Position numbers and translations under genes: made by a program
Source of the DNA: Chloroflexota bacterium
GTDB lineage: Bacteria > Chloroflexota > Anaerolineae > Anaerolineales > Villigracilaceae
DNA: 64,000 nucleotides
Reading direction: 5' to 3'
Assembly (NCBI GenBank): GCA_016191845.1
Contig: JACPVF010000011.1
Location: forward strand, 1 to 64,000
Shown here: positions 1 to 64,000 of the stretch, piece after piece
Layout: each line of letters opens with the position of its first letter
Numbering within the stretch: position 1 is the first letter of the stretch
Notes under the pieces: generated by a model
Seen by the model: only the letters and a program-made list of their open reading frames with translations
What the model was told of the DNA's origin: nothing
Databases searched by the model: none

Positions 1-236
1 ACGAGGTCATCCGCGTGAAGAATGAGGATGCCTTCCAGACAGCGCGTCGCATGGCACGCGAGGAAGGTCTGCTGGTGGGCATCTCGTCGGGAGCGGCGAC
101 CTGGGCGGCCTTGCAGGTGGCGAACCGCGCCGAGAATGCGGGCAAGCTGATCGTGGTGATCATCCCGTCCTTCGGCGAACGCTATCTCTCCACCCCGCTC
201 TTCGCCGACCTGGCCGAGGCGCAGCCAACTTTGTAA
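1..236 (+). CDS. cysK: Cysteine synthase, C-terminal fragment (5' end outside window)
   Basis: The frame is open from the first bases of the window and ends at TAA 234-236, so only the last ~77 residues are present. They match the C-terminus of the PLP-dependent O-acetylserine sulfhydrylase family: the segment [16 protein letters not shown] is the conserved phosphate/PLP-side motif and GERYLST is the typical end-of-domain motif. The enzyme makes cysteine from O-acetylserine and sulfide in the cytoplasm. The next gene, 58 nt downstream on the same strand, is serine O-acetyltransferase, which makes the substrate, so a two-gene cysteine operon is likely. The PLP lysine lies outside the window, so cysK cannot be separated from cysM or cystathionine beta-synthase on this fragment alone. 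Confidence 0.9.
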
Positions 237-294
237 GTCATCCCGCCCCTGGGCGTTTCAACTTGAGGCGCCCAGGGGTAGAAACCGAGAAAGA

Positions 295-999
295 ATGTTC
301 AAGACCATTCACGACGATATTCAGTCCGTTTTGGACCGCGACCCAGCTGCGCGCAACGTGCTGGAAGTGTTGCTTTGCTACCCTGGTCTGCATGCCATCT
401 GGGCGCACCGCATCTCGCACCGTCTGTGGAAAGGCGGATTCAAACTGCTGGCGCGTGGCGTCTCGCAGTTCATGCGCAGCGCGACGGGCATCGAGATCCA
501 CCCTGGTGCGACCATCGGACAGAACTTCTTCATCGACCACGGCATGGGCGTCGTGATTGGTGAGACGGCCGAGGTCGGCAACAATGTGACGCTCTACCAT
601 GGCGTGACATTGGGCGGCACTAGTCTACACAAGACCAAACGGCATCCCACCATCGAGGACCACGTGGTCATCGGCGCAGGCGCCAAGGTGCTGGGGGCCA
701 TCACCATCGGCGCGAACAGCCGCATCGGTGCGAACGCAGTGGTAGTCAAGTCGACGCCGCCCGATTCGGTGGTGGTCGGCGTGCCTGGACAGGTGGTGAT
801 GCGCGACAACCCGTCCCATCTGCCTGAAGAGAAAGCGGATCTCGAACATGGCAAACTGCCCGATACCATCGGCGAGACGCTGGCGGCGCTGATCGCCCAC
901 GTCGAGACGCTGGAGCAACGTGTCAACGGCGGGAGCTACGGCCCCGCCCTGCACGCGCCTGATAAGGGCATCTGGCACTGGGGCGATTTTTCGATCTGA
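295..999 (+). CDS. cysE: Serine O-acetyltransferase
   Basis: This 234-residue protein acetylates L-serine with acetyl-CoA, the committed step of cysteine synthesis. The N-terminal ~65 residues are the short helical cap of the compact bacterial CysE form. A left-handed beta-helix of hexapeptide repeats runs from about residue 65 to 165 ([34 protein letters not shown]). Active-site residues are visible in [12 protein letters not shown] (Asp, His) and YHGVTLGG (His). The start ATG at 295 is preceded by the purine-rich GAGAAAGA. It follows cysK by 58 nt. The C-terminal ~45 residues after the helix are a low-conservation tail, somewhat longer than the CysK-binding tail of enterobacterial CysE, and the protein ends in Ile (GDFSI) as expected for docking into CysK. 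Confidence 0.95.
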
Positions 1000-1099
1000 A
1001 AATTGTTTTGTGAGAGTCTTTAGCACTCTTAAGCTGGATTTAGACCAGTCGTGATTCGTGTTTTTTCTTTTATCCAAAGAACAAAGAGTAGGATTTAAA

Positions 1100-1146
1100 T
1101 TACGAGGTTGCTTCGTCGTCGCTTCATTCCTCCTCGCAACGACATG
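1100..1146. repeat. Dispersed GAGG...CCTC repeat in the cysE-ABC intergenic space
   Basis: The gap between cysE and the convergent ABC gene contains a segment that on the minus strand reads GTCGTTGCGAGGAGGAATGA and continues with GAAGCGACGACGAAGCAACC. It resembles the GTCATTGCGAGGAGCGAAGC-type short interspersed repeat that I recall from several bacterial genomes. No coding frame is supported in 1000-1150. The rest of the gap shows nothing recognisable. Confidence 0.45.
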
Positions 1147-1150
1147 ATTA

Positions 1151-1184
1151 AACAAGGCCTTCCAGTTGGAAGGCCTTGTTGTTT
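1151..1184. terminator. Bidirectional intrinsic terminator between cysE and the ABC exporter genes
   Basis: A 13-bp perfect inverted repeat (AACAAGGCCTTCC at 1151-1163, loop AGTT, complement at 1168-1180) is followed by GTTTT. It sits between two convergent genes and touches the stop codon of the minus-strand ABC gene at 1184, so it can serve both. Confidence 0.85.
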
Positions 1185-3025
1185 TAGATCGCCAGCCCCT
1201 TGAACTGACTCATATACAGATGGTGGAAGAAGCCCTTCGCTTCGAGCAATTGCTGATGCGTGCCCTGCTCGACGATCTCGCCGTCCTTGATGACGATGAC
1301 CTTGTCCGCGTCGCGGATGGTGGAGAGGCGGTGTGCAATAACGAAGCTGGTGCGGCCTTCCATCAGGCGCAACAGCGCTTTTTGGATGCGCGCCTCGGTG
1401 CGTGTGTCCACGCTGGAGGTGGCTTCGTCGAGGATCAGGATGCTCGGGTCTGCCAGGACGGCGCGGGCAATAGAAAGCAATTGGCGCTGTCCCTGGCTGA
1501 GGTTGGAGGCGCGCTCCGAAAGCCTGGTCTGGTAGCCCTGTGGTAACTGGCGGATGAAATGGTCGGCGTCGGCCAGTTTGGCGGCTTCGATGCATTCGTC
1601 GTCGCTGGCGTCGAGGCGGCCGTAGCGGATGTTTTCCATAACGGTATCGGCAAACAGGAAGGTATCCTGCAAGACGATGCCCAGCTTCTGGCGCAGGTCT
1701 GCTTTGGAGACGTCACGGATGTCGCAGCCGTCGATGCTGATGCCTCCGCCGTTGACCTCGTAGAAACGCGTCAGCAGGTTGATGATGGTGGTCTTGCCCG
1801 CGCCCGTCGGCCCGACCAGCGCAATGGTCTGCCCAGCCTTCGCTTCGAGAGTCATGTTCTTGATGATGGGATGCTCAGGCTGATAGCCGAAGGAAACGCC
1901 CGAGAACTGGACCTCTCCTTTAACGGGAACAGGCAGCGGGGCGTCGGCGGCCTTGTCCACTTCGGCGGGCGTGTCGATGACTTCGAAGACACGCTCCGCG
2001 CCCGCCAGCGCCGCCTGGATCGAGTTGTACATGTTGGCCAGTTGGCGCAGCGGCTGGATGAAGTTCTGGGCGTAGGCAATGAAGGTGGCGATCATGCCGA
2101 CGGTGACGAGACCCTGCAGGGCGAGATATCCGCCCAGCCCCACCAGCACGATGACGAAGAAATTGCCAAGCACATTGGTCAGCGGCATGAGCATCAACGC
2201 GTAGGTGTTGGCGTACACGCCCGCCGCATAGACCTTCTGATTGCTGGCGCGGAAACGCTCGATGGCAGTCTCGCTGCGGCCGAAGGCCTTTACCACACGC
2301 TGGCCGCTGATAGATTCTTCCATCACGCCGTTAATCTCACCCAGTTCCTTTTGCAGGTCGCGGAAGCCTTTGCGGGTGTATTTGGCCACGAACTGCGTGA
2401 ACCAGAACATGATCGGAACCACCAGCAACGCAGCCAGCGCCAGCCACGGGTTAAGCACGAACATGGCAATGACGATGCCGACCAGCGAGATGACACTGGC
2501 CACCAGCGAAACCACATTTTGAGACACGGCCTGATTGATGGCGTCGATGTCGTTGGTCAGGCGGCTCATCAACTCGCCCGCGGTGTGACTGTCGAAGAAT
2601 GTGATGGACAGTTTCTGCAAATGCTCGAACAGGTCGCGGCGCAGGCGTCGCAGTGCATCCTGCGAGATACGCGCCATCAGCCAGCTCGACGTGGCCTGAA
2701 AGGCGTTGTCGAACAGATAGGCGGTCAGCAGCAGCAGCGCCAGTTGCGGCAGGCCATCGATCTGTCGGGTGGAAATATATTGGTCGATGGCACGCCCGAT
2801 CAGATACGGTTCGAGCAATCCCAGCAGGATGTAAGCCAGCACAAAACTCAACACCAGCATCAGTGTGTATTTATATGGGCTGAGATACAGGGCCAGACGG
2901 ATCAGCGCGCGGCGTGGGTCGCCCGCCTTCTCGATCTTTCCCATGCGCATCCCGCCACCGCGTCCCATGGCGGCACGGATGGTGGACATGTTGCGGTCGT
3001 TCGCAGGAGCAGACTGGTTACTCAT
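1184..3025 (-). CDS. ABC exporter half-transporter, catalytically intact subunit (TM288-like)
   Basis: A 613-residue half-transporter: cytoplasmic N-tail (1-40), six-helix transmembrane domain (~40-340), and a nucleotide-binding domain (~370-610). The NBD has Walker A GPTGAGKTT, a signature written LSQGQRQ rather than LSGGQ, Walker B ILILDEATSSVD with the catalytic Glu, and switch His in VIAHRLST. It therefore supplies the consensus ATPase residues, while its LSQGQ signature serves the degenerate site. It overlaps the upstream partner gene by 4 nt (ATGA), which suggests translational coupling into a heterodimer. Such pairs (TM287/288, BmrCD, LmrCD) export lipophilic drugs or lipids from the inner leaflet. 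The substrate cannot be told from sequence. It is the last gene of the marR-led efflux operon. Confidence 0.93.
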   Translation of the reverse strand: MSNQSAPANDRNMSTIRAAMGRGGGMRMGKIEKAGDPRRALIRLALYLSPYKYTLMLVLSFVLAYILLGLLEPYLIGRAIDQYISTRQIDGLPQLALLLLTAYLFDNAFQATSSWLMARISQDALRRLRRDLFEHLQKLSITFFDSHTAGELMSRLTNDIDAINQAVSQNVVSLVASVISLVGIVIAMFVLNPWLALAALLVVPIMFWFTQFVAKYTRKGFRDLQKELGEINGVMEESISGQRVVKAFGRSETAIERFRASNQKVYAAGVYANTYALMLMPLTNVLGNFFVIVLVGLGGYLALQGLVTVGMIATFIAYAQNFIQPLRQLANMYNSIQAALAGAERVFEVIDTPAEVDKAADAPLPVPVKGEVQFSGVSFGYQPEHPIIKNMTLEAKAGQTIALVGPTGAGKTTIINLLTRFYEVNGGGISIDGCDIRDVSKADLRQKLGIVLQDTFLFADTVMENIRYGRLDASDDECIEAAKLADADHFIRQLPQGYQTRLSERASNLSQGQRQLLSIARAVLADPSILILDEATSSVDTRTEARIQKALLRLMEGRTSFVIAHRLSTIRDADKVIVIKDGEIVEQGTHQQLLEAKGFFHHLYMSQFKGLAI

Positions 3026-4773
3026 TCGGCCTCCAGCTTCACGCCTTCGCCAAGCTGTGAGGCATAGATCTCCTGATACACGGGGCTGTTCTGCATCAAC
3101 TCACCATGCGTGCCCTGGGCCACAATTTTGCCTTCATCCACCACCACGATTTTGTCGGCGTGCAGCACCGTGCTGATGCGCTGTGCCACCACGAAGCTGG
3201 TGGTATCTTTCATCCACATTTTCATCGCGTCCTGAATTTTCGTTTCTGTCTCAACATCGACCGAGCTAGTGCTGTCGTCGAGGATCAAAATGTCGGGCTG
3301 CAGCAGGAGCGCGCGCGCAATGGCAATACGTTGCTTCTGTCCGCCTGAGAGGTTCACGCCGCGCTCTTCGATGCGCGTCTCGTATCCGCTCGACAGCCCC
3401 ATGATAAAGTCGTGCGCCTGCGCTGCTTTGGCGGCAGCCATCACTTCATCGTCGCTGGCCTCAGGCCGCCCGTAGCGGATGTTGTCCCGCACCGTGCCCG
3501 AGAACAGGATCGTCTCCTGCGGCACGATGCCCACGTGCTTGAGCAGTTCACTCTGCGGCACATCGCGCACGTCCGTGCCATTCCAGGCGATCCTTCCAGC
3601 GGCCACGTCATAGAAACGCGGCACCAGGTTGACGATGGACGATTTTCCTGCTCCCGTCGCACCGAGGATGGCGACCGTCTGGCCTGGTTCTGCAACCAGG
3701 TCCACGCCATTCAGCACCAGCCCATCGTTGGTCCCGTTATAGTGGAAGTTCACGTTCTCGAAGATTACCCGTTTCCCCCGCCCATCAGGCAAAGTCGTCG
3801 GACGAGCGATATCCTGCACTTCTGGCACCTCATCCAGCACCTCATTGATGCGCTCCGCCGAAGCGGTCGCTGCTGCAACGACATTCGCCAGCATCACCAT
3901 GATCCCCAGCGGACCCATTGTGGTCTGCAGGTAGTTGATGAAGGCCACGATCTGCCCCACCGAAACGCCGCCTTTGACGGATTGAATTCCGCCCGCCCAG
4001 ATGACGATCACCATGCCGATGTTGACGAAGATGCTCATGGCGGGTGAAAGCGTAGCCATGAAGCGCATCACGCGGATGTTGCGGTCGGTGTAGTCCTCGT
4101 TGGCTTCGGCGAAGCGACCCGCCTCATGGTCCGCGCGCACGAAGGCCTTGACCAGCCGCACGCCCGCGATGTTCTCCTGCAAGACCGTGTTCAGGCGGTC
4201 CAGCTTCTTTTGGACGGTCATGAACAACGGTCCCATGCGCGAGACAAAGAACACGATCACCACGCTGGTGGCCAGCAGCACAGGCATGACCATCATCGCT
4301 AGGCGGCTGTCCGTGACGAACATCAGGATTAGGCTGCCCAACATCAACAGCGGCGCGCGCGTGCCAATGCGCAGCGAGACCTGCACCATGCGTTGAAAGG
4401 CAGTCGTATCGCTCGACAGGCGCACCATCAACTGGCCTGTGTTCAGGTGATCCAGGTTTCCAAACGAGAAGGACTGGATCTTCAGGAACAGCGCCTCACG
4501 CAGATCACGCGCCACGCTCTCACCGACCTGAATGGAAAACATATTGTTAGCCAATGCAAACAGGGTCTGCAACAGGGAAATGACCAGCATGATGATGGTC
4601 GTCGTGATAACCACTTGCATGTTCTTGCCATTGATGCCCTGATCGATGATGCGTTGGATCAGCCTGGGAATCGTCAAGTCGATGGCGATGACCAGCAGCA
4701 GAAAGACCAGCGACACCAGACTTCGCCGCCAATAAGGTTTTACAAAATGTAGAAGTTTCTTTATATGGTTCAT
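3022..4773 (-). CDS. ABC exporter half-transporter, degenerate-site subunit (TM287-like)
   Basis: A 583-residue half-transporter with a six-helix membrane domain (~15-310) and a C-terminal NBD. Walker A is GATGAGKSS (~residue 370) and the signature is canonical LSGGQKQR, but the Walker B end reads LILDDSTSSVD, with Asp in place of the catalytic Glu, and the switch region reads VVAQRIST, with Gln in place of His. Asp plus Gln is the pattern of the degenerate site in heterodimeric exporters such as TM287. Its own LSGGQ completes the active site of the partner encoded at 1184-3025, with which it overlaps by 4 nt. The start ATG at 4773 lies 27 nt after the MFS stop codon, so it is cotranscribed with the MFS gene and regulator. 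Confidence 0.93.
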   Translation of the reverse strand: MNHIKKLLHFVKPYWRRSLVSLVFLLLVIAIDLTIPRLIQRIIDQGINGKNMQVVITTTIIMLVISLLQTLFALANNMFSIQVGESVARDLREALFLKIQSFSFGNLDHLNTGQLMVRLSSDTTAFQRMVQVSLRIGTRAPLLMLGSLILMFVTDSRLAMMVMPVLLATSVVIVFFVSRMGPLFMTVQKKLDRLNTVLQENIAGVRLVKAFVRADHEAGRFAEANEDYTDRNIRVMRFMATLSPAMSIFVNIGMVIVIWAGGIQSVKGGVSVGQIVAFINYLQTTMGPLGIMVMLANVVAAATASAERINEVLDEVPEVQDIARPTTLPDGRGKRVIFENVNFHYNGTNDGLVLNGVDLVAEPGQTVAILGATGAGKSSIVNLVPRFYDVAAGRIAWNGTDVRDVPQSELLKHVGIVPQETILFSGTVRDNIRYGRPEASDDEVMAAAKAAQAHDFIMGLSSGYETRIEERGVNLSGGQKQRIAIARALLLQPDILILDDSTSSVDVETETKIQDAMKMWMKDTTSFVVAQRISTVLHADKIVVVDEGKIVAQGTHGELMQNSPVYQEIYASQLGEGVKLEAE

Positions 4774-4800
4774 TAAATTTCCTGAAAGATAATTTTTTGT

Positions 4801-6081
4801 TTAATGCAGCTTTCCTATTTCAGGAACCTTCCACAGAATCAGCCGTGAAAGAATCAACGAGCAAACCGCAAACAGCGACATGGCAATCCCCAGACCAATA
4901 TTTTCGCCGAGGAAACCGATCAACAGATTGCCGAACGGTGCAAAACCAAAGAAGGTGATGGTGTAAAGTCCCATGACACGCCCGCGAAATTCATCCGCCA
5001 CGCGGGTTTGTAGCAACGTATTGATGGTGGCGAACTGCATCATGAAACCAAGCCCCAGTCCATAGGCCAGCAAAAGTGAAAGTGGATAGAAGGTGTTGAA
5101 CGAAAAAGCGATCAAAATGATCGGGAAGGCGATGTTGGTTAGAACCAGCCATTGTCCGCGTCTGCCGTTGCTGACGCGGTGCGCCAGCAGGAAGGCACCC
5201 GTCACCGCCCCCAGACCTGTGGCCGTGTTCACCCATCCGTACGCCACCGCACCTTGATGCAAGGTCTTCTCGATAAAAGCAGGCAGGATGGTCGAATAGG
5301 AGATGCCGAATATGCTAAAGACCAGAGACAAAAGGATCAACGCTGAAATCTCGCGGATGCGGGCAGCATATTGCACACCGCCCACTAATTGCTGCCAGGG
5401 AGAAGCAATGTGATGTTCCACCTGTCGTTTGGGGATCTCCATCAGCCACAGGCCGATCAGCACCGCCAGAAAGGAGATGCCGTTAATGGTGAAGCACCAG
5501 GCAGAGCCGACAGCAGCCAGCACCAATCCAGCGACGGCGGGTCCAATCACGCGTGCGCTGTTGAACATCATTGAGTTCAAAGCGATGGCGTTGGCCAGGT
5601 CTTCCTTGCCGACCAATTCTGGGACAATGGCCTGACGGGCAGGCGCGTCAAAAGCGTTGACCACGCCTAGCAGAGCCGCCAGCACGATCACGTGCCACTC
5701 TTGCACAACGCCCGTAAAGGTCAACGCCGCTAGGCTGAAGGCCAGCAGCATCGCGCCAGTCTGCGTGAGCAGAAGCAGGGTCCGGCGGGACATGCGGTCC
5801 ACCACCACGCCACCCCACGGTGAAATGATCAGCGTGGGAATAGCTGAGGCAAAAGCCACCAGCCCGAGGGTCAACTCAGAGTGGCCGATCTGATACACCA
5901 CCCAGGCTTGCGCAATGGCCTGCATCCACGTGCCGATATTCGAAACTAACTGTCCGCCAAAATAAAGCTGAAAATTGCGGTGACGCATGGCCACAAAAGT
6001 GGAGTTACCACTGGCTGGCGGCGGGACATTGGCTGGAATTTCTAAGGTCTCACTGGATTCTTCGAGGATAGGATTTTTCAT
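4801..6081 (-). CDS. MFS exporter (EntS/MFS_3-type, 12 TM)
   Basis: About 426 residues with twelve predicted hydrophobic segments and the MFS loop motif GGVVVDRMSRRTLLL between helices 2 and 3. The pattern MRHRNFQLYFGGQLVSNIGTW at the start is typical of the MFS_3 group (enterobactin exporter EntS, macrolide exporters). The frame can be extended to a TTG at 6138, but ATG at 6081 (MKNPILEE) gives a normal length. The N-terminal ~25 residues before helix 1 are hydrophilic. It lies 70 nt downstream of a MarR-type gene and 27 nt upstream of an ABC heterodimer, so an efflux role is likely; the substrate is unknown. Confidence 0.88.
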   Translation of the reverse strand: MKNPILEESSETLEIPANVPPPASGNSTFVAMRHRNFQLYFGGQLVSNIGTWMQAIAQAWVVYQIGHSELTLGLVAFASAIPTLIISPWGGVVVDRMSRRTLLLLTQTGAMLLAFSLAALTFTGVVQEWHVIVLAALLGVVNAFDAPARQAIVPELVGKEDLANAIALNSMMFNSARVIGPAVAGLVLAAVGSAWCFTINGISFLAVLIGLWLMEIPKRQVEHHIASPWQQLVGGVQYAARIREISALILLSLVFSIFGISYSTILPAFIEKTLHQGAVAYGWVNTATGLGAVTGAFLLAHRVSNGRRGQWLVLTNIAFPIILIAFSFNTFYPLSLLLAYGLGLGFMMQFATINTLLQTRVADEFRGRVMGLYTITFFGFAPFGNLLIGFLGENIGLGIAMSLFAVCSLILSRLILWKVPEIGKLH

Positions 6082-6151
6082 GATCTTTTTACAGGGATAG
6101 GACTTGTGGAAAATTGTGGGATTGAAAACTTTAAGCAAACAGCGACCAACT

Positions 6152-6595
6152 TTATTCCATGATCTTTCTCATCACGTCCGTCGCGTTCAAAATCAACTCC
6201 AGTTCCGATGCCGTCAGGCTGCTCATGCGCTCCTTCATCCATTCACGGTTTTCCTTAAAGACGGTCTCCAGCAAAGCGGACCCTTCGTCGGTCAGTGCCA
6301 GATCCACCACACGGCGATCCTGGGTGCTGTGCACGCGCGTCAACAGTCCCTTTTTGACCAGCACATCCACTGCCTGGCTGATGGCGGGACGGCTGATGTT
6401 CTTCGCCACGGCCAGGTCGCTCATCGAAGTGACTCCGCGTCGCACGTAACGCAGCACATGGAACTGTTCCACCGTGATGTCGAAGTTGCTGGTGGCCGTG
6501 GCGCGGATGTGCGAACGGATGAAATTCCACAGCGGCGGCACGGTCTCCAAAAAGCGGTCGATGGTCTGGTCGCGTAATTGTTCGAAAGCAGTCAT
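6152..6595 (-). CDS. MarR-family transcriptional regulator
   Basis: A 147-residue winged-helix regulator of MarR size. The DNA-binding core is visible as TSMSDLAVAKNISRPAISQAV (recognition helix) followed by the wing TRVHSTQDRRVVDLALTDEG, with the conserved DRR. Flanking helices form the dimer interface. It heads a minus-strand series MarR - MFS - ABC - ABC, the common plan of a self-regulated efflux operon in which ligand binding releases the repressor. A 9-bp inverted repeat lies 18-43 nt upstream of its start, just after a good promoter, so autoregulation of the whole operon is probable. No Cys-based redox sensing is apparent because the protein contains no cysteine. Confidence 0.93.
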   Translation of the reverse strand: MTAFEQLRDQTIDRFLETVPPLWNFIRSHIRATATSNFDITVEQFHVLRYVRRGVTSMSDLAVAKNISRPAISQAVDVLVKKGLLTRVHSTQDRRVVDLALTDEGSALLETVFKENREWMKERMSSLTASELELILNATDVMRKIME

Positions 6596-6612
6596 GGTTG
6601 GCCTTTTCTATT

Positions 6613-6638
6613 TACTTAACCTTATTAATGGTTAAGTA
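6613..6638 (-). promoter_or_regulatory. Palindromic operator for the MarR-type regulator
   Basis: TACTTAACC (6613-6621) and GGTTAAGTA (6630-6638) form a perfect 9-bp inverted repeat with an 8-bp AT-rich spacer. Size and AT content match MarR-family operators. It lies just downstream of the predicted transcription start, where a bound dimer would block initiation or escape. Confidence 0.8.
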
Positions 6639-6646
6639 TTGAAACT

Positions 6647-6675
6647 ATTTTATAACTCCCCTACTAAATCGTCAA
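6647..6675 (-). promoter_or_regulatory. Promoter of the marR-MFS-ABC operon
   Basis: On the minus strand, TTGACG (6670-6675) and TAAAAT (6647-6652) are separated by exactly 17 bp. The predicted start near 6640 leads directly into the operator palindrome. Confidence 0.7.
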
Positions 6676-6681
6676 GGCGAA

Positions 6682-6712
6682 AAATAAAAGACTCCCCTTT
6701 TGGAGAGTCTTT
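6682..6712 (-). terminator. Intrinsic terminator of the alpha/beta hydrolase gene
   Basis: The stem AAAGACTC / GAGTCTTT (one internal mismatch) with loop around 6696-6701 is followed on the minus strand by CTTTTATTTTT. It lies 22 nt after the stop codon of the minus-strand gene ending at 6734. Confidence 0.7.
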
Positions 6713-6733
6713 CCGTTGCAAGCATGACGGTGC

Positions 6734-7696
6734 TCATATCCTCCACTGCTCCGCGATTAACCGCTCGTACCAGGCTTTGCCCGCCAACGATTCGAGGAAT
6801 CCATTGTGTCCACCGTAACACTGGATACTCAATTCAGTCGAAGGGGATAATTTCAAGTTGGAAAAGTCCTGCACGGGGATGATCGGATCATCTTGTGCGG
6901 TGAGGATGGTGAGCGGCACGTTCACATTGGCCAGCGCATCGCCCAGCACAGCGTATCCGCGGAAATAATCAGCGGATGTAGCGTAGTCGCTGTAGCGCCG
7001 AATCAATGCCTCGGTCATCTCGCTGAGGGTGGCAAGTTGCAAGATATCCTCGAACTTATATAAACTCGGGAAGCAAGCTTGTTTTCTGCGCAGTGAGCGC
7101 GCCCATTTCCTGCGGAAGTACGCGCGCAACAACGGCGTCTGGTCGATGGCCTGCGTGGAACGGGCAGGGTCCAACACAGGACTGACACTGAGCACGTGTC
7201 GCAAGCTGGCAATGGGATGGTCCACACATTTGCGGGCCACCCGCAAGGCAAAGTTGCCGCCCATCGAGAAGCCTGCCAGATAAAAAGGCAACTCCTGTTC
7301 ATATTGCGCCACCTGCTGCACTGCGCCAAAAACCTCGTCCAGCAACACCGCGTAAAACAGACCAGGGTTGAGGGCATGCGTATCGCCATGATCTCTGTAA
7401 TTCAAACGAAAAACGGAGAAGCCATGCTCATACAGGAATTCACCCGTACGCAACACATAGGCTGAATTAGCACTGCCTTCCCAGCCATGTAAGAGCATTG
7501 CCACGCCGCGGATGGATCCGCGCGATTGAGGAGAGTAAAACCCCTGCAAGCGGACCTCGCCAAACGGACGCAGAATCACCTCCCTGGCAGCCTGTTGCAT
7601 GGGATAAGGCCCGCTGCTGCCAAGTTTGCTGCTGGCCAACAAAGTCTGCGCTACGGTGCTACGAATGTAAAAAGGTGGGTTGAAATCAACAGGCAT
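6734..7696 (-). CDS. YheT-like alpha/beta-fold hydrolase
   Basis: The likely protein has 320 residues starting at ATG 7696 (MPVDFNPPF), which has AGGA 12 nt upstream; the frame extends upstream but without a better start. Fold motifs are clear: oxyanion-region HGWEGS, nucleophile elbow GFSMGG, acid Asp in AQDDPIIP, and catalytic His in YGGHNGFLE. The FNPPFYIRS N-terminus and the nucleophile context match the COG0429 (YheT/ABHD1-3-like) group of predicted esterases or lipases, whose bacterial substrates are mostly unknown. It is monocistronic with its own terminator. No signal peptide is evident, so it should be cytoplasmic. Confidence 0.85.
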   Translation of the reverse strand: MPVDFNPPFYIRSTVAQTLLASSKLGSSGPYPMQQAAREVILRPFGEVRLQGFYSPQSRGSIRGVAMLLHGWEGSANSAYVLRTGEFLYEHGFSVFRLNYRDHGDTHALNPGLFYAVLLDEVFGAVQQVAQYEQELPFYLAGFSMGGNFALRVARKCVDHPIASLRHVLSVSPVLDPARSTQAIDQTPLLRAYFRRKWARSLRRKQACFPSLYKFEDILQLATLSEMTEALIRRYSDYATSADYFRGYAVLGDALANVNVPLTILTAQDDPIIPVQDFSNLKLSPSTELSIQCYGGHNGFLESLAGKAWYERLIAEQWRI

Positions 7697-7787
7697 AAGA
7701 AAAGTCCTAAGTGGAAAGTGTTCGGCAGTGGTAAAGTATACTGCTGTCCTTTTCAAAAAAAACAGCCCCATAAGTCGGCCACCCTAA

Positions 7788-7814
7788 AACAAAAGACTCC
7801 CGCAAAGGGAGTCT
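7788..7814 (-). terminator. Intrinsic terminator of tRNA-Gln
   Basis: A perfect 8-bp stem AGACTCCC (7794-7801) / GGGAGTCT (7807-7814), loop GCAAA, is followed on the minus strand by TTTTGTTTT. It begins 7 nt after the tRNA 3' end. Confidence 0.85.
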
Positions 7815-7820
7815 CTCTAG

Positions 7821-7891
7821 CTGGGGATTATGGATTCGAACCACAAATTTCGCGTCCAGAGCGCGACGTGATGCCATTTCACCAATCCCCA
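7821..7891 (-). tRNA. tRNA-Gln (anticodon CTG)
   Basis: On the minus strand a 71-nt cloverleaf can be drawn. The acceptor stem is TGGGGAT / ATCCCCA with discriminator G. The anticodon arm is TCGCG-CTCTGGA-CGCGA, giving anticodon CTG. The T arm has the loop TTCGAAT. The U1-A72 closing pair and discriminator G are glutamine identity features. The 3' CCA is not encoded (the genome continues CTA). It has its own promoter and terminator. The glutaminyl-tRNA synthetase gene starts 590 nt away on the opposite strand. Confidence 0.93.
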
Positions 7892-7919
7892 AAGGGTCGC
7901 CAATAAACCAGCGGGCGGT

Positions 7920-7948
7920 ATTTTAGCATACCCCCCATAAATAGGCAA
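7920..7948 (-). promoter_or_regulatory. Promoter of tRNA-Gln
   Basis: TTGCCT (7943-7948) and TAAAAT (7920-7925), spaced 17 bp on the minus strand, with a TG one base before the -10 box (extended -10). The expected start is 20-25 nt before the mature tRNA. Confidence 0.65.
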
Positions 7949-7952
7949 GGGA

Positions 7953-8297
7953 TTATTTGCGCGCGGCGCGCCGGGAATTATCTTCCACGTCAAGCAGGAT
8001 CTGCAAAACTAAGGCGATACCTTGCAATGTGAAGAAATACAATACTCCAGACAGAGGTTGGGTCAGGAAGGGAGTAAAGTAGTTGAGCGTGTCCAAAAGA
8101 GACATGCCCTTATTGATGGTAAACAGGCCCGTCGAGAGTTGGATCAGGAATTGGCTAAAGGAAACGCCCCAGGACAACAGATAAAAGCCCAGCCCCAGCC
8201 AGGCCAGAATCTTGGCCCAATGGGCCATCTTCAAAACGACATCACGATCGAAATATGTGCCCAGAAAGCGAACCGAGGGATTTTTTTCATCTGACAT
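7953..8297 (-). CDS. Small integral membrane protein, unknown function
   Basis: This 114-residue protein has a strong Shine-Dalgarno (AAGGAGAT, 8 nt before ATG 8297). A short charged N-terminus is followed by two clear hydrophobic segments (about residues 27-55 and 80-102) separated by an amphipathic linker, and a basic tail RRAARK. The C-tail positive charges suggest both ends are cytoplasmic. No family is recognised with confidence. It is divergent from glnS and shares its promoter region, but nothing ties it functionally to tRNA charging. Confidence 0.75.
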   Translation of the reverse strand: MSDEKNPSVRFLGTYFDRDVVLKMAHWAKILAWLGLGFYLLSWGVSFSQFLIQLSTGLFTINKGMSLLDTLNYFTPFLTQPLSGVLYFFTLQGIALVLQILLDVEDNSRRAARK

Positions 8298-8321
8298 ACG
8301 GATCTCCTTATTGTAGAGACA

Positions 8322-8352
8322 ATTATACCTGTGGATGGGAGTTTGTTATAAT
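8322..8352. promoter_or_regulatory. Face-to-face divergent -10 boxes for the small membrane protein and glnS
   Basis: TATAAT occurs on the plus strand at 8347-8352 (toward glnS) and on the minus strand at 8322-8327 (toward the small membrane protein). The -35 elements are weak on both sides. Confidence 0.5.
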
Positions 8353-8389
8353 AAGCACGCCCAACAGCCCAACATACATCCCCATAACG

Positions 8390-8439
8390 GGACCAGGCCG
8401 AGGGTCCAGAAAAAATAGCGGAGACTCCGCCCAAGGCGG
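8390..8439 (+). promoter_or_regulatory. Hairpins in the ~120-nt glnS leader
   Basis: Two hairpins can be drawn: GGACC (8390-8394) / GGTCC (8403-8407), and CCGCC (8427-8431) / GGCGG (8435-8439). No T-box consensus, specifier stem or intrinsic terminator is seen, so the leader is not a recognisable T-box. Its role is unknown. Confidence 0.35.
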
Positions 8440-8480
8440 CGGGAATCCAGCCTCCGTATCATCCACGAAGGGCATTCATC

Positions 8481-10181
8481 ATGAGTCCAGAAGAGAACAA
8501 AATCCCCGATTTCATCCGCGAGGCCGTGGAAGAAGACCTGCGCACGGGCCGCTTCAATTACGTCCGCACGCGCCTGCCCCCTGAGCCGAACGGCTACCTG
8601 CACATCGGCCACTGCAAGGCCTTCCTGATCGATTACTTCACCGCCAAAAATTTCGGCGGCGAGTTGTACCTGCGCTTCGACGACACCAACCCCTCGAAGG
8701 AAGAGACCGAGTTCGTGGAAGCCATCGAAGAGGACGCCGCCTGGCTGGGGATCAAGTGGGCCAAGGTGACCTTCGCCTCCGATTACTTCGACCTGCTCTA
8801 CGAATGGGCCGTGCGCCTGGTCAAGATGGGCCTGGCCTACGTGGACGATCAGACTCAGGAAGAGATGAGCCAGTCGCGCGGCACCTTGCCCAAGGGCACC
8901 AAGTGGAGCGATACCGAATCCGCCCTGCGGCCTGGCACCGATTCCCCGTGGCGGAACCGCTCGGTGGAGGAAAATCTCGACCTGCTGGAGCGGATGAAGA
9001 ACGGCGAGTTCTCCGAAGGCAGCCGCGTGCTGCGCGCCAAGATCGACATGGCGCATCCCAACATCCTGCTGCGCGACCCCGTGATGTACCGCATTATGCA
9101 CGTCCATCATCATCGCACGGGCGACAAGTGGCACATCTACCCGATGTACGACTGGTCACACGGGCAGAACGACTCGATGGAAGGCGTGACGCACTCGCTA
9201 TGCTCGAACGAATACATCATCCACCGCCCTCTGTACGAGTGGTTCCTGCAAAAACTGGAGGCCTTCCCCAGCCGCCAGATCGAGTTCTCGCGCCTCAACC
9301 TGACCTATGCCATGATGAGCAAGCGCAAGGTGCGCAAACTGGTGGAGACAGGTGTGGTGAACGGCTGGGACGATCCGCGCCTGACGACGCTGCGCGGCCT
9401 GCGCCGCCGCGGCGTACCCCCTGAGGCGATTATCAATTTTGTGACGGGCACAGGCGAAACCAAGAACGACAGTTGGGTCGAGATGGCTCAGTTCGAGGCC
9501 GTCGTCCGCGACGACTTGAACAAGCGCGCCCTGCGACGCATGGCTGTGCTCAAACCGCTCAAGCTGATCATCGATAATTACCCCGAGGGCCAGGTCGAGG
9601 AAATGGACGCCATCAACAACCCCGAGGACCCGTCTGCAGGCACGCGCAAGGTGCCGTTCTCGAAAGTGCTCTACATCGAGCAGGATGATTTTCGCGAGAC
9701 GCCGCCGCCCAAATATTTCCGCCTGTACCCTGGTAACGAGGTGCGCCTGCGTTACGCGTATTTCGTCAAATGCACGAGCGTGGTCAAGAATGAGGCGGGC
9801 GAGGTGGTGGAGGTCCATGCCACGTACGACCCGTCAACACGCGGCGGAGATTCGCCCGACGGCCGCAAGGTCAAATCGACCATTCACTGGGTCTCCGCCG
9901 AACATGCCCAGCAGGCCGAAGTACGCCTGTATCGACAATTGTTCACGGTCGAGCGCCCCGACGACGGCGACCTCGACAGCATCATCAACCCCGACTCGCT
10001 CGAAGTGTTGAAGGACGCCTACGTCGAGCCAACCCTGGCGGACAGCCAGCCTGGCGAACGTTTCCAGTTCGAGCGCCAGGGCTACTTCTGCACCGACCTC
10101 GACTCCACGCCCGAGAAGCCTGTCTTCAACCTCACGGTCGGCTTGAAGGATAGCTGGGCGAAGGAGCAGAAGAAGGGATAG
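8481..10181 (+). CDS. glnS: Glutaminyl-tRNA synthetase
   Basis: A 566-residue class I aminoacyl-tRNA synthetase, close to the 554 residues of the E. coli enzyme. HIGH is present as PNGYLHIGH (residues 36-44) and the KMSKS motif as MMSKRKV (~278-284). [24 protein letters not shown] and [10 protein letters not shown] are GlnRS rather than GluRS landmarks, and two C-terminal beta-barrels for anticodon recognition follow from ~340. It attaches Gln directly to tRNA-Gln, so at least direct charging is available to this cell. The tRNA-Gln(CTG) gene lies just upstream in the opposite orientation. The start ATG has only a weak ribosome site (GAAGGGC). It is monocistronic, with a strong terminator downstream. 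Confidence 0.97.
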
Positions 10182-10182
10182 T

Positions 10183-10222
10183 TGGGAAGTGGGGAATTGA
10201 CAATGGGGAATCGGTAATTTGG
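10183..10222. repeat. GGGAATTG/GGGAATCG-type degenerate tandem repeat
   Basis: Directly after the glnS stop, short units such as TGGGAAGTGGGGAATTGACA and TGGGGAATCGG follow one another. The same unit type recurs as a longer tract inside the dehydrogenase gene at 37907-37953. Confidence 0.5.
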
Positions 10223-10230
10223 AAAAAGGA

Positions 10231-10266
10231 ACATCCCGCGGTCGTGATGACCGCGGGATGTTTTTT
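10231..10266 (+). terminator. Intrinsic terminator of glnS
   Basis: A 13-bp perfect stem, ACATCCCGCGGTC (10231-10243) / GACCGCGGGATGT (10249-10261), loop GTGAT, followed by TTTTTT. Five A residues upstream allow some function on the opposite strand for the convergent lipoprotein gene. Confidence 0.9.
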
Positions 10267-10272
10267 AGTTTT

Positions 10273-10333
10273 GTAGGTCACGTCTATGATGTGACCGTTT
10301 CTTGTAGACCCATCACGCTGCAAGCGTGACCTA
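10273..10333. repeat. Paired GTAGGTCACG palindromic repeats
   Basis: GTAGGTCACG (10273-10282) reappears inverted as CGTGACCTAC (10324-10333). Each half is itself hairpin-forming: TCACG...TGTGA in the left half and TCACGCTGCAAGCGTGA in the right half. The left half recurs at 13781. A related GTAGGTC hairpin lies inside the coding region at 36461-36485. Confidence 0.6.
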
Positions 10334-10336
10334 CTT

Positions 10337-11125
10337 TCACTGCTTCCACGTAAAACTCAACGGCGCAGGCAGCGGCAGGCTGACCTCGATGGTTTGCGGG
10401 TCGGGTTTGCCGCAGACGTTGTTGAGGCACTGACAGTTGGCGTCCATGGTGTTGCTTTTGCAACTGACCGAGACGAATTCCACCGACCAATTCCCATACG
10501 CGGTGATCGGTAGAAACACGTAAAAGGTGCCTGTCTCATCGGTCATACCATCGCCGCGCGAGGTGCCGTTGCCTGTCTTCTGGATGACGGCAAAGCCGAT
10601 GCCCGAGATGGGATTCCCGTTGACGTCGGTTACGCGGCCCGAGACGGTGATCACTTCCTGCGGGGTGACCGTCGGCGGGGGCGGACCGTCGAAGCCGCCC
10701 TTGACCAGGTCCGCGCCGACCCAGCCATGGATGCCCTCATCGTTGACCACGTTCAACCAGTCGCCGCCCGGGGCCACACCGACCAGCTGCAGGCGCGATC
10801 CCTTTGGCATTACGCGGCTGACCTTGAACAGGGTTCCAGGCAACACGCGCAGGTTGACGTTGTCCGCATCCGTGTAGACGTAGCGGACACCAGCCGCTTC
10901 GGGCGTGGAGGACGTCGCGGGTACGGTGGCAGGCTCATCGGTCACGACTTGCGACGGAACCAGCGTCGGCGGCGGGACGGTAGGCGGAACCGCCGTCAGC
11001 GTTTGGGCCACCACCGTCGAGAGCAGGTCCGCATCCGAAACGACGGGCGCGGAGGCACATCCAACAGCAAGGGTCGTGACAAGCAAAAGCAAAGAAATAA
11101 TTCGGAGAATAGAGGAGGTTTTCAT
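10337..11125 (-). CDS. Lipoprotein with bacterial SH3 domain and carboxypeptidase-regulatory-like domain
   Basis: About 262 residues from ATG 11125. A type II signal peptide ends in the lipobox LAVGCAS. A Thr/Pro/Val-rich linker follows (to ~residue 80). Next comes an SH3b domain (~83-142: VNLRVLPG, GDWLNVV, GIHGWVGADLV), then a second linker and a beta-sandwich of the carboxypeptidase-regulatory/CNA-B type (~160-260: VSGRVTDVNGNPISGIGFAV). Six cysteines lie in or near the last 50 residues and may form disulfides. SH3b domains usually bind peptidoglycan or cell-wall ligands, so an envelope-anchored binding protein is likely; no catalytic domain is seen. A -10-like TACAAT lies 20 nt upstream and no strong ribosome site is present. 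Confidence 0.8.
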   Translation of the reverse strand: MKTSSILRIISLLLLVTTLAVGCASAPVVSDADLLSTVVAQTLTAVPPTVPPPTLVPSQVVTDEPATVPATSSTPEAAGVRYVYTDADNVNLRVLPGTLFKVSRVMPKGSRLQLVGVAPGGDWLNVVNDEGIHGWVGADLVKGGFDGPPPPTVTPQEVITVSGRVTDVNGNPISGIGFAVIQKTGNGTSRGDGMTDETGTFYVFLPITAYGNWSVEFVSVSCKSNTMDANCQCLNNVCGKPDPQTIEVSLPLPAPLSFTWKQ

Positions 11126-11182
11126 GGTCACTCGTTTTTCTTTTCATTGTACGACAATCAACGCCATCGCCGGCTCCCAAAT

Positions 11183-11211
11183 TTGTCCCAGATAACTTTT
11201 GATGCTATAAT
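11183..11211 (+). promoter_or_regulatory. Promoter of the rtcB leader
   Basis: TTGTCC (11183-11188) and TATAAT (11206-11211) are separated by 17 bp. The predicted start is near 11218, some 290 nt before rtcB. Confidence 0.65.
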
Positions 11212-11217
11212 GCGGCC

Positions 11218-11357
11218 CATGCGCCAGATACAAACCCTGTCCCCCAAAGCCAATGGCCCCAGTGCCATTCCCCTTTCGAGTTGACACCGTCAGGTATCTC
11301 GACGCATCCCACGCGCCCGCCCAGGACAGTCACTTCGAAAGTGGCTGTCTTTTTTTT
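11218..11357 (+). ncRNA. Structured leader or small RNA with intrinsic terminator, upstream of rtcB
   Basis: Between a good promoter and a strong terminator lies a ~140-nt segment without a coding frame. Hairpins seen: AATGGC (11252-11257) / GCCATT (11264-11269); and a two-part stem TCGAG (11276-11280) with inner TGAC / GTCA, closed by CTCGA (11298-11302). The terminator is GACAGTCACTT (11325-11335) / AAGTGGCTGTC (11339-11349), followed by eight T. This is the layout of a small RNA or of a transcription-attenuation leader. It matches no riboswitch class I can recall. The terminator arm shares ACAGTCACTT with the palindrome at 40067-40103. Confidence 0.5.
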
Positions 11358-11372
11358 CGAAGGAGTGTCATC

Positions 11373-11405
11373 ATGCATATAGATAAACATAATCAGTTTT
11401 CATAG
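11373..11405 (+). CDS. Ten-codon open frame with strong ribosome site (possible leader peptide)
   Basis: GAAGGAG lies 7 nt before ATG 11373, and the frame MHIDKHNQFS ends at TAG 11403. It follows the leader terminator immediately and precedes a structured segment and then rtcB. The strong ribosome site is better than that of rtcB itself, so translation here could influence the folding of the following stems. There is no amino-acid run that points to classical attenuation. Confidence 0.3.
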   Translation: MHIDKHNQFS

Positions 11406-11407
11406 AA

Positions 11408-11484
11408 CCAGGAAAGTGCGCGTCGCGCCTCACTTGCCTGGGATCGGACTTTACGGGATGAGCAACATCCGCAAGGCGCGACGC
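11408..11484 (+). promoter_or_regulatory. Mutually exclusive stems just upstream of rtcB
   Basis: GCGTCGCGCCT (11420-11430) can pair locally in a hairpin closed by CCAGG...CCTGG (11408-11441). It can alternatively pair, over 11 perfect bp, with AGGCGCGACGC (11474-11484). A further hairpin GGATG-AGCAA-CATCC lies between (11456-11470). The competing pairings are switch-like. No ligand class is recognised. Confidence 0.4.
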
Positions 11485-11507
11485 AACCTTACATAGGGAA
11501 CCCTGTC

Positions 11508-12935
11508 ATGAACGACGAGTTGATCACTGGAAAGATTTTGAAGATTCACGGCTGGCCCGACGGCAGGATCATCGGCCTGGCAAAGCAGGCTGCTGCCACC
11601 TTGAGCGCCTCGGGCATGGACCGCGAGACGATCCTGGCGCGGCTGGACGCCGTCCGCGCGGAGCCCGGATCCTTCCTGGCTGATTCTGTTTTTGCGGATC
11701 TGGCCCGCGAGTGCATCCGCCTCACGACGAAGGACGAACCCTCCGACGACGCCTTGCGCGATCGCCCGCTCGATTATCCCATCTGGGGACGGGAACAGAT
11801 CGACCCCGCAGCCATCGCCCAGATGGACAATTCCATGCGCCTGCCTGTCAGCGTGGCGGGCGCGCTGATGCCCGATGCACACGTCGGCTATGGACTGCCC
11901 ATCGGCGGCGTGCTAGCCACCGATAACGCCGTCATCCCCTACGCCGTCGGCGTGGATATCGCCTGCCGCATGCGGCTGTCGCTCTATGAAGTTTCGCCGC
12001 ACCTGCTCGGGCAGAAGAAGGCATTGTTCGAAAATTCGCTCTGGGAACAGACCGCCTTCGGCATGGGCGCCAAGTGGACGGGCAGTAAGAGGGCCGACCA
12101 CGAGGTGCTCGATGATGCATCCTGGTCTGCCACGGCGCAACTCAGGACGTTGAAGGACACCGCCATGTCCCAGCTCGGCACCAGCGGCACGGGCAATCAC
12201 TTCGTCGAATGGGGCGCGTTCCGCCTGCATGAAGAGGCGTTCGGCCTCCAGCCTGGCGAGTACCTGGCGCTGCTCTCCCACAGCGGATCGCGCGGCGTGG
12301 GCGCCAAGATCGCCGACCGCTACAGCCGCCTGGCGATGGAAAAGCACCCCGAACTCGACAAGACCGTGCGTCACCTGGCCTGGCTCTCGCTTGACTCAGA
12401 GGAAGGTCAGGAATACTGGCTGGCGATGGAGCTGGCGGGGCGCTTTGCCTCGGCCAATCATGCCATCATTCACCAGCGCGTAGCCCGCGCCGTCGGCCTG
12501 AGGGAAGCCGCCGTGGTGGAAAATCACCACAACTTCGCCTGGCGCGAGCAGCTTCCCGACGGACGCATGGTCATCGTGCACCGCAAGGGCGCCACGCCCG
12601 CAGGTCAGGGCGTGCTAGGCGTCATCCCTGGCTCGATGGGGGATGCAGGCTACGTAGTGCGCGGACGCGGCGTGAGCGATTCGCTCGAATCCGCCTCGCA
12701 CGGCGCAGGTCGTCAGATGAGCCGCAAGGCCGCCATCAACGCCATCAGCAAGTCCGCCCGCGACGAGTACCTCAAGGAGCGCGGCGTGACCCTGTTGGGC
12801 GGCGGCCTGGACGAATCTCCGCAGGCCTACAAGCCCATCGACAGCGTCATCTCCGCCCAGCATGACCTGGTGGATGTGATCGGCAAGTTCACCCCGCGCA
12901 TCGTCCGCATGGCCGATGAACCTGGCGACATCTAA
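11508..12935 (+). CDS. rtcB: RtcB-family RNA ligase
   Basis: A 475-residue RtcB-type ligase that joins 2',3'-cyclic or 3'-phosphate RNA ends to 5'-OH ends using GTP and Mn2+. Visible motifs: MPDAHVGYGLPIGG (~residue 124), the metal-binding GVDIAC (Cys ligand), GTSGTGNHFVEW, SHSGSRG, ENHHNFAW with metal-binding His, VHRKGATPA, and SHGAGRQMSR holding the His that is guanylylated. GVDIACRM differs from the usual DINCGVR, so this is a divergent RtcB subgroup. Its start has a weak ribosome site (AGGGAA). No archease or RtcA neighbour is present. The long structured leader upstream suggests regulated expression, as expected for an RNA-repair enzyme. Confidence 0.92.
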   Translation: MNDELITGKILKIHGWPDGRIIGLAKQAAATLSASGMDRETILARLDAVRAEPGSFLADSVFADLARECIRLTTKDEPSDDALRDRPLDYPIWGREQIDPAAIAQMDNSMRLPVSVAGALMPDAHVGYGLPIGGVLATDNAVIPYAVGVDIACRMRLSLYEVSPHLLGQKKALFENSLWEQTAFGMGAKWTGSKRADHEVLDDASWSATAQLRTLKDTAMSQLGTSGTGNHFVEWGAFRLHEEAFGLQPGEYLALLSHSGSRGVGAKIADRYSRLAMEKHPELDKTVRHLAWLSLDSEEGQEYWLAMELAGRFASANHAIIHQRVARAVGLREAAVVENHHNFAWREQLPDGRMVIVHRKGATPAGQGVLGVIPGSMGDAGYVVRGRGVSDSLESASHGAGRQMSRKAAINAISKSARDEYLKERGVTLLGGGLDESPQAYKPIDSVISAQHDLVDVIGKFTPRIVRMADEPGDI

Positions 12936-12950
12936 GCTTTCTAGGAACGC

Positions 12951-12989
12951 AAGCCATGCCTGGTACGTCTTACAGGCATGGCTTTTTTT
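12951..12989 (+). terminator. Intrinsic terminator of rtcB
   Basis: AAGCCATGCCTG (12951-12962) / CAGGCATGGCTT (12973-12984), 10-nt loop, followed by a T run to 12989. The only ATG of the next gene lies inside the right arm. Confidence 0.88.
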
Positions 12990-13784
12990 CATCCCTTTCG
13001 CTCCTTGCTTTTGATCTGCGCCCTGTCACTGGCTGGATGCCTGCCGACGCCTGCATCTCTCGTGCCGACCCTTCCCCCGACCGCTACCGTTACCCTGCCC
13101 CCCACCTCCACGCCGACTGTTATTCCCACCGCGACATTGACTCCTACACCCACACCGCTCCCCGCCGTGCTCATCACCAACGGCGACCGCGCCTCCAATT
13201 TCGTGGCCCTGACCTTCGACGTCTGTCAGGACCCCGCCTACCCTGCAGGCTACGACTCCACCCTCGTCAGCGTGCTGGAACGTTACAACGTGCCCGCCAC
13301 CTTCTTCATGGGCGGCGACTGGATGCGCACCCACCCCGCTGAGACGCAACAGCTGGCAGCGCATCCACTCTTCGAGATGGGCAACCACTCCTGGGATCAC
13401 GCCGACTTCACGGCCCTGAACGCGGACCAGATCCACGCCGAAATCCTCCAAACCGATGACATGCTCTTCCAACTGACAGGTCGTCGCTCACGCCTGTTCC
13501 GCCTGCCTGGCGGCACCTACACCAACTTCACGCTGCAGGTCATCTCACAAATGGGTTTCTACACCATCCAATGGGACTCGGTTACAGGCGACCCTGACCC
13601 CAACTTCGATGCGGCCACCATTTTGGGCGAGGTCCAGCGTACCGCGCAGAACGGCTCGATCGTCATCATGCACGCCAACGGACGCGGCTGGCACACCGCC
13701 GAAGCCCTGCCCGCCATCATCGAGTATTTGCAGGCGCGCGGATTTCAATTGGTGACGGTATCACAGTTGTTGGGGATTCCGTAG
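12978..13784 (+). CDS. Lipoprotein polysaccharide deacetylase (NodB domain)
   Basis: 268 residues: signal peptide with lipobox LAGC (Cys ~21), a Thr/Pro-rich spacer to ~residue 55, then a NodB-type deacetylase domain (~60-265). Motifs: TFDVCQD (motif 1; the usual TFDDG is altered, keeping the first Asp), GNHSWDHADF (His ligands), RLPGGTY (RxPxG), IQWDS and IVIMHANG (C-terminal His). It should remove N- or O-acetyl groups from an envelope glycan outside the membrane. The start is unusual: a stop lies upstream in frame, and ATG 12978 sits inside the rtcB terminator stem with no ribosome site. Internal TTG 13005 would remove the positively charged N-region of the signal peptide. Confidence 0.85.
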   Translation: MAFFHPFRSLLLICALSLAGCLPTPASLVPTLPPTATVTLPPTSTPTVIPTATLTPTPTPLPAVLITNGDRASNFVALTFDVCQDPAYPAGYDSTLVSVLERYNVPATFFMGGDWMRTHPAETQQLAAHPLFEMGNHSWDHADFTALNADQIHAEILQTDDMLFQLTGRRSRLFRLPGGTYTNFTLQVISQMGFYTIQWDSVTGDPDPNFDAATILGEVQRTAQNGSIVIMHANGRGWHTAEALPAIIEYLQARGFQLVTVSQLLGIP

Positions 13785-13826
13785 GTCACGCCTGTGGCGT
13801 GAGTGTTTCTTTACAGCTATCACAAT
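13781..13826. repeat. Second copy of the GTAGGTCACG hairpin repeat
   Basis: GTAGGTCACGCCTGTGGCGT, followed by GAGTGTTTCTTTACAG, parallels the sequence at 10273 (GTAGGTCACGTCTATGATGT, then GACCGTTTCTTGTAG). The hairpin TCACGCC / GGCGTGA shows compensatory change relative to the 10273 copy, which implies that the structure matters. The unit overlaps the stop codon of the deacetylase gene. Confidence 0.6.
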
Positions 13827-13836
13827 CATCATAATT

Positions 13837-14406
13837 TTAATTCTCAGAGAAATATGGCAAGCGTTTAACTTGAAAATCCTCGATTGGAATATATTGACAC
13901 CCGCTGATATTATTTTCTTCTAAGGCATTCTTAAGATCTGAATGAATCAACACCAGACTTATTCGTTCTGATAAGCGAAACAGTGGTCTTCGTAGTTGCT
14001 GACATTCTTTTGTTAAAACCAATTTTCGTATTTCTCTCGCATCAACATCCGACTCATTAAGATCAAGACCTGGATGATTTTCTAATAAGTGGAAAATCTT
14101 GTATTCATTTTCTACTTTTGTTTGTTGTGCGCTATATATTACGTTTACATCAAAGGTTTCAAATTTAATATCGTAACTTTGAAGTATTTTTATTAATCTT
14201 AACGAATAAATGTCAAATATAGTACCTGTAAATAAATTATCGAAGGAAGGTAGACCACTCCCCAAAACAAAATTCATCACAGGCAAATTAAAAATAGGCA
14301 TTCCCTTCCACCAGTGAGGGCTTGGAATAGGCGGTTTGGTAGCAATTTTTGCTTGTATTGTTCTCTTGCCCTTTACAGCAAGAAGTGATTTAAAAACAAA
14401 ATACAT
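13837..14406 (-). CDS. AT-rich orphan protein, possibly DUF1629/Imm11-like
   Basis: 189 residues in a segment visibly richer in A+T than its neighbours, which suggests recent transfer. The C-terminal part (REIRKLVLTKE..., PLFRL, SLVLIHSDLKNALEENNISG, CQYIPIEDF) resembles the pattern I associate with the DUF1629/Imm11 immunity-like family: a FRL strand, a lone helix with Leu-rich face, then TG-x-F/Y-IP. That assignment is by pattern only. No toxin gene is adjacent. The start ATG 14406 has AGAAGTAGAG upstream. No signal peptide; likely cytoplasmic. It stands alone between a repeat and the gltX terminator. Confidence 0.6.
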   Translation of the reverse strand: MYFVFKSLLAVKGKRTIQAKIATKPPIPSPHWWKGMPIFNLPVMNFVLGSGLPSFDNLFTGTIFDIYSLRLIKILQSYDIKFETFDVNVIYSAQQTKVENEYKIFHLLENHPGLDLNESDVDAREIRKLVLTKECQQLRRPLFRLSERISLVLIHSDLKNALEENNISGCQYIPIEDFQVKRLPYFSEN

Positions 14407-14465
14407 CTCTACTTCTTTCGACGGCGACTAATAATGAAGTTTTAAAAATCCCTTGGACGCGCAGC

Positions 14466-14502
14466 CAACAAAAAGCAGGACGAGATGCTATCTCGTCCTG
14501 CT
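14466..14502 (-). terminator. Intrinsic terminator of the mre-min-gltX operon
   Basis: A perfect 13-bp stem AGCAGGACGAGAT (14474-14486) / ATCTCGTCCTGCT (14490-14502), loop GCT, followed on the minus strand by TTTTTGTTGG. It begins 5 nt after the gltX stop codon. Confidence 0.88.
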
Positions 14503-14506
14503 CCAT

Positions 14507-16006
14507 TTACATCTTTTCCAAAATCTCGATCGCATCCTGGATGCGCTTCAGGCATTTCTCCTTGCCGATGATCTCCATACTCTCGAACAGCGGCGGGCTG
14601 ACTTTTTGTCCCGTTGTCGCTACACGCAGGATGCCGAAGACCTGATTCGGGGCCAAGCCCGACGCCTCGACGTAGGCGCGCATGGGCAGCTCGGCCTCAG
14701 TGTGGCTGAAGCTGGTCAGCGCAGACAGGATCTCGTACGACTTGCGCGCGATCTCGGCTGACTGCTTCGCATCCAGGCCCTTGGCGACCAAATCCGCGGG
14801 CGCAGGCATGACCTCGTCCTTGAAGAAGAAGGCCGCAAAATCGAGACAGTCGTCCAGGGTGACGAGGCGCTCGCGGATGAGCGGTACGATTTGCAGCAGG
14901 GTTGCGTCGTCCACGGGGAGTCCCTCACGGACGAAGTAGGGCTTGATGCGGGCGGTCAGGTCCTCGGTCGAGAACATGCGGATGTGTGTCGCGTTAAAGT
15001 GGTCCAGTTTCTGGAAGTTGATCGCGGCGGGCGACGGCGTCAGGTTGTCGATGGAGAAGCGCTCGACCATCTGGTCGAGGGTCATCACATCGTCTTCAGC
15101 CACGCCCCAGCCCATCAGCGCACACCAGTTCAACACGCCTTCGGGGGTAAAGCCCAATTCACCCAGGTCCTTGACGAAGATCGAATAGCCGTCCAATTTA
15201 GCGGCAGCGGTATCGCGTTTGCTCATCTTGCCCTTGCCACTCGGCTTGAGAAAAACCGAAAGATGCATGAAGATGGGCTCTTCCCAACCAAAGGCGCGGA
15301 TGATGTTGACGTGAAGCGGGAAAGTGGCCAGCCACTCCGAGCCGCGGATGACGTGCGTGATGCCCATCTCGTGGTCATCGACCATCGCCGCCAGGTGGTA
15401 GGTCGGCAGGCCGTCCGTTTTGAGCAACACATAATCGTTGAGTTGGGAGTTCTCAATGGTGATATCGCCGCGCAGATGATCATGAGCCACAGTCACACCT
15501 TCGGTGGGCATCTTGAAGCGCACGGTGTACGGCTCGCCATCTGCGATGCGGCGGGCGGCCTCCTCGGGCGGGATGGAGCGGCAGGTTCCGTCATAATGCG
15601 GATTCTGCTTGTTCTTCATCTGCTCCTGGCGCACCTGGTCGAGCCGCTGGGGCGTGCAGAAACAGGGATAGGCGTGTCCACTATCGATCAGGGTCTGAAT
15701 GTGACGGTGATAGATCTCACGGCGCTCAGTCTGGCGGTAGGGTCCACGAGGGCCGCCGATGTCGGGGCCTTCGTCATATTGCAGACCCAGCCAGCGCAGG
15801 CCGTCGTACAACTCCTGCTCCGCGCCTTCCACCGTGCGCTTGGTGTCGGTATCCTCCAGACGCATGAGGAACTGTCCGCCCGTCTGCTTGGCGAGCAGGT
15901 AGCAGTAGAGGGCGGTGCGGGCCGTGCCGAGGTGCATGTGTCCCGTCGGGGACGGGGCGACGCGAGTGCGAGCAGGTTTCGTGGACAAATCGTTTCTCCG
16001 AATCAA
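14507..16006 (-). CDS. gltX: Glutamyl-tRNA synthetase
   Basis: A 499-residue class I synthetase of normal bacterial GluRS length. The HIGH motif reads PSPTGHMHLGTA (residues ~18-29), KMSKS reads GKMSKRD (~258), and LEDTDTKRTVEGAE and GLPTYHLAAMVDDHEMGITHVIRG are GluRS landmarks. Residues from ~330 form the alpha-helical anticodon-binding domain. No zinc-binding CxCxnCxH cluster is complete in the stem-contact region (CFCTPQRL is followed by only one further Cys, in GTCRS). The ATG overlaps the rodA stop by 4 nt, so a housekeeping synthetase is translationally coupled to a cell-shape operon. It is the last gene before the terminator. Confidence 0.96.
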   Translation of the reverse strand: MIRRNDLSTKPARTRVAPSPTGHMHLGTARTALYCYLLAKQTGGQFLMRLEDTDTKRTVEGAEQELYDGLRWLGLQYDEGPDIGGPRGPYRQTERREIYHRHIQTLIDSGHAYPCFCTPQRLDQVRQEQMKNKQNPHYDGTCRSIPPEEAARRIADGEPYTVRFKMPTEGVTVAHDHLRGDITIENSQLNDYVLLKTDGLPTYHLAAMVDDHEMGITHVIRGSEWLATFPLHVNIIRAFGWEEPIFMHLSVFLKPSGKGKMSKRDTAAAKLDGYSIFVKDLGELGFTPEGVLNWCALMGWGVAEDDVMTLDQMVERFSIDNLTPSPAAINFQKLDHFNATHIRMFSTEDLTARIKPYFVREGLPVDDATLLQIVPLIRERLVTLDDCLDFAAFFFKDEVMPAPADLVAKGLDAKQSAEIARKSYEILSALTSFSHTEAELPMRAYVEASGLAPNQVFGILRVATTGQKVSPPLFESMEIIGKEKCLKRIQDAIEILEKM

Positions 16007-17130
16007 AATTCCAGTTGTTTGTGGCGCATGGCCACACTTTCGACCAGGCCAATGCCCACCATCAGGGCCATCAGACCTGAGCCGCCGTAACTGATGAACG
16101 GCAGCGGCAACCCCGAGACGGGGATCAGATTCAAGTTCATGGCGATGTTAGCCGCCCCCTGGAAGAAGAGCATCACGCCGATGCCGTAGGCAATCATCGA
16201 ACCTGACACATCCCGCGCCTTCTGTGCCGCACGGATGCAGCGCCAGATGACAAAGGCCAGGATCAGGATGATGATCACCCCGCCCATCATGCCAAACTCC
16301 TCCGAAGTGACCGAGAAGATGAAGTCAGTCTGACGCACCTTGAGGAAACGCAATTGGGTCTGTGTACCGTGGCCGTAACCGAGTCCCGTCAAGCCTCCCG
16401 AACCAATCGCCACCAACGCCTGCTGCACGTTGTAGCGGTCACCGTAGGTGTCCTGGGGATCGGGGATCAGGAAGTTGGTGATACGTTGCTGCTGATACGG
16501 TTGGATGCCAGGAATTTTCAAGCCCAAAATGGAAAACGCCACCAGCGTCCCCACCGCCAATGCGCCGACCAATGCAACCGTGACCAGGTGCTGAATCTTC
16601 AGACCGTTGATCCAAAGCATGAACCCGAAGATGACCATGATCACCACCACGTTGCTCAGGTTCGGCTGGATCAGGATCCAGAACATCAGGCCGAAGGCCC
16701 ACAGGAAACCGCGGAAAATCCAGCGCCAGGAACGCTCGTCGTTCTGGGTCTTCTCGAAATAACGCGCCAGCATCAGGATGATGGTGATCTTGGCGAACTC
16801 GGTTGGCTGCAGGTTGAGGATACCCACCTGGAACCAACGCTGCGCGCCAAAGGCGGCCAGGCCCAGGCTCGAAAGCGCCACCAGGAAGGCCATCGTGACG
16901 AAGTAGATCGGCCAATGGATCGACAGCCAGTAACGATAATCGATACTCGCCAGCACAAAGATGACCACCACGCCAACAATGGCAAAGTACATCTGGCGGG
17001 TCGGGAGCAGGAGCAATTCTTCGTTCCCCGCGATGGCCGAGCGGATCATGGTCACGCCAAAGGCGGAAGCCAGCACCACCGCGCCCAACAGGAGGAAATC
17101 GAAATTGCGCCAGGAGAGTCCACGCAGCAT
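16003..17130 (-). CDS. rodA: Rod-shape SEDS glycosyltransferase RodA
   Basis: A 375-residue polytopic SEDS protein (about ten membrane segments), the peptidoglycan polymerase that works with PBP2 (mrdA, same operon). Landmarks: GAQRWFQVG, QPTEFAK, a long extracellular loop with YNVQQALVAIGSGGL and GHGTQTQLRFLKVRQTDFIFS (containing the catalytic Asp of the TDFIF motif), SEEFG, and the final LPLPFISYGGSG. One departure: the usual QPDLGT reads QPNLSN, so an otherwise conserved Asp is Asn here. It is separated by 3 nt from minE and overlaps gltX by 4 nt. Confidence 0.93.
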   Translation of the reverse strand: MLRGLSWRNFDFLLLGAVVLASAFGVTMIRSAIAGNEELLLLPTRQMYFAIVGVVVIFVLASIDYRYWLSIHWPIYFVTMAFLVALSSLGLAAFGAQRWFQVGILNLQPTEFAKITIILMLARYFEKTQNDERSWRWIFRGFLWAFGLMFWILIQPNLSNVVVIMVIFGFMLWINGLKIQHLVTVALVGALAVGTLVAFSILGLKIPGIQPYQQQRITNFLIPDPQDTYGDRYNVQQALVAIGSGGLTGLGYGHGTQTQLRFLKVRQTDFIFSVTSEEFGMMGGVIIILILAFVIWRCIRAAQKARDVSGSMIAYGIGVMLFFQGAANIAMNLNLIPVSGLPLPFISYGGSGLMALMVGIGLVESVAMRHKQLEF

Positions 17131-17133
17131 AAC

Positions 17134-17397
17134 TTAGCCTGCCCGGCGGCGAGCCACACTCCGCAAGGGGATATCTGCCACCAGACGCTGTTCGCGTCCG
17201 TCGCGCTCCAATCCGATCTGAACGGCTTCGGGGTCGATATCGATGTGGCGGGAAATGGCCTTCAACAGGTCATCCTTCAACGCCTCCAACTCGGCGGACG
17301 TCAGGTCGGTGCGATCATGCACCAACACCAGTTGCAGGCGTTCCTTGGCGCTCTCGGCGCTGCGCTTATTTCCAAACATGCGGTCGAAGAAACTCAT
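17134..17397 (-). CDS. minE: Cell division topological specificity factor MinE
   Basis: 87 residues from ATG 17397 (MSFFDRMFG); a longer frame is possible, but this start has GAGGAAG upstream and lies 2 nt after the minD stop. The N-terminal amphipathic membrane-targeting stretch is followed by the anti-MinCD segment SAKERLQLVLVHDRT and the beta-rich dimerisation domain LLKAISRHIDIDPEAVQIGL. MinE stimulates the MinD ATPase and displaces MinC, driving MinCD away from midcell. A complete minC-minD-minE set precedes rodA. Confidence 0.93.
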   Translation of the reverse strand: MSFFDRMFGNKRSAESAKERLQLVLVHDRTDLTSAELEALKDDLLKAISRHIDIDPEAVQIGLERDGREQRLVADIPLRSVARRRAG

Positions 17398-17399
17398 GG

Positions 17400-18200
17400 C
17401 TACTTCCTCCCGCCCGTCAGGCGCTGCAGGCGGCCCCACAACCCGTCCTGCTTGTCGAGATCGAGGAAGGGAACCTCCTGCCCCTGCAGGCGTTTGGCAA
17501 TGTTGCGGAAGGCCTGTCCTGCACGGCTCTTGGGCTCCAACGCCACAGGCGCTCCGCGATTGCTGCCGACGATCACACTCTCGTCCTCGGGCACGATGCC
17601 GATCAACTGGATGGCCAGCAGGTCGAGCACGTCCGCCGCGGACAGCATGTCGTGACTCTTGACCATGGCGGGATTCAGGCGATTGAGGATCAACGCAGGC
17701 GCATATTTCTCTTCCGCTTCGAGAATGCCCACCACGCGGTCGGCGTCGCGCACAGCCGAGACCTCGGGATTGGTCACCACCAACACCTTGTCGGCGGCGG
17801 CGATGGAGTTGCGGAATCCGCGCTCGATGCCCGCGGGCGAGTCGATCAGGATGAAGTCATGGTCGGGGCGCAATTCGTCGCACACGCGCACCATGTCGCT
17901 GGGCGAGACGGCGTTCTTGTCGCGCGTCTGGGCGGCAGGGATCAGGAACAGTTGCTCGAAATGCTTGTCGCGAATCATGGCCTGGCGCAGGCGGCAGCGG
18001 CCTTCGATCACATCCACCACATCGTAGACAATGCGATTTTCCAGGCCCAGCACAATGTCGAGATTGCGCAGGCCGATATCGCCGTCGATGCAGACGACCT
18101 TCTTCCCGTCCGCTGCCAGTGCGGTAGCCAGATTGGCAACGGCGGTGGTCTTACCGACGCCGCCCTTCCCCGAAGTAATGGTGACAACTTTTGCGGTCAT
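17400..18200 (-). CDS. minD: Septum site-determining ATPase MinD
   Basis: A 266-residue ParA/MinD-type ATPase. The deviant Walker A is GKGGVGKTT (residues 11-19); switch I DGDIGLRNLDIVLGLENR and Walker B-like DFILIDSPAGIERGF are canonical MinD. The C-terminus GLWGRLQRLTGGRK is a basic amphipathic membrane-targeting helix, so ATP-bound dimers should bind the membrane. It recruits MinC and is controlled by MinE, both encoded alongside (21 nt after minC, 2 nt before minE). Confidence 0.96.
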   Translation of the reverse strand: MTAKVVTITSGKGGVGKTTAVANLATALAADGKKVVCIDGDIGLRNLDIVLGLENRIVYDVVDVIEGRCRLRQAMIRDKHFEQLFLIPAAQTRDKNAVSPSDMVRVCDELRPDHDFILIDSPAGIERGFRNSIAAADKVLVVTNPEVSAVRDADRVVGILEAEEKYAPALILNRLNPAMVKSHDMLSAADVLDLLAIQLIGIVPEDESVIVGSNRGAPVALEPKSRAGQAFRNIAKRLQGQEVPFLDLDKQDGLWGRLQRLTGGRK

Positions 18201-18221
18201 GAACGCTTCCCTTTGGTGAGT

Positions 18222-18905
18222 TTATCCCGGCTGCCACAACTCGGCCTGCAACCGTCCATCCTTGTTAATGCTTGCGACCTCAGGTCGCGGATTCTTCTGT
18301 GGCTTGAGCGTCGCCGAAACCTCGTCTGCAATGCGTAACTGCGTGGCGGAAAGGTCCAGCGCACAGATGATGGCCTGGCGATTGCCCTTCGCACCCGCGT
18401 GGATGACGCCCCGCACCCGTCCCCACACGATGACGTTACCCTCGGCCACCACTTCCGCCCCGGGGTTGACATCGCCGAAGATGACAACGTTCCCGGGATA
18501 CTCGATACGCGTCCCGGACCTGAGAGTCTTGCTCAGGAACAGGGCCGCATCCTCGCCGACCGGCTCGGCCGACGGACGCTTCTCCTCGACGCGGGGCTTG
18601 TTGGAGAGGCGCGTGGCCAGGCCGAGCAGTTGGGCGGTCTTCTCCGTCTTGGGCGACTCGCTCAGCACCGCCCACAGCGAGATGCCGCGCTCGGAGAGCA
18701 GGTCGCGCAACTGGACCATCTCATCCACGCCCAGAGCCTGGGTGCCAATATCCAGCACAAGGCGGGCGCCCTGAAAGAACGAGGCGCGCTCGTCGATCTG
18801 CGTGAGCAGGGCGGACTGGTTCTCTTCCCAGGTCTCACCCGTCAGCGCAACCAGCAGGCTGTCCCGCAATCCCTTGATCTGGACGGTCGAAGAAGTGGCA
18901 TTCAT
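18222..18905 (-). CDS. minC: Septum formation inhibitor MinC
   Basis: About 227 residues from ATG 18905 (MNATSSTVQIKG). The N-terminal domain (~5-105) matches MinC_N, which antagonises FtsZ polymerisation. A short linker (~110-130, RVEEKRPSAEPVGED) leads to the C-terminal beta-helix (GTRIEYPGNVVIFGDVNPGA, EVVAEGNVIVWGRVRG, AIICALDLSATQLRIAD), which binds MinD. A TTG further upstream would also be possible, but the sequence between contains TATAAT on the minus strand (18919-18924), so an internal promoter only 13 nt before the ATG may allow separate min expression. Confidence 0.92.
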   Translation of the reverse strand: MNATSSTVQIKGLRDSLLVALTGETWEENQSALLTQIDERASFFQGARLVLDIGTQALGVDEMVQLRDLLSERGISLWAVLSESPKTEKTAQLLGLATRLSNKPRVEEKRPSAEPVGEDAALFLSKTLRSGTRIEYPGNVVIFGDVNPGAEVVAEGNVIVWGRVRGVIHAGAKGNRQAIICALDLSATQLRIADEVSATLKPQKNPRPEVASINKDGRLQAELWQPG

Positions 18906-18936
18906 AAAACTGGCCTGAATTATACCCAAGACGGGC

Positions 18937-21213
18937 CTACGGCGCAGCCGCGCCTCCCTGCGCGATGTCGATGGCCTTCAACTCGAAGTAGGCCTGCAGG
19001 ACACGCGCCACAATGGGCGCAGCTACGCTGGCACCTTCGCCGCCGTTATAGGCGAAGGCCATTACGATGATCTCGGGATCCTCGAAGGGCGCATATGCCA
19101 GGGTCCATGAGTGGGTGGGCCAGGACCCGAATTGACAACGGTTGGCCTTGCGGGCCACGTCATCGCAGTATTCAGCAGTACCCGTCTTGCCTGCCACCGC
19201 AATCGGGAGCGGATAATCGACCGTAAACACTTTGTGGAGCGTGCCGCTGGGGTCGGTGACCGTCATGCGAGTCCCGGTCCGCACCGCCGTCATCGTTGCG
19301 GGGTTCACCACCTTCTTCTGCCCCTCCACTGCCTGACAATACCCAGCATCACAATTGTATTCCTGGATCAAGGGCGTCTTGGTGATGTCCCATTTCACGT
19401 TGGGGACGAAAGGCGAGATCTGGTAACTGCCCTGAGGGGGCTTGACCAACGGTTTGTTTGGATCAGCAGGGTTGACGTATTGCTTTGTCTGGTCACCCTT
19501 CGAATCAATGACGGTCTTCGCAAACCAGACCGTGAAGTCTGCAGGATTGAACCAGACCTCCTGCACATTGCCCTCCGCGTCGGTCACCTGGCGGACAATG
19601 GTGGGCTGCATCAACTTGCCACCGTTGGCCACGGTCGCACCCGACATGATGACCTGCAACGGCGTAGCCAGCACATAGCCCTGACCCACGCTGGCGATGT
19701 AGGTGTCGCCCGTGGACCAGACCTCGGTGGTGGTGATACGCTTCCAGTCCGGGCTGGGGATCAGGCCTGTCGCTTCGCCGAGCAGTTCAATGCCCGACCG
19801 GCGGTCATATCCCAACGCGCGGGCATATTCCCCAAGGCGGAAGATTCCCAAACCTTCAGGGATTTCATCCTGATAACCGCCGCCCAGTTTATAGAAACAC
19901 ACATTACTGGAGTAGGCAATGCAATGGAAGAAGTCGATCTGACCAAAGCCCTCGGGACGTGTATCATAGATCCAGTCCACGAAGGGACGGGTGTTGTTCG
20001 CGCCGCAGGTTTCGTTGGCGGTGAACTTGTCGCACAATTCGATCTGGCCTGGCGCAAAGATGATGGACTTGTCATTGACCACGCCTTCGTTGTACGCGCC
20101 CGTGGCCGTAGACAGCTTGAACACCGACCCGGGCGGGAATTCGGCGGAGATGGCGTTATTCAAGAGCGGGCGGCGTGGATCCTCACTCAACTGCTGATAG
20201 TAATAGGATGGGATGATGCGCGCCATGCGGTTGTTTTCGTACGTCGGATAAGTGACCATCGCCAGGATCTCGCCCGTCTTGGGGTTCATGGCAATCACCA
20301 CGCCGCTCGAAATGCGCACTGTGTTGAAGTAGGTGTTCCAGAAACTGATCTCTTGCATCAGCGAGGCCTCGGCTGCTGCCTGCAAACGCGTGTCGATGGT
20401 CAACGTGACGTTGTTACCGGGCAGGGCTGGGATGGGCGCTTCGAGGTTGCGAAGCTCCTTGCCCGCCACATCCACCTGGATCACGCGTTCGCCGTTCTGT
20501 CCCGCCAGGATCTCCTGCAGCGATGCCTCCACACCTGCGTACCCGATCTTGTCGCGGTTGGGGACGAAGCGGCGTGCCTTGAGCGCCTCTTCGTCGGCGG
20601 CGGGAATCGGACCGAGGAAGCCGACCAGGTTGGCAGTCAACGACCCGGTCGGATAATCGCGAATGGGCTCGATCTCGATACTAACCCCAGGCAGGTCCGC
20701 GGCACGTTCGCGCACCAGGCGCGCAGTCTCCTCCGAAACATTGCACTTGATCTTGACCGGGCTGTACGGCGCGATGGAATCGCCTAGGGCGACCATATCC
20801 GCAATGGTGGGGCCATCGATACAAGCCGAAAACTGCTTGGCGAAATTCAACGTGTCTTCGGTAACGGGTCCACCCGCTGCAACGCCAGTGATCTTCGACA
20901 CCTCGCGATAAATACGCTGAATGTCGGCATCATCGTCGGGGAGGTTGGCCGGGGTGATGACCAGATTATAGGCGGCAATGTTGCGCGCCAGCACATATCC
21001 ATTACGGTCGTAGACGATCCCACGCTGAGATGGAATACTGATGGACTTGGTGTAATTTTCCACAGCCTGGGCTTTATACTCGCCACCGGTCAGCACCTGT
21101 AAAACGACCAAGCGGTACAAGAGCATCGCCATCACTACAAACACGATCCCATAGACGATAAACAACCGCCAGGGTTCGAATTGTGACGTGCGTGGAAGCG
21201 ACGAAGAACTCAT
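18937..21213 (-). CDS. mrdA: Penicillin-binding protein 2 (elongation transpeptidase)
   Basis: A 758-residue class B PBP with one N-terminal membrane helix (~17-40), a pedestal/dimerisation domain (~60-260) and a transpeptidase domain. Active-site motifs are present: SxxK in FPPGSVFKLST (Ser ~363), SxN in AYSSNVCF, and KTG in GKTGTAEYC (~675). It crosslinks peptidoglycan during rod elongation with RodA. It is ~120 residues longer than E. coli PBP2, mainly through insertions between SxN and KTG (VWFAKTVIDSKGDQTKQY..., EYNCDAGYCQAVEGQ). Eight or more cysteines lie in the extracellular part, unusual for a PBP2 and suggestive of disulfides. The ATG overlaps the mreD stop by 4 nt. Confidence 0.94.
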   Translation of the reverse strand: MSSSSLPRTSQFEPWRLFIVYGIVFVVMAMLLYRLVVLQVLTGGEYKAQAVENYTKSISIPSQRGIVYDRNGYVLARNIAAYNLVITPANLPDDDADIQRIYREVSKITGVAAGGPVTEDTLNFAKQFSACIDGPTIADMVALGDSIAPYSPVKIKCNVSEETARLVRERAADLPGVSIEIEPIRDYPTGSLTANLVGFLGPIPAADEEALKARRFVPNRDKIGYAGVEASLQEILAGQNGERVIQVDVAGKELRNLEAPIPALPGNNVTLTIDTRLQAAAEASLMQEISFWNTYFNTVRISSGVVIAMNPKTGEILAMVTYPTYENNRMARIIPSYYYQQLSEDPRRPLLNNAISAEFPPGSVFKLSTATGAYNEGVVNDKSIIFAPGQIELCDKFTANETCGANNTRPFVDWIYDTRPEGFGQIDFFHCIAYSSNVCFYKLGGGYQDEIPEGLGIFRLGEYARALGYDRRSGIELLGEATGLIPSPDWKRITTTEVWSTGDTYIASVGQGYVLATPLQVIMSGATVANGGKLMQPTIVRQVTDAEGNVQEVWFNPADFTVWFAKTVIDSKGDQTKQYVNPADPNKPLVKPPQGSYQISPFVPNVKWDITKTPLIQEYNCDAGYCQAVEGQKKVVNPATMTAVRTGTRMTVTDPSGTLHKVFTVDYPLPIAVAGKTGTAEYCDDVARKANRCQFGSWPTHSWTLAYAPFEDPEIIVMAFAYNGGEGASVAAPIVARVLQAYFELKAIDIAQGGAAAP

Positions 21214-21710
21214 TCAACCTCCTCCCCCGGGTACACCCAACGCGCAAGATCGCGCATGAATGTATACATGGGGATGGCAAAAAGCAGATTCAGTAAGAGA
21301 CTAGGCAGGGTTACGAAACCAAGCGCGTCACCCAGCGGGATCGGACTGCCTGCGACAAACAAAGCCGCATAAGACAATAGATGCATCACCATCGTTCCGA
21401 TGAACGTGACGGTGAACATAGCCAGCAGCGGCGCCTGCCAGATGCGGCGTTGAAGCATCTGTGCCACGAACACCACGGCAAAATATCCAAGCGCGGTCAC
21501 GGGCCATGGAAGTTTCGTCAGGTAGCCGACGAAGAGCGCGACCACGAAAGCCCAATGCCAGGCTGACCGCACTTGAGGTTGCAGAGCCCAGCCCGCCAGC
21601 AGAATCAGCAGCAGGTCGGCGTAGCCCGAGAGAAGAGTCATCCTGCTGATCACCGCGGATTGGAAAATAACTGCCAGCGCGATCAGCGGAAAGGCAATCA
21701 GGTTGCGCAT
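21210..21710 (-). CDS. mreD: Rod shape-determining protein MreD
   Basis: A 166-residue hydrophobic protein with about five membrane segments and little else, as expected for MreD. Identification rests on position between mreC and mrdA plus the typical N-terminus (IAFPLIALAVIFQSAVISRM...GYADLLLILLAGWAL). It links the cytoplasmic MreB filament to the periplasmic or extracellular wall-synthesis complex. It overlaps mrdA by 4 nt and follows mreC by 6 nt. Confidence 0.88.
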   Translation of the reverse strand: MRNLIAFPLIALAVIFQSAVISRMTLLSGYADLLLILLAGWALQPQVRSAWHWAFVVALFVGYLTKLPWPVTALGYFAVVFVAQMLQRRIWQAPLLAMFTVTFIGTMVMHLLSYAALFVAGSPIPLGDALGFVTLPSLLLNLLFAIPMYTFMRDLARWVYPGEEVE

Positions 21711-21716
21711 GGGGTT

Positions 21717-22559
21717 TCAGGGAGTGGTGGGAACGAGCGGCGAGATGTCGACCGGGCGGAAGTTGGTAATGACCAGCACGATCTCGAGGCGGGCGAAATC
21801 CACCGCTGGTTGGACTACCGCCTGCTGGAACAGTTCCACATCCAGGCTGCGGACGGAGACCACCTGCCCGATGATCAGATTGGCGGGGTAGCCGCCACCC
21901 AGGCCCGAGGTCAGGATCAGGTCGCCGGGTTCGACGGTGGCGTCTTGCGAGATCATGTCGAGGGTCACGTCTCCAGTGACCGACCCCATCAGCACGGCAT
22001 CGGTATTGGCGTTTTGGAGATGGACGTTGATCGAGGCGGCGGGATCAGTGATCAACTGTACGCGGGCCGCATCCGCAATGACGGCGTCGATACGGCCGAT
22101 CAAGCCCTGGTTGGTGACCACGGGCATGCCTCGGCGGATTCCATCGTTGGAGCCGCGGTTGATGACCACATAATGCAGGAAGGGACTGGGATCGCGCCCG
22201 ATGACGGCCGCGGCACGATAAGTGCTCTCGGGGTTGGAGCGCGAGAAATCCACCAGCGCACGCAGGACCTCGGTCTCGTTGACGCGCTGCTGCAGCTCAA
22301 TGACCTGGGCCTGTAACTGCGAGACCTCGGCTTGCAATTCGGCGTTACGCGCACGCAGGGACGCAATGTCGCGCGGGGCGGTGAAGAAATCCTGCAAGGC
22401 CTGGACGCGGGTCGAAACCCAAGTCTGCACGCTCACCAGGGATCCTGTAAACTGATTGGATGCCGAACTAAAGAAGCCCCCCAGGGCCAGCGCAAGGATG
22501 CCGCCCACAATCAGGAATATGATCGTTGTCTGTAAAGAACGTGAAAACAAATCCTTCAT
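21717..22559 (-). CDS. mreC: Rod shape-determining protein MreC
   Basis: 280 residues: an N-terminal membrane helix (~10-32), a coiled coil (~45-105, leucine and glutamine rich: ELQAEVSQLQAQVIELQQRV), then a two-lobed beta domain (VIGRDPSPFLHYVVINRGSNDGIRRGMPVV; LILTSGLGGGYPANLIIGQV) typical of MreC. It scaffolds PBP2/RodA outside the membrane and contacts MreD. It starts 34 nt after mreB and has no obvious Shine-Dalgarno sequence. Confidence 0.94.
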   Translation of the reverse strand: MKDLFSRSLQTTIIFLIVGGILALALGGFFSSASNQFTGSLVSVQTWVSTRVQALQDFFTAPRDIASLRARNAELQAEVSQLQAQVIELQQRVNETEVLRALVDFSRSNPESTYRAAAVIGRDPSPFLHYVVINRGSNDGIRRGMPVVTNQGLIGRIDAVIADAARVQLITDPAASINVHLQNANTDAVLMGSVTGDVTLDMISQDATVEPGDLILTSGLGGGYPANLIIGQVVSVRSLDVELFQQAVVQPAVDFARLEIVLVITNFRPVDISPLVPTTP

Positions 22560-22593
22560 TCGTTTTGGTTTTTTACCAATGCATCAGGGGACG

Positions 22594-23664
22594 CTAGGCA
22601 GTATGGCGGGTGCTGCCGCGTTCCAGGCTGGCCAACAGGTGGCTCAGGTTTTCAAAATCATCGAAGATCATGGCCGCACCACGCGCCACACAGGTAAGCG
22701 GATCTTCTGCCACCCAGACACGCAGTTTCAATTCGTCGGTCATGCGCTCTGCCAGGCCTTGCAACAGCGCGCCGCCACCCGCCAGGCAGATGCCCACATC
22801 CATCAGGTCGGCCACGATCTCAGGCGGAACCTCGTCCAGCGAGTCGCGCACGGTGTCGAGGATGACCTGCACCGAGCCTGACAGCGCTTCACGAATTTCG
22901 ATGGAGGAAATCTCCACCGTTTCAGGCAAGCCCGTCACCAGATTACGTCCGCGCACCTGCATGATCTTCTCGGGCTGAAGAGGATAGGCCGAGCCGATCT
23001 GCCACTTGACTTGCTCGGCGATGCCCTCACCCACCAGCAGGTTGTACTTGTTGCGCAAATACTGCACGATGTCCTGGTCCATCTCGTCTCCTGCTACACG
23101 CAGGGAACGGGAAAGCACCACACCGCGGCGGGAGAGCACGGCCACTTCGGTGGTGCCGCCGCCGATGTCCACGACCATCGAGCCGCGGATCTCGTTGACG
23201 GGCAGGCCCGCCCCCAGGGCGGCGGCGATGGGCTCTTCGATCAAAAGGGCCTGACGCGCGCCCGAAGCCATGACAGCATCGTAGACGGCGCGCTTCTCGA
23301 CTTCGGTCACACCAGTTGGCAAGCCCACAATGACGCGCGGGCGCGGCAACGGGACCACACTCTGTTCGTGGACCTTGCCGATGAAATATTCCAACATATA
23401 TTGCGTGACATCGAATTCCGAAATGACGCCATCGCGAATCGGGCGCACCACCACCACGTTGGCAGGGGTACGTCCGACCATTTCCTTGGCTTCCAGGCCA
23501 ATCGCCAGGGGCTGGCGCAAACGCTTGTCAATCGTCACCCAGGAAGGCTCGTTGATCACGATACCTTTCCCACGCACGTGAACCAACGTGTTCGCCGTGC
23601 CCAGGTCGATGGCGATATCCAATGAAAACAGGCCTAGCAGCCAGTTGATAGGGTTGAAGGCCAA
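22594..23664 (-). CDS. mreB: Rod shape-determining actin homologue MreB (TTG start)
   Basis: 356 residues of actin fold. Phosphate 1 is DIAIDLGTANT, the adenosine/phosphate 2 motif is VVDIGGGTTEVAV, and IEEPIAAALGAGLP and GICLAGGGALLQG are further MreB signatures. No ATG lies at the proper N-terminus. The start is TTG 23664 with a strong GAGGAG 8 nt upstream. The N-terminus MAFNPINWLLGLFS is amphipathic and hydrophobic, so membrane binding is likely. It is the first gene of the nine-gene minus-strand operon and has an extended -10 promoter 40 nt upstream. Confidence 0.96.
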   Translation of the reverse strand: MAFNPINWLLGLFSLDIAIDLGTANTLVHVRGKGIVINEPSWVTIDKRLRQPLAIGLEAKEMVGRTPANVVVVRPIRDGVISEFDVTQYMLEYFIGKVHEQSVVPLPRPRVIVGLPTGVTEVEKRAVYDAVMASGARQALLIEEPIAAALGAGLPVNEIRGSMVVDIGGGTTEVAVLSRRGVVLSRSLRVAGDEMDQDIVQYLRNKYNLLVGEGIAEQVKWQIGSAYPLQPEKIMQVRGRNLVTGLPETVEISSIEIREALSGSVQVILDTVRDSLDEVPPEIVADLMDVGICLAGGGALLQGLAERMTDELKLRVWVAEDPLTCVARGAAMIFDDFENLSHLLASLERGSTRHTA

Positions 23665-23708
23665 TTCAGGCTCCTCGATGATGGTCTGCTGTTCAAACTT
23701 GCGGAGGT

Positions 23709-23716
23709 ATTATACC
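23709..23716 (-). promoter_or_regulatory. Extended -10 promoter of the mre-min operon
   Basis: The minus strand reads TGGTATAAT (TATAAT at 23709-23714), an extended -10 element, about 45 nt before the mreB TTG. No good -35 hexamer lies 17 bp upstream, consistent with extended -10 promoters. A weak hairpin (AAGCC...GGCTTTTT, 23726-23756) upstream may terminate the preceding methyltransferase gene. Confidence 0.6.
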
Positions 23717-23756
23717 ATGAGGCTTAAAAAGCCATTTTCTGGGGTTTTCAGGCTTC

Positions 23757-25178
23757 TCATCCACCTTTAAGGGCCTGAATCCACTCTGAGCCGCGAGCCA
23801 ACAGGTCATCATGGTCGTCAGGCGCGGAAGCGTCATCCAAAAAAGCGCGGGTCTTTTCGCGCAGGACATGCCAGGCAGGCGGTTCGCCTTCGGCCTGCCA
23901 TTTCTCCATGGTCCAGCGCGGATAGACACGGCTGTTGTAATAACCCGTCTTGTAATGCTTGAGCGTGGACGGCGATGACAGGAAACTGCCGCCCGCCCCC
24001 ACTTTGGCGATCTCCTCCAGCGCCGCGGCGGGATCGTCCAACTGGAAACCGCTCGCAAAACGCCTGGCCTGATCGATGATCTCGTGGACGTGTACCACCG
24101 TACAGGGCGAGATCGACTTGGACCCGTGGCTGTCCCCGATAAAAGGGGCGAGTCCGCTCTGGGTGAGATTCAAGGCAAGCGTATTCATCCAGTAGGTGTC
24201 CGAGGCCACCAGGTCCATGCCCCAGCCCGTACCTGACCCTGAAGTGGAGCAATGCGGAATGCCGTAATGCGCCATCATCTCGGCGCAGGCCAGGCTGATC
24301 AACACGCTTTGCGGGTCATAGAAATTCAGCATCGATTTCATGTCGAAGTAGACAGGCAGCATGCCCAGCAGGATCGGCGCGCCCGGGCGGATGGTCTGCG
24401 AGATGACCAGGCCTGCCAGCAATTCCGCCAGCAACAGCGACAGAGTCCCAGCAGGGGTCAGCGGTGTGGACGCGCCCGCCATGCTGTAATTCGAGAAGAC
24501 GATCGGCAACCCGCGCGCGATGGCGGCTTCCATTTTATCGGTGGTACCTGCGTTCATCACCAACGGCGAAACAGGGTTGAAATACGGCAGGATGAACGGC
24601 TTGGCCCCCAGGTCGCCATGCAGCTTTTCGAACATGTCCAGCACAGGCGGGAAGTTGCTTTCGTCCGAGACCAGCAGCACCAGCGGTTTGGTCGTGTTCA
24701 CCAGCATCTCCAGGCTGCCGTAGAAATCGGACAATTCCTCGGGCACATCACGGACAATACCCACCGTGGAGATGACGTCGTACAGCGGCAGGCGCGAGCC
24801 GAGCCTCACCATATCCTGCATGTGGCGACGGGTGAACAATTCCAACTTATCGTGGACAGGTTCCTGATAGTACAAGGCTGTCACGCCCACCCCAAAACGC
24901 AAACGGTCCTCGCCCAATTGGAAGGCGGGATTCCCTCGACGGTCGTAGATGTCGATACGTTTCGGCGCGGACCCGAGGGCGGCTTCCGTCACTTCAGCGG
25001 GGATGCGCACGAGTCGGTCATCGACGCGGATTCCCCACTTGCGCTGGAGCAGGCCGCGGATCGAGTCAGAGTCCACGCGCACGCCCGTCTCCGCCAGGAT
25101 GCGCAGGGCATATCCATGCACTTGCTGGATTTGTTCTTCGGTCAGGAGGGTCAGGCGGGGTCGGGCGTGTTGGGTCAT
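23757..25178 (-). CDS. MttB-family (trimethylamine methyltransferase-like) protein without pyrrolysine
   Basis: About 473 residues from ATG 25178, spanning the whole MttB/COG5598 fold (TIM barrel of corrinoid-dependent methyltransferases). Family features include RILAETGVRVDS near the start, FGVGVTALYYQEP and the C-terminal YYNSRVYPRWTMEKW. No in-frame TAG interrupts the frame, so this belongs to the non-pyrrolysine members, some of which demethylate glycine betaine or other quaternary amines (MtgB and relatives). A corrinoid protein and reductive activator are not next to it. A stand-alone ligand-binding (RAM) protein gene lies upstream on the same strand but is separated by a terminator. 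Substrate unknown. Confidence 0.85.
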   Translation of the reverse strand: MTQHARPRLTLLTEEQIQQVHGYALRILAETGVRVDSDSIRGLLQRKWGIRVDDRLVRIPAEVTEAALGSAPKRIDIYDRRGNPAFQLGEDRLRFGVGVTALYYQEPVHDKLELFTRRHMQDMVRLGSRLPLYDVISTVGIVRDVPEELSDFYGSLEMLVNTTKPLVLLVSDESNFPPVLDMFEKLHGDLGAKPFILPYFNPVSPLVMNAGTTDKMEAAIARGLPIVFSNYSMAGASTPLTPAGTLSLLLAELLAGLVISQTIRPGAPILLGMLPVYFDMKSMLNFYDPQSVLISLACAEMMAHYGIPHCSTSGSGTGWGMDLVASDTYWMNTLALNLTQSGLAPFIGDSHGSKSISPCTVVHVHEIIDQARRFASGFQLDDPAAALEEIAKVGAGGSFLSSPSTLKHYKTGYYNSRVYPRWTMEKWQAEGEPPAWHVLREKTRAFLDDASAPDDHDDLLARGSEWIQALKGG

Positions 25179-25205
25179 AGGGATTCCGTTCAAGATGGAG
25201 TCAAA

Positions 25206-25238
25206 CGCAAAGAGAGCGGCCCTTGTGAGTCGCTCTCT
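25206..25238 (-). terminator. Hairpin terminator between the RAM-domain and MttB-like genes
   Basis: AGAGAGCG (25211-25218) / CGCTCTCT (25231-25238), 12-nt loop, followed on the minus strand by TTTGCGTTT. The T run is interrupted, so termination may be partial. Confidence 0.55.
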
Positions 25239-25253
25239 CGAAAGCGGATGAGG

Positions 25254-25484
25254 CTAAAGGTCCATCACCAGGCAGGTGAGGGTCTGCTCCACGCCCGTGA
25301 TCGGTTGGATGGACTTGGTCAACAAGGAGCCGATGCCGTTGATCTCGTTGTGCTCCACGACCGCCACCGCGTCATACGGACCGAAGGTCACGTCGGCGCT
25401 CTTGACGAAGGGCAGCTTGCGCAGCTCGGTTACCACCTGATTGAGTTCCCCCGCGCGAATCTTGATCAAAATGTACGCTTTCAT
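25254..25484 (-). CDS. Stand-alone Lrp/AsnC ligand-binding (RAM) domain protein
   Basis: 76 residues comprising only the alpha/beta RAM domain of Lrp/AsnC regulators (MKAYILIKIRAGELNQVVTE, VTFGPYDAVAVVE, GVEQTLTCLVM), with no helix-turn-helix. Such proteins bind amino acids or related small molecules and may oligomerise with full-length regulators or act as metabolic sensors. The start ATG 25484 has AAGGAG at good spacing. The MttB-like gene is downstream; a functional link is possible but unsupported beyond proximity. Confidence 0.88.
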   Translation of the reverse strand: MKAYILIKIRAGELNQVVTELRKLPFVKSADVTFGPYDAVAVVEHNEINGIGSLLTKSIQPITGVEQTLTCLVMDL

Positions 25485-25514
25485 CGGAGTCTCCTTTCGT
25501 AGGTCGTGGAAATA

Positions 25515-26531
25515 TCAAACGGATTTGCGCATCCCCAGCCAGGTTCCCAGCGCGGCAAAGGCCAGGGCTGCCACAATGATGACCAGAGCAGTGATATTCA
25601 GGCTGTTTTTTTTCTGCGTCAACGGCGCTGCAGGAGTCAGGGTGGCCGTGGCAGCACTCAGGGTCGGCGGGATGAGGAGGGTTGGCGTGACCGGCTGTGT
25701 CACCGTGACAGGTACGAGGGTGGCTGTCTCAGCCTGGGTTGGCGTGAGAGACGGGGCGGGCGTGGCACCCTTCATCACCAGCAATTTCTGCCCCACGTAC
25801 ACATCGTTGCTGCTCAGGTTGTTCAACTGCTTGATGGCATCGATCTTGGTATTGTAGGCAATGGCAATGCTCCATAGGGTTTGACCATAGGCCACCTCAT
25901 GATAGACATTGCCGCTTGCATCGGGCGTATTGAGCGTGACGGGCACCATGAACTGAGAGACGATGGGAGTACCCGGTGTGACGGGCGTCACCGTGGGTCC
26001 GCCCGGGGTCACCGTGGCGACCGAAACCAGGGTCCCGTCGGGCGTGCCCGCGTCAAGAACGTAGTAGTAGGTGCTACCCGACTTACTGACACCGCCACCC
26101 GCCTCGACCAGGCTGGCAGAGAGCATGGTGTTCAAGTGCAGAGAGTCGCCCTGCCAGGCAGCCACCGCCCCCGAGGGGGTCATGTTGTAACCGCTCTGCC
26201 AGTTCTCGGAGAAATACGTCCCCAGCGGATAGCCCGCCGCCGCGGCGCGGTCGCGGGGAGTCGTTCCGCCTGGGCCGGTGTGCCCCGAGGCGCCACCCGT
26301 CGCGGCCAGATAATCGGCCTGGGCCTGCGCGATCTGCATCAAAATGGAATTGGCCGAATAAGCCGCCAGCCCATTGGCGGCCCGCAAGGAGTTGACCGCT
26401 CCCACCAGGTCGTAACCGTTTTGCAGGACGGGTGCCTGGGCGGGTTGGGCCAATCCCGTCTGCGGCCACAGGCCGACCGCCAGAGCAAACAGGAAAGCCA
26501 GTGTAATCAGAAACAGGGGTTTTCGGGTCAT
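25515..26531 (-). CDS. Surface protein with CAP and LysM domains and C-terminal membrane anchor
   Basis: 338 residues: signal peptide (1-~28, ending GLAQ), CAP/SCP domain (~38-165: AVNSLRAANGLAAYSANSI, HTGPGG, YFSENWQSG, AAWQGDSLHLNTML), Pro/Thr linker, LysM domain (~215-262: YHEVAYGQTLWSIAIAYNTK), a second TP-rich linker, and a membrane helix (~312-332) with short basic tail. LysM binds peptidoglycan-type glycans; the role of bacterial CAP domains is uncertain. The start codon ATG 26531 lies only 7 nt after TATAAT (26539-26544, minus strand) and has no ribosome site, so the mRNA is probably leaderless. Confidence 0.87.
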   Translation of the reverse strand: MTRKPLFLITLAFLFALAVGLWPQTGLAQPAQAPVLQNGYDLVGAVNSLRAANGLAAYSANSILMQIAQAQADYLAATGGASGHTGPGGTTPRDRAAAAGYPLGTYFSENWQSGYNMTPSGAVAAWQGDSLHLNTMLSASLVEAGGGVSKSGSTYYYVLDAGTPDGTLVSVATVTPGGPTVTPVTPGTPIVSQFMVPVTLNTPDASGNVYHEVAYGQTLWSIAIAYNTKIDAIKQLNNLSSNDVYVGQKLLVMKGATPAPSLTPTQAETATLVPVTVTQPVTPTLLIPPTLSAATATLTPAAPLTQKKNSLNITALVIIVAALAFAALGTWLGMRKSV

Positions 26532-26550
26532 TAAAAAGATTATACCCGCG

Positions 26551-27108
26551 CTAGCCGCGCAATTTTCGAATCTCAGCGGGCGTTAATTCACGCCACTCGC
26601 CCACGTTGAGACCATCCAGCGTGAGCGGACCGATGGCCACGCGCACCAGGCGCAGGGTGAAGAGTCCCACCGCGGCGGTCATGTGGCGGACTTGACGTTT
26701 CTTGCCCTCGCGCAGCTTGATCTCCAGCCAGGCAGTCGGTCCGTGCGGGGTGACAGGTTTGGGACGCGGCGGCAGGTTTGGGTCCACGATCAGGCGGGCT
26801 TTGGCGGGACGGGTGAAATAGTCCTTGAGTTGGATTCCGCTTTCGAGGCGGGCCAGCTTCTCGGGCGTCGGGTCGCCTTCCACCAGCGCCCAGTAGGTTT
26901 TCTCGACGTGGTGTTGAGGATCGGTCATGCGCTTGATCAGGCCGCCGTCGTCAGTGAGCAGCAGCAGGCCTTCGCTGTCGCGGTCGAGCCGCCCCGCCGC
27001 GTAGACGTTCGGCACGGGGATGTAGTCCTTGAGCGTGGCATGGCCCGTGCCCTCGTCGGTGAATTGCGAAAGCACGTCATAAGGTTTATTGAAAAGGATC
27101 GTGGTCAT
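26551..27108 (-). CDS. rluE: 23S rRNA pseudouridine synthase, RluE type
   Basis: About 185 residues from ATG 27108. The RsuA/RluB/E/F catalytic motif is AAGRLDRDSEGLLLLTDDG with the catalytic Asp, followed by EKTYWALVEG, GKKRQVRHMTAAVG and LTLDGLNVGEWRELT. No S4 RNA-binding domain precedes it, as in E. coli RluE (U2457 in 23S rRNA); the exact target here is inferred from that likeness. The ATG overlaps the stop of the AhpD-like gene by 4 nt, so the two are cotranslated. Confidence 0.9.
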   Translation of the reverse strand: MTTILFNKPYDVLSQFTDEGTGHATLKDYIPVPNVYAAGRLDRDSEGLLLLTDDGGLIKRMTDPQHHVEKTYWALVEGDPTPEKLARLESGIQLKDYFTRPAKARLIVDPNLPPRPKPVTPHGPTAWLEIKLREGKKRQVRHMTAAVGLFTLRLVRVAIGPLTLDGLNVGEWRELTPAEIRKLRG

Positions 27109-27653
27109 GTGTCGCCGAAACCTGCGGGCGGGATGCCCAGCGCCTGGATCAGCCGCGCCCAATAGTTGACCTGCGCCGCCGTGGTAGCCAGGATGACAAA
27201 CTCACGTTCGTTAAAGGCAGTCTGTACCTGCTCGACGATCTCGGGATGGAACTTGAGCGGCGTCTGCGAAATCAGCCGCGCATACTGGATGGCCAACCGT
27301 TCACGGACCCCGAGGCTGGGCACCGTTTCAAGGGCCACCTCTCCCCTGACGGCGCGCGCCTCTTCATCTGTAATGCCATGCTGACGATGCTCATACGAGT
27401 TCATATCAATGCAAAATGGACAAGCCGCCGCATGCGAGGCTGCCATGCGGATGAGTTGCAACATGCGGCGGTCCATGCCTGGCTCGTCGTGGGCCACCAG
27501 CGACTCGAGCACCCCCGAGCCAATGGCCGCTTTGGGATACCAGGCCAGCAGACGCGCAGGCAGCATCACGCGCCCCGTGACACGTTCGGAGATCCAGATG
27601 CCAAAGCGCAAAAGAAGAGGAATACGTGGAGGTTGAGGGAGAAAGGCTTCCAT
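27105..27653 (-). CDS. AhpD-like / carboxymuconolactone decarboxylase-family protein
   Basis: 182 residues of all-helical AhpD-like fold. The redox motif is CPFC in MAASHAAACPFCIDMNSYEH, with the downstream His typical of the family's CxxC...H relay. Such proteins are peroxidase-associated disulfide reductases or general thiol reductants. The N-terminal ~45 residues, including a hydrophobic stretch, are extra to the core domain. It is followed, with 4-nt overlap, by rluE. No alkyl hydroperoxide reductase is nearby, so the partner is unknown. Confidence 0.83.
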   Translation of the reverse strand: MEAFLPQPPRIPLLLRFGIWISERVTGRVMLPARLLAWYPKAAIGSGVLESLVAHDEPGMDRRMLQLIRMAASHAAACPFCIDMNSYEHRQHGITDEEARAVRGEVALETVPSLGVRERLAIQYARLISQTPLKFHPEIVEQVQTAFNEREFVILATTAAQVNYWARLIQALGIPPAGFGDT

Positions 27654-27692
27654 AGGTCAGTAATCAGTGATCAGTTGTCAGAGTGTAGTGGT

Positions 27693-27698
27693 TATAAT
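27693..27698 (+). promoter_or_regulatory. -10 box 8 nt before the SpoU methyltransferase start
   Basis: TATAAT at 27693-27698 is followed after 8 nt by ATG 27707, with no ribosome site. The upstream 27658-27683 is made of short TCAGT(A/G)ATCAGT-type direct repeats. Confidence 0.5.
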
Positions 27699-27706
27699 CA
27701 TACTCG

Positions 27707-28336
27707 ATGAGCATTCAATCGTTCGAAATTCGTGTCTGCCAGAATCCTGAGTGCGGCTTGCGCTACCCGCTGACGGAGGGACATCCGTTCGGGGAGCGCT
27801 GTCCGTTGTGTTTGGGGGAGACGGTTCTTGTGTTAAAGAAAAAGATCGAACGCGAGAGCAATGAAGAAAGAGAGAGGAAAGATCGGCGCGAATTGGCCGT
27901 GTTGGTAGACAACGTGCGCTCGGCCTGGAACGTCGGCTCGATTTTGCGTACGTCGGATGGATTCGGCTTCAGCCATGTCTTCCTGTGCGGGATCACGCCC
28001 ACGCCCGAGCAGGCCGAAGTCCGCAAGACGGCGCTGGGCGCGGAGCAATTTGTAACCTGGTCTCACCATAAAGACGCAGTTAAGTTGGTGGAAAAATTAA
28101 AGCAGGAAGGCTGGCGGGTTTGGGCGTTGGAATTTGTCGAAGGGGCGGTGCCCATCCGCAGCGCGGAAGGCGATGAGCCTAAGATCGTGCTGATCGTTGG
28201 CAGCGAAGTGACGGGCGTGGACCCGGGCCTGCTGGCGTTGACCGACCAGATCGTCTATCTGCCCATGCACGGACAGAAGCGTTCATTCAATGTTGCGGTG
28301 GCCTTCGGGGCGGCGGCGTTCGCATTAAATCAATAG
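27707..28336 (+). CDS. SpoU/TrmH-family RNA 2'-O-methyltransferase with N-terminal zinc ribbon
   Basis: 209 residues. The N-terminal ~45 residues contain CQNPECGLRYP...CPLC, a likely zinc ribbon, joined by a charged helix to a SPOUT domain (~62-209). SPOUT motifs are clear: LVDNVRSAWNVGSILRTSDG (motif 1), IVLIVGSEVTGVDP (motif 2) and LPMHGQKRSFNVAVAFGAA (motif 3, the knot that binds SAM). It methylates a ribose 2'-OH in tRNA or rRNA; the target cannot be read from sequence. The zinc ribbon is not part of standard TrmH and may serve RNA recognition. The start lies 8 nt after a -10 box. Confidence 0.9.
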   Translation: MSIQSFEIRVCQNPECGLRYPLTEGHPFGERCPLCLGETVLVLKKKIERESNEERERKDRRELAVLVDNVRSAWNVGSILRTSDGFGFSHVFLCGITPTPEQAEVRKTALGAEQFVTWSHHKDAVKLVEKLKQEGWRVWALEFVEGAVPIRSAEGDEPKIVLIVGSEVTGVDPGLLALTDQIVYLPMHGQKRSFNVAVAFGAAAFALNQ

Positions 28337-28367
28337 GGCGGGAGAAATCTCCCGCCCTTCATTTTTT
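28336..28367 (+). terminator. Intrinsic terminator of the SpoU gene
   Basis: GGGCGGGAG (28336-28344) / CTCCCGCCC (28349-28357), followed by TTCATTTTTT. It overlaps the stop codon and separates this gene from the convergent SLH gene. Confidence 0.85.
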
Positions 28368-28369
28368 GA

Positions 28370-29176
28370 TTATCGAGATTTAACTTCACTCGGCCGAGAA
28401 TTCACACCCGTGAAATCCAGTTGCGGCGAGTCGTTGTTCGGCGGAGAGGCCAGGGTAACGCTCGGCGTCAGCACGAGGGTCGCGCGTCCCATGCTGAGAT
28501 TCGTCCCTGCGGTGGTCCAATTGGCAACCACTTCCAGGTTGACGATGGACTCAGCCATCAGGGGGATTGGGGTGAACGTGTAATACAGGCAGGCGGGGCC
28601 TGTGTACACCGTGTTATCCGAGAAAGCCGTAACAAAGGTGGTGGCAACACCCGAATGCTGCGTGTCCACATACGCGGCCAGGCTGGTCACGGTCACGTTA
28701 CCCACCGAGGGGTCAAAGCAGATCTCCACTCCCGAGAGTTTCAACTGCCGCCCGTAGAATGAGGTTGGCAGGGTGGGTGAAGCAACGACATACTGCTCGC
28801 CTGTCGCGGGAGAAGTAAAGACTTTCTTGGTATAACCATTGGCTGTTGACAAGGCTGCAGTGTTACTGAGCAACGGATTCCAATCAGCTGAATTCATCAC
28901 GATCTGGATGTTACCATTCGAGGGTGGCACGTCGGCCTGCCTGCTCATGAAGACCGCCATCTGGGCGCGGGTGACCAGCCCTTCAGGGTCATATTTTCCA
29001 CCCCCAACGCCCGTGGTAATGCCTTCATCCTTCATCCAACAGATGAAAACCTCAGCCCAATGACCGTTGGTGTCTGTGAAGCAGCCTGTGGTAGCCGAGG
29101 CCTGTCCCACAGCAAAAGCGGCCACGACCAGCGCCAGGGTCAACGCCCCAAATAGAAATACGGACTTGTGTTTCAT
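28370..29176 (-). CDS. Secreted protein with one S-layer homology domain
   Basis: 268 residues: signal peptide (1-~28, cleavage near ASA-TTG), one SLH domain (~32-80: CFTDTNGHWAEVFICWMKDEGITTG, KYDPEGLVTRAQMAVFMSR), then a ~180-residue beta-rich region of unknown type with strands such as RQLKLSGVEICFDP and SIVNLEVVANW. SLH domains attach proteins to cell-wall polymers; one copy is fewer than the usual three, so it may oligomerise. It has a strong ribosome site (AAAGGAGAAAAC ATG 29176). It lies 15 nt downstream of an antiporter gene on the same strand. Confidence 0.85.
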   Translation of the reverse strand: MKHKSVFLFGALTLALVVAAFAVGQASATTGCFTDTNGHWAEVFICWMKDEGITTGVGGGKYDPEGLVTRAQMAVFMSRQADVPPSNGNIQIVMNSADWNPLLSNTAALSTANGYTKKVFTSPATGEQYVVASPTLPTSFYGRQLKLSGVEICFDPSVGNVTVTSLAAYVDTQHSGVATTFVTAFSDNTVYTGPACLYYTFTPIPLMAESIVNLEVVANWTTAGTNLSMGRATLVLTPSVTLASPPNNDSPQLDFTGVNSRPSEVKSR

Positions 29177-29191
29177 GTTTTCTCCTTTCGA

Positions 29192-31153
29192 TTATCGGTC
29201 GAAATGTAGAATCACCAGGTTTCCGTCGAAAGCGGCTGCAATGCGTTCGGGCAGGTTGCCCACGCTGGAAATGAAACGCTTACGGGAGCCAAAACCTGGT
29301 ACGACATACAGGTCGTCGCTGCCCGTATGTTCCAATTCCCTTGGATTCAATTGCCCTTTGAGGATTTCCTTTTCCACGGGATGCTCATTGCCAACAGAAA
29401 CCAGCAGCGCCTCAATAGACTGCATATAGCTTGCGTCCGCCAGAATGTGCAAGGGGATATTCAAAGCACGGGCGATGGCCAGGTTGGCGTCCAACATGCG
29501 GCGCAGGACCACGGGCGGGATGATCCGCGACGGCAGGACAAACACCACGCGCCGCATCCCGTTCAACGACAGGGGGATACGTCCCACCATGACGGGCGTA
29601 TCGGATCCCCAAATGACTTCGTCCAACACGGTACCCAGCACAGATCTGGAGCGGGTGGCCCTACCCCGCCAGCCCATGAGGATGAGAGAAGCGCCGCGCT
29701 CCGCCGCTGTGTGCAGGATCCCTTCCGCGTGAGAACCAGCCAGGCGGGGAATCAACTCGATCTCAGCTTCAGGATCGTTCAGGATTTCGGGAATCCGCCC
29801 CAGCAACTCGCGATGCATGATGAAGCTGCTGTCCGTCGCATCCACCCCTTGCGCCACACTAACCGCCATGACATGGCCCCCTGATTCACGGGCAAGGAGC
29901 GAGCCCAACGCAACCAGGTTCTCCTGTGAACGTGGCTCGGTCACCGTGACCAGAATCCGCTTGAAGAGGGGCAGCGGCTTGTCGTCATCGGAACCAATTT
30001 GAAGTCCGGGCGCAAAGCGCTGCACCACCAACGGAGACGTGATCGAGGTCAGCAGGATCATCAGAATGGCAGCGTTGAACAGTTCAGGGGTGAACAATCC
30101 CGTCTCAAGACCGATGATCAGAGTGGGAATGGTTACAGCTGCCTGCGCATGCGAAAGCCCAAATACGGTCCAAAACTCGGCGTGGGAATATTTGTAAATA
30201 CGCCCCGTAATCCATGCCGCTACGAATTTGGACACATAAGCCACCACTGTCACGCCCAAGGCGATGAGCATGGTCTGTGGACTCTTGAGGAAGGACAGCG
30301 GGTCGGTGATGAGGCCGCTGTAGAGCAGGAAAACGGGGATGAAAAACGACTCGCCGATGAAAAGCACATGTCCCTTGACAGGGCTGTGGCGTGGGAGGAT
30401 GGAATTGATGGCCAACCCAGCCAGGAAGGCCCCCACCACCTCGTGTACACCAATCAATTCAGCGGTGAAAGCCGCAAGGAACAAAACCACGATGACAAAT
30501 TGAAATTCCACGGCGCGGCCACTCAGGCGCTGGAAGATGTATTTTCCCAGGCGCGGCAATCCAAAGATAACCGCCAGCGTGAACAGGCTCAACAGGATGA
30601 ACAGTTGTGCAAAATAGCCAAAGCTCAACCCGCCCGACTGCGCTCCCAACACCACGGCCAGGATGATGAACGCGCCGATGTCAGTCAACACGGTGGCACC
30701 TGCAGTAACGGCCACTGCTTCGTTACGAGTCACTCCAAGGCGGGTGAGGATCGGAAAAGCCAGCAGGGTGTGCGAGGCGAAGGCCGAGCCAAGCAGGATC
30801 ATGCCCAACCAGTCCAGACCAAGCAGATAGCCGAGGCCCATGCCCATCAATTGCGGCAGGCTGAACGTGATGAAACCGAACACCAGCGCACGCGTACGGA
30901 CCCGTATGAACTGGTTGACATCCACTTCGAGGCCCGCGCTGAACATCAAGTACACCAGGCCGATGGTAGCCAGGAACTCGATGCGGTCCCCTGCTTCGAT
31001 CAGATGAAATCCGTGCGGACCGATGAGCATGCCGCCGATGATGATACCGATCATGCCTGGCAAACGAAGCCGCTCGGAAAGGAGCGGCGTGACCAGGATA
31101 ATACTCATAATGAGCAGGAAGAAAGCAACAGGCTCGTTTAGGAATTCACTCAT
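29192..31153 (-). CDS. CPA2-type Na+/H+ or K+/H+ antiporter with C-terminal universal-stress-like domains
   Basis: 653 residues. About 12-13 membrane helices in the first ~390 residues form a Kef/CPA2 antiporter (LLSERLRLPGMIGIIIGGMLIGP at the start, LMFSAGLEVD, VTAGATVLTDIGAFI with the ion-binding Thr-Asp region, VGAFLAGLAIN). A cytoplasmic region follows with one clear USP-like alpha/beta fold (~400-540: FKRILVTVTEPRSQENLVALGSLLA, SLILMGWRGRATRSRSVLGTVLDEVIWGSDTPVMV) and a second, more degraded one to the C-terminus. USP domains can bind ATP or nucleotides and may gate transport. The transported ion is not determined. The SLH protein gene follows. Confidence 0.88.
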   Translation of the reverse strand: MSEFLNEPVAFFLLIMSIILVTPLLSERLRLPGMIGIIIGGMLIGPHGFHLIEAGDRIEFLATIGLVYLMFSAGLEVDVNQFIRVRTRALVFGFITFSLPQLMGMGLGYLLGLDWLGMILLGSAFASHTLLAFPILTRLGVTRNEAVAVTAGATVLTDIGAFIILAVVLGAQSGGLSFGYFAQLFILLSLFTLAVIFGLPRLGKYIFQRLSGRAVEFQFVIVVLFLAAFTAELIGVHEVVGAFLAGLAINSILPRHSPVKGHVLFIGESFFIPVFLLYSGLITDPLSFLKSPQTMLIALGVTVVAYVSKFVAAWITGRIYKYSHAEFWTVFGLSHAQAAVTIPTLIIGLETGLFTPELFNAAILMILLTSITSPLVVQRFAPGLQIGSDDDKPLPLFKRILVTVTEPRSQENLVALGSLLARESGGHVMAVSVAQGVDATDSSFIMHRELLGRIPEILNDPEAEIELIPRLAGSHAEGILHTAAERGASLILMGWRGRATRSRSVLGTVLDEVIWGSDTPVMVGRIPLSLNGMRRVVFVLPSRIIPPVVLRRMLDANLAIARALNIPLHILADASYMQSIEALLVSVGNEHPVEKEILKGQLNPRELEHTGSDDLYVVPGFGSRKRFISSVGNLPERIAAAFDGNLVILHFDR

Positions 31154-31257
31154 AAGGTCTCAACCAGGGGGTGGAGTTTTTTAACAGGTCTCTTGTTTTC
31201 AGGCAACAGGAATTATAATCGCTCCATCGTGATTATCTTCTTATATTGGAGGTAGCA

Positions 31258-31647
31258 ATGGCTGAGCGGAAACTGCAAGTAGCCAAGAACGGTATGTTCT
31301 CGGTCTCAAGCAGGGGGCCCAAGGTGGATTTGCACCTGGGGAAAAATGACTCCGCCAAATTCCACGTGATCGAAAAAGACATGCCCACAGAATTGCCCAC
31401 CGAGTGGAAAGGGGCAAAGATCAACTGGTTCACCTGTTTCGGTGTGCGCCATCGCAAGGATGACGGTGGGGACGGGGATTATGCCGATGTGGAGTATTTT
31501 GCCCATATGGATGAGCTGGCTGGCAAGACCTACGTGGCCTACTACGATGGCGCTCTCCACGAACTGGAACAACAAAGCCTGGGCGGCGGGAAGATGCGAC
31601 TCCGCATCCTCAAGGGTGACCCGCCAGTAGGAATGATCCCCCCCTAA
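31258..31647 (+). CDS. Conserved-looking small protein of unknown function
   Basis: 129 residues from ATG 31258, chosen for its strong ribosome site (GGAGGTAGCA-ATG); a TTG 12 nt upstream is less likely. A -10-like TATAAT lies at 31214-31219. The protein is soluble and polar, with several short Gly-containing turns (EWKGAKINWFTCFGVRHRKDDGG, YADVEYFAHMDELAGKTYVAYYDG) suggesting a beta-rich fold. No signal peptide, membrane helix or catalytic motif is recognised. It is convergent with the cyclase gene. Confidence 0.75.
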   Translation: MAERKLQVAKNGMFSVSSRGPKVDLHLGKNDSAKFHVIEKDMPTELPTEWKGAKINWFTCFGVRHRKDDGGDGDYADVEYFAHMDELAGKTYVAYYDGALHELEQQSLGGGKMRLRILKGDPPVGMIPP

Positions 31648-31662
31648 ACGCTCCGTGGAGCA

Positions 31663-34600
31663 TCACAGATTGTCACTATCCATAAGCTGAGAAGCCTCCC
31701 AGATCGCCCGTCGCCAGGGTACGTTATCCACGTAACTGCGGCGGGCGTTTTCATCGCCAATACGGACCATTTGATCCTTCAATTGTATGGCAGCCAAACG
31801 CAGAATATCCTGAGCGCGCGCGTCTTTGTTCCGTTCGAGGGCTTGAAAACAGGATAGGTAGATACGCAAAGGTTCCTCTGAACCATCCAACGTACCGCCA
31901 GCCGACAAATGCGCCAGAATCGTTCCCGCTTTCCGCAGGGCCAGGCCAGCTTCTCCTTTTTCCAGATCCACCTGGATGAGGCCAGCTGTAGCCTCCAGTA
32001 CCAGGTTGGACAATCCCAATTCAGTGCGGATGGCAATGGATCGGTGGAAAAAATCAGCCGCAGCCGTGAAATCCTTGCGAGCCAGCGCGATGTGGCCGCT
32101 GTAGAACAAGGCCCAGGCCTCGCCACTACGCTCGCCACCTTCCTGGAACATTCTCAGTGCCTGAGCAGTGGATTGTAGAGCGGCCTCCGTCTCTCCCTGG
32201 ATGCCCATAACCGCCCCGAGATTAAGCAGTGTGTACGCTTCATTGTAGCGGTTTCCACTTTCGCGGCCAATCGTCAAAGCCTGTGCATAGTAGATGCGGG
32301 CGGCGTCAAAATCTCCCAGCATGCCTGCTGTCCAGCCGAGATTCCCGATGGCGATGGCGTGTCGACTTCGATCACCAAGCTCGCGGGTAATTTGCAGCAC
32401 ATCCTCGAAATACTTCTTCGCCAAAGCATAGTCTCCCCGAATGAACCCCAATAGGTTGGCCAGGTTATTCAGGGCAGAGGCCTCCAGGGAACGATTGCGG
32501 ATTTTCTGTGCAATTGCCACCGCTTCGTCGAGATAGGTCTGCGCCGAATCCTGGTCCCCCATTTCCAGCGCACCCTGGCCCATGGATGTCAGAAGCCTGC
32601 ATTGTTCCAACAGATTTTCCGACTGCCGTGCCAGTTCCAGGTTCTTCTGGCCCAACTTCGTGGCATCCACATATTTTCCCTGCCGCACGAGAATCGCAAA
32701 CCAGGTGGAATAAGCCACCAACAGAAGATTATTGTCGTCAAATGTTTTGACCAGGTCCACCAATTGCATCACGTCGTCCAATGCGCTCTGGTACTCCGAA
32801 CCATCGATGAAGTAATAAGCCCGCAGTCTCCAGCAGGCGGCCAACTTAAGATCATCCTTCAACTTGTGAGCGATGTCATCCAGCATCTTGATATCGCTGA
32901 ATTGCTCAGATCGCCTGGCCATCAAACCGTAAACGGTTGCCCGCTTTTCCAGGAGGTCGAACTGGCGATCCAAATCCCCTGACGGAGTGAGCTTGAGAGC
33001 ACGGGTGAAATAGTCCACTGCTTCGGCATTTTGATAGGCGTCCGCGGCGAATTTTCCAGCCAAGGTCAAGTAACGGAGTGCCTTGTCCTGCAAGGCGGCA
33101 TGTTCGGCGTGATAGGCCAGTTCGCCGTAATGTGCCTCCAGGTCGAAGGAGTACAAGGTTTCGATGGCCGACAGTGCAACTCCGTGTAATTCACGCTGAC
33201 GGGTTTGCAACTGCATCGAATATGCCGCATCCCTGAGCAGGGCATGGCGGAAGATATAGGAGAGTTCGCTCAACGCAAACCAGATGTCGCTGCGCTCGGC
33301 GGATTGCACCTGATCATCCAGGCGGGTGTTATCCCGCAACATTTCGGCCAGCAACTTTAGTTCGAACTCGCGGCCCAGTACGGAGGCGGTCTGGACGGTC
33401 TCGCGTACTTCATGCGTCAGGCTGTCGAGGCGGGCGATCAACACCGCGTTGACGTCGGTGGGGATGGAATTTTCGGCGCGGGGCGCAGCGGAGTAGGAAC
33501 CGTCCCCCAGGCGCAGCAACAGGTTGTTCTCGGCCAGGTAACGCAGGATCTGCTCGGCAAAGAAGGGATTCCCCTCCGAGCGGCGCTCCAACAGGGAGGT
33601 CAGCGACGGGCTGACGGGACCTGCCAGGATGCCCTCGGCCAGGCGGGAGAGGCTCGGCGTCGGCAGGCGGGTCAGGCCGATCTCGTGGATCAACTCGGGG
33701 TGGTCGAAGCTCGGGAAGCTGCCCTCGGGGCGCGTGGTCCCCACGATGGCCAGGGGATAGGGCCGCTCGGAATGAGCCAGCACGCTGCGGACCAGATAGG
33801 GCAGGAAGGCGCGGGTGTCTTCATCCAGCCAGTGCAGGTCTTCGAGGAAGAGGATCACCGGGTGTCTCAAACACTCCGCATGGATGAGGGTAGCCAGGGC
33901 CGTGAAGGTGTTCTCATAACGGCCTTTCGCGTCCAGGCGGTCATAGAACGAGCCAGGCTGATTGAGGTTGAGCAGGGCGGCCAGCACGGTATGCGTGCGG
34001 ATCAATTCAGTGGCGATCTCGGAATCAGGAACTTCCTCGATGATCGACTGGAAACGGTCGTCGAAGGCGCGCCAGTTGGCTTCGTCGGGCAGGTCTTCGG
34101 AGAAGTTGAAAAGGGATCGCAGCCAGGCCTTGAACGGGTTGAACGACTGGCGCAGGATCTCGTCCGTCTGGCCGATCACCCAATGCAGGGATTCCGCACC
34201 CGAAGCGTGCTCGAACTCGTAGACCAGTCGGCTCTTGCCGATGCCCGCTTCTCCCCGAATCACCATCACGCCCGTGAACTCGCCGCGCTCCAACGGTTGG
34301 ATGAACTCACGCCAGCGCGCCAACTCCGCCTCACGCCCCACCATCTCGCCACGGTAAATATTCTCGGTGACTTGTTTGCGCCCCGCCAAGGCGAAGGTCT
34401 TGATCTTGTGCGAAAAGCCCTTGAAAGAATGTTCACCCAATGGGTAGATGTCGAAGTGTTTTTCGGCGCGGCGCGCCACCTCTTCTTCCATCCACACTTC
34501 GCCGTCGTTGCTGGCGCCCATCATGCGCGCCGCCAGGTTCACGCCCCAGCCATAGGCAGTGTAATCTTCGCGCATGGAAGCGCCCATGAAACCCGCATAG

Positions 34601-35589
34601 GCCTGTCGGTAGGAAACACCCGCACGGAACTTGATGCCTGTCAGGTCGTGCAGGTCGAGCAGGAAGTTGAGGGCACGGTCCACATTATTCTCGTGGACGG
34701 TTGGCGCCCCCCAAAATAGCAGGATGTTGAATCCCTTGTCGCCCAGTTCGGGGCGCAGGAAGAATCCATCGTAGCGTTTCTGGAGTTTGAAGACACTCTC
34801 CATAAAGGGCGTGACGAAGGCTTCGTCGGTCGGGTCGATGGGAATATCGACGAACACGTTGACCACAGGGCGGAACTCACCAACGATGGGCTGCTGCACC
34901 ACGCTCGTCGGGTAGAAGAGACTCAAAATATCGGGGGCCGCCGTCGGTTCCGCGTGCGGGAGCGGAGCAGGCAGCTCACCGTGGACCCGTTCCACGCGCT
35001 GGAATCCGTCATCGAAGGGAACAGTCTCCAACCAGTCGGCCAGCGCAGAGTAGGAGGCTGCGTCGAGGATGATCTCGCCCGGACCCGAGTGTTCCTCGGC
35101 CGCCACGGAGTTATCCACGCTCGTGCCGCGCACACAGTACGTGGCCTGGGAGCCGTCGGCGCTGTCGAGCAGCAACCAGCTGACCTCGCCGAAGCCCAGT
35201 CCCGCCTTGAGCGAGATGGGGAAGGTGCCAAACGGGGTGCTGACTTGCGAATGGGCATGGGCGTGATCCTGAATGGCGACCACCGCCGCCAACCCACGCA
35301 ACGCGGCTGGACCCCGGGTCGGGTCCTCGATGAAGATGGCCTGAAACGCGTCCCCGGCGTAGCCCACCACAAATCCGCCCTGGGCGTAGACCGCCTCGAC
35401 CAGCGGCTCGAAGACCCCGCGCATCACCTGCGTCAACGTCTCGGCGCCCAACTGCTCATGCCGCGCCAATACATCGGTCATGGTGGAGAAGCCCGAGAGG
35501 TCCACGAAGATACCCGCGGAGGGCAGGCTGCCACGCAGTTCACGGGCTTGATATTTTTCAAGAATAAAGTGGGGGACGAGTTGCCGCAT
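31663..35589 (-). CDS. Large sAC-like protein: two class III cyclase domains, AAA/NACHT-like ATPase, TPR array
   Basis: 1308 residues with the order cyclase 1 (~22-195), cyclase 2 (~243-395), ATPase (~418-720, Walker A GEAGIGKSR at ~446-454, Walker B-like VILFLEDLHWLD), helical region, then TPR-type repeats (~830-1240). This is the plan of mammalian soluble adenylyl cyclase (ADCY10). Metal Asp residues are in domain 1 (Asp30 in FVDLSGFS, Asp80 in YAGDAFQAIF). Domain 2 carries the transition-state Asn/Arg (GVNLAARMM, Asn351 and Arg355) that domain 1 lacks (VDNSVAAEE). One composite catalytic site per chain is therefore plausible. A product (cAMP or cGMP) is not proven. ATG 35589 lies 6 nt after TACAAT. 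Confidence 0.88.
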   Translation of the reverse strand: MRQLVPHFILEKYQARELRGSLPSAGIFVDLSGFSTMTDVLARHEQLGAETLTQVMRGVFEPLVEAVYAQGGFVVGYAGDAFQAIFIEDPTRGPAALRGLAAVVAIQDHAHAHSQVSTPFGTFPISLKAGLGFGEVSWLLLDSADGSQATYCVRGTSVDNSVAAEEHSGPGEIILDAASYSALADWLETVPFDDGFQRVERVHGELPAPLPHAEPTAAPDILSLFYPTSVVQQPIVGEFRPVVNVFVDIPIDPTDEAFVTPFMESVFKLQKRYDGFFLRPELGDKGFNILLFWGAPTVHENNVDRALNFLLDLHDLTGIKFRAGVSYRQAYAGFMGASMREDYTAYGWGVNLAARMMGASNDGEVWMEEEVARRAEKHFDIYPLGEHSFKGFSHKIKTFALAGRKQVTENIYRGEMVGREAELARWREFIQPLERGEFTGVMVIRGEAGIGKSRLVYEFEHASGAESLHWVIGQTDEILRQSFNPFKAWLRSLFNFSEDLPDEANWRAFDDRFQSIIEEVPDSEIATELIRTHTVLAALLNLNQPGSFYDRLDAKGRYENTFTALATLIHAECLRHPVILFLEDLHWLDEDTRAFLPYLVRSVLAHSERPYPLAIVGTTRPEGSFPSFDHPELIHEIGLTRLPTPSLSRLAEGILAGPVSPSLTSLLERRSEGNPFFAEQILRYLAENNLLLRLGDGSYSAAPRAENSIPTDVNAVLIARLDSLTHEVRETVQTASVLGREFELKLLAEMLRDNTRLDDQVQSAERSDIWFALSELSYIFRHALLRDAAYSMQLQTRQRELHGVALSAIETLYSFDLEAHYGELAYHAEHAALQDKALRYLTLAGKFAADAYQNAEAVDYFTRALKLTPSGDLDRQFDLLEKRATVYGLMARRSEQFSDIKMLDDIAHKLKDDLKLAACWRLRAYYFIDGSEYQSALDDVMQLVDLVKTFDDNNLLLVAYSTWFAILVRQGKYVDATKLGQKNLELARQSENLLEQCRLLTSMGQGALEMGDQDSAQTYLDEAVAIAQKIRNRSLEASALNNLANLLGFIRGDYALAKKYFEDVLQITRELGDRSRHAIAIGNLGWTAGMLGDFDAARIYYAQALTIGRESGNRYNEAYTLLNLGAVMGIQGETEAALQSTAQALRMFQEGGERSGEAWALFYSGHIALARKDFTAAADFFHRSIAIRTELGLSNLVLEATAGLIQVDLEKGEAGLALRKAGTILAHLSAGGTLDGSEEPLRIYLSCFQALERNKDARAQDILRLAAIQLKDQMVRIGDENARRSYVDNVPWRRAIWEASQLMDSDNL

Positions 35590-35609
35590 GGGAAAATTGT
35601 AGCATGGAG

Positions 35610-38600
35610 TTAAGCGGAATTTAGCGCCTTCTTTAACATTCGATCCACCAGCACGATGGGATGCGTGGTTTTGACCTTCGCGCCCTGCTCGATCTGCAAG
35701 CGGCAGGCCGAACCCGTGGACACCACCTCCCCCAAATTCGCAGTAGATATTTTCGTCGACAAGTTTCCATCCGCTTGCGCATTTGGGGGAGGCAGGAGGG
35801 GGCGAATCGACGGCAACAGCTTCAACTCCCCTACTTTCATGGAGAGGTCGTAATGCTCGGCTTCATAGCCGAAGGTGCCTGCCATGCCGCAGCAGCCCGC
35901 GTCGCTGAGCTCGACGTCGTAGCCGCACTGACGCAGCACGGCCATCGTCGCGGCGGGACCTGTGGGCTGGCCGTCGTCCGCGGCGGCTTCGGCGCGTTGA
36001 TGGCAGTGAGGGTGGAAGAGGAGTTTGCGCGGCGGGCCATCTGTCTGGTTGGTAATTCCATTTTTCTTTTCTAAATTGCCTACGAGCATCCCATTAAACT
36101 CAGGGGATCGCAGCAGCCACTCGTCCAGCAGCCAGATGCGGCGGGTGATGGCGGTCAGGTCTTCGGCGCGGGTTGGGAGCAGGTCACGGTAATCGTGTTT
36201 GAGGCAGTACAGGTCGGGCGGCTCCAGGCCGACGATGGCGGTTTCGTTGTTGGGAGCAAGATGATGAATGGTGGTCAGCACACGTTCGGCGTGATGACGG
36301 GCGGCGTCGATGAAGCCTTTCGAGAGCAGCGATGCCCCCGCCCCAACCACGGGGATGACCTGCACGTCCAGGCCCAGGCGGGAAAGCACGTCGAAGGCGG
36401 CCTGCTCGATCTGCGGCTCGATGTAGCGCGTGAAGGCGTCGGAAAGGAAAAGGATGCGACGGGTCGAGTTGGTAACTCGACCTACGTGCGCGCGCTTCGT
36501 CGAATACTTCGGGAAGGGGCGCTCGGTCGTGATGCCTGTGACCTTCGCGATCAACTTGCGGGTCGGGTCAAAGCCCATGAGGACATTGGCCAGCGGCGCG
36601 ATGGGCGACATCAGCGCCGAGACGGTGTGGAAGTAGCCGAACAGATAATCGCGCAACGGTCGGCGATGCGACTTGTAATACTCGTCCATGAAGGCGAACT
36701 TCAACTTGGCCATGTCCACGCCCGAGGGACATTCGGCTTTGCAGCCTTTGCAGGCGAGGCATAAGTCGAGAGAAGCGAAGGTCTCATTTTCAATGGGACG
36801 CTGACGAGCGCGGATGAACGCGGATTCTTTTTTCTCTTCAGCGTTTTCCGCGTGGATCCGCGTCCCATAGCCTGAGATCATCGCCCGCAACAGATTGGCC
36901 CGTCCCCGTGTGGCATTCTGCTCCTCGCGCGTAGCCTGGAAAGACGGACACATCACACCGTCGAACTTGCGACACACGCCCTGTCCGTTGCATTGCTCGA
37001 TGGCATTGGCCAGGCCGTTCTGGCGCGAGAAGTCGAGCGGCGTGAGCCAGACCTGGGTGCGATAGTCCAGACCGTAGCGCAGGTTGACGTCCATGCGCGG
37101 GGCGTCGATCAGCTTGCCAGGGTTGAGGATCCGCTCGGGGTCAGCGGCCAGTTTGAGGGTCCGAAAGGCGTGGAGCACTTCGTCGCCGTAGATATTCCCC
37201 AGCCATTCCGAATGCGACAGTCCGTCGCCGTGTTCGCTGCTCATCGACCCGCCCAGCGAGATGGTCAGCGCCAGCACGGCCTCCGAGATGGCGCGCAACT
37301 CGCGCACCTGCGTCTTGAGGTCGAGGATGGGTCGAATGTGCAGGCAGCCCGCCGAGGCGTGCGCGTAAAACTCGGCCTGCGTATGATACTCGTCGAGGAT
37401 GTGCTGCACGCCGCGCACGAATCCGCCGAGGCGCTCGACGGGGATGGCGCAGTCTTCGATGAAGGCCACGGTCTTGGCGTCGCCCGTGTGCGAGGCCAGG
37501 ATACCCAGCCCCATCTTGCGGATGTTCCAGATGCGCGACTGATCCTGAGCGGATTCGGCCAGCACGTCGGGATGCAGCGCCAGCGCCCGCTCCTTCAGGA
37601 CCTCAGGCTGGTTGCCGCTAAACTCGACCACGAGCAACGCTTCAGAGTCGCCCGCCAAAATCTGCGCCTGAGCCGCATATGCAGGGACGGCCATCGCCAA
37701 ACGGACAATGTTGCGCGAGATGAGCTCGATGGCACTGGGACGATGTTCGAGCAGGCGCGGCACATCGTCGCAGGCGGCGGCATGCGAGTCATAGTTGAGG
37801 ACGGCCAGGATGGTGTGCTTCGGCTTGGGCACCAGGTTGAGCGTGGCGCGGCGGATGACGGCCAGGGTGCCTTCGGAGCCAGCGAGGAGAGGAGCGAGGT
37901 TGAGAGATTGGGAATTGGAAATCGGGAATTGGGAATCGGGAATTGGGGGTTGGTAGACGGTCCACCGTCCACGGTCCTCGGTCCATTGCGGCGGGGTGGA
38001 TGGCGACCAGGGCAGCAGATAATTGAGTCGATAGCCTGCCGAGTTGCGCCAGGTGGCGGGATAGTGTTGGCGAATCGCGGTGGCGTATTTCTCTCGAATA
38101 TCGAGGCAGGAAAGAAGGAAAGAGGAAAGAAGACTTTCTTCTTTTTTCTTTCCTCTTACATCTTCCACATTTAATTCTTTCCACGTCGCGGTGCTTCCAT
38201 CCGCCATGACCACATCCGCTGCAAGGAGATGATCCGCCGTCATGCCGTAAAGGATGGAGTGCGCGCCTGTGGCGTTGTTGCCGATGACGCCGCCCACGGT
38301 GGCGCGTTCTGCCGAGGCGGGGTCGGGGCCGAATTGCAGTCCATGTTTGGCGGCGGCCTTGTTGAGCGCGGCGAGGATCACGCCGGGTTCGACCGTGGCC
38401 GTGCGCGCCTCGGGATCGACCTCGAGAATGTGGTCCAGCCAGCGCGAGACATCCACGATCAGCGCTTCGCCGACGGCTTGCCCCGCCAGCGAGGACCCTG
38501 ACCCACGTGGCAGGATGGGCGTCTTGTACTTGGCGGCCAGCTCAACCACGGCTTGCAGGTCATCCTGGTCCCGCGGAATGACCACACCCAGCGGCTCGAT

Positions 38601-38711
38601 CTGGTAAATGGACGCATCGGTGCTGTACAGGATGCGCGAGGCCAGGTCCGTGCGGACGCTGCCTGCGATGGATTTTTTCAATTCGGCGAGAAGGTCAGGG
38701 GAGAGGGTCAT
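35610..38711 (-). CDS. YdiJ-like FAD/Fe-S dehydrogenase (D-2-hydroxyacid type) carrying in-frame repeat insertions
   Basis: 1033 residues fusing an FAD-binding PCMH domain (~30-275: ILPRGSGSSLAGQAVG, GGVIGNNATGAHSILYG, LLAGSEGTLAV), an FAD-linked oxidase C-terminal domain (~290-545: STSEHGDG-like MSSEHGDGLSHSEW, RILNPGKLI), a ferredoxin-like cluster site (CNGQGVCRKFDGVMCPSF; CLACKGCKAECPSG) and a CCG heterodisulfide-reductase-type C-terminus (HPHCHQRAE, DAGCCGMAG). This is the layout of E. coli YdiJ (about 1018 residues), a D-2-hydroxyglutarate dehydrogenase, so oxidation of a D-2-hydroxyacid is likely. Five segments, listed separately, consist of palindromic or tandem repeat DNA read in frame and lie between conserved blocks. 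ATG 38711 lies 6 nt after TACAAT. Confidence 0.9.
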   Translation of the reverse strand: MTLSPDLLAELKKSIAGSVRTDLASRILYSTDASIYQIEPLGVVIPRDQDDLQAVVELAAKYKTPILPRGSGSSLAGQAVGEALIVDVSRWLDHILEVDPEARTATVEPGVILAALNKAAAKHGLQFGPDPASAERATVGGVIGNNATGAHSILYGMTADHLLAADVVMADGSTATWKELNVEDVRGKKKEESLLSSFLLSCLDIREKYATAIRQHYPATWRNSAGYRLNYLLPWSPSTPPQWTEDRGRWTVYQPPIPDSQFPISNSQSLNLAPLLAGSEGTLAVIRRATLNLVPKPKHTILAVLNYDSHAAACDDVPRLLEHRPSAIELISRNIVRLAMAVPAYAAQAQILAGDSEALLVVEFSGNQPEVLKERALALHPDVLAESAQDQSRIWNIRKMGLGILASHTGDAKTVAFIEDCAIPVERLGGFVRGVQHILDEYHTQAEFYAHASAGCLHIRPILDLKTQVRELRAISEAVLALTISLGGSMSSEHGDGLSHSEWLGNIYGDEVLHAFRTLKLAADPERILNPGKLIDAPRMDVNLRYGLDYRTQVWLTPLDFSRQNGLANAIEQCNGQGVCRKFDGVMCPSFQATREEQNATRGRANLLRAMISGYGTRIHAENAEEKKESAFIRARQRPIENETFASLDLCLACKGCKAECPSGVDMAKLKFAFMDEYYKSHRRPLRDYLFGYFHTVSALMSPIAPLANVLMGFDPTRKLIAKVTGITTERPFPKYSTKRAHVGRVTNSTRRILFLSDAFTRYIEPQIEQAAFDVLSRLGLDVQVIPVVGAGASLLSKGFIDAARHHAERVLTTIHHLAPNNETAIVGLEPPDLYCLKHDYRDLLPTRAEDLTAITRRIWLLDEWLLRSPEFNGMLVGNLEKKNGITNQTDGPPRKLLFHPHCHQRAEAAADDGQPTGPAATMAVLRQCGYDVELSDAGCCGMAGTFGYEAEHYDLSMKVGELKLLPSIRPLLPPPNAQADGNLSTKISTANLGEVVSTGSACRLQIEQGAKVKTTHPIVLVDRMLKKALNSA
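35726..35792. repeat. 67-bp inverted-repeat element inside the dehydrogenase gene (residues ~973-995)
   Basis: CCTCCCCCAAATTCGCA (35726-35742) and TGCGCATTTGGGGGAGG (35776-35792) are terminal inverted repeats matching at 16 of 17 positions, enclosing 33 bp. It is read in frame as LPPPNAQADGNLSTKISTA plus NLGE, between KLLPSIR and the conserved VVSTGSACR. Confidence 0.7.
36461..36485. repeat. GTAGGTC-type hairpin repeat inside the dehydrogenase gene (residues ~742-750)
   Basis: GGTCGAGTT (36462-36470), loop GGT, AACTCGACC (36474-36482), then TAC. On the minus strand it begins GTAGGTC, as do the intergenic repeats at 10273 and 13781. It is translated as VGRVTNST. Confidence 0.65.
36793..36868. 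repeat. 76-bp inverted-repeat element inside the dehydrogenase gene (residues ~615-640)
   Basis: Perfect 9-bp ends ATGGGACGC (36793-36801) / GCGTCCCAT (36860-36868) enclose GCGGATGAACGCGGATTC and GCGTGGATCCGCG, units I associate with intergenic CCGCGTTCATCCGCG-type repeats. Read in frame as GTRIHAENAEEKKESAFIRA followed by RQRP, between the two Fe-S motifs. Confidence 0.65.
37907..37984. repeat. GGGAATTG/GGGAATCG tandem tract plus GGTCCACGG units inside the dehydrogenase gene
   Basis: 37907-37953 is built of GATTGGGAATTGGAAATCGG-like units, the same type as at 10183-10222. 37959-37984 adds GGTCCACCGTCCACGGTCC units. Read in frame as TEDRGRWTVYQPPIPDSQF followed by PISNSQ, directly before the conserved LAPLLAGSEGT. 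Confidence 0.65.
38109..38157. repeat. GGAAAGAA-type inverted repeat inside the dehydrogenase gene (residues ~185-201)
   Basis: AAGAGGAAAGAA (38120-38131) and TTCTTTCCTCTT (38146-38157) are perfect 12-bp inverted repeats, with further GGAAAGAAGG units before them. Read in frame as VRGKKKEESLLSSFLLSCL. Confidence 0.6.
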
Positions 38712-38740
38712 GCGGGGATTGTAATGCAGAAATTAATTTC

Positions 38741-38771
38741 ACTTACATTACTTGACTTTACTTGACTTTAA
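38741..38771. repeat. Short tandem repeat at the lipoprotein stop codon
   Basis: ACTTGACTTT is present twice in direct succession (about 38750-38769), preceded by ACTTACATT. The TAA of the lipoprotein gene lies inside the duplication. Confidence 0.6.
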
Positions 38772-39669
38772 CAATAGTTAGACCTTTGGATATCAATTTC
38801 CTGCCTCTGTCGGCATATTTCTGGGTGTTACTGACAGTAAATGCAGGGTCATTATTGCCAAAGTATTTCAACCAAGTTATTGCAAGCTCAAAATAAGTAG
38901 GAACTTGCAGTTCGCTTCTGTCTTTGGTGACCAAGTCGCTGAGGCCGATAAAAATATACAACTTACCAATGTTCTTATCTAATAAGGCCCCTGCACCAGA
39001 ACCTGAAGGAGTAATCTTAAAAAACCAAGGCGTGTCTTTACCAACAAGGGTAACACCCTGCTCGGGATTATCATAAAATGCCCCAACAACAAACGCCACA
39101 CTTTTTATATTGACAACGTCTTCACCTACCTCGCCCAATGCTAACATTACCTGCTCACCCTCGGTCGCATTCTTATTTGCGTCGAAAATATTGACCGTAA
39201 CTTCCAATTCTTTAGCTGGCAATTCTCCCTTCTGCACTTTTGACCACCTTTCAGCAAAAGTTTTCAGACTTGCCTCATCATCTGCCTCATTGGGCATAAA
39301 CAAAGCGTGCAACGCACGCATGTTAAGCTCTGCAAGTAATTCATCTGGCATGGTCACTTCCTGAACACCATGAATCCATGCACTCTGGTCAACATAAACG
39401 GAAGCGCTGACTACGGGGCCATTTTTACCGTATTGATAATTTTCTATCGTGTCAGTTTCTTTGAGATGAAGATTCGTTAGATAACTCTTTTCAACCTCAA
39501 CAGCCTCTTCGGTAATTGTTGCCACAAAGGTGGGCGTTGGTGTCGCTTCGGGCATAGCCGTACTGGTAAAAGTAGGCGAGGCCATCACAGTCATCGTGGG
39601 AGATGGCACTGGCGCAGCGCAAGCCGTGAGCAAGATAAGCAAAAGGGAAATGAGGGATATGTTTTTCAT
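38758..39669 (-). CDS. Lipoprotein of unknown function
   Basis: 303 residues. A type II signal peptide with lipobox LTACAAP (Cys 17), a Thr/Pro/Met-rich linker (to ~residue 50), then a soluble alpha/beta-looking domain of ~245 residues without a motif I recognise. Strands such as GPVVSASVYVDQSAWIHGVQE and KLYIFIGLSDLV suggest a compact fold; no catalytic pattern is evident. It has an excellent ribosome site (AGGAGG, 8 nt before ATG 39669). The DNA is AT-richer than the flanking dehydrogenase, which hints at a different origin. It stands alone next to a repeat-rich gap. Confidence 0.78.
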   Translation of the reverse strand: MKNISLISLLLILLTACAAPVPSPTMTVMASPTFTSTAMPEATPTPTFVATITEEAVEVEKSYLTNLHLKETDTIENYQYGKNGPVVSASVYVDQSAWIHGVQEVTMPDELLAELNMRALHALFMPNEADDEASLKTFAERWSKVQKGELPAKELEVTVNIFDANKNATEGEQVMLALGEVGEDVVNIKSVAFVVGAFYDNPEQGVTLVGKDTPWFFKITPSGSGAGALLDKNIGKLYIFIGLSDLVTKDRSELQVPTYFELAITWLKYFGNNDPAFTVSNTQKYADRGRKLISKGLTIVKVK

Positions 39670-39703
39670 GGGTAGCCTCCTGTCGTGGGGATTATACTCT
39701 CGC

Positions 39704-39736
39704 AGACCTCCGAAGTCTTCGAGACTTCGGAGGTCT
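39704..39736. repeat. Perfect 15-bp palindrome AGACCTCCGAAGTCT
   Basis: AGACCTCCGAAGTCT (39704-39718), loop TCG, exact complement at 39722-39736. It lies 35 bp upstream of the lipoprotein ATG. With no T run it is more likely a dispersed palindromic repeat than a terminator. Confidence 0.7.
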
Positions 39737-39754
39737 CAGCCAAATCAGAACCCA

Positions 39755-40027
39755 TGCCAACTAAGTTTTGGTGCCTGCCAATTCATTTGGGAGGCATACC
39801 AATAAAGTCAGGATGCTTACCGACTAAACCAGTATGCTCACCGACTAAATAAGTGGCCGTATCAAATAAAAAAGTAGCTTTACTGACTAAATCAGTAAGA
39901 CCATCGACAAAACTAGTCTGCCTGCCAACTAAATCAGCAGGCTTACTGACAAAATCAGTGACCCTACTGACTAAACCAGAAAGCGTACTGATCAAGTCAG
40001 TACGCCTACCGACCAAACAAGTGACTG
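39755..40027. repeat. Array of 13 tandem 21-bp units
   Basis: Thirteen consecutive units of exactly 21 bp, consensus TACCGACTAAATCAGTANGC plus one base, vary in sequence but keep strict length. Because 21 is a multiple of three, the array is open on both strands. The minus-strand frame (ATG 40040 after GGAAGGGGGG, to 39783; 85 codons) reads as heptads of the form LVGRxTD / FVSKxAD; a plus-strand frame (39853-40068) reads as LLTKSVx heptads. Whether either is translated is unknown. The array fills most of the gap between the lipoprotein and the UroD-like gene. Confidence 0.8.
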
Positions 40028-40066
40028 TCAACCTGTTCATACCCCCCTTCCAACCTCCCCATCCAT

Positions 40067-40103
40067 AAAGGTGACAGTCACTTTGCAAGTGACTGTCACC
40101 TTT
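40067..40103. repeat. Perfect 17-bp palindrome; possible terminator of the UroD-like gene
   Basis: AAAGGTGACAGTCACTT (40067-40083), loop TGC, exact complement at 40087-40103. It starts 5 nt after the minus-strand stop at 40109 and could act as a terminator, though it lacks a T run. Its core AAGTGACTGTCA recurs at 40019-40030, at the edge of the 21-bp array, and ACAGTCACTT recurs in the terminator at 11325. Confidence 0.7.
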
Positions 40104-40108
40104 GCTTG

Positions 40109-41260
40109 TTAGTAGTACCCAAACTCTTCCACGGCATCGACCATGGCGAGGACGTTCTCAGCAGGGACGTCGTTCATCACGGTGTGGACGGCGCCGAGCA
40201 TGTAGCCGCCGCCTTCGCCCAGGGCACTGATGACGCGCTTGACCTCGTCACGGACCTGCTGCGGGGTGCCAAAGGGCAGGATCTGCAGGGTGTCGATGGC
40301 GCCGCAGAAGACGATATCCTTGCCGAATTGGGTCTTGAGCGTGTGTAGGTCAGACATCTTGCCCGCCGAGGTCTGGATCGGGTTGAGAATGTCCACGCCC
40401 ATTTCGATGAAGTCTGGGATGAGCGGCAGGATGTCACCGTCGGTGTGGAACATGACTTTGGCCCTGGTGTGCTGTTTAATGAAGGCAATATAGTCCGCGT
40501 GGATGGGCTTGAGGATGGCGCGGTACATCTTGGGCGACATGAGCAGGCTGGTGTTCATGCCCAGGTCGTCGCCGATCTTGATGATGTCGATGTTGTCGCC
40601 GCACTCGCGCAGGAAATGTCCCATGAGGATCTTGCACAGCGCGGCGTTCTTCTCCAACAGGGCCCTGGCAAAATCGGGGCGCTTGGCCATGTTCATCAGG
40701 AATTTGTCCATGCGCTGCATCTCGAAGGCGCGTTCGAGCGGGAAGAGCAGCCAGGGCGTGGCGACGATTCCGTACTTGTTCTCGTCTGCCAGTTGCTGGG
40801 CACGGGCCTTGACGTGCGCCACGCGGGTCGGGTCGTCCATGTCAGGCCAGGCGTGGGCTTCAAGTTCCTCGAGGGTGGTGGCATTCTCCAGCGGATGGAT
40901 GCCAGGGAACCACGAGCCAGGTTCGCTCTCGATGGCGCCGCCGCCCCACGAGTTGAAGTGCGGCGAGTGCGGCTCCCGCTGGCGATTCCGCTCCATCACG
41001 GAGGCAGGCTCCAGGTCCAGCACGCCGCGCACATCGCTGTGCAGGCGCTCGAGGGTGGCCTCGTCCATGTCGGCGGTGCCCAGCTCGGGCCAGTCATAAA
41101 TGTAACGATCCTCGGCCTGCACGCCGATCAGTTCCTTGATGCGGCGGTAGGTGCCCATCTTGACCCCCGTCGCATTACTGGGGCCGAGCACGATCGGCAC
41201 GCGGTCAGGGGTTTCGTGATTCAACACAGCAAGGACACGTTCACGGGAGGTCATGGTCAT
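40109..41260 (-). CDS. Uroporphyrinogen decarboxylase-family (MtaA/CmuA-like) protein
   Basis: 383 residues of UroD-type TIM barrel. It opens with MTSRERVLAVLNHETPDRVP, the start common to the methyltransferase-like branch rather than HemE. Candidate zinc ligands are His in VMFHTDGD and Cys in IVFCGAIDT, matching the His-x-Cys...Cys-like arrangement of methylcobamide:CoM methyltransferases. HemE signatures are absent, so heme synthesis is unlikely. A cobamide-linked methyl transfer or demethylation role is inferred. The MttB-like gene is 15 kb away, so no operon links them. Start ATG 41260 has GGAGAG upstream. Confidence 0.85.
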   Translation of the reverse strand: MTMTSRERVLAVLNHETPDRVPIVLGPSNATGVKMGTYRRIKELIGVQAEDRYIYDWPELGTADMDEATLERLHSDVRGVLDLEPASVMERNRQREPHSPHFNSWGGGAIESEPGSWFPGIHPLENATTLEELEAHAWPDMDDPTRVAHVKARAQQLADENKYGIVATPWLLFPLERAFEMQRMDKFLMNMAKRPDFARALLEKNAALCKILMGHFLRECGDNIDIIKIGDDLGMNTSLLMSPKMYRAILKPIHADYIAFIKQHTRAKVMFHTDGDILPLIPDFIEMGVDILNPIQTSAGKMSDLHTLKTQFGKDIVFCGAIDTLQILPFGTPQQVRDEVKRVISALGEGGGYMLGAVHTVMNDVPAENVLAMVDAVEEFGYY

Positions 41261-41280
41261 GGGGTGCTCTCCAAAAATTT

Positions 41281-41347
41281 ACCGCGAAGCCCGCAAAGTT
41301 CGCAAAGAAGATCTTTTAATCTTCGCGCTCTTGGCGGTCTTCGCGGT
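41281..41347. repeat. 67-bp inverted-repeat element with CCGCGAAG units
   Basis: Perfect 9-bp ends ACCGCGAAG (41281-41289) / CTTCGCGGT (41339-41347) enclose further GCAAAG and CTTCGCG units with an AAGAT-loop-ATCTT centre. It lies just upstream of the UroD-like gene and downstream of gpmA. Its length equals that of the coding-region element at 35726-35792, although the sequence differs. Confidence 0.6.
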
Positions 41348-41400
41348 TCAAAAGACACACGCCAAACAGGATCACATCTGGACGGCGTATGAAATCAGGC

Positions 41401-42147
41401 TTACTTGGCCTTGCCCTGGTTGGCGACGGCGGCAGCGGCCTTGGCGATCTCTTCGGGGTCACCGAGGTAGTAGCTCTTGATGACCTTGAGATTGTCGTCG
41501 AGTTCGTACACCAGCGGGATGCCCGTGGGGATGTTCAACTCCGTGATGTCAGCGTCGGAAATGTTATCGAGATACTTGACCAGCGCGCGGATCGAGTTGC
41601 CGTGGGCAGTGATGAGCAAACGCTTGCCCGACTTGATGGTGGGCGCCAGCACTTCGTGCCAATAAGGCAGCACGCGGTCGAGGGTGATCTTGAGCGACTC
41701 GGTGGCGGGCAGTTGCTCGGCGGTCAGGCCTGCGTAGCGGCGGTCAAACTTGGGGTGACGTTCGTCGGTCAGTTCCAGCGCAGGCGGCGGGACGTCGTAG
41801 GAGCGGCGCCAGACCTTGACCTGAGCCTCACCGAACTTCTCGGCGGTCTCGGCCTTGTTGAGTCCCTGCAGGGCGCCGTAGTGGCGTTCGTTCAACTGCC
41901 AGGCGCGGGTGACGGGCAGCCAGTCGAGGTCCATTTCAGCCTGGATGATGTTGAGGGTGCGGATGGCGCGCTTGAGCACCGAGGTGAAAGCCAGGTCGAA
42001 CTCATAGCCGCCTTCGCGCAGGAGCTGACCCGCGGCACGCGCCTCGGCGCGGCCCTGATCGGTCAGGTCCACATCGGTCCAGCCTGTGAAGCGGTTTTCG
42101 AGGTTCCAGGTGCTTTGTCCGTGACGGACGAGAACAAGTTTGTACAT
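41401..42147 (-). CDS. gpmA: 2,3-bisphosphoglycerate-dependent phosphoglycerate mutase
   Basis: 248 residues. The phosphohistidine motif is VRHGQST (His ~9), followed by [24 protein letters not shown] and [13 protein letters not shown], with the second catalytic His in [13 protein letters not shown]. These are the dPGM signatures. It interconverts 3- and 2-phosphoglycerate in glycolysis and gluconeogenesis. The C-terminal tail [15 protein letters not shown] is alanine-rich as in other dPGMs. It begins 12 nt after the sulfatase-fold gene, so a housekeeping enzyme is carried at the end of an envelope operon. Confidence 0.96.
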
Positions 42148-42159
42148 CGTGAAATTCCT

Positions 42160-43695
42160 TTACTTGGATTGATTTTTTAGGTAAGGCCGATTGGCATCTG
42201 CCAGCGAATCGAGCAGTTCTTCCTTCATCAACGAAGCCGTGGAGGTCTCGGCTTCGAACAGGTCTTTCATTTCTTCAGGGTCGTCCTGCAAATGATACAA
42301 CTCGAAGGCTTCGGGCTTCTTGGGATATCCCGTATAGTGGATCAACTTGTACGGACCCTGAATGAGGGAAATTGTACCCTGAACGAGCGGCCCGAACGAA
42401 GAATTCTCCTTGGCCTCGACCATGAAGATGCTGCGCTCCGCGTCGGCGGTTCCCCCCATCTCAGGCAGAATCCTGCCCCCCAACCCCTCAGGAACGGGCT
42501 TCCCCGCTAAATGCAGCAGGGTCGGCAGCAGGTCCAGGCTGGTGGTCGGGGCGGTCACATCCACGCGTGCGGTCTGGCCTGGGGCCAGCACCATCAGCGG
42601 GATGTGGATGACCGCGTCATAGAGGAAGCGCGTGATGTGGCCGTACTCACCGCGCTCGAACATCTCGCCGTGATCGGAGGTGATGATGAGGTAGGTGTTG
42701 TCCATCACGCCTGCGGCGGTCAGTCCATCCACCAGCTTGCCGATCTCCGAGTCCACGTCCGCGACGTATTCGTCATAATCCGTGCGGCGGGCCAGGATCG
42801 ACTCGTGACTAATATCGAGCAGTGAGAATTTGTTCGGTTTCTTGAATGGAACGTCGATCTTGGGGAACTTCCCCACGAACTCTGCACGCGGGCGATACGG
42901 CTCATGCGGCGAGAACATGTGGAAGTAACCAAGGAAGGGCGACTGTTCGGCAAGATGGATAATCTCCTGCTGAATGCCCGCAAAGGCCACGTCATTACGA
43001 TAACTGTAGAAGAAATTGTTCGGCAGCCCGTAGGGATATCCCTCCGCGCCCTTATCCTCCAGACTGACACCTTTCCCGAACAGGCTGGAGAGGAAAGCAA
43101 AGAATGGCGCGGCAGGCACGCTGCGTCCCGAAAAGACAAAGTCGTCGAGGCCATAATAAGTTGGAACGGGATCATTCGGGAAATACTTGCCCAGCAGCGG
43201 ACGGTCCAACTGCTCGTAATAGGAAGAGGAAATAATGTGACGGTCGATGCCGTGGCGGAACTGTCCGAGCAAGACTTCAGCAAAATAATTCTGGGTGAAG
43301 GCGGCGGTGTAATAGTCGCCCTGCAGAAGAGAAAAGATATTGTGGTCCACATATTGCTCGTGGACCAACCCACCCAGGTTAATGCCGCGATGCGTCCAAG
43401 GCAGCAACCCCGTCAGCATCGAGGCGGTGCCAGGCGTGGTGAAATTCCCTGCTGAATAGTGTGAATGATAAACCGTAGCGCGGGAGGCGAGGCGATCGAG
43501 GTTAGGCGTGGTCTGACGGGCATAGCCATACACCGATAGGTTACGGGCAGTCATGGCGTCCAGCACCAGGATGACCACGTTGGGCCTGTCGCTCGGGGCG
43601 CGCAGACGGGTCAACGCGGGGATGGAGGTCGCAGCCAGTGATCCCGCCGAGAGGATTCCCAAGGCTTTGAGGAAATCACGTCGACTCAGGTTCAT
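42160..43695 (-). CDS. Tat-exported sulfatase-fold hydrolase/phosphotransferase, copy 1
   Basis: 511 residues. A twin-arginine signal (LSRRDFLKALG) is followed by a sulfatase/alkaline phosphatase-superfamily domain: RPNVVILVLDAMTARNLSVYGY (metal Asp46), the nucleophile region, and ITSDHGEMFERGEYGH (metal Asp-His). The sulfatase signature CxPxR is replaced by TTPGT (Thr86, Thr87, Pro88, Gly89, Thr90), so formylglycine cannot form. Thr nucleophiles are used by LtaS and EptA phosphotransferases, making a phosphotransferase or phosphodiesterase role likelier than sulfatase. It overlaps the six-helix membrane protein gene by 4 nt. A paralogue with the same partner lies at 48670-50760. Confidence 0.88.
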   Translation of the reverse strand: MNLSRRDFLKALGILSAGSLAATSIPALTRLRAPSDRPNVVILVLDAMTARNLSVYGYARQTTPNLDRLASRATVYHSHYSAGNFTTPGTASMLTGLLPWTHRGINLGGLVHEQYVDHNIFSLLQGDYYTAAFTQNYFAEVLLGQFRHGIDRHIISSSYYEQLDRPLLGKYFPNDPVPTYYGLDDFVFSGRSVPAAPFFAFLSSLFGKGVSLEDKGAEGYPYGLPNNFFYSYRNDVAFAGIQQEIIHLAEQSPFLGYFHMFSPHEPYRPRAEFVGKFPKIDVPFKKPNKFSLLDISHESILARRTDYDEYVADVDSEIGKLVDGLTAAGVMDNTYLIITSDHGEMFERGEYGHITRFLYDAVIHIPLMVLAPGQTARVDVTAPTTSLDLLPTLLHLAGKPVPEGLGGRILPEMGGTADAERSIFMVEAKENSSFGPLVQGTISLIQGPYKLIHYTGYPKKPEAFELYHLQDDPEEMKDLFEAETSTASLMKEELLDSLADANRPYLKNQSK

Positions 43696-44228
43696 GGCAG
43701 CAGGTTCCGCAACAGGACATTCAGGATGGCGAGGATCGATAAGGGGACAAAGACATAAAGGAAGATCGTCAGGCGGTCAGCCAGCACGGACAGGGCTTTT
43801 GCCATCCACGAGAATTTCACCGTCAGGAATAACAGGATCGCCATCAGGGCTGCCAGCGCCAGCCCAAAGGTGGTCATCGGCTTGAGGAAGTAATTTTCCG
43901 AGACGATCCAGTAGTCGCGCAACATGATCAGGCCCAGCAGGCTGATCGTCACGGCTGAACCGCGCGGCGTGAAGTGATCCCTGAACCAGGTGGGCGGCAA
44001 AATGAACGCCACGATCAACAGCAACACAAGGAAGGTCAGCCCTTCGAGGAAACTGGCTGCCACGGTGTAACTGAGCGTCGCAAACATCACACCCAGGTTC
44101 ATGAAGTGCAGCCAGGAGGGAACATTCCAGAAGAACCATAGCAGCGACCAGGAAAACAGCATGAACGCAGCCACGGCATAGACAGCGAGAATCTGGTCGA
44201 AGGCGGGAAAACGGTTGAAAGATTTCAT
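43692..44228 (-). CDS. Six-helix membrane protein, partner of sulfatase-fold copy 1
   Basis: 178 residues from ATG 44228 (MKSFNRFPAFDQ), chosen because its N-terminus aligns with the paralogue at 50218; the frame extends further upstream without support. Six hydrophobic segments are visible, with conserved points WFFWNVPSWLHFMNLG, LPPTWFRDHFTPRG and VKFSWMAKALSVLADRLTIFLY. The paralogue keeps FFWKMPAWLFYLNLG, LPPSFLRDRFQTHG and AKFSFVNRVIVFVTDQMTIFLY. No known family is recognised. The stop overlaps the sulfatase-fold start by 4 nt. A TATGAT -10 box preceded by TG lies 13 nt upstream. Confidence 0.8.
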   Translation of the reverse strand: MKSFNRFPAFDQILAVYAVAAFMLFSWSLLWFFWNVPSWLHFMNLGVMFATLSYTVAASFLEGLTFLVLLLIVAFILPPTWFRDHFTPRGSAVTISLLGLIMLRDYWIVSENYFLKPMTTFGLALAALMAILLFLTVKFSWMAKALSVLADRLTIFLYVFVPLSILAILNVLLRNLLP

Positions 44229-44367
44229 GAAGACGCGTCGAATCATACCATAAGGATCTGGCGTGATAAAATAACACCCCATGATAAGTCGCTCCATAAG
44301 CCGCCAAGATGGGCAGACATTGAGCAGGGTAATTATTCGATCATTCGACCGAGCATAAAGGCAATGC

Positions 44368-45477
44368 ATGGAAAACAAAGTCACTTATTTCCCCCAATTA
44401 GATGGGCTCAGGTTTTTTGCATTCCTGGCAGTCTTCATTCATCACGCGCCTGTCATTAAAGTCATCCCAGGCTGGAAAGAATTCTCAGATATTGGCTGGG
44501 TTGGCGTCGATCTTTTTCTATGTCTGTCGGCTTTTCTATTTGTTTACCTATTGGAAATGGAATATCAACGAACCGGGGGCATCAAGATACTAATGTTTTA
44601 TATTCGCAGGGCGTTGCGCATCTGGCCCGCTTATTTTCTAACAGTCGCTTTAATCATTCTTATAAGCTACTGGGAAAAAGGAGCAGATGGATTTAGCCTT
44701 ATTCGCGTTCTGGGTTTAACGACATTTACAGACAATATACTCTCGTCCTTAAGAATATATAATCCACTAAATGATTTTAGCGGCCACCTCTGGACTATCT
44801 CCTATGAGGAACAAGTATATCTTTTTATCCCGATCTTTCTATCATTCGTGTTTCCTCGAAATTCCCGTTTTCGGGTATTTGTAATACTCACTCTACTGGC
44901 CATTGGCACTATTGTTCGTGCCCTTTTCATTCATTTTTCGATTCCTCATCCTGCTATTTGGGAGTTGCCTGTAACGCATTTTGAATCAGTACTACTGGGG
45001 CTAATGGTTGGACTTGGGTTATATGATCAAACATTAAAAAAGTTCCCAGGATGGATGTCAGCATTTATGGGAATGGCAATGTTGGGATCCATAGCCCTGC
45101 TCCCCTACATCAAGGTCATATCATGGCATTTGATGATAATCTACCCATTGGTAGGGCTTGGGACAAGCCTCCTGGTTTACTCAGTGGTACGTTTCAAAGA
45201 TCAAACTTGGATCAGATGGATCGGCGCCAAGCCTCTTGCTTACCTCGGAAAAATATCGTACGGGTTATATCTCTATCATCTTCCCACCCTTGTGTTGGTG
45301 GGCAACCTGGTCCAACGCGTCATGCCTGACACAAAGCAAGGAGTAAAATCGGCGCTTATTTTTGTGCTTGCACTAGCAATAACATTGATTGCGTCGATTA
45401 TTTCATTCGAGGTTTTCGAAAAACCGTTTCTAGTACTTAAGAAGAGATTCTCGATCATTTTATCGAGACCTGTGTGA
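44368..45477 (+). CDS. Membrane acyltransferase, family 3 (OafA/YrhL type)
   Basis: 369 residues, about ten membrane helices. The family N-terminus YFPQLDGLRFFAFLAVFIHHAP includes the conserved His of the acyltransferase-3 active site; GWVGVDLFLCLSAFLF, FYIRRALRIWPAYFL and HLWTISYEEQVYLFIPIFL are further landmarks. Such proteins transfer acetyl or other acyl groups from the cytoplasmic side to surface glycans or lipids. The gene starts the AT-richer plus-strand block 44.3-48.6 kb. Ribosome site AAAGG upstream. It is divergent from the first sulfatase-fold module. Confidence 0.92.
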   Translation: MENKVTYFPQLDGLRFFAFLAVFIHHAPVIKVIPGWKEFSDIGWVGVDLFLCLSAFLFVYLLEMEYQRTGGIKILMFYIRRALRIWPAYFLTVALIILISYWEKGADGFSLIRVLGLTTFTDNILSSLRIYNPLNDFSGHLWTISYEEQVYLFIPIFLSFVFPRNSRFRVFVILTLLAIGTIVRALFIHFSIPHPAIWELPVTHFESVLLGLMVGLGLYDQTLKKFPGWMSAFMGMAMLGSIALLPYIKVISWHLMIIYPLVGLGTSLLVYSVVRFKDQTWIRWIGAKPLAYLGKISYGLYLYHLPTLVLVGNLVQRVMPDTKQGVKSALIFVLALAITLIASIISFEVFEKPFLVLKKRFSIILSRPV

Positions 45478-45507
45478 TTTCCTGAATAAACCAGGATAAA
45501 TAAACCT

Positions 45508-47136
45508 ATGCAAGTCGCCGCCCAACGTATATCAACCATTGTCCTAAAAGATCTGCTACAAAATTTCCTGATTGGCACGATCCTGGTCTTCAGTGTGCTA
45601 CTTGTTCTCCAACAGGCCAATCCGGCCCGTGCCAAACTCGGGAGAGATTCAGGGGCCTACATCTACATTGGAAGTCATATCTTGCGAGGAGAGCCTCCCT
45701 ATCTAACGGCTTGGGACAGCAAACCTCCTGGGATTTTTCTTTTAGATGCCGTAGGACTATGGTTAGGCAAGGGTACCCGCTGGGGAATCTGGCTGATTGA
45801 GGCTGTTTCTTTAAGTATCACCGCATCCCTGGGTTTCCTCGCCATGAGGAGGCATTTCGGTCTTGGCGCTGCACTACCTGCATCCTTGCTCTGGCTATAT
45901 GGGTTGAATCAGATTCTAATTGGCGGCAACCTAACAGAGGAGTATTCACTGTTATTCGGCTTTCTGGCACTATTCCTATTCAGTCTTTCCCTGGAGAAGA
46001 ATCCAACCCCATGGTTGAATTTTGGAATGGGCCTCTGCATGGGAGTCAGTTTTCTTTTCCGTCCCAATAATACAGGTGTACAAATATCAATCTTTCTGAC
46101 CGTTATTGTATTGGAAGTTTTCCAGGGACAATTTAAGAATCTCATCAAACAACTGTTTTTTGCCGGTTTGGGAATCCTAGTGCCACTCGTACTGATGGCT
46201 ATGTACCTGATATCGCAAAAAGCCTTGCAAGCTTTCTGGGCCTCCACCATCCTTTACAACTTTTTTTCCTATGCGGGCCCACAACACTTAAGTCCGTTAG
46301 CTTCGTTACAGAATGGAATCACCCACCTGGGGTGGGCTGCCATTACGGCCATTCTGGGTTTTCTTGTGGCATTGTTCAAACTTTTACGCCATACAGGCAC
46401 CCGCACCCAGATCAACGGGATGATTATCTGGATTATTGTCGATGGTTTTGTTGAGATCCTGTTCAGCGGTCTATCTGGACGAAATTACAGGCACTATTTC
46501 ATCAACTGGCTGCCCATCGTGGCCATCGCCAGTGCTTTTCTGATAGCAACCGCCATTCCATCGGCTATCCATTGGATGGAAAAACGTGCCCTGTGGTGGT
46601 TGCTAATCTTTACAGGTGTCTATTGCATACTATTCTGGGAGATGCCTGAAAAATACTGGAAGAGTTTCAGGCCCTTGTTTGAAAATTCGCCGCGGGTGCA
46701 ATACATAGATCCCATCTCTGAATATGTGAATGTTCATACATCGCCCGGCCAAAAGGTACTGGTTTGGGGGGGTCAGGCGGGAATTAATTTTTTGGCAAAA
46801 CGCGACTCTCCTGTAGCTTATTTATTTTACCCATTAGGTGTTCCCTCAGAGGTCACTGATCAACTGTCGGAGGATTATTATCAAGCTCTTTTGTCTGATC
46901 CGCCTGAATTAATCGTGGATGGACATATCTATGAAGATCAGCATATCGTTCCCATATCCGCAAAGGACCCTCTTGGTTGGCTTCATGAACATGGGACCTA
47001 TACTCCACTGTACCTTACTGATGTGTTGCTATTCATCCATGAAAACTATGTATGGGAAGATAACATAGATGGAACTGACATATATCGGCTCCAGAAGCAT
47101 GTCATACGCCCATCACAATCATCGCCGATACCCTGA
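45508..47136 (+). CDS. Polytopic membrane glycosyltransferase-like protein (PMT_2/GT39 type)
   Basis: 542 residues with ~10-12 hydrophobic segments and a soluble C-terminal ~120 residues. The first extracytoplasmic loop RDSGAYIYIGSHILRGEPPY, followed by DSKPPG, is the acidic-motif loop of polyprenyl-phosphate-sugar-dependent transferases of the GT-C fold; the Asp pair is the likely metal or catalytic site. It would add a sugar from a polyprenyl donor onto an acceptor outside the membrane. Substrate unknown. It lies 30 nt after the acyltransferase and 18 nt before the next membrane protein, forming a three-gene unit. Confidence 0.8.
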   Translation: MQVAAQRISTIVLKDLLQNFLIGTILVFSVLLVLQQANPARAKLGRDSGAYIYIGSHILRGEPPYLTAWDSKPPGIFLLDAVGLWLGKGTRWGIWLIEAVSLSITASLGFLAMRRHFGLGAALPASLLWLYGLNQILIGGNLTEEYSLLFGFLALFLFSLSLEKNPTPWLNFGMGLCMGVSFLFRPNNTGVQISIFLTVIVLEVFQGQFKNLIKQLFFAGLGILVPLVLMAMYLISQKALQAFWASTILYNFFSYAGPQHLSPLASLQNGITHLGWAAITAILGFLVALFKLLRHTGTRTQINGMIIWIIVDGFVEILFSGLSGRNYRHYFINWLPIVAIASAFLIATAIPSAIHWMEKRALWWLLIFTGVYCILFWEMPEKYWKSFRPLFENSPRVQYIDPISEYVNVHTSPGQKVLVWGGQAGINFLAKRDSPVAYLFYPLGVPSEVTDQLSEDYYQALLSDPPELIVDGHIYEDQHIVPISAKDPLGWLHEHGTYTPLYLTDVLLFIHENYVWEDNIDGTDIYRLQKHVIRPSQSSPIP

Positions 47137-47154
47137 CAGACCTAAAGGAAGAAG

Positions 47155-48606
47155 ATGAATGTGTCTCCTCGAAAAATCGACCTTTTCATTGTTTATATAA
47201 TTTTGTTGGTATTTTACGGTTACTTTGTCAAGCAAGGTGACTGGAATATCAACTCACGCCTCGGCCTGGTCAAGGCAGTAGTGGAAGAACATCGACTCAC
47301 AATCGACTCTTACCACACAGGAGAATTCGGAACAGAGGACAAGGCCTTTATCGACGGGCATTATTATTCTGACAAAGCCTTTGGCGCATCGGCGCTTGGT
47401 GCCATTATTTACGGGGTTATTCACCCATTCACAGGGAATATCACTTCGTACAGCAGTTTTGTCATATTGATGACCATTCTAGCTATAAGCCTCCCTACAG
47501 CTTTATTGGCGCCCATAATATATGGGGTATCAATAAGGTATACAAGGGATAGATGGCTCTCTCTTGCAATTGCCCTATCTGTCTGTCTTGGTACCGCAGT
47601 CTTTCCGTATGCAAGTGCATTTTACGGGCATGCGCTTTCTGCACTGACGGCTTTCAGCGCATTCAGTCTTTGGATCAGTGTAAATCTATTTAATGCTAAG
47701 CTAACAGCTGCCAGATCCTTTTTAGGTGGCTTGCTGATCGGGCTTTTAGTGATCACCGAATATCCCACCGCAATTATCGCCTTGATCCTAACCGGATATA
47801 TAGGCTACGTAGCTTGGAAAAAAAATATGCTATTTAGCCGCAATTTCTTGATTCCTTTTTTTGCAGGTGGTGGAATTATCTTAGTGTTGCTACTAACCTA
47901 CAATAAGATGGTTTTTGGGTCACCTTTTACCACAGGCTATTCCTTCAACAGATTTGAAACTTTTGAAGAAGCATTCAGCAGAGGATATATGGGGTTTGAG
48001 TGGCCTCGCGCGAATACTTTATTTCTCATGACGATCCACCCAACACAGGGGATTTTCTTCCAATCGCCCGTTTTGTTGATCGCGTTGGCTTCGGCATTTT
48101 GGACGATCAAGAAAAAGATATTGAAAGCAGAGGTAATTACTGCATCAGCAGTCATCATGGCATTTCTCATCGCATTTTCAGGGGTTAGATTGTGGTGGGG
48201 CGGAGATGCCTTCTCGACACGTTACGTAGTCGCAATACTGCCATTTTTTATGATTTTTCTACTCGAAATACCTAAGACCTGGCGTCTCCCTTTTTACAGC
48301 CTTGGTACACTTTCATTTTTTCAAATGTTGATTGCGAGTGCCACTACATTCAATGGTTTAGATCTGGCAACCAAGAAGATTGTTGAAACTGGTGGCCTCT
48401 TCTCCTCACAATCCTTTTCTCTTTATACCATTTTGTTACCCAGGCTCTTGAAGAACAAACTAACACTAACTTTGGGAAATCATCTGCTGGGAATCGAATC
48501 CTGGTATTTCAACCTCGCAATTCCTGTCATAATTGCGCTGGTATTTCTTATGATTTTTTATATTATCGGCAGACAGCCTCTCACATCAGGATCAAATCAA
48601 GCCTAA
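47155..48606 (+). CDS. Polytopic membrane protein, GT-C-like, unknown function
   Basis: 483 residues with about eleven hydrophobic segments. The first outer loop WNINSRLGLVKAVVEEHRLT, followed by IDSYHTGEFGTEDKAFIDGHYYSDKAFG, has the plan often found in uncharacterised GT-C-type proteins of Chloroflexota and others (acidic and tyrosine-rich, ending YSDKAFG or YSDKAPG). Later landmarks are FYGHALSALTAF, NKMVFGSPFTTGYSF and the outer loop SGVRLWWGGDAFSTRYVV. Glycosyltransfer is inferred, not shown. A good ribosome site (AAAGGAAGAAG ATG) precedes it. It is convergent with the second sulfatase-fold gene, 63 nt away, with no clear terminator. Confidence 0.75.
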   Translation: MNVSPRKIDLFIVYIILLVFYGYFVKQGDWNINSRLGLVKAVVEEHRLTIDSYHTGEFGTEDKAFIDGHYYSDKAFGASALGAIIYGVIHPFTGNITSYSSFVILMTILAISLPTALLAPIIYGVSIRYTRDRWLSLAIALSVCLGTAVFPYASAFYGHALSALTAFSAFSLWISVNLFNAKLTAARSFLGGLLIGLLVITEYPTAIIALILTGYIGYVAWKKNMLFSRNFLIPFFAGGGIILVLLLTYNKMVFGSPFTTGYSFNRFETFEEAFSRGYMGFEWPRANTLFLMTIHPTQGIFFQSPVLLIALASAFWTIKKKILKAEVITASAVIMAFLIAFSGVRLWWGGDAFSTRYVVAILPFFMIFLLEIPKTWRLPFYSLGTLSFFQMLIASATTFNGLDLATKKIVETGGLFSSQSFSLYTILLPRLLKNKLTLTLGNHLLGIESWYFNLAIPVIIALVFLMIFYIIGRQPLTSGSNQA

Positions 48607-48669
48607 ACACCAGACCCTACCATGAGATTATTTAGCAAAGGCCTGGATGCTTGATCAGACCCACAAAAA

Positions 48670-50214
48670 CTATGGGGCTTTAATGGCTTGATTAGACTCT
48701 TCCAATGCAGTAAGAAGCTCATCCTGCATTTGAGCAGCAGTCAATGTATCACTAGCAGCAAGATCCTTAAGTTCTTCAGGGTCATCTGCCAAATCGTAAA
48801 GTTCAGACACCTTGTCATAATTCCCATACCCTGCATAATGTATCAGTTTCTTTGTACCTTTGATCAAGGTGACGCTGGCAATTGTGATCGGGGCAAAGGC
48901 TGAATTCGTCTTGGCGACCATCGAGTAAATACTGCGCCCCTGATCTTCCACTCCACCAAAACCTGGTAAAACCTCCCCTTCCATATCCAGGTTTGGTTCT
49001 TTTCCTGCTAAAGATACCAGAGTTGGTAATAGGTCGATGTTGCTGGTTGGAGCGTAAACGTCTCGCCGAGTAGTTTGCCCGGGCGATAGAATAATCAAGG
49101 GAATATGAATTACTGAATCGAACAGCAGGGCAGTGTTGTGTCCATGCTCACCGCGCTCGAACAATTGACCGTGATCCGAAGTAATGATTACGTAGGAAGT
49201 ATCCAAAATTCCGCTTTGCTCGAGACCCTCAAGAAAGTGACCCAAATCGGCGTCCACATCAGTGATAAATTCGTCATAAGCCTGGCGCAAACGAATTAGA
49301 TTCTTCTCTGGACGGTGCATATCTGTCAAAATATGCTCGGGCTTCGAAACAGGAGAATATCCATCCTTCTTAAATCGACCCACGAATTCTTTTCGTGCGT
49401 TATAAGGCTCATGCGGAGTCCACAAATGAAAGTAGCCCAAAAATGGCTTATCTAGCGCAGAGGCTTCTATAATCTTCCGCAGAATGGCATCAAAAGTATC
49501 GCGATTTGTATACGTATACCAACTGTTGGTGGGTAGTCCAAATGGATATTCCTCCGACTTGCGTGTTTCTTCAGAAGACCCTAAAAGCTCAAGAAGACCT
49601 AGAAGCGGCGATCCGGACAACGGTCCGTCGTTATTCTGCCGAATGGCCAGGAAATCGCCATAGGCATAGAATGAAAGCACAGGGTCGAGATCCGATCCCC
49701 TGCTGAGTGAAAGTGTCAATAATTCACGGCCTGCAAAGGTAAAGGGCAAATGGTCGTTTATATCCGCCTTGAATTGATGCAACAACATTTCTGCCAACAT
49801 GTTCTGGGTAAAAGCCATGCGATGATACTCACCCCCAACCCACTGGAAGATGTTCCTATCAACCAGGCTTCTTTTAACCAGACCTGAAATATTTATAGCG
49901 CGATGCGTCCAGGGGTATGTGCCAGTCAGCATGGACGCTGTTCCCGCCGTAGTGAAATTCCCACCCGAAAAATGGGAATGATATACCGTAGCTCGACCGG
50001 CAAAACGTTCCATCGAAGCACTGGTATGACGCGGGTATCCGTATAGAGAAAGGTGGTTTGCAGACAGCGTATCCAGAACAATAATCAAAATATTGGGTTT
50101 CTTCTGAGGTTGCAGCCAATTCGAAAACACATCCATCTGCCTTGGAAACAAGGCGGGCAACACAGAGGCCCCCATCACTTTGAGAACATCACGTCTGGTT
50201 ATACCTTTGTTCAT
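48670..50214 (-). CDS. Tat-exported sulfatase-fold hydrolase/phosphotransferase, copy 2
   Basis: 514 residues, a paralogue of the protein at 42160. Tat motif ITRRDVLKVMG, metal region PNILIIVLDTLSANHLSLYGY (Asp48), altered nucleophile motif TTAGT (Thr88, Thr89, Ala90, Gly91, Thr92) in place of CxPxR, and ITSDHGQLFERGEHGH for the metal Asp-His. Both copies also share the YPFGLPTNSWYTYTNRD-type and FLGYFHLWTPHEPYNARKEF-type segments. The DNA is clearly AT-richer than copy 1, so it is not a recent in-place duplication; acquisition with the neighbouring glycan genes is more likely. The partner membrane protein gene ends 3 nt upstream. Confidence 0.87.
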   Translation of the reverse strand: MNKGITRRDVLKVMGASVLPALFPRQMDVFSNWLQPQKKPNILIIVLDTLSANHLSLYGYPRHTSASMERFAGRATVYHSHFSGGNFTTAGTASMLTGTYPWTHRAINISGLVKRSLVDRNIFQWVGGEYHRMAFTQNMLAEMLLHQFKADINDHLPFTFAGRELLTLSLSRGSDLDPVLSFYAYGDFLAIRQNNDGPLSGSPLLGLLELLGSSEETRKSEEYPFGLPTNSWYTYTNRDTFDAILRKIIEASALDKPFLGYFHLWTPHEPYNARKEFVGRFKKDGYSPVSKPEHILTDMHRPEKNLIRLRQAYDEFITDVDADLGHFLEGLEQSGILDTSYVIITSDHGQLFERGEHGHNTALLFDSVIHIPLIILSPGQTTRRDVYAPTSNIDLLPTLVSLAGKEPNLDMEGEVLPGFGGVEDQGRSIYSMVAKTNSAFAPITIASVTLIKGTKKLIHYAGYGNYDKVSELYDLADDPEELKDLAASDTLTAAQMQDELLTALEESNQAIKAP

Positions 50215-50217
50215 TTT

Positions 50218-50760
50218 CTATCCTGTCATTCTAAATAAAATTACAAGAAAAGAAATGGCCGTAATCGGCGCATATATATACAAAAAGATGGTCATCTGAT
50301 CGGTCACAAAAACAATAACTCGATTAACAAAGGAAAACTTCGCAGATACCCAAAACAAAATCACATTCAGTATTCCAAATATCATCAGAGCAAATAAAGC
50401 AGCCTTCAAACGATCGACCTCCTGAAAGGCAATCAAATAACTCATCAAATACACGACGCCCAGTAAAAAAACGACAGTCAGGGTACCGTGGGTTTGAAAT
50501 CTGTCTCTCAAAAAAGAGGGGGGCAGGGCGGCGGCCAGCATGAGCACAAGAAAAATATAGACCACACTCTCTACAAACTCATTGACTATGCCATACGAGT
50601 AGATTATTCCAATTTCACCCAAATTAAGGTAGAACAACCAGGCGGGCATTTTCCAAAAAAAGGTAATCGTCATCCATCCGTACAATACAAAAACAAGGAC
50701 CGCATATACAGGTAATACCGCCTTAAGGTCTGGCAGGCGAGCCTTGAGTACTTGCATCAT
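50218..50760 (-). CDS. Six-helix membrane protein, partner of sulfatase-fold copy 2
   Basis: 180 residues from ATG 50760, which has GGAGATG at good spacing; a second ATG follows directly. It shares length, helix pattern and three motifs with the protein at 43692 (see that entry). In both modules the membrane gene comes first and touches the sulfatase-fold gene, so the two products probably act together. LtaS and EptA carry a comparable pair of parts (N-terminal helices plus external catalytic domain) in one chain, which suggests that this is a split version. That is inference. Confidence 0.8.
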   Translation of the reverse strand: MMQVLKARLPDLKAVLPVYAVLVFVLYGWMTITFFWKMPAWLFYLNLGEIGIIYSYGIVNEFVESVVYIFLVLMLAAALPPSFLRDRFQTHGTLTVVFLLGVVYLMSYLIAFQEVDRLKAALFALMIFGILNVILFWVSAKFSFVNRVIVFVTDQMTIFLYIYAPITAISFLVILFRMTG

Positions 50761-50822
50761 AATGCCATCTCCAATGAGATAAAATACTCCAAAACATGAA
50801 GTCAATTTTATACACCAGTTAG

Positions 50823-50828
50823 TATAAT
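50823..50828 (+). promoter_or_regulatory. -10 box of mutS
   Basis: TATAAT at 50823-50828, 27 nt before ATG 50856. The -35 region is weak. The minus strand carries TTGACT with a poor TTATCT 17 bp on, facing the membrane-protein gene. Confidence 0.5.
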
Positions 50829-50855
50829 AAGTCAAACCACTCACCGCGAGAGCCC

Positions 50856-53417
50856 ATGTCCAACGACGATATCACCCCTGTCCGCCAGCAATACCTGGAA
50901 ATCAAGCGCAACCACCCCAACGAGATTCTGTTCTTCCGCCTCGGCGATTTCTACGAGACCTTCGACGAAGATGCCGAGATCACGGCCCGCGAACTGGACA
51001 TCGTGCTGACCTCGCGTCCCGTGGGCAAGGGCGTGCGCGCGCCGCTGGCGGGTATTCCCTATCATGCAGTGGAAAACTACCTCGCACGACTGATCGAGAA
51101 GGGCTATCACGTCGCCATCTGTGAACAGGTCGGCGACCAGCCCACCAAGGGCATCTTTCCGCGCAAAGTGGTGCGGATCGTCACGCCTGGGACGGTCGTC
51201 GAGCCTGGATTGCTGCCTGGGGATGCGAACAACTATCTGGCCGCCGTTTTCCTGGACACTTCGGCTTCGCTCAGCGCAGGTTCAAAATCCGCCGCTGTAG
51301 CCTATGCCGACATCACCACGGGTGAATTCGCCGTGACCGAACTGAGCACCGAGGCAGTCCGCGCCGAGTTGACGCGCCTGCGTCCCGCTGAAATCCTCCA
51401 CCCTGACAATCAAACACTCAACGACGGGATTCAGGGACACCTGACCCCCCTCCCCGCCTGGCGCTTCGAGCCTGGCAAATGCGAGGAGACGCTGCTCTCG
51501 CACTTCAAGGCAGGCTCACTGGATGGATTCGGCATCAAGGGACATTCGCTCGCCATCCGCGCAGCGGGTGTGATCGTGCAATACTTGCGGGACACCCAGC
51601 CCGACTCGCTCAACCTGCTGACGGGGCTGCGCCACTACAGCCTGTCCGAGTTCATGACGTTGGACGCGGCCACCCGTAGAAATTTAGAATTAACCGAGAC
51701 TCTGCGCGGCGAGGTCAAAGGCTCGCTACTGAGCGTGCTCGACCAGACCGTCACGCCGATGGGCAAACGCCTGATCCGTGCCTGGGTCAGCCAGCCACTG
51801 TTGACCGTGGACAAGATCCGCACGCGGCAGGATGGCGTGCAATACTTCTTCGACAATGGCATGCTTCGCGCCGAGACGCGCGCCGCGCTCAAGCCGCTGG
51901 CCGACCTGGAACGGCTGGTCAACCGCGTCATCGCGGGACAGGCCCAACCGCGTGATCTGGTGGCGATGCGCAGTACGCTAGGCCAATTGCCCAAGGTGAA
52001 GGAATCCATTGGCCAAAACAGTGCTTTGCCCCGCATCGAATTATCAGACAACGAAGTATCGCTGCTCCAATCCGCCATCGACGATGACCCGCCCGCCACC
52101 CTGCAAAATACGGGCATCATCCGCGCGGGATATTCGGCGGAACTGGACGGGGTGATCGACGCCTCCAAGCATGCCCGCGAGTGGATCGCCAACCTCGAAA
52201 GCGTGGAGCGCGAAAAGACAGGCATCAAGACTCTCAAGGTCGGATACAACAAAGTCTTCGGCTACTACATAGAGATCTCGCGCGGCGCGGCCGACAAGGC
52301 GCCCGAGACCTACATCCGCAAGCAAACACTGGTCAATGCAGAACGCTTCATCACGCCCGAGATGAAGGAATACGAAACGCTGGTGCTCAATGCCGAGGAG
52401 CGCATCCGCGAGATCGAGTTGCGGCTGTTCAGGGAAGTCTGCGCGGAGTTGGCCAAGTCGGCAGTTCGGCTGCTCGAAACGGCGCGCGCCCTGGCCGAGC
52501 TCGACACACTGGCGGCCTTAGCCGAGGCGTCCGCTTTGGGTGGCTACAACAGGCCCGAGGTCCAGGAGGGATTTGGGCTCGACATCCAGGAGGGACGCCA
52601 TCCCGTCGTCGAGCAGTCCCTGCGCGGCGACCGTTACGTCCCGAACGACATCCACTTCGAGACAGGGGAGATCGTGCGCGTCATCACGGGGCCGAATATG
52701 AGCGGCAAATCGACCTATCTGCGGCAGGCGGCGCTGATTGTGCTGATGGCGCAGATGGGATCGTTCGTGCCCGCCGCCTCGGCGCGCATCGGGCTGGTGG
52801 ACCGCATCTTCACCCGCATTGGCGCGCAGGATGAGATCCACGCGGGACAATCGACCTTCATGGTCGAGATGATCGAGGCCGCCAACATTCTGCATCACGC
52901 CACCCCGCGCTCGCTGCTGATCCTCGACGAGATCGGGCGCGGCACCTCGACCTACGACGGCGTCTCGATTGCGTGGGGCATGATCGAGTACATTCATAAT
53001 CATCCACAACTGCGTGCCAAGACCCTGTTCGCCACGCACTACCATGAATTGACCCAACTGGCCGATCTGTTGCCCGGCGTGCGCAATTACAACGTGGCGG
53101 TCAGCGAAGCGGATGGCAAGGTGGTCTTCCTGCACAAGATCGTGCCTGGCGGCGCGGACCGTTCGTACGGCATCCACGTGGCGCAACTGGCAGGGCTGCC
53201 CAAGCCTGTGGTCACACGTGCCAACGAGATCATGGCTGAGTTGGAGAAAACCTCGGGCCGCGCGGTGAAGATCAACCCTCACACAGCCCAACAGGTGGCG
53301 CTCTTCCCCGAGACCAATCCGCTATTGGATGAGTTGAAGTCGCTGGACGTGAACGAACTTTCTCCCATCGAGGCGCTCAACAAGTTGTTCGAATGGCAGA
53401 AGAAATTCACGAAATGA
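50856..53417 (+). CDS. mutS: DNA mismatch repair protein MutS
   Basis: 853 residues, the same length as E. coli MutS1. The mismatch-contacting Phe-x-Glu is FYETF (Phe32, Glu34). Core and clamp domains follow, and the ATPase domain begins near residue 600 with Walker A GPNMSGKSTYLRQ (~613) and continues with IFTRIGAQDEIHAGQSTFMVEM, LLILDEIGRGTSTYDG and ATHYHELTQL. It recognises mispairs and signals MutL. The C-terminal tetramerisation-like tail is kept. No mutL is nearby. The stop overlaps the start of a membrane glycosyltransferase-like gene by 4 nt, so a repair gene drives a glycan gene. Confidence 0.97.
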   Translation: MSNDDITPVRQQYLEIKRNHPNEILFFRLGDFYETFDEDAEITARELDIVLTSRPVGKGVRAPLAGIPYHAVENYLARLIEKGYHVAICEQVGDQPTKGIFPRKVVRIVTPGTVVEPGLLPGDANNYLAAVFLDTSASLSAGSKSAAVAYADITTGEFAVTELSTEAVRAELTRLRPAEILHPDNQTLNDGIQGHLTPLPAWRFEPGKCEETLLSHFKAGSLDGFGIKGHSLAIRAAGVIVQYLRDTQPDSLNLLTGLRHYSLSEFMTLDAATRRNLELTETLRGEVKGSLLSVLDQTVTPMGKRLIRAWVSQPLLTVDKIRTRQDGVQYFFDNGMLRAETRAALKPLADLERLVNRVIAGQAQPRDLVAMRSTLGQLPKVKESIGQNSALPRIELSDNEVSLLQSAIDDDPPATLQNTGIIRAGYSAELDGVIDASKHAREWIANLESVEREKTGIKTLKVGYNKVFGYYIEISRGAADKAPETYIRKQTLVNAERFITPEMKEYETLVLNAEERIREIELRLFREVCAELAKSAVRLLETARALAELDTLAALAEASALGGYNRPEVQEGFGLDIQEGRHPVVEQSLRGDRYVPNDIHFETGEIVRVITGPNMSGKSTYLRQAALIVLMAQMGSFVPAASARIGLVDRIFTRIGAQDEIHAGQSTFMVEMIEAANILHHATPRSLLILDEIGRGTSTYDGVSIAWGMIEYIHNHPQLRAKTLFATHYHELTQLADLLPGVRNYNVAVSEADGKVVFLHKIVPGGADRSYGIHVAQLAGLPKPVVTRANEIMAELEKTSGRAVKINPHTAQQVALFPETNPLLDELKSLDVNELSPIEALNKLFEWQKKFTK

Positions 53418-54949
53418 AGAGCGTCCGATCGTTGAGCAGGGATGACGCCGTAAAGCTTTTGCTCCTGGCTTCCATCCTGCTCGGCGGCTGGTTCCGTTTC
53501 TTTCCCGCCTTCCTGGCCGGCTTCCCCGTCAACGACGGCGGCATGTTCTTCGTCATGATGAAGGACCTGCAGGCCAACCACTTCCTCCCGCCGCTTTTCA
53601 CCAGCTACAACCACCTCGACATCCCCTTCGCCTACCCGCCACTGACCCTGTACCTCGGCGCGGCCTTGAACAGTCTGCTGGGTCTGTCCCTGTTGGATGT
53701 CCTGCGCTGGTTGCCCGCCCTGGTCAACACCATCTGCATCCCCGCACTGTATCTACTGGCCAAGGAACTTCTCGAAGATGACCTCCAAGCCGCGCTATCG
53801 GCCCTTGTCTTCGCACTGACCCCGCATCTGATGGACTGGCTCTCGATGGGCGGCGGCCTCACCCGCAGTTTCGGTACGCTGTTCATGCTGCTGACCGCCC
53901 TCTTTGCCTATCGGCTGTTCGCGCGAGGTGGAAAAAACAACATCGTCTGGACGATCCTGTTCGGCGGCCTGACCGTCCTGAGTCACACCGAATCGACCGT
54001 CTTTGCCATCGCCCTGCCGATCCTGTTTTGGCTCTTCACATCCCGCAGCCGGGCGGGACTCGTCCACGGGATGTGGGTGGCCCTGGGCGTGATCGCGCTG
54101 GCGGGTCCATGGTACGGTTTGGTCGTATCCCGCTATGGGATCGAGACTCTGCTCTCCGCCCTGAGGACGGGCGGTCACACCCCGTTGGTGGTCCTGCTCC
54201 TGTTCGACATCCGCACCTTGACCGCCGAGCCTTTCCTTGACCTGCTGGGGGCGCTCGGAGTCCTCGGCGTGGTCACGCTGACGGTCCGCAGGCGTCACCT
54301 CGTCCCTGCCCTGCTGGTCACCATCTACCTGGTCGAGACGCGCAGCGCCCACACGGTCGGGAACATCGCCCTCGCCATGGGAGCGGGAACTTTTCTGGCT
54401 GAGGTGCTCCTGCCCGCACTCCAGAACCGAGTCGCGTTGCTGTTGGCGCTGATGGCTCCTTTCCTGCTGGGCAACGCCATATACCACGGCTACGTGATTT
54501 CGCTCGACCATGTCTCCGCTGCGGACCGCTCCGCGATGGAGTGGGTCATGCAGAATACGCCCACCGAAAGCCGCTTTCTCGTGCTGACGGGTGAACCCAC
54601 TGCCATGTGCGACTCGGTCGGCGAGTGGTTCCCCGCGCTGACGGATCGTCATAGTCTGATCACCATCCAGGGCCGCGAGTGGACCCTGGGGACCGACCTC
54701 GAAGAGGTCCTCCGCCGCCGCATCGCTGTCGAAGCCTGCCTCGATGGCGACCTGGACTGTCTCGAACAGGAAATCGGCTATTTTGGAGCGCCCGATTACA
54801 TCTACATCTCCGCCAACATCCCTACCAATTCCTGCAAAGATCTGAAGAATCCGCTGCCCACACGCAGCCTTTTCCTGAGCCTGACAAGCTCGCCCGACTA
54901 TCAGGTCGAGTACCAGAGCGGGGGCATATCCATCTTTTCTAAAAAATAA
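53414..54949 (+). CDS. Polytopic membrane glycosyltransferase-like protein
   Basis: 511 residues from ATG 53414, which overlaps the mutS stop (ATGA); an ATG 21 nt further upstream is possible. About ten to twelve hydrophobic segments follow a short charged N-terminus. The first outer loop FPVNDGGMFFVMMKDLQANH is the acidic loop expected of GT-C enzymes (Asn-Asp), and SYNHLDIPFAYPPLTLYLGA is a second landmark. A soluble C-terminal ~130 residues contains five cysteines. It probably transfers a sugar from a polyprenyl carrier outside the cell. The DNA here has the GC-rich character of mutS rather than of the 44-50 kb block. Confidence 0.78.
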   Translation: MKSVRSLSRDDAVKLLLLASILLGGWFRFFPAFLAGFPVNDGGMFFVMMKDLQANHFLPPLFTSYNHLDIPFAYPPLTLYLGAALNSLLGLSLLDVLRWLPALVNTICIPALYLLAKELLEDDLQAALSALVFALTPHLMDWLSMGGGLTRSFGTLFMLLTALFAYRLFARGGKNNIVWTILFGGLTVLSHTESTVFAIALPILFWLFTSRSRAGLVHGMWVALGVIALAGPWYGLVVSRYGIETLLSALRTGGHTPLVVLLLFDIRTLTAEPFLDLLGALGVLGVVTLTVRRRHLVPALLVTIYLVETRSAHTVGNIALAMGAGTFLAEVLLPALQNRVALLLALMAPFLLGNAIYHGYVISLDHVSAADRSAMEWVMQNTPTESRFLVLTGEPTAMCDSVGEWFPALTDRHSLITIQGREWTLGTDLEEVLRRRIAVEACLDGDLDCLEQEIGYFGAPDYIYISANIPTNSCKDLKNPLPTRSLFLSLTSSPDYQVEYQSGGISIFSKK

Positions 54950-54977
54950 TAAAAGCATGGCAAGGTGGAGCATGTCC

Positions 54978-55006
54978 TTGTCCAAACTGCCTGTTTCCCG
55001 TAGAAT
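54978..55006 (+). promoter_or_regulatory. Promoter of the second glycan cluster
   Basis: TTGTCC (54978-54983) and TAGAAT (55001-55006) are spaced 17 bp, 27 nt before ATG 55034. The -35 hexamer is the same as that of the rtcB leader promoter. Confidence 0.55.
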
Positions 55007-55033
55007 GACCTAAACCCTTAAGGAGATTTGGTC

Positions 55034-56218
55034 ATGGCGACAAACACAGAGTATGCCAACAGCGGGATCGAGTTGAGCATTGTGTTGCCGTGCCTGAACG
55101 AAGAACGCACGGTGGGGAATTGCGTTGAACAAGCCTTGACCTTTCTAACCGAATACGGCATCCGTGGCGAGATCCTCGTCGCTGACAACGGCAGCACCGA
55201 CCGTTCGGCCGAGATCGCCTCCGCCAAAGGAGCAATCGTGGTTCCCGTGGCGGAGAAAGGGTACGGTAGCGCCCTGCGCGGAGGATTCCGAGCGGCGCAA
55301 GGGAAATACATCATCATGGCCGATGCTGATGAAAGCTACGATCTCCTCCATTTGATGCCCTTCGTCGAGAAATTACGCCAGGGCTTCGACCTGGTGATGG
55401 GCAACCGTTTCATGGGCGGGATCAAGCCTGGGGCCATGCCCTGGCATCACAAATACATCGGCAACCCGATCCTGTCCTTCATCGGACAGCTTTTCTTCAA
55501 GACCCCCGCTCGGGATTTCCACTGTGGCCTGCGCGGTTTCACCAAATCTGCCGTGGAAAAAATGGAACTTCAGACTACGGGCATGGAACTAGCCAGCGAG
55601 ATTGTCATCAAGGCTTCCATCCTTGGGATGAAAGTGTGCGAAGTCCCCACTACCCTCTCCCCCGATGGCAGGGACCGTCCCCCACACCTACGTAGTTTTC
55701 GTGACGGCTGGCGGCATTTGCGATTTCTGCTGATCTACAGCCCTGCATGGCTATTTTTATATCCCGGGCTCGCGTTCACCATCCTAGGTGGAATTTTCAG
55801 CCTAATCCTCTTTTTTGGCCCTGTGGATATCGGTTTTCGGTATATAGATTTTCATAGTTTTATTGCAGCCGGGTCCCTGCTCTACATTGGAATGAACATG
55901 TTTTCCTTTGGGGTCATTACCCGAATCTACGCGTATTACAACGGCTTACTGCCCCGCACGCCGAGGTTCTTTTCCGTGTTTCACTACATTAACCTTGAAA
56001 TGGGCCTCGGTTTGGGAAGCCTGCTCATTCTAGCGGGGTTGTTGCTGGCAGGGAGGGCATTACTTCTCTCCTCAACTTTCGAACAGATCGGTTTTGACAA
56101 CAGCATCCGCCTGGTCTTTGGGGGCAGCCTGGCCCTCGTCAGTGGAGCGCAGGTCGTCCTGACCAGTTTTGTGTTGAGCATTCTAGGCCTAAGGCAAACA
56201 TCTGCAGCCGGCCGGTAG
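55034..56218 (+). CDS. GT2 glycosyltransferase of the dolichyl/polyprenyl-phosphate sugar synthase type
   Basis: 394 residues from ATG 55034 (AGGAG 8 nt upstream). The GT-A domain (~10-240) starts IELSIVLPCLNEERTVGNCV and contains EILVADNGSTDRSAEIA, GYGSALRGGFRAAQGKYIIM, the metal motif DADESY, and FHCGLRGFTKSAVE. Four hydrophobic segments follow (~240-380). This layout matches DPM1/GtrB-like enzymes that load a sugar onto polyprenyl phosphate; the product can feed the GT-C proteins encoded around it. It heads a five-gene plus-strand series through 61401. Confidence 0.92.
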   Translation: MATNTEYANSGIELSIVLPCLNEERTVGNCVEQALTFLTEYGIRGEILVADNGSTDRSAEIASAKGAIVVPVAEKGYGSALRGGFRAAQGKYIIMADADESYDLLHLMPFVEKLRQGFDLVMGNRFMGGIKPGAMPWHHKYIGNPILSFIGQLFFKTPARDFHCGLRGFTKSAVEKMELQTTGMELASEIVIKASILGMKVCEVPTTLSPDGRDRPPHLRSFRDGWRHLRFLLIYSPAWLFLYPGLAFTILGGIFSLILFFGPVDIGFRYIDFHSFIAAGSLLYIGMNMFSFGVITRIYAYYNGLLPRTPRFFSVFHYINLEMGLGLGSLLILAGLLLAGRALLLSSTFEQIGFDNSIRLVFGGSLALVSGAQVVLTSFVLSILGLRQTSAAGR

Positions 56219-56270
56219 CAGTTCCATCCATCATAAGTAATCAGACCTCAAAGTCCGCACCAGGAGAACC

Positions 56271-57122
56271 ATGATAAACCGCAATCTTTTGATCGACTTT
56301 CTCCGTGTCTACGCCTTCCAGCCAGCGACTGCCCTCTGGCGTGCCGTGGAAGTGGACGTTTTCCGCAGGCACATTCCCGATTCGGGAACCTGCCTTGATC
56401 TGGGTTGTGGTGATGGGAAATTGACAAGCATCCTGTTCGCACAAACTCCGCTGGGGCAGTTAAACTTCATTGGAATCGACGCCGATGAGGATGAAACCCG
56501 CCAGGCCGGGGTAAACAATTTCTACTCCCGCGTCCACACCTGTCTGGCTTCCCAAATTCCAGAAGCATCAGAAAGTATTGACCACATTATTTCGAACTCT
56601 GTCCTGGAACACATACCCGACATTGAGCCCGTGATCGCCGAGGCAGCACGGCTATTAAAGCCCGGAGGGACCTTTACTTTTTCAGTACCTTCAACCGGGT
56701 TTCACGAATGCCTGCACGGACCGCTGCTCCCCGGCGCATCCCGGGAGGCTTACCTTCGTCAGATGGACAAACGCCTGGCGCATTTCTATTATTTTGACTC
56801 GCAAGGCTGGAAGGAATTGCTGGAACGGAACGGCCTGGAGATCGCGAGTCAGGTTGGGTACTTCAACAGGGCGGAAGTCCATCGTTGGGAGACCATTTCC
56901 CGTTTTACAGCAGGGATCCTGTACCTCCTGAGCGGCCAAAAACTTGCTCCTATTCAGGTCCAAAAGAAATTGGGACTGCGCAAAGCGCAAAATACGACAA
57001 GACTGCCGGCCTGGCTTGCAAGTTTAATGGCGTCGATCCTGCTCTTGGGTCTGAATACAAAGGATAACCAAGATAAAAGCGGCTGTCTCCTCGTCCATGC
57101 ATATAAGAAAGCCGTCCATTAA
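56271..57122 (+). CDS. Class I SAM-dependent methyltransferase
   Basis: 283 residues with a Rossmann-type methyltransferase core: motif I CLDLGCGDGKL, acidic loop GIDADEDE, motif with SIDHIISNSVLEHIPDIEPV, and RLLKPGGTFTFSVPSTGFHE. The region after ~150 is longer than a minimal methyltransferase, with a C-terminal hydrophobic stretch (LPAWLASLMASILLLGL) that may lie at the membrane. It probably methylates a sugar or a lipid-linked intermediate of the surrounding pathway. Ribosome site AGGAGAACC. The next gene starts 12 nt downstream. Confidence 0.85.
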   Translation: MINRNLLIDFLRVYAFQPATALWRAVEVDVFRRHIPDSGTCLDLGCGDGKLTSILFAQTPLGQLNFIGIDADEDETRQAGVNNFYSRVHTCLASQIPEASESIDHIISNSVLEHIPDIEPVIAEAARLLKPGGTFTFSVPSTGFHECLHGPLLPGASREAYLRQMDKRLAHFYYFDSQGWKELLERNGLEIASQVGYFNRAEVHRWETISRFTAGILYLLSGQKLAPIQVQKKLGLRKAQNTTRLPAWLASLMASILLLGLNTKDNQDKSGCLLVHAYKKAVH

Positions 57123-57134
57123 CAAGGAGGCAGA

Positions 57135-58211
57135 ATGAAGGCTGAAGATCGCATCAACGTGGCCGTGGTCGGCCTAGGCTGGGTAGCCACCAACCGTCAC
57201 ATTCCTTTGATATTGCGAAATCCGCGATTGCACCTATTCGGTATCGTCGATAAACGCCCGGAGCGAATTCGTCTGCTTACCGAAAAATACCCGTGGTTGA
57301 AGACCAGCCTCTCAGAGGAAGGAGAAATGCCTTGGGGTGAGCATGTTCAGGCTGTACTCATTGCCACAGACCCATTGAATCACTTTGCGCTTGCCCAAAA
57401 AATGCTCCTCGCCGGAAAACACGTCCTGATGGAAAAGCCCCTGACGATGTCCCTAGAAGAAAGTCAGGAACTTTGCCGCCTGGCCGAAGCCACAAAGCGG
57501 CTCTGCTGTGTCGTACATAATTTCCAATTTGCACGTTCCACACTTCTGTTGCAAGAGATGATCGGGCAGGGAAAACTGGGCGACATTCTTGGCATTGAGG
57601 CGGTTCAGTTATCTAATCCCGGCAGGCGGCTGCCAACCTGGTACGAGAAACTTCCATTTGGACTGTTTTATGATGAGTCTCCCCACATGTTCTACATGCT
57701 AGAGGCGATTGGGAAGGGAAATCTCCAGCATATCGACTCTACCGTCATCCACTTGCCAAAACAGAACACGCCGCTTAGCGTATCTGGACAATACATTTGC
57801 GGATCCATCCCCGTCCGCTTGAATATGAATTTCAGGGCTCCGCTGAGCGAGTGGCACATTGCCGTGATGGGAAGCAAAGGTATCGGGATCGTGGATATTT
57901 TCAGGGATATTCTGGTCACCATGCCCAACGATGGACTGCATCGCGCGAGGGAAATCCTCACCAGCAGCGGTTCATTCATTTCCAGCCATCTCTGGGGCTT
58001 TGCAAAGTCAGGTCTTCTGCTTACTCGCGGAAACCTATTCTACGGAGCAGATCACGTGTGGAGCCGATTTGTGAAATGTATAGAAGACAGGGATGCTGCT
58101 CCCGAGATTTCGACTGCGCGCGGGGCCCGCATCGTAAGTCTCCAACACGAACTGATGGATCTCAGCAGCAAATTCGAATTAACTGCGAATGAAAATTCTG
58201 GCAATAAGTAA
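57135..58211 (+). CDS. Gfo/Idh/MocA-family oxidoreductase
   Basis: 358 residues. The N-terminal NAD(P)-binding Rossmann fold carries NVAVVGLGWVATNRHIP and continues with LFGIVDKRPERI; the family motif EKP is in KHVLMEKPLTMSLEES; the substrate domain follows from ~125, with DESPHMFYMLEAI supplying the catalytic-site Asp/His region. Such enzymes oxidise or reduce sugar and nucleotide-sugar carbons, fitting a glycan cluster. Ribosome site AAGGAGG. The C-terminus overlaps the next gene by 23 nt in a different frame. Confidence 0.9.
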   Translation: MKAEDRINVAVVGLGWVATNRHIPLILRNPRLHLFGIVDKRPERIRLLTEKYPWLKTSLSEEGEMPWGEHVQAVLIATDPLNHFALAQKMLLAGKHVLMEKPLTMSLEESQELCRLAEATKRLCCVVHNFQFARSTLLLQEMIGQGKLGDILGIEAVQLSNPGRRLPTWYEKLPFGLFYDESPHMFYMLEAIGKGNLQHIDSTVIHLPKQNTPLSVSGQYICGSIPVRLNMNFRAPLSEWHIAVMGSKGIGIVDIFRDILVTMPNDGLHRAREILTSSGSFISSHLWGFAKSGLLLTRGNLFYGADHVWSRFVKCIEDRDAAPEISTARGARIVSLQHELMDLSSKFELTANENSGNK

Positions 58212-59304
58212 TTATTATCCAGAACACTCCGGCGGGATCGAATTTGTCGCCAGCAATCTGGTCCAGCGATGGAGAATAACCAATGAAGTCCGCTGGATGG
58301 CCTTTGATACCCATTCATCTCCCCATCGACCCGCCGCGGATGATGTTCCCCTGACCGGGTCCAACCTCACCGAAGACCGCCTGGGATTTCCATATCCGCT
58401 CTTAAATGTTCGTTCAGTACTCCGCATTTTTGAACAGGTGAAATGGTGCGATGTTGTCCAGGTGCACGATTGTCTCTACATGGCCTCTGCTGCGGCCTTC
58501 CTAGCTTCTCGCATATACCGCAAGCCTTTCTTGATTATCCAACATATTGGGATGGTCCCATATCGGGAGGCTTATAAAAATCTCCTGCAAGGTCTCGCCT
58601 ACAACACCCTGGGCAGGCTGATCCTAGGGCAGGCCGAAAGAGTGGTATTTATCAGTGACCGGGTACGAAGTTTCTTTGAGATGAAAATGGGGTTGAAGAA
58701 ACGCTGTCTTTTGATTCCCAACGGCGTCGACCATCGGCTCTTTTTCCACTCAACAGAAGCAGAACGGGATGGGATACGGCGGCGCTTGGGATATGCCAAA
58801 GATCAGATCATCCTGCTCTATGCCGGCCGCTTTACGCAAAAAAAAGGACTTCATGTCATCAGACAAATCGCCTCTACGCGTCCGCAATACTCATGGCTAT
58901 TGCTTGGAAACGGGGAAATCGACCCCGTTTCATGGCGGTTGGCAAATGTGAGAGTCCTCCCCTTCCAGCCACAGCATAAATTGAGGGACTATTACGCCGC
59001 TGCTGACCTGTTCGTATTGCCATCGGTCGGGGAGGGATTTCCATTATCCGCCCAGGAGGCCCTCTCATCTGGACTTCCGGTGATCCTGTCAAAAGAGACC
59101 GCCACACAAGCGGGTGGAGCGCCCATTATCGAAATCGACCCGGACTCCCTTCCAGAAATTCTGCGGAGGCTCGATGAGGTTTTGTTTTCAAAAGAAAAAT
59201 TGCGCGACTCCAGGCTCGCAGCGATCGAATACTCCAAAAGATGGGACTGGAATATGGTCGCCCTCGAATATGAGCAGATTCTCCTTGAGATCGGGAGGAA
59301 ATAG
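58189..59304 (+). CDS. GT4-family glycosyltransferase (GT-B fold)
   Basis: 371 residues with two Rossmann-like lobes. N-lobe: ILAISNYYPEHSGGIEFVAS, then VVQVHDCLYMASAAAFLASR. C-lobe: LLIPNGVDHRLFF, IILLYAGRFTQKKGLHVIRQ, DYYAAADLFVLPSVGEGFPLS and AQEALSSGLPVI, the nucleotide-sugar E-x7-E region of GT4 enzymes. It transfers a sugar to a growing glycan on the cytoplasmic side. It overlaps the oxidoreductase gene by 23 nt and abuts the next gene with no spacer, so translation is tightly coupled. The donor is unknown. Confidence 0.92.
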   Translation: MKILAISNYYPEHSGGIEFVASNLVQRWRITNEVRWMAFDTHSSPHRPAADDVPLTGSNLTEDRLGFPYPLLNVRSVLRIFEQVKWCDVVQVHDCLYMASAAAFLASRIYRKPFLIIQHIGMVPYREAYKNLLQGLAYNTLGRLILGQAERVVFISDRVRSFFEMKMGLKKRCLLIPNGVDHRLFFHSTEAERDGIRRRLGYAKDQIILLYAGRFTQKKGLHVIRQIASTRPQYSWLLLGNGEIDPVSWRLANVRVLPFQPQHKLRDYYAAADLFVLPSVGEGFPLSAQEALSSGLPVILSKETATQAGGAPIIEIDPDSLPEILRRLDEVLFSKEKLRDSRLAAIEYSKRWDWNMVALEYEQILLEIGRK

Positions 59305-61401
59305 ATGGTCCCACATACTGGCAGACAAAAAGGTATCGAGGTTCTCCTTTCAACCTGGCTTGCAATTTGCGTCTTTGTTTTCATAGCCTATCCTGGAAAA
59401 GTAGATTTTATAAACTCCTTTGTATTTCGCGACTGGTCCACATGGACGGCCCATGCAATCCGCGTAGATTTCATCAAATTCACAACGGATCTTGTCTTTG
59501 CACTGTCAGGAATATTTTTATTTTCACTCGGATGCATCTCGCTGGGTCTACGCATAATGAACAAATGGGGAATCCCATCCGTGACCGTCCTCACCAAGGG
59601 GGCAGTCTCTTTTGTTACCGGGGAAATCATCCTGAGCCTGTTCTTTTTGACAATTATCAGCCTGTCAAAGCTTTCTCCCCTGGGAACAGGGACGATCATG
59701 TTGATCGCATTTTTATCCGGCGTTGCTCCATTGTGGGAATTACTGAGAGGGGTTGGCCGATTTAATTTTCCGAAAAATCTCGAAACCAGCGACAAAATCC
59801 TGATGGGACTCGCACTGGGCGTCATTTTACTAGGTGTCCTATTGTCATCGGCCCGGCTTAGCTACGATTCAGTGACGGAGTATTTTTCCCACGCAAAACT
59901 TATGGCCGTTTCTCAAAACGCAGAATTCTTTTACTACAAGGATTCCTTCGTTGTCAGTTCTTTTCATCCCGGCATCCTATTTACGGCGCTGATCCAATTA
60001 TTTGGGGATCAATCTGCGCGCCTCCTTTCGTGGGTGAATGGCCTGTCCATTGCGGCCATTGGATGGGCCATCGGCAAAGAACTTGGGTTGACCTCTCGCG
60101 CACAAGTAAAGTTCCTCATCCTGCTGGCTACTTCAACCGCTTTCATCGACCTTCTCGGAGATGGAAAGATCGAACTCATCTCCACCGCCCCTATTCTGGC
60201 AGCACTCTATTTCCTGGTTTTGTCCTCGCGCCAACCAAATAAAAGATTTTATATACTGACAGGCCTATGGCTTGGCTTTTCAATCATCTCCAGACCCTAT
60301 AACATCTTTCTCGTTACCTTATTTGTCGTTCTATTTTTTCTCGTTCAAATATATACGCAGGCGCGGGAACAAAAATTTGATTTTCTCCACTTTGTGCGGC
60401 CAATTCTATGGATCTTTCCGCCGCTGCTTCTTTTGGGAGTGTTTCACCTCTTCCAAAACTGGATCTGGTTGAAGAGTCCCATTGCACCGCTCACTTATGC
60501 CCGCAATCTGGATTCCGGCGACTGGCAATGGCAGTTCGATCCAGCCACACTGACGCTGATACGCCTTTTGTTCCCATTTGTTTCGACATTTATTAACTCT
60601 CCACAGAGTTTGGGAAACGTCTCGCCTTTGTTCCTTGGAGGGCTGCCTCTCGTAGTGGCTGGAATTGTCAAAGGCAGGGAGCATCTCTCCAACGAATTGA
60701 AGCTACTTTCCCTAATCGCTTTTGTGCTCCTGCTAGCATGGATCTTCCTGTTTTTCACCGTAGTGGAAATTCGATACGTTTTTTTCCTTTGGATAATTCT
60801 GTTTCTGCTCGCTTCAGCTTGTTTTGACGGTCAAACGGCGAAACTGAGTCCCTTTCTAAGACAGATAACCAACCTGTTGACTGCTGGATTTCTCCTCTTT
60901 TTAGCGCTCCGAACCACCATTATCGCTCTCGATACGTATTCTCCACTCGACAAGAATGGACAGGGACATTGCTATGACATTGACTTCTGCATCTTTTTAG
61001 ACCAGATAAACACCTCGGCATCCATGGGCGACAGGGTATTGGTTTTGAATGCCTTCCGATACTACCTGCGCCCAGACCTGTTTGCATGTTCCACTCAAGC
61101 AGAAGAATACCCTGTATTGGAGGCCCTGGCTGGTCAAAACCCAACCGAATTCTGGGTCGAGGCATACCGTCAGGGCTATCGATACCTGGCGTATGAAAAG
61201 AACTTTGTAGAACAGCATGCCCGCTTCGGGAAATTGCCTGACCCGAGCACCGCCCCGTCCTGGCTTCACGTAATCGTTATTTCCAAGTCAGATGAAATGA
61301 CCGAAGTGTCGTATCGTTTACAGGCAGAGAATCCGCCTTTTCTTCCCGCCAAACAGTGCGAACTGGATACAAACAGTATCTGGAATATTCTCTCGAAATA
61401 A
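59305..61401 (+). CDS. Large polytopic membrane protein, GT39/PMT-like
   Basis: 698 residues with about thirteen hydrophobic segments and a soluble C-terminal ~170 residues. The outer loop SARLSYDSVTEYFSHAKLMA plays the part of the acidic loop of GT-C proteins, and SQNAEFFYYKDSFVVSSFHPG follows it. The C-terminal segment (YDIDFCIFLDQINTSASMGD, RVLVLNAFRYYLRPDLF) resembles the tails of bacterial PMT-like proteins. Its start follows the GT4 stop without a gap and has GGGAGGAAATAG upstream. It likely completes or transfers the cluster's glycan; substrate unknown. It ends at a bidirectional terminator. Confidence 0.78.
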   Translation: MVPHTGRQKGIEVLLSTWLAICVFVFIAYPGKVDFINSFVFRDWSTWTAHAIRVDFIKFTTDLVFALSGIFLFSLGCISLGLRIMNKWGIPSVTVLTKGAVSFVTGEIILSLFFLTIISLSKLSPLGTGTIMLIAFLSGVAPLWELLRGVGRFNFPKNLETSDKILMGLALGVILLGVLLSSARLSYDSVTEYFSHAKLMAVSQNAEFFYYKDSFVVSSFHPGILFTALIQLFGDQSARLLSWVNGLSIAAIGWAIGKELGLTSRAQVKFLILLATSTAFIDLLGDGKIELISTAPILAALYFLVLSSRQPNKRFYILTGLWLGFSIISRPYNIFLVTLFVVLFFLVQIYTQAREQKFDFLHFVRPILWIFPPLLLLGVFHLFQNWIWLKSPIAPLTYARNLDSGDWQWQFDPATLTLIRLLFPFVSTFINSPQSLGNVSPLFLGGLPLVVAGIVKGREHLSNELKLLSLIAFVLLLAWIFLFFTVVEIRYVFFLWIILFLLASACFDGQTAKLSPFLRQITNLLTAGFLLFLALRTTIIALDTYSPLDKNGQGHCYDIDFCIFLDQINTSASMGDRVLVLNAFRYYLRPDLFACSTQAEEYPVLEALAGQNPTEFWVEAYRQGYRYLAYEKNFVEQHARFGKLPDPSTAPSWLHVIVISKSDEMTEVSYRLQAENPPFLPAKQCELDTNSIWNILSK

Positions 61402-61438
61402 AAGACTGGCGGCTTTTCATGGCCGCCAGTCTTTTATT
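61400..61438. terminator. Bidirectional terminator between the glycan cluster and hppA
   Basis: AAAAGACTGGCGGC (61400-61413) / GCCGCCAGTCTTTT (61422-61435) is a 14-bp perfect stem with 8-nt loop, with A and T tracts built into its ends. It sits between two convergent genes. Confidence 0.9.
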
Positions 61439-61444
61439 TGCAAT

Positions 61445-63787
61445 TTACTTCATCTGCGGCGCGGGGGCTTTGGAGCGAAGGATCGCCCAGGCCAACACAC
61501 CCGCCAGGATCAGGGCCACGATCCAGATGCCCACCAGGGTCATCCCGGTCGCACCAGCATACTGGACCACGATCGGGGCGATGATGACGGCCACCAGGTT
61601 CACGACCTTGATCATCGGGTTGAGAGCGGGGCCAGCCGTGTCCTTGAACGGATCGCCGACCGTGTCACCCACCACGCCCGCTTTGTGGCGTTCAGAACCT
61701 TTGCCCGTGTTGGCCGCAGGGTTCTTCGGCTCGTCTTCAATCAACTTCTTGGCATTATCCCATGCGCCGCCGGAATTGTTGAGGAAGACTGCCAGCAGCT
61801 GACCAGAGACGATGATGCCCGCCAGGAAGCCGCCCAACGCCTCGACCTGCAACATCAGGCCGACCACGATCGGGGTCACGATGCCGAGCAGAGCCAGCGA
61901 CACTAATTCCTTCTGGGCAGCAGTGGTCGAAATGTTGACCGCCTGCTTGTAATCGGGGGGAATCTTCCCATCCAGCACACCCAGTTTGAACTGGCGGCGA
62001 ACTTCCAATACGATGAGGGAAGCTGCGCGGGTCACAGCCTGGATGGCAAACGAGGAGAACAGCCACGGCAGCGCACCGCCGATCAACATGCCGACAAAGA
62101 CCTGCGGGAAGTCCACGCGAATGCCTACCGCCGAAATCTGCTCCGCAGCCGGGATCCCAAGGCTGGTCTGCGCGCGAGAAACATCCACCAGGAAGGAGCC
62201 GAACAACGAGACTGCTGCAATGACGGCTGAACCGATGGCCACGCCCTTGGTGATGGCCTTGGTGGTGTTGCCCACCGCGTCCAGGTCCGCCATGATCTGC
62301 TGGGCGGCCTTGGTTTCTTTATCTTCCTGGCCAGACCAGGACATTTCACCAATGCCGTTGGCATTGTCGGCGATCGGGCCGAACGAGTCCATGGCCACGT
62401 TGTTGCCGGTCAGGGTCAACATGCCGATGCCAGTCATGGCCACGCCGTAGAGGATAAAGTTCACGCGCTCAGCGGCGCTGGTATCAGGGATGGTTCCGAA
62501 GATGAAGATCGAGGCGACGATGGTCACCGCGATAACCAGTACGGACCACACCGAGGACTCGAAACCAACCGAGATGCCTTGCAGGATCAAGGTGGCAGGG
62601 CCGGTATCGGCGGCCTTCTTGATGTCATTGACCGGCGAAGCGTGCGTGCCAGTGAAGTACTCGGTCAGGCGGTCGATCACGATGGCCAGCAACACACCAA
62701 CAGCCACCGCCATCGGGGTGCGCCACCATCCGCCAAAATCGGACAGTCCCTGCAAATAGAAGAAACCAGCCGCAAAGAACAGGACGGCCGAGATGATCGC
62801 CGAAGTGAGGAAACCGCTGAAGATGGCGGACATGGCGTCAGAACTCTTGCCAGTGCTTCCAGCGCGCACAAAGTAGGTACCGAAGATCGAGGACAACACA
62901 CCGATGCCGCGCACGATCAGCGGATAGATGATCCATTCGAGACGGCCGGTGGCATGGTAGAGTGCCAGGCCGAGGATCAAGCCGGAAACGATGGTCACCT
63001 CGTAGGACTCGAAGATATCGGCAGCCATGCCAGCGCAGTCGCCCACGTTGTCCCCCACCAGGTCAGCGATCACGGCCGGGTTGCGCGGATCATCCTCGGG
63101 GATGCCGGCTTCCACTTTGCCCACCAGGTCAGCACCCACATCCGCGGCCTTGGTGAAGATGCCGCCACCCACGCGCATGAAGAGCGCCAGCAGGGTACCA
63201 CCAAAGCCAAAGCCCAAGAGAGCATCCGGGGCAGCGATACCGAGGGCGATGAAGATCAGGGTTCCGCCGAGCAGGCCAAGGCCGTCGGTCAGCATGCCGG
63301 TGATCGTGCCAGCACGGTAGGCGATACGCAGGGCGTCGCCAAAGGACCTGCGGGAAGCGGAAGCCACGCGCACGTTGCCTTGCACGGCCATGCGCATGCC
63401 GATCTGCCCCACCGCCAGCGAGAAACCAGAGCCCATCACAAAGGCGATCGCGCGGGCGATACCAATGATCAAACGGACCTGGCCTTCGTCCATGCCTTTG
63501 AAGCGCTCGAGCGCCTCAGGGCTGGGCGGCACGATATAAACGGAGAAGAACAGGGCGATGGTGAGGATCAGGATCAGGGGCAGGATGGAGCCCAATTGGC
63601 GGCGAAGATAAGCATCTGCGCCGTCACGAATGGCCCCCCAGACTTCCTGCATCTTAGGCGTGCCGGCATCCTCGCGCATGATCTGGCTGCGCAGGAAGAG
63701 CGCATAAGCCAGGCCGAGGATGGCAACGCCGAACACAGCCCAAATTGCGGCTGCTTCAAAAGTGGTCAAGCCTTCCATTGTGTACAT
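61445..63787 (-). CDS. hppA: Membrane-bound proton-translocating pyrophosphatase, K+-independent type
   Basis: 780 residues from ATG 63787, with GGAGG upstream; a TTG at 63811 is less likely. About 16 membrane helices. Core motifs: GGGIFTKAADVGADLVGKVE, IPEDDPRNPAVIADLVGDNVGDCAGMAAD (pyrophosphate and Mg2+ site) and a second acidic site GVVGDTVGDPFKDTAGP near the C-terminus. The potassium determinant reads GNTTKAIT: Lys and Thr at the positions that are Ala in K+-dependent enzymes, so this is the K+-independent proton-pumping class. It couples pyrophosphate hydrolysis to H+ export. It has its own near-consensus promoter and a hairpin in the leader. Confidence 0.96.
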   Translation of the reverse strand: MYTMEGLTTFEAAAIWAVFGVAILGLAYALFLRSQIMREDAGTPKMQEVWGAIRDGADAYLRRQLGSILPLILILTIALFFSVYIVPPSPEALERFKGMDEGQVRLIIGIARAIAFVMGSGFSLAVGQIGMRMAVQGNVRVASASRRSFGDALRIAYRAGTITGMLTDGLGLLGGTLIFIALGIAAPDALLGFGFGGTLLALFMRVGGGIFTKAADVGADLVGKVEAGIPEDDPRNPAVIADLVGDNVGDCAGMAADIFESYEVTIVSGLILGLALYHATGRLEWIIYPLIVRGIGVLSSIFGTYFVRAGSTGKSSDAMSAIFSGFLTSAIISAVLFFAAGFFYLQGLSDFGGWWRTPMAVAVGVLLAIVIDRLTEYFTGTHASPVNDIKKAADTGPATLILQGISVGFESSVWSVLVIAVTIVASIFIFGTIPDTSAAERVNFILYGVAMTGIGMLTLTGNNVAMDSFGPIADNANGIGEMSWSGQEDKETKAAQQIMADLDAVGNTTKAITKGVAIGSAVIAAVSLFGSFLVDVSRAQTSLGIPAAEQISAVGIRVDFPQVFVGMLIGGALPWLFSSFAIQAVTRAASLIVLEVRRQFKLGVLDGKIPPDYKQAVNISTTAAQKELVSLALLGIVTPIVVGLMLQVEALGGFLAGIIVSGQLLAVFLNNSGGAWDNAKKLIEDEPKNPAANTGKGSERHKAGVVGDTVGDPFKDTAGPALNPMIKVVNLVAVIIAPIVVQYAGATGMTLVGIWIVALILAGVLAWAILRSKAPAPQMK

Positions 63788-63816
63788 GAGGGGGAAATCC
63801 TCCGGAGACAAAAATG

Positions 63817-63836
63817 ATAGGCGACGAATCGCCTAT
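63817..63836 (-). promoter_or_regulatory. Hairpin with short T run in the hppA leader
   Basis: ATAGGCGA (63817-63824) / TCGCCTAT (63829-63836), loop of 4, followed on the minus strand by CATTTTTG and then the GGAGG ribosome site. It looks like a weak terminator or attenuator inside the ~55-nt leader. Confidence 0.45.
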
Positions 63837-63851
63837 TTTTATAACGGATAG

Positions 63852-63880
63852 ATTGTACAGTTGGCACACTATTGTGTCAA
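63852..63880 (-). promoter_or_regulatory. Near-consensus promoter of hppA
   Basis: On the minus strand TTGACA (63875-63880) and TACAAT (63852-63857) are separated by exactly 17 bp, the best promoter match in the window. Confidence 0.8.
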
Positions 63881-64000
63881 GAATAATTAATGAAAACTTA
63901 AACCCCTATTGAACTTTTCATAAATTTTATGACGTAAAATGAGGCTGGAGGCTAAAAAATAACCTAAATATGGAGAAACTTGATTTTTTAAGCAAATTTA
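63881..64000. other. AT-rich end of window, possible start of a further gene
   Basis: Low-GC sequence without clear features. An ATG at 63970 (MEKLDFLSKF) stays open to the window end, but has no ribosome site nearby (GGAGG is 17 nt upstream), so a gene start is only a possibility. Confidence 0.2.

Follow-up and report, generated by a model that had tools for sequence, protein, structure and literature searches.

Several enzymes encoded in genomes of uncultured Anaerolineales (Chloroflexota) possess loops that are filled, in frame, with small dispersed repeats; most related proteins lack these fillings, and in other genera the same loops hold repeats of unrelated sequence. Very probably this reflects a passive process, in which tolerant loops repeatedly capture dispersed repeats and selection for frame and fold acts as a filter. 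The observation centers on one gene in the window, i.e., the whole stretch of 64,000 nucleotides that was analysed; of the host genome, 460 kb were read and the remainder was searched. A preliminary description had seen in this gene five in-frame insertions of mobile palindromes resembling the Rickettsia palindromic elements (RPEs).

The gene codes for a YdiJ-type oxidase (Table 1) with Pfam matches to FAD_binding_4 (2.8e-43), FAD-oxidase_C (9.1e-49) and the 4Fe-4S domain Fer4_17 (1.7e-6), and shares 47–64 % identity with homologues of related genomes. All five repeat features of the preliminary description are present in this single open frame, as are the relatives it had located elsewhere in the window near 10183, 10273 and 13781. 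An alignment of the window protein with 29 homologues from related genomes revealed three net insertions, 35726-35792, 36793-36868 and 37907-37984, which are missing from most of about 30 relatives and correspond to the extra residues aa 975-992, 619-632 and 247-260. The other two of the five claimed insertions lie in loops of normal length, without net gain: the loop at 36461- has 24 residues against a median of 25.5 in the relatives, and that at 38120- has 26 against a median of 26. Segments 36461-36485 and 38120-38157 are thus best described as repeat DNA in length-variable loops, their nature as insertions being unproven. A weak further extra stretch, aa 883-889 at 36045-, had not been listed before. 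Distant homologues do not conserve the segments, and the repeats have other copies in the genome; neither of the two results named in the preliminary description as a refutation was thus obtained. Relatives of all five occur in the same or in related genomes.

Table 1. The YdiJ-type oxidase gene and its six loops, in positions of the window
Feature	Position	Strand	Basis
YdiJ / D-lactate-dehydrogenase-type FAD-linked oxidase with Fe-S domain	35610..38711	-	single open frame, 1033 aa
E1-family element, loop F	35708..35803, core 35726-35792	+	covariance model R1, match positions 1-96 (full model), E 1.1e-9
Loop E, length-variable, 7 extra aa	36045..36065	.	pLDDT <50 at aa 886-889
E2, GTAG-tagged REP hairpin GTAGGTCGAGTTACCAACTCGACC, loop D	36462..36485	-	GTAG + perfect 9-bp stem, 3-nt loop
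E3, palindrome GGGACGC(T/G)GACGAGCGCGGATGAACGCGGAT...ATCCGCGTCCC, loop C	36793..36868	.	inverted repeat
E4, heptamer array, loop B	37907..37984	.	TRF period 7/14
E5, purine/pyrimidine palindrome AGGAAAGAAGGAAAGAGGAAAGAA...TTCTTTCCTCTT, loop A	38108..38157	.	12-bp perfect arms at 38120-38157

The repeats differ in kind. The arms of the E1 copy comprise 17 nt with 94 % complementarity; in gene sense the element translates approximately into PLLPPPNAQADGNLSTKISTANLGEV, the side of its small hairpin is partly lost, and loop F exceeds the median of the relatives by 18 aa. The E3 arms are longer and less regular (22 nt, 77 % complementary, ends perfect), with a gain of 14 aa over the median in loop C. 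Loop B, longer by 10 aa, contains a 7-nt tandem repeat at 37907-37947, the heptamer phase of which continues by eye to about 37984; units of GGGAATT/GGGAATC pass into GGTCCAC-type heptamers and are translated approximately as TEDRGRWTVYQPPIPDSQFPISNSQ. Loop E of the window gene carries no recognised repeat, and is occupied by palindromes in relatives. The AlphaFold2 model has a mean pLDDT of 85.5 and falls below 50 in just four segments, aa 243-263, 616-622, 886-889 and 984-989, which coincide with the extra segments in loops B, C, E and F. Such a very low confidence is as expected of disorder. A recruitment of the inserts for protein function, as linker, for interaction or for stability, is highly improbable: the low confidence of these segments speaks against it, and sequence, frame, orientation and presence of the inserts vary freely among orthologues, while their retention across congeners in alaS and lutB speaks for it. 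An artefact of assembly or binning, or a pseudogene in decay, is hardly credible. Most of the assemblies are metagenome bins, which would favor an artefact, but the frames are open and free of stops, the cofactor residues are conserved across 27 aligned homologues, and fillings of the same loops were present in many independent assemblies, including the single-contig genome G009.

The six loops make up 12.9 % of the YdiJ-type protein. In 35 near homologues they accommodated 10 of the 12 inverted repeats with arms of at least 12 bp and 27 of the 29 period-7 tracts. Synonymous-codon shuffles yielded in total about one inverted repeat and about 2.5 period-7 tracts, and no tracts were obtained for the control periods 5, 10 and 11 in the same homologues. 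Among the fillings, L007 and L004 have a heptamer array of the TAACTGA type, and L002 has GGGAATC heptamers as well as, like L003, AATATCG palindromes. Palindromes of the SPLPLREG type occur in L005 and L006, and CTTCGACGC...CTCAGGGCAAGC in L009 and L053; there are also CTTCGAC...CTCAGGG palindromes and, in L013, a long inverted repeat. In loop D, where E2 lies, L053 has another GTAGGTCG hairpin. Within genera, whole blocks differ at the DNA level; L007 and L004, for instance, differ by 63 nt in loop A, and L009 and L008 by 24 nt in loop B. L053, a member of another genus, carries an E1 copy with a 43-nt core in the same loop and orientation as the window copy; its relative L068 (78 % identity) is devoid of it.

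E1 is a dispersed family of elements of about 60, 72 or 96 nt with two hairpins. With the spacing left variable, CCTCCCCCAAAT...ATTTGGGGGAGG was detected in 16 of 61 genomes, its backwards control in none. The full element, as obtained from 42 flanked copies, comprises CCCCC(T/A)CC, a TTCG-type small hairpin, a 17-bp inner stem and (C)GGG(T/A)GGGGG. Both sides of this hairpin change together (GCC/GGC, GTCC/GGAC, GTCAC/GTGAC). In 19 long copies the inner stem was paired to 98.1 % and its covariation score was reached by none of 500 shuffles, the invariance of the outer 12 pairs being imposed by the search pattern. The covariance model, for which 19 copies were used, matched in 37 of 61 related genomes, the majority from the host family; the host genome accounts for 12 rows and a single genome for up to 31 matches, counts in which a palindromic copy can appear on both strands. 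E1 has no counterpart in Rfam, where ten loci gave no match at gathering score, only sub-threshold ones of microRNA type. Neither a GTAG nor a CGTC tag is part of E1, which ends in CCCCC(T/A)CC and GG(T/A)GGGGG, and by eye no target-site duplication was seen at filled sites. RAYT as mover of E1 is unsupported: the host genome has one RAYT-like gene (C14:437179, 203 aa), and its flanks show, by eye, a palindrome that is neither E1 nor E2.

At least 17 of 94 measured E1 copies reside in frame within genes, belonging to at least 10 gene families with products identified by Pfam. Besides the window gene, these are HsdM (hsdM; two genera, same site), an Eco57I-type methylase (two genera, two different sites), a MobA-like YqeC fusion protein, a glycosyltransferase, a 2Fe-2S/molybdopterin protein, alanyl-tRNA synthetase (alaS), an ABC ATPase, an FAD oxidoreductase and an integrase (L198), the gene of the latter being possibly damaged. 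The copies are not all independent events. Some that share a site in congeners may have been inherited from a single event. The length was a multiple of three in 16 of the 17 intragenic copies and in 37 of the 77 others (Fisher p 3e-4; L053 copy and the copy in the membrane mannosyltransferase-like protein L217 not included), an excess that is partly built in, since intragenic copies were recognised by their open frame. These lengths would fit an insertion of the element alone, without flanking duplication. Compact copies were more often intragenic (11 of 25) than the others (6 of 69), and E1 has more open frames than its dinucleotide shuffles (3.86 vs 3.27, SD 0.12). One may go further and consider E1 as actively spreading and shaped for intragenic life, with compact forms of 60-63 nt, a length divisible by three, that are stop-poor in all frames and enter essential genes harmlessly, the same loops repeatedly and in either orientation; we regard this extension as possible, but rather doubtful.

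A local origin of the loop repeats, through replication slippage and hairpin-templated copying instead of element movement, is unlikely. The length of the heptamer array differs between the congeners L007 and L004, slippage has been proposed for heptamer repeats in work cited in PMC4679880, and no E1 transposase is known here. Yet E1, E3 and the GTAG palindromes share specific sequence with unrelated sites in the same and in related genomes, and in G036 the E1 copies of three genes (alaS, 2Fe-2S/MoCo and ABC) resemble each other to 92-95 %.

Two further proteins, MobA-like and LutB-like, repeat the situation of the oxidase, in which loops hold dispersed repeats. Most of 30 MobA-like orthologues have a short loop without any filling; in six, G000 (the window genome), G007, G017, G024, G036 and G025, it is filled by E1. 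These copies are read in several frames, and G025 has two of them in tandem. G029, a congener of G007, has an empty loop. In the LutB-like loop, compared in 24 orthologues, G000, G001, G007 and G017 have E3-type sequence, G005 has a perfect GTAG palindrome, and G009, G014 and G015 have palindromes of yet another family, with a further repeat nested inside that of G015. The aligned stretch has 31 residues in its shortest form vs 49 in the host. Shared copies would also be in line with an ancient vertical inheritance of one early repeat in the YdiJ, MobA and LutB loops, with divergence and loss as sources of the variety: the alaS copy of E1 is common to two congeners (89 % identity over the region), E3 in lutB to G000 and G001, the AATATCG palindrome to L002 and L003. 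This explanation seems quite improbable, however, in view of unrelated repeat families in the same loop of different genera, the opposite orientation of the glycosyltransferase E1 copies at the same site in two congeners, and the lack of L053's E1 copy in L068.

The other repeats of the window gene also recur. G003 contains a palindrome almost identical to E2, and many GTAGGTCGGATTGNCAATCCGACC copies occur in relatives, where related perfect palindromes are common. Plain GTAGGTCG...CGACC counts were dropped as evidence, as the backwards control was often higher; only perfect palindromes count. A GTAG palindrome was noticed within a GlyA-GcvT fusion gene (C5:15803), where it may represent a replacement rather than an insertion. 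Relatives of E3 in the host genome are situated at C3:129837, inside the LutB-like gene, at C10:252805 and at C6:115769, and arms related to E5 at C10:337891-337932 of the same genome. Apart from E4, the host genome has a single exact GGGAATY x3 array, which lies in frame in an aroE-like (shikimate dehydrogenase) gene, again perhaps by replacement rather than insertion. E4 as part of a large family in the host genome was ruled out; heptamer arrays are not abundant there.

The repeats thus belong to at least four unrelated kinds, the E1 two-hairpin element, GTAG-tagged REPs, the CGCGGATGAACGCGGAT palindrome and heptamer arrays, and the single system of mobile palindromes suggested in the preliminary description does not hold; that the repeats are mobile at all, we infer from their dispersal and from differences between related genomes. 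Passive capture by tolerant loops would proceed as follows. Repeats of these kinds spread in the genome, and copies landing in genes would mostly be removed by selection, when out of frame or breaking the fold. The survivors would be those in surface loops with the frame kept and no stop, translated as disordered extensions of the loop. Captured copies may later be overwritten, lengthened or trimmed, newer insertions overwriting or nesting in older ones. A handful of proteins rich in tolerant loops, the YdiJ-type oxidase, MobA-like and LutB-like proteins and a DNA methylase, would therefore acquire repeats again and again. The selective filter, a translation of the inserts and a continued function of the enzymes are likewise inferred.

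Bacterial MITEs are short, non-coding, dispersed elements with inverted-repeat ends. E1 shares these traits, but by eye its filled sites showed no target-site duplication. In behavior, the closest analogue of E1 is the RPE: E1 works like an RPE, without a claim of membership. According to the accounts of Ogata et al. (2000, 2002) in PMC10969869 and PMC3733652, RPEs are dispersed hairpin elements in frame in many unrelated, probably functional genes. E1 likewise forms hairpins, has many dispersed copies and is in frame in unrelated genes; however, it is shorter (~60-100 nt vs ~150 nt), belongs to another phylum, possesses two hairpins that covary, occurs in several reading frames and orientations, and has its loops in common with repeat families unrelated to it. 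The core of the earlier comparison, dispersed repeats tolerated in frame in loops, is retained. Intragenic REPs, RPEs included, are already known in several lineages (PMC3733652, PMC10969869). GTAG repeats have been reported in Chloroflexi, and intragenic REPs as well (Di Nocera et al. 2013, PMC3733652), including different REPs at about the same recB site in two Xanthomonas species (PMC3733652). E2, a GTAG tag beside a short hairpin, agrees with the GTAG/CGTC-tagged REPs, whereas E1 and E3 have no tag, and here the same loops are colonised by many families across genera. Period-7 repeats comprise the STRR of cyanobacteria and TAACTGA of Beggiatoaceae, some inside open frames (PMC4679880). The tandem 7-nt units of E4 are alike, and L004 and L007 carry the TAACTGA type; the repeats in PMC4679880 are, however, mostly intergenic or at protein ends, whereas those described here occupy internal loops of catalytic proteins. 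A prior report for Anaerolineales was not found in the open literature searched, outside of which most subscription journals lie. New is the element family E1 together with the case of many repeat families in many genera; intragenic repeats as such are already known.

The usual accounts treat palindromes that code for protein as a trait of Rickettsia and intragenic REPs as isolated oddities. In one bacterial family, the loops are now seen empty, filled, double-filled, reversed and eroded across many genera. It thereby becomes testable by what means the elements move, how frequently selfish DNA turns into protein and which loops accept sequence, and the fillings provide a practical map of insertion-tolerant sites in AlaRS, MobA-like, LutB-like and YdiJ-type proteins.

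In the host genome, the perfect palindrome GTAGGGGCGAAGCATGCTTCGCCCCTAC separates, in frame, the two domains of an SHMT-GcvT fusion gene, and a long palindrome, CAGGTGACAGTCACCTTCAAGGTGACTGTCACCTG, lies immediately upstream of the RAYT-like transposase gene. Adjoining the YdiJ-type oxidase gene, a 101-aa open frame holds a degenerate tandem repeat with ten copies of a 21-nt unit. The same loops of a more distant YdiJ homologue (L094, Candidatus Roseilinea MAG) hold heptamer tracts and inverted repeats. On the single contig of the relative G009, the YdiJ-type gene and an hsdM gene bearing the two-hairpin element E1 are some 7 kb apart.

Another E1 copy directly follows the HTFRHSFAT motif of a tyrosine recombinase (L198), which is probably damaged. 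The Eco57I-type DNA methylase L284 bears one E1 copy and at least two more in-frame repeat-like stretches, LTPHPSPAGRGEGGEG and LTPNPSPKGRG, and is one more protein rich in insertions.

Positions of the repeat-associated features
Feature	Locus	Contig	Positions
SHMT-GcvT fusion gene	L050	G000:C5	14499-17819
RAYT-like gene	L132	G000:C14	437179-437520
21-nt tandem repeat		window	39803-40017
E1 in hsdM		G009:C1	2451002-2451097
YdiJ-type gene		G009:C1	2457744-2460662
E1 in recombinase	L198	G001:C28	270344-270438
Methylase gene	L284	G017:C26	123-3101
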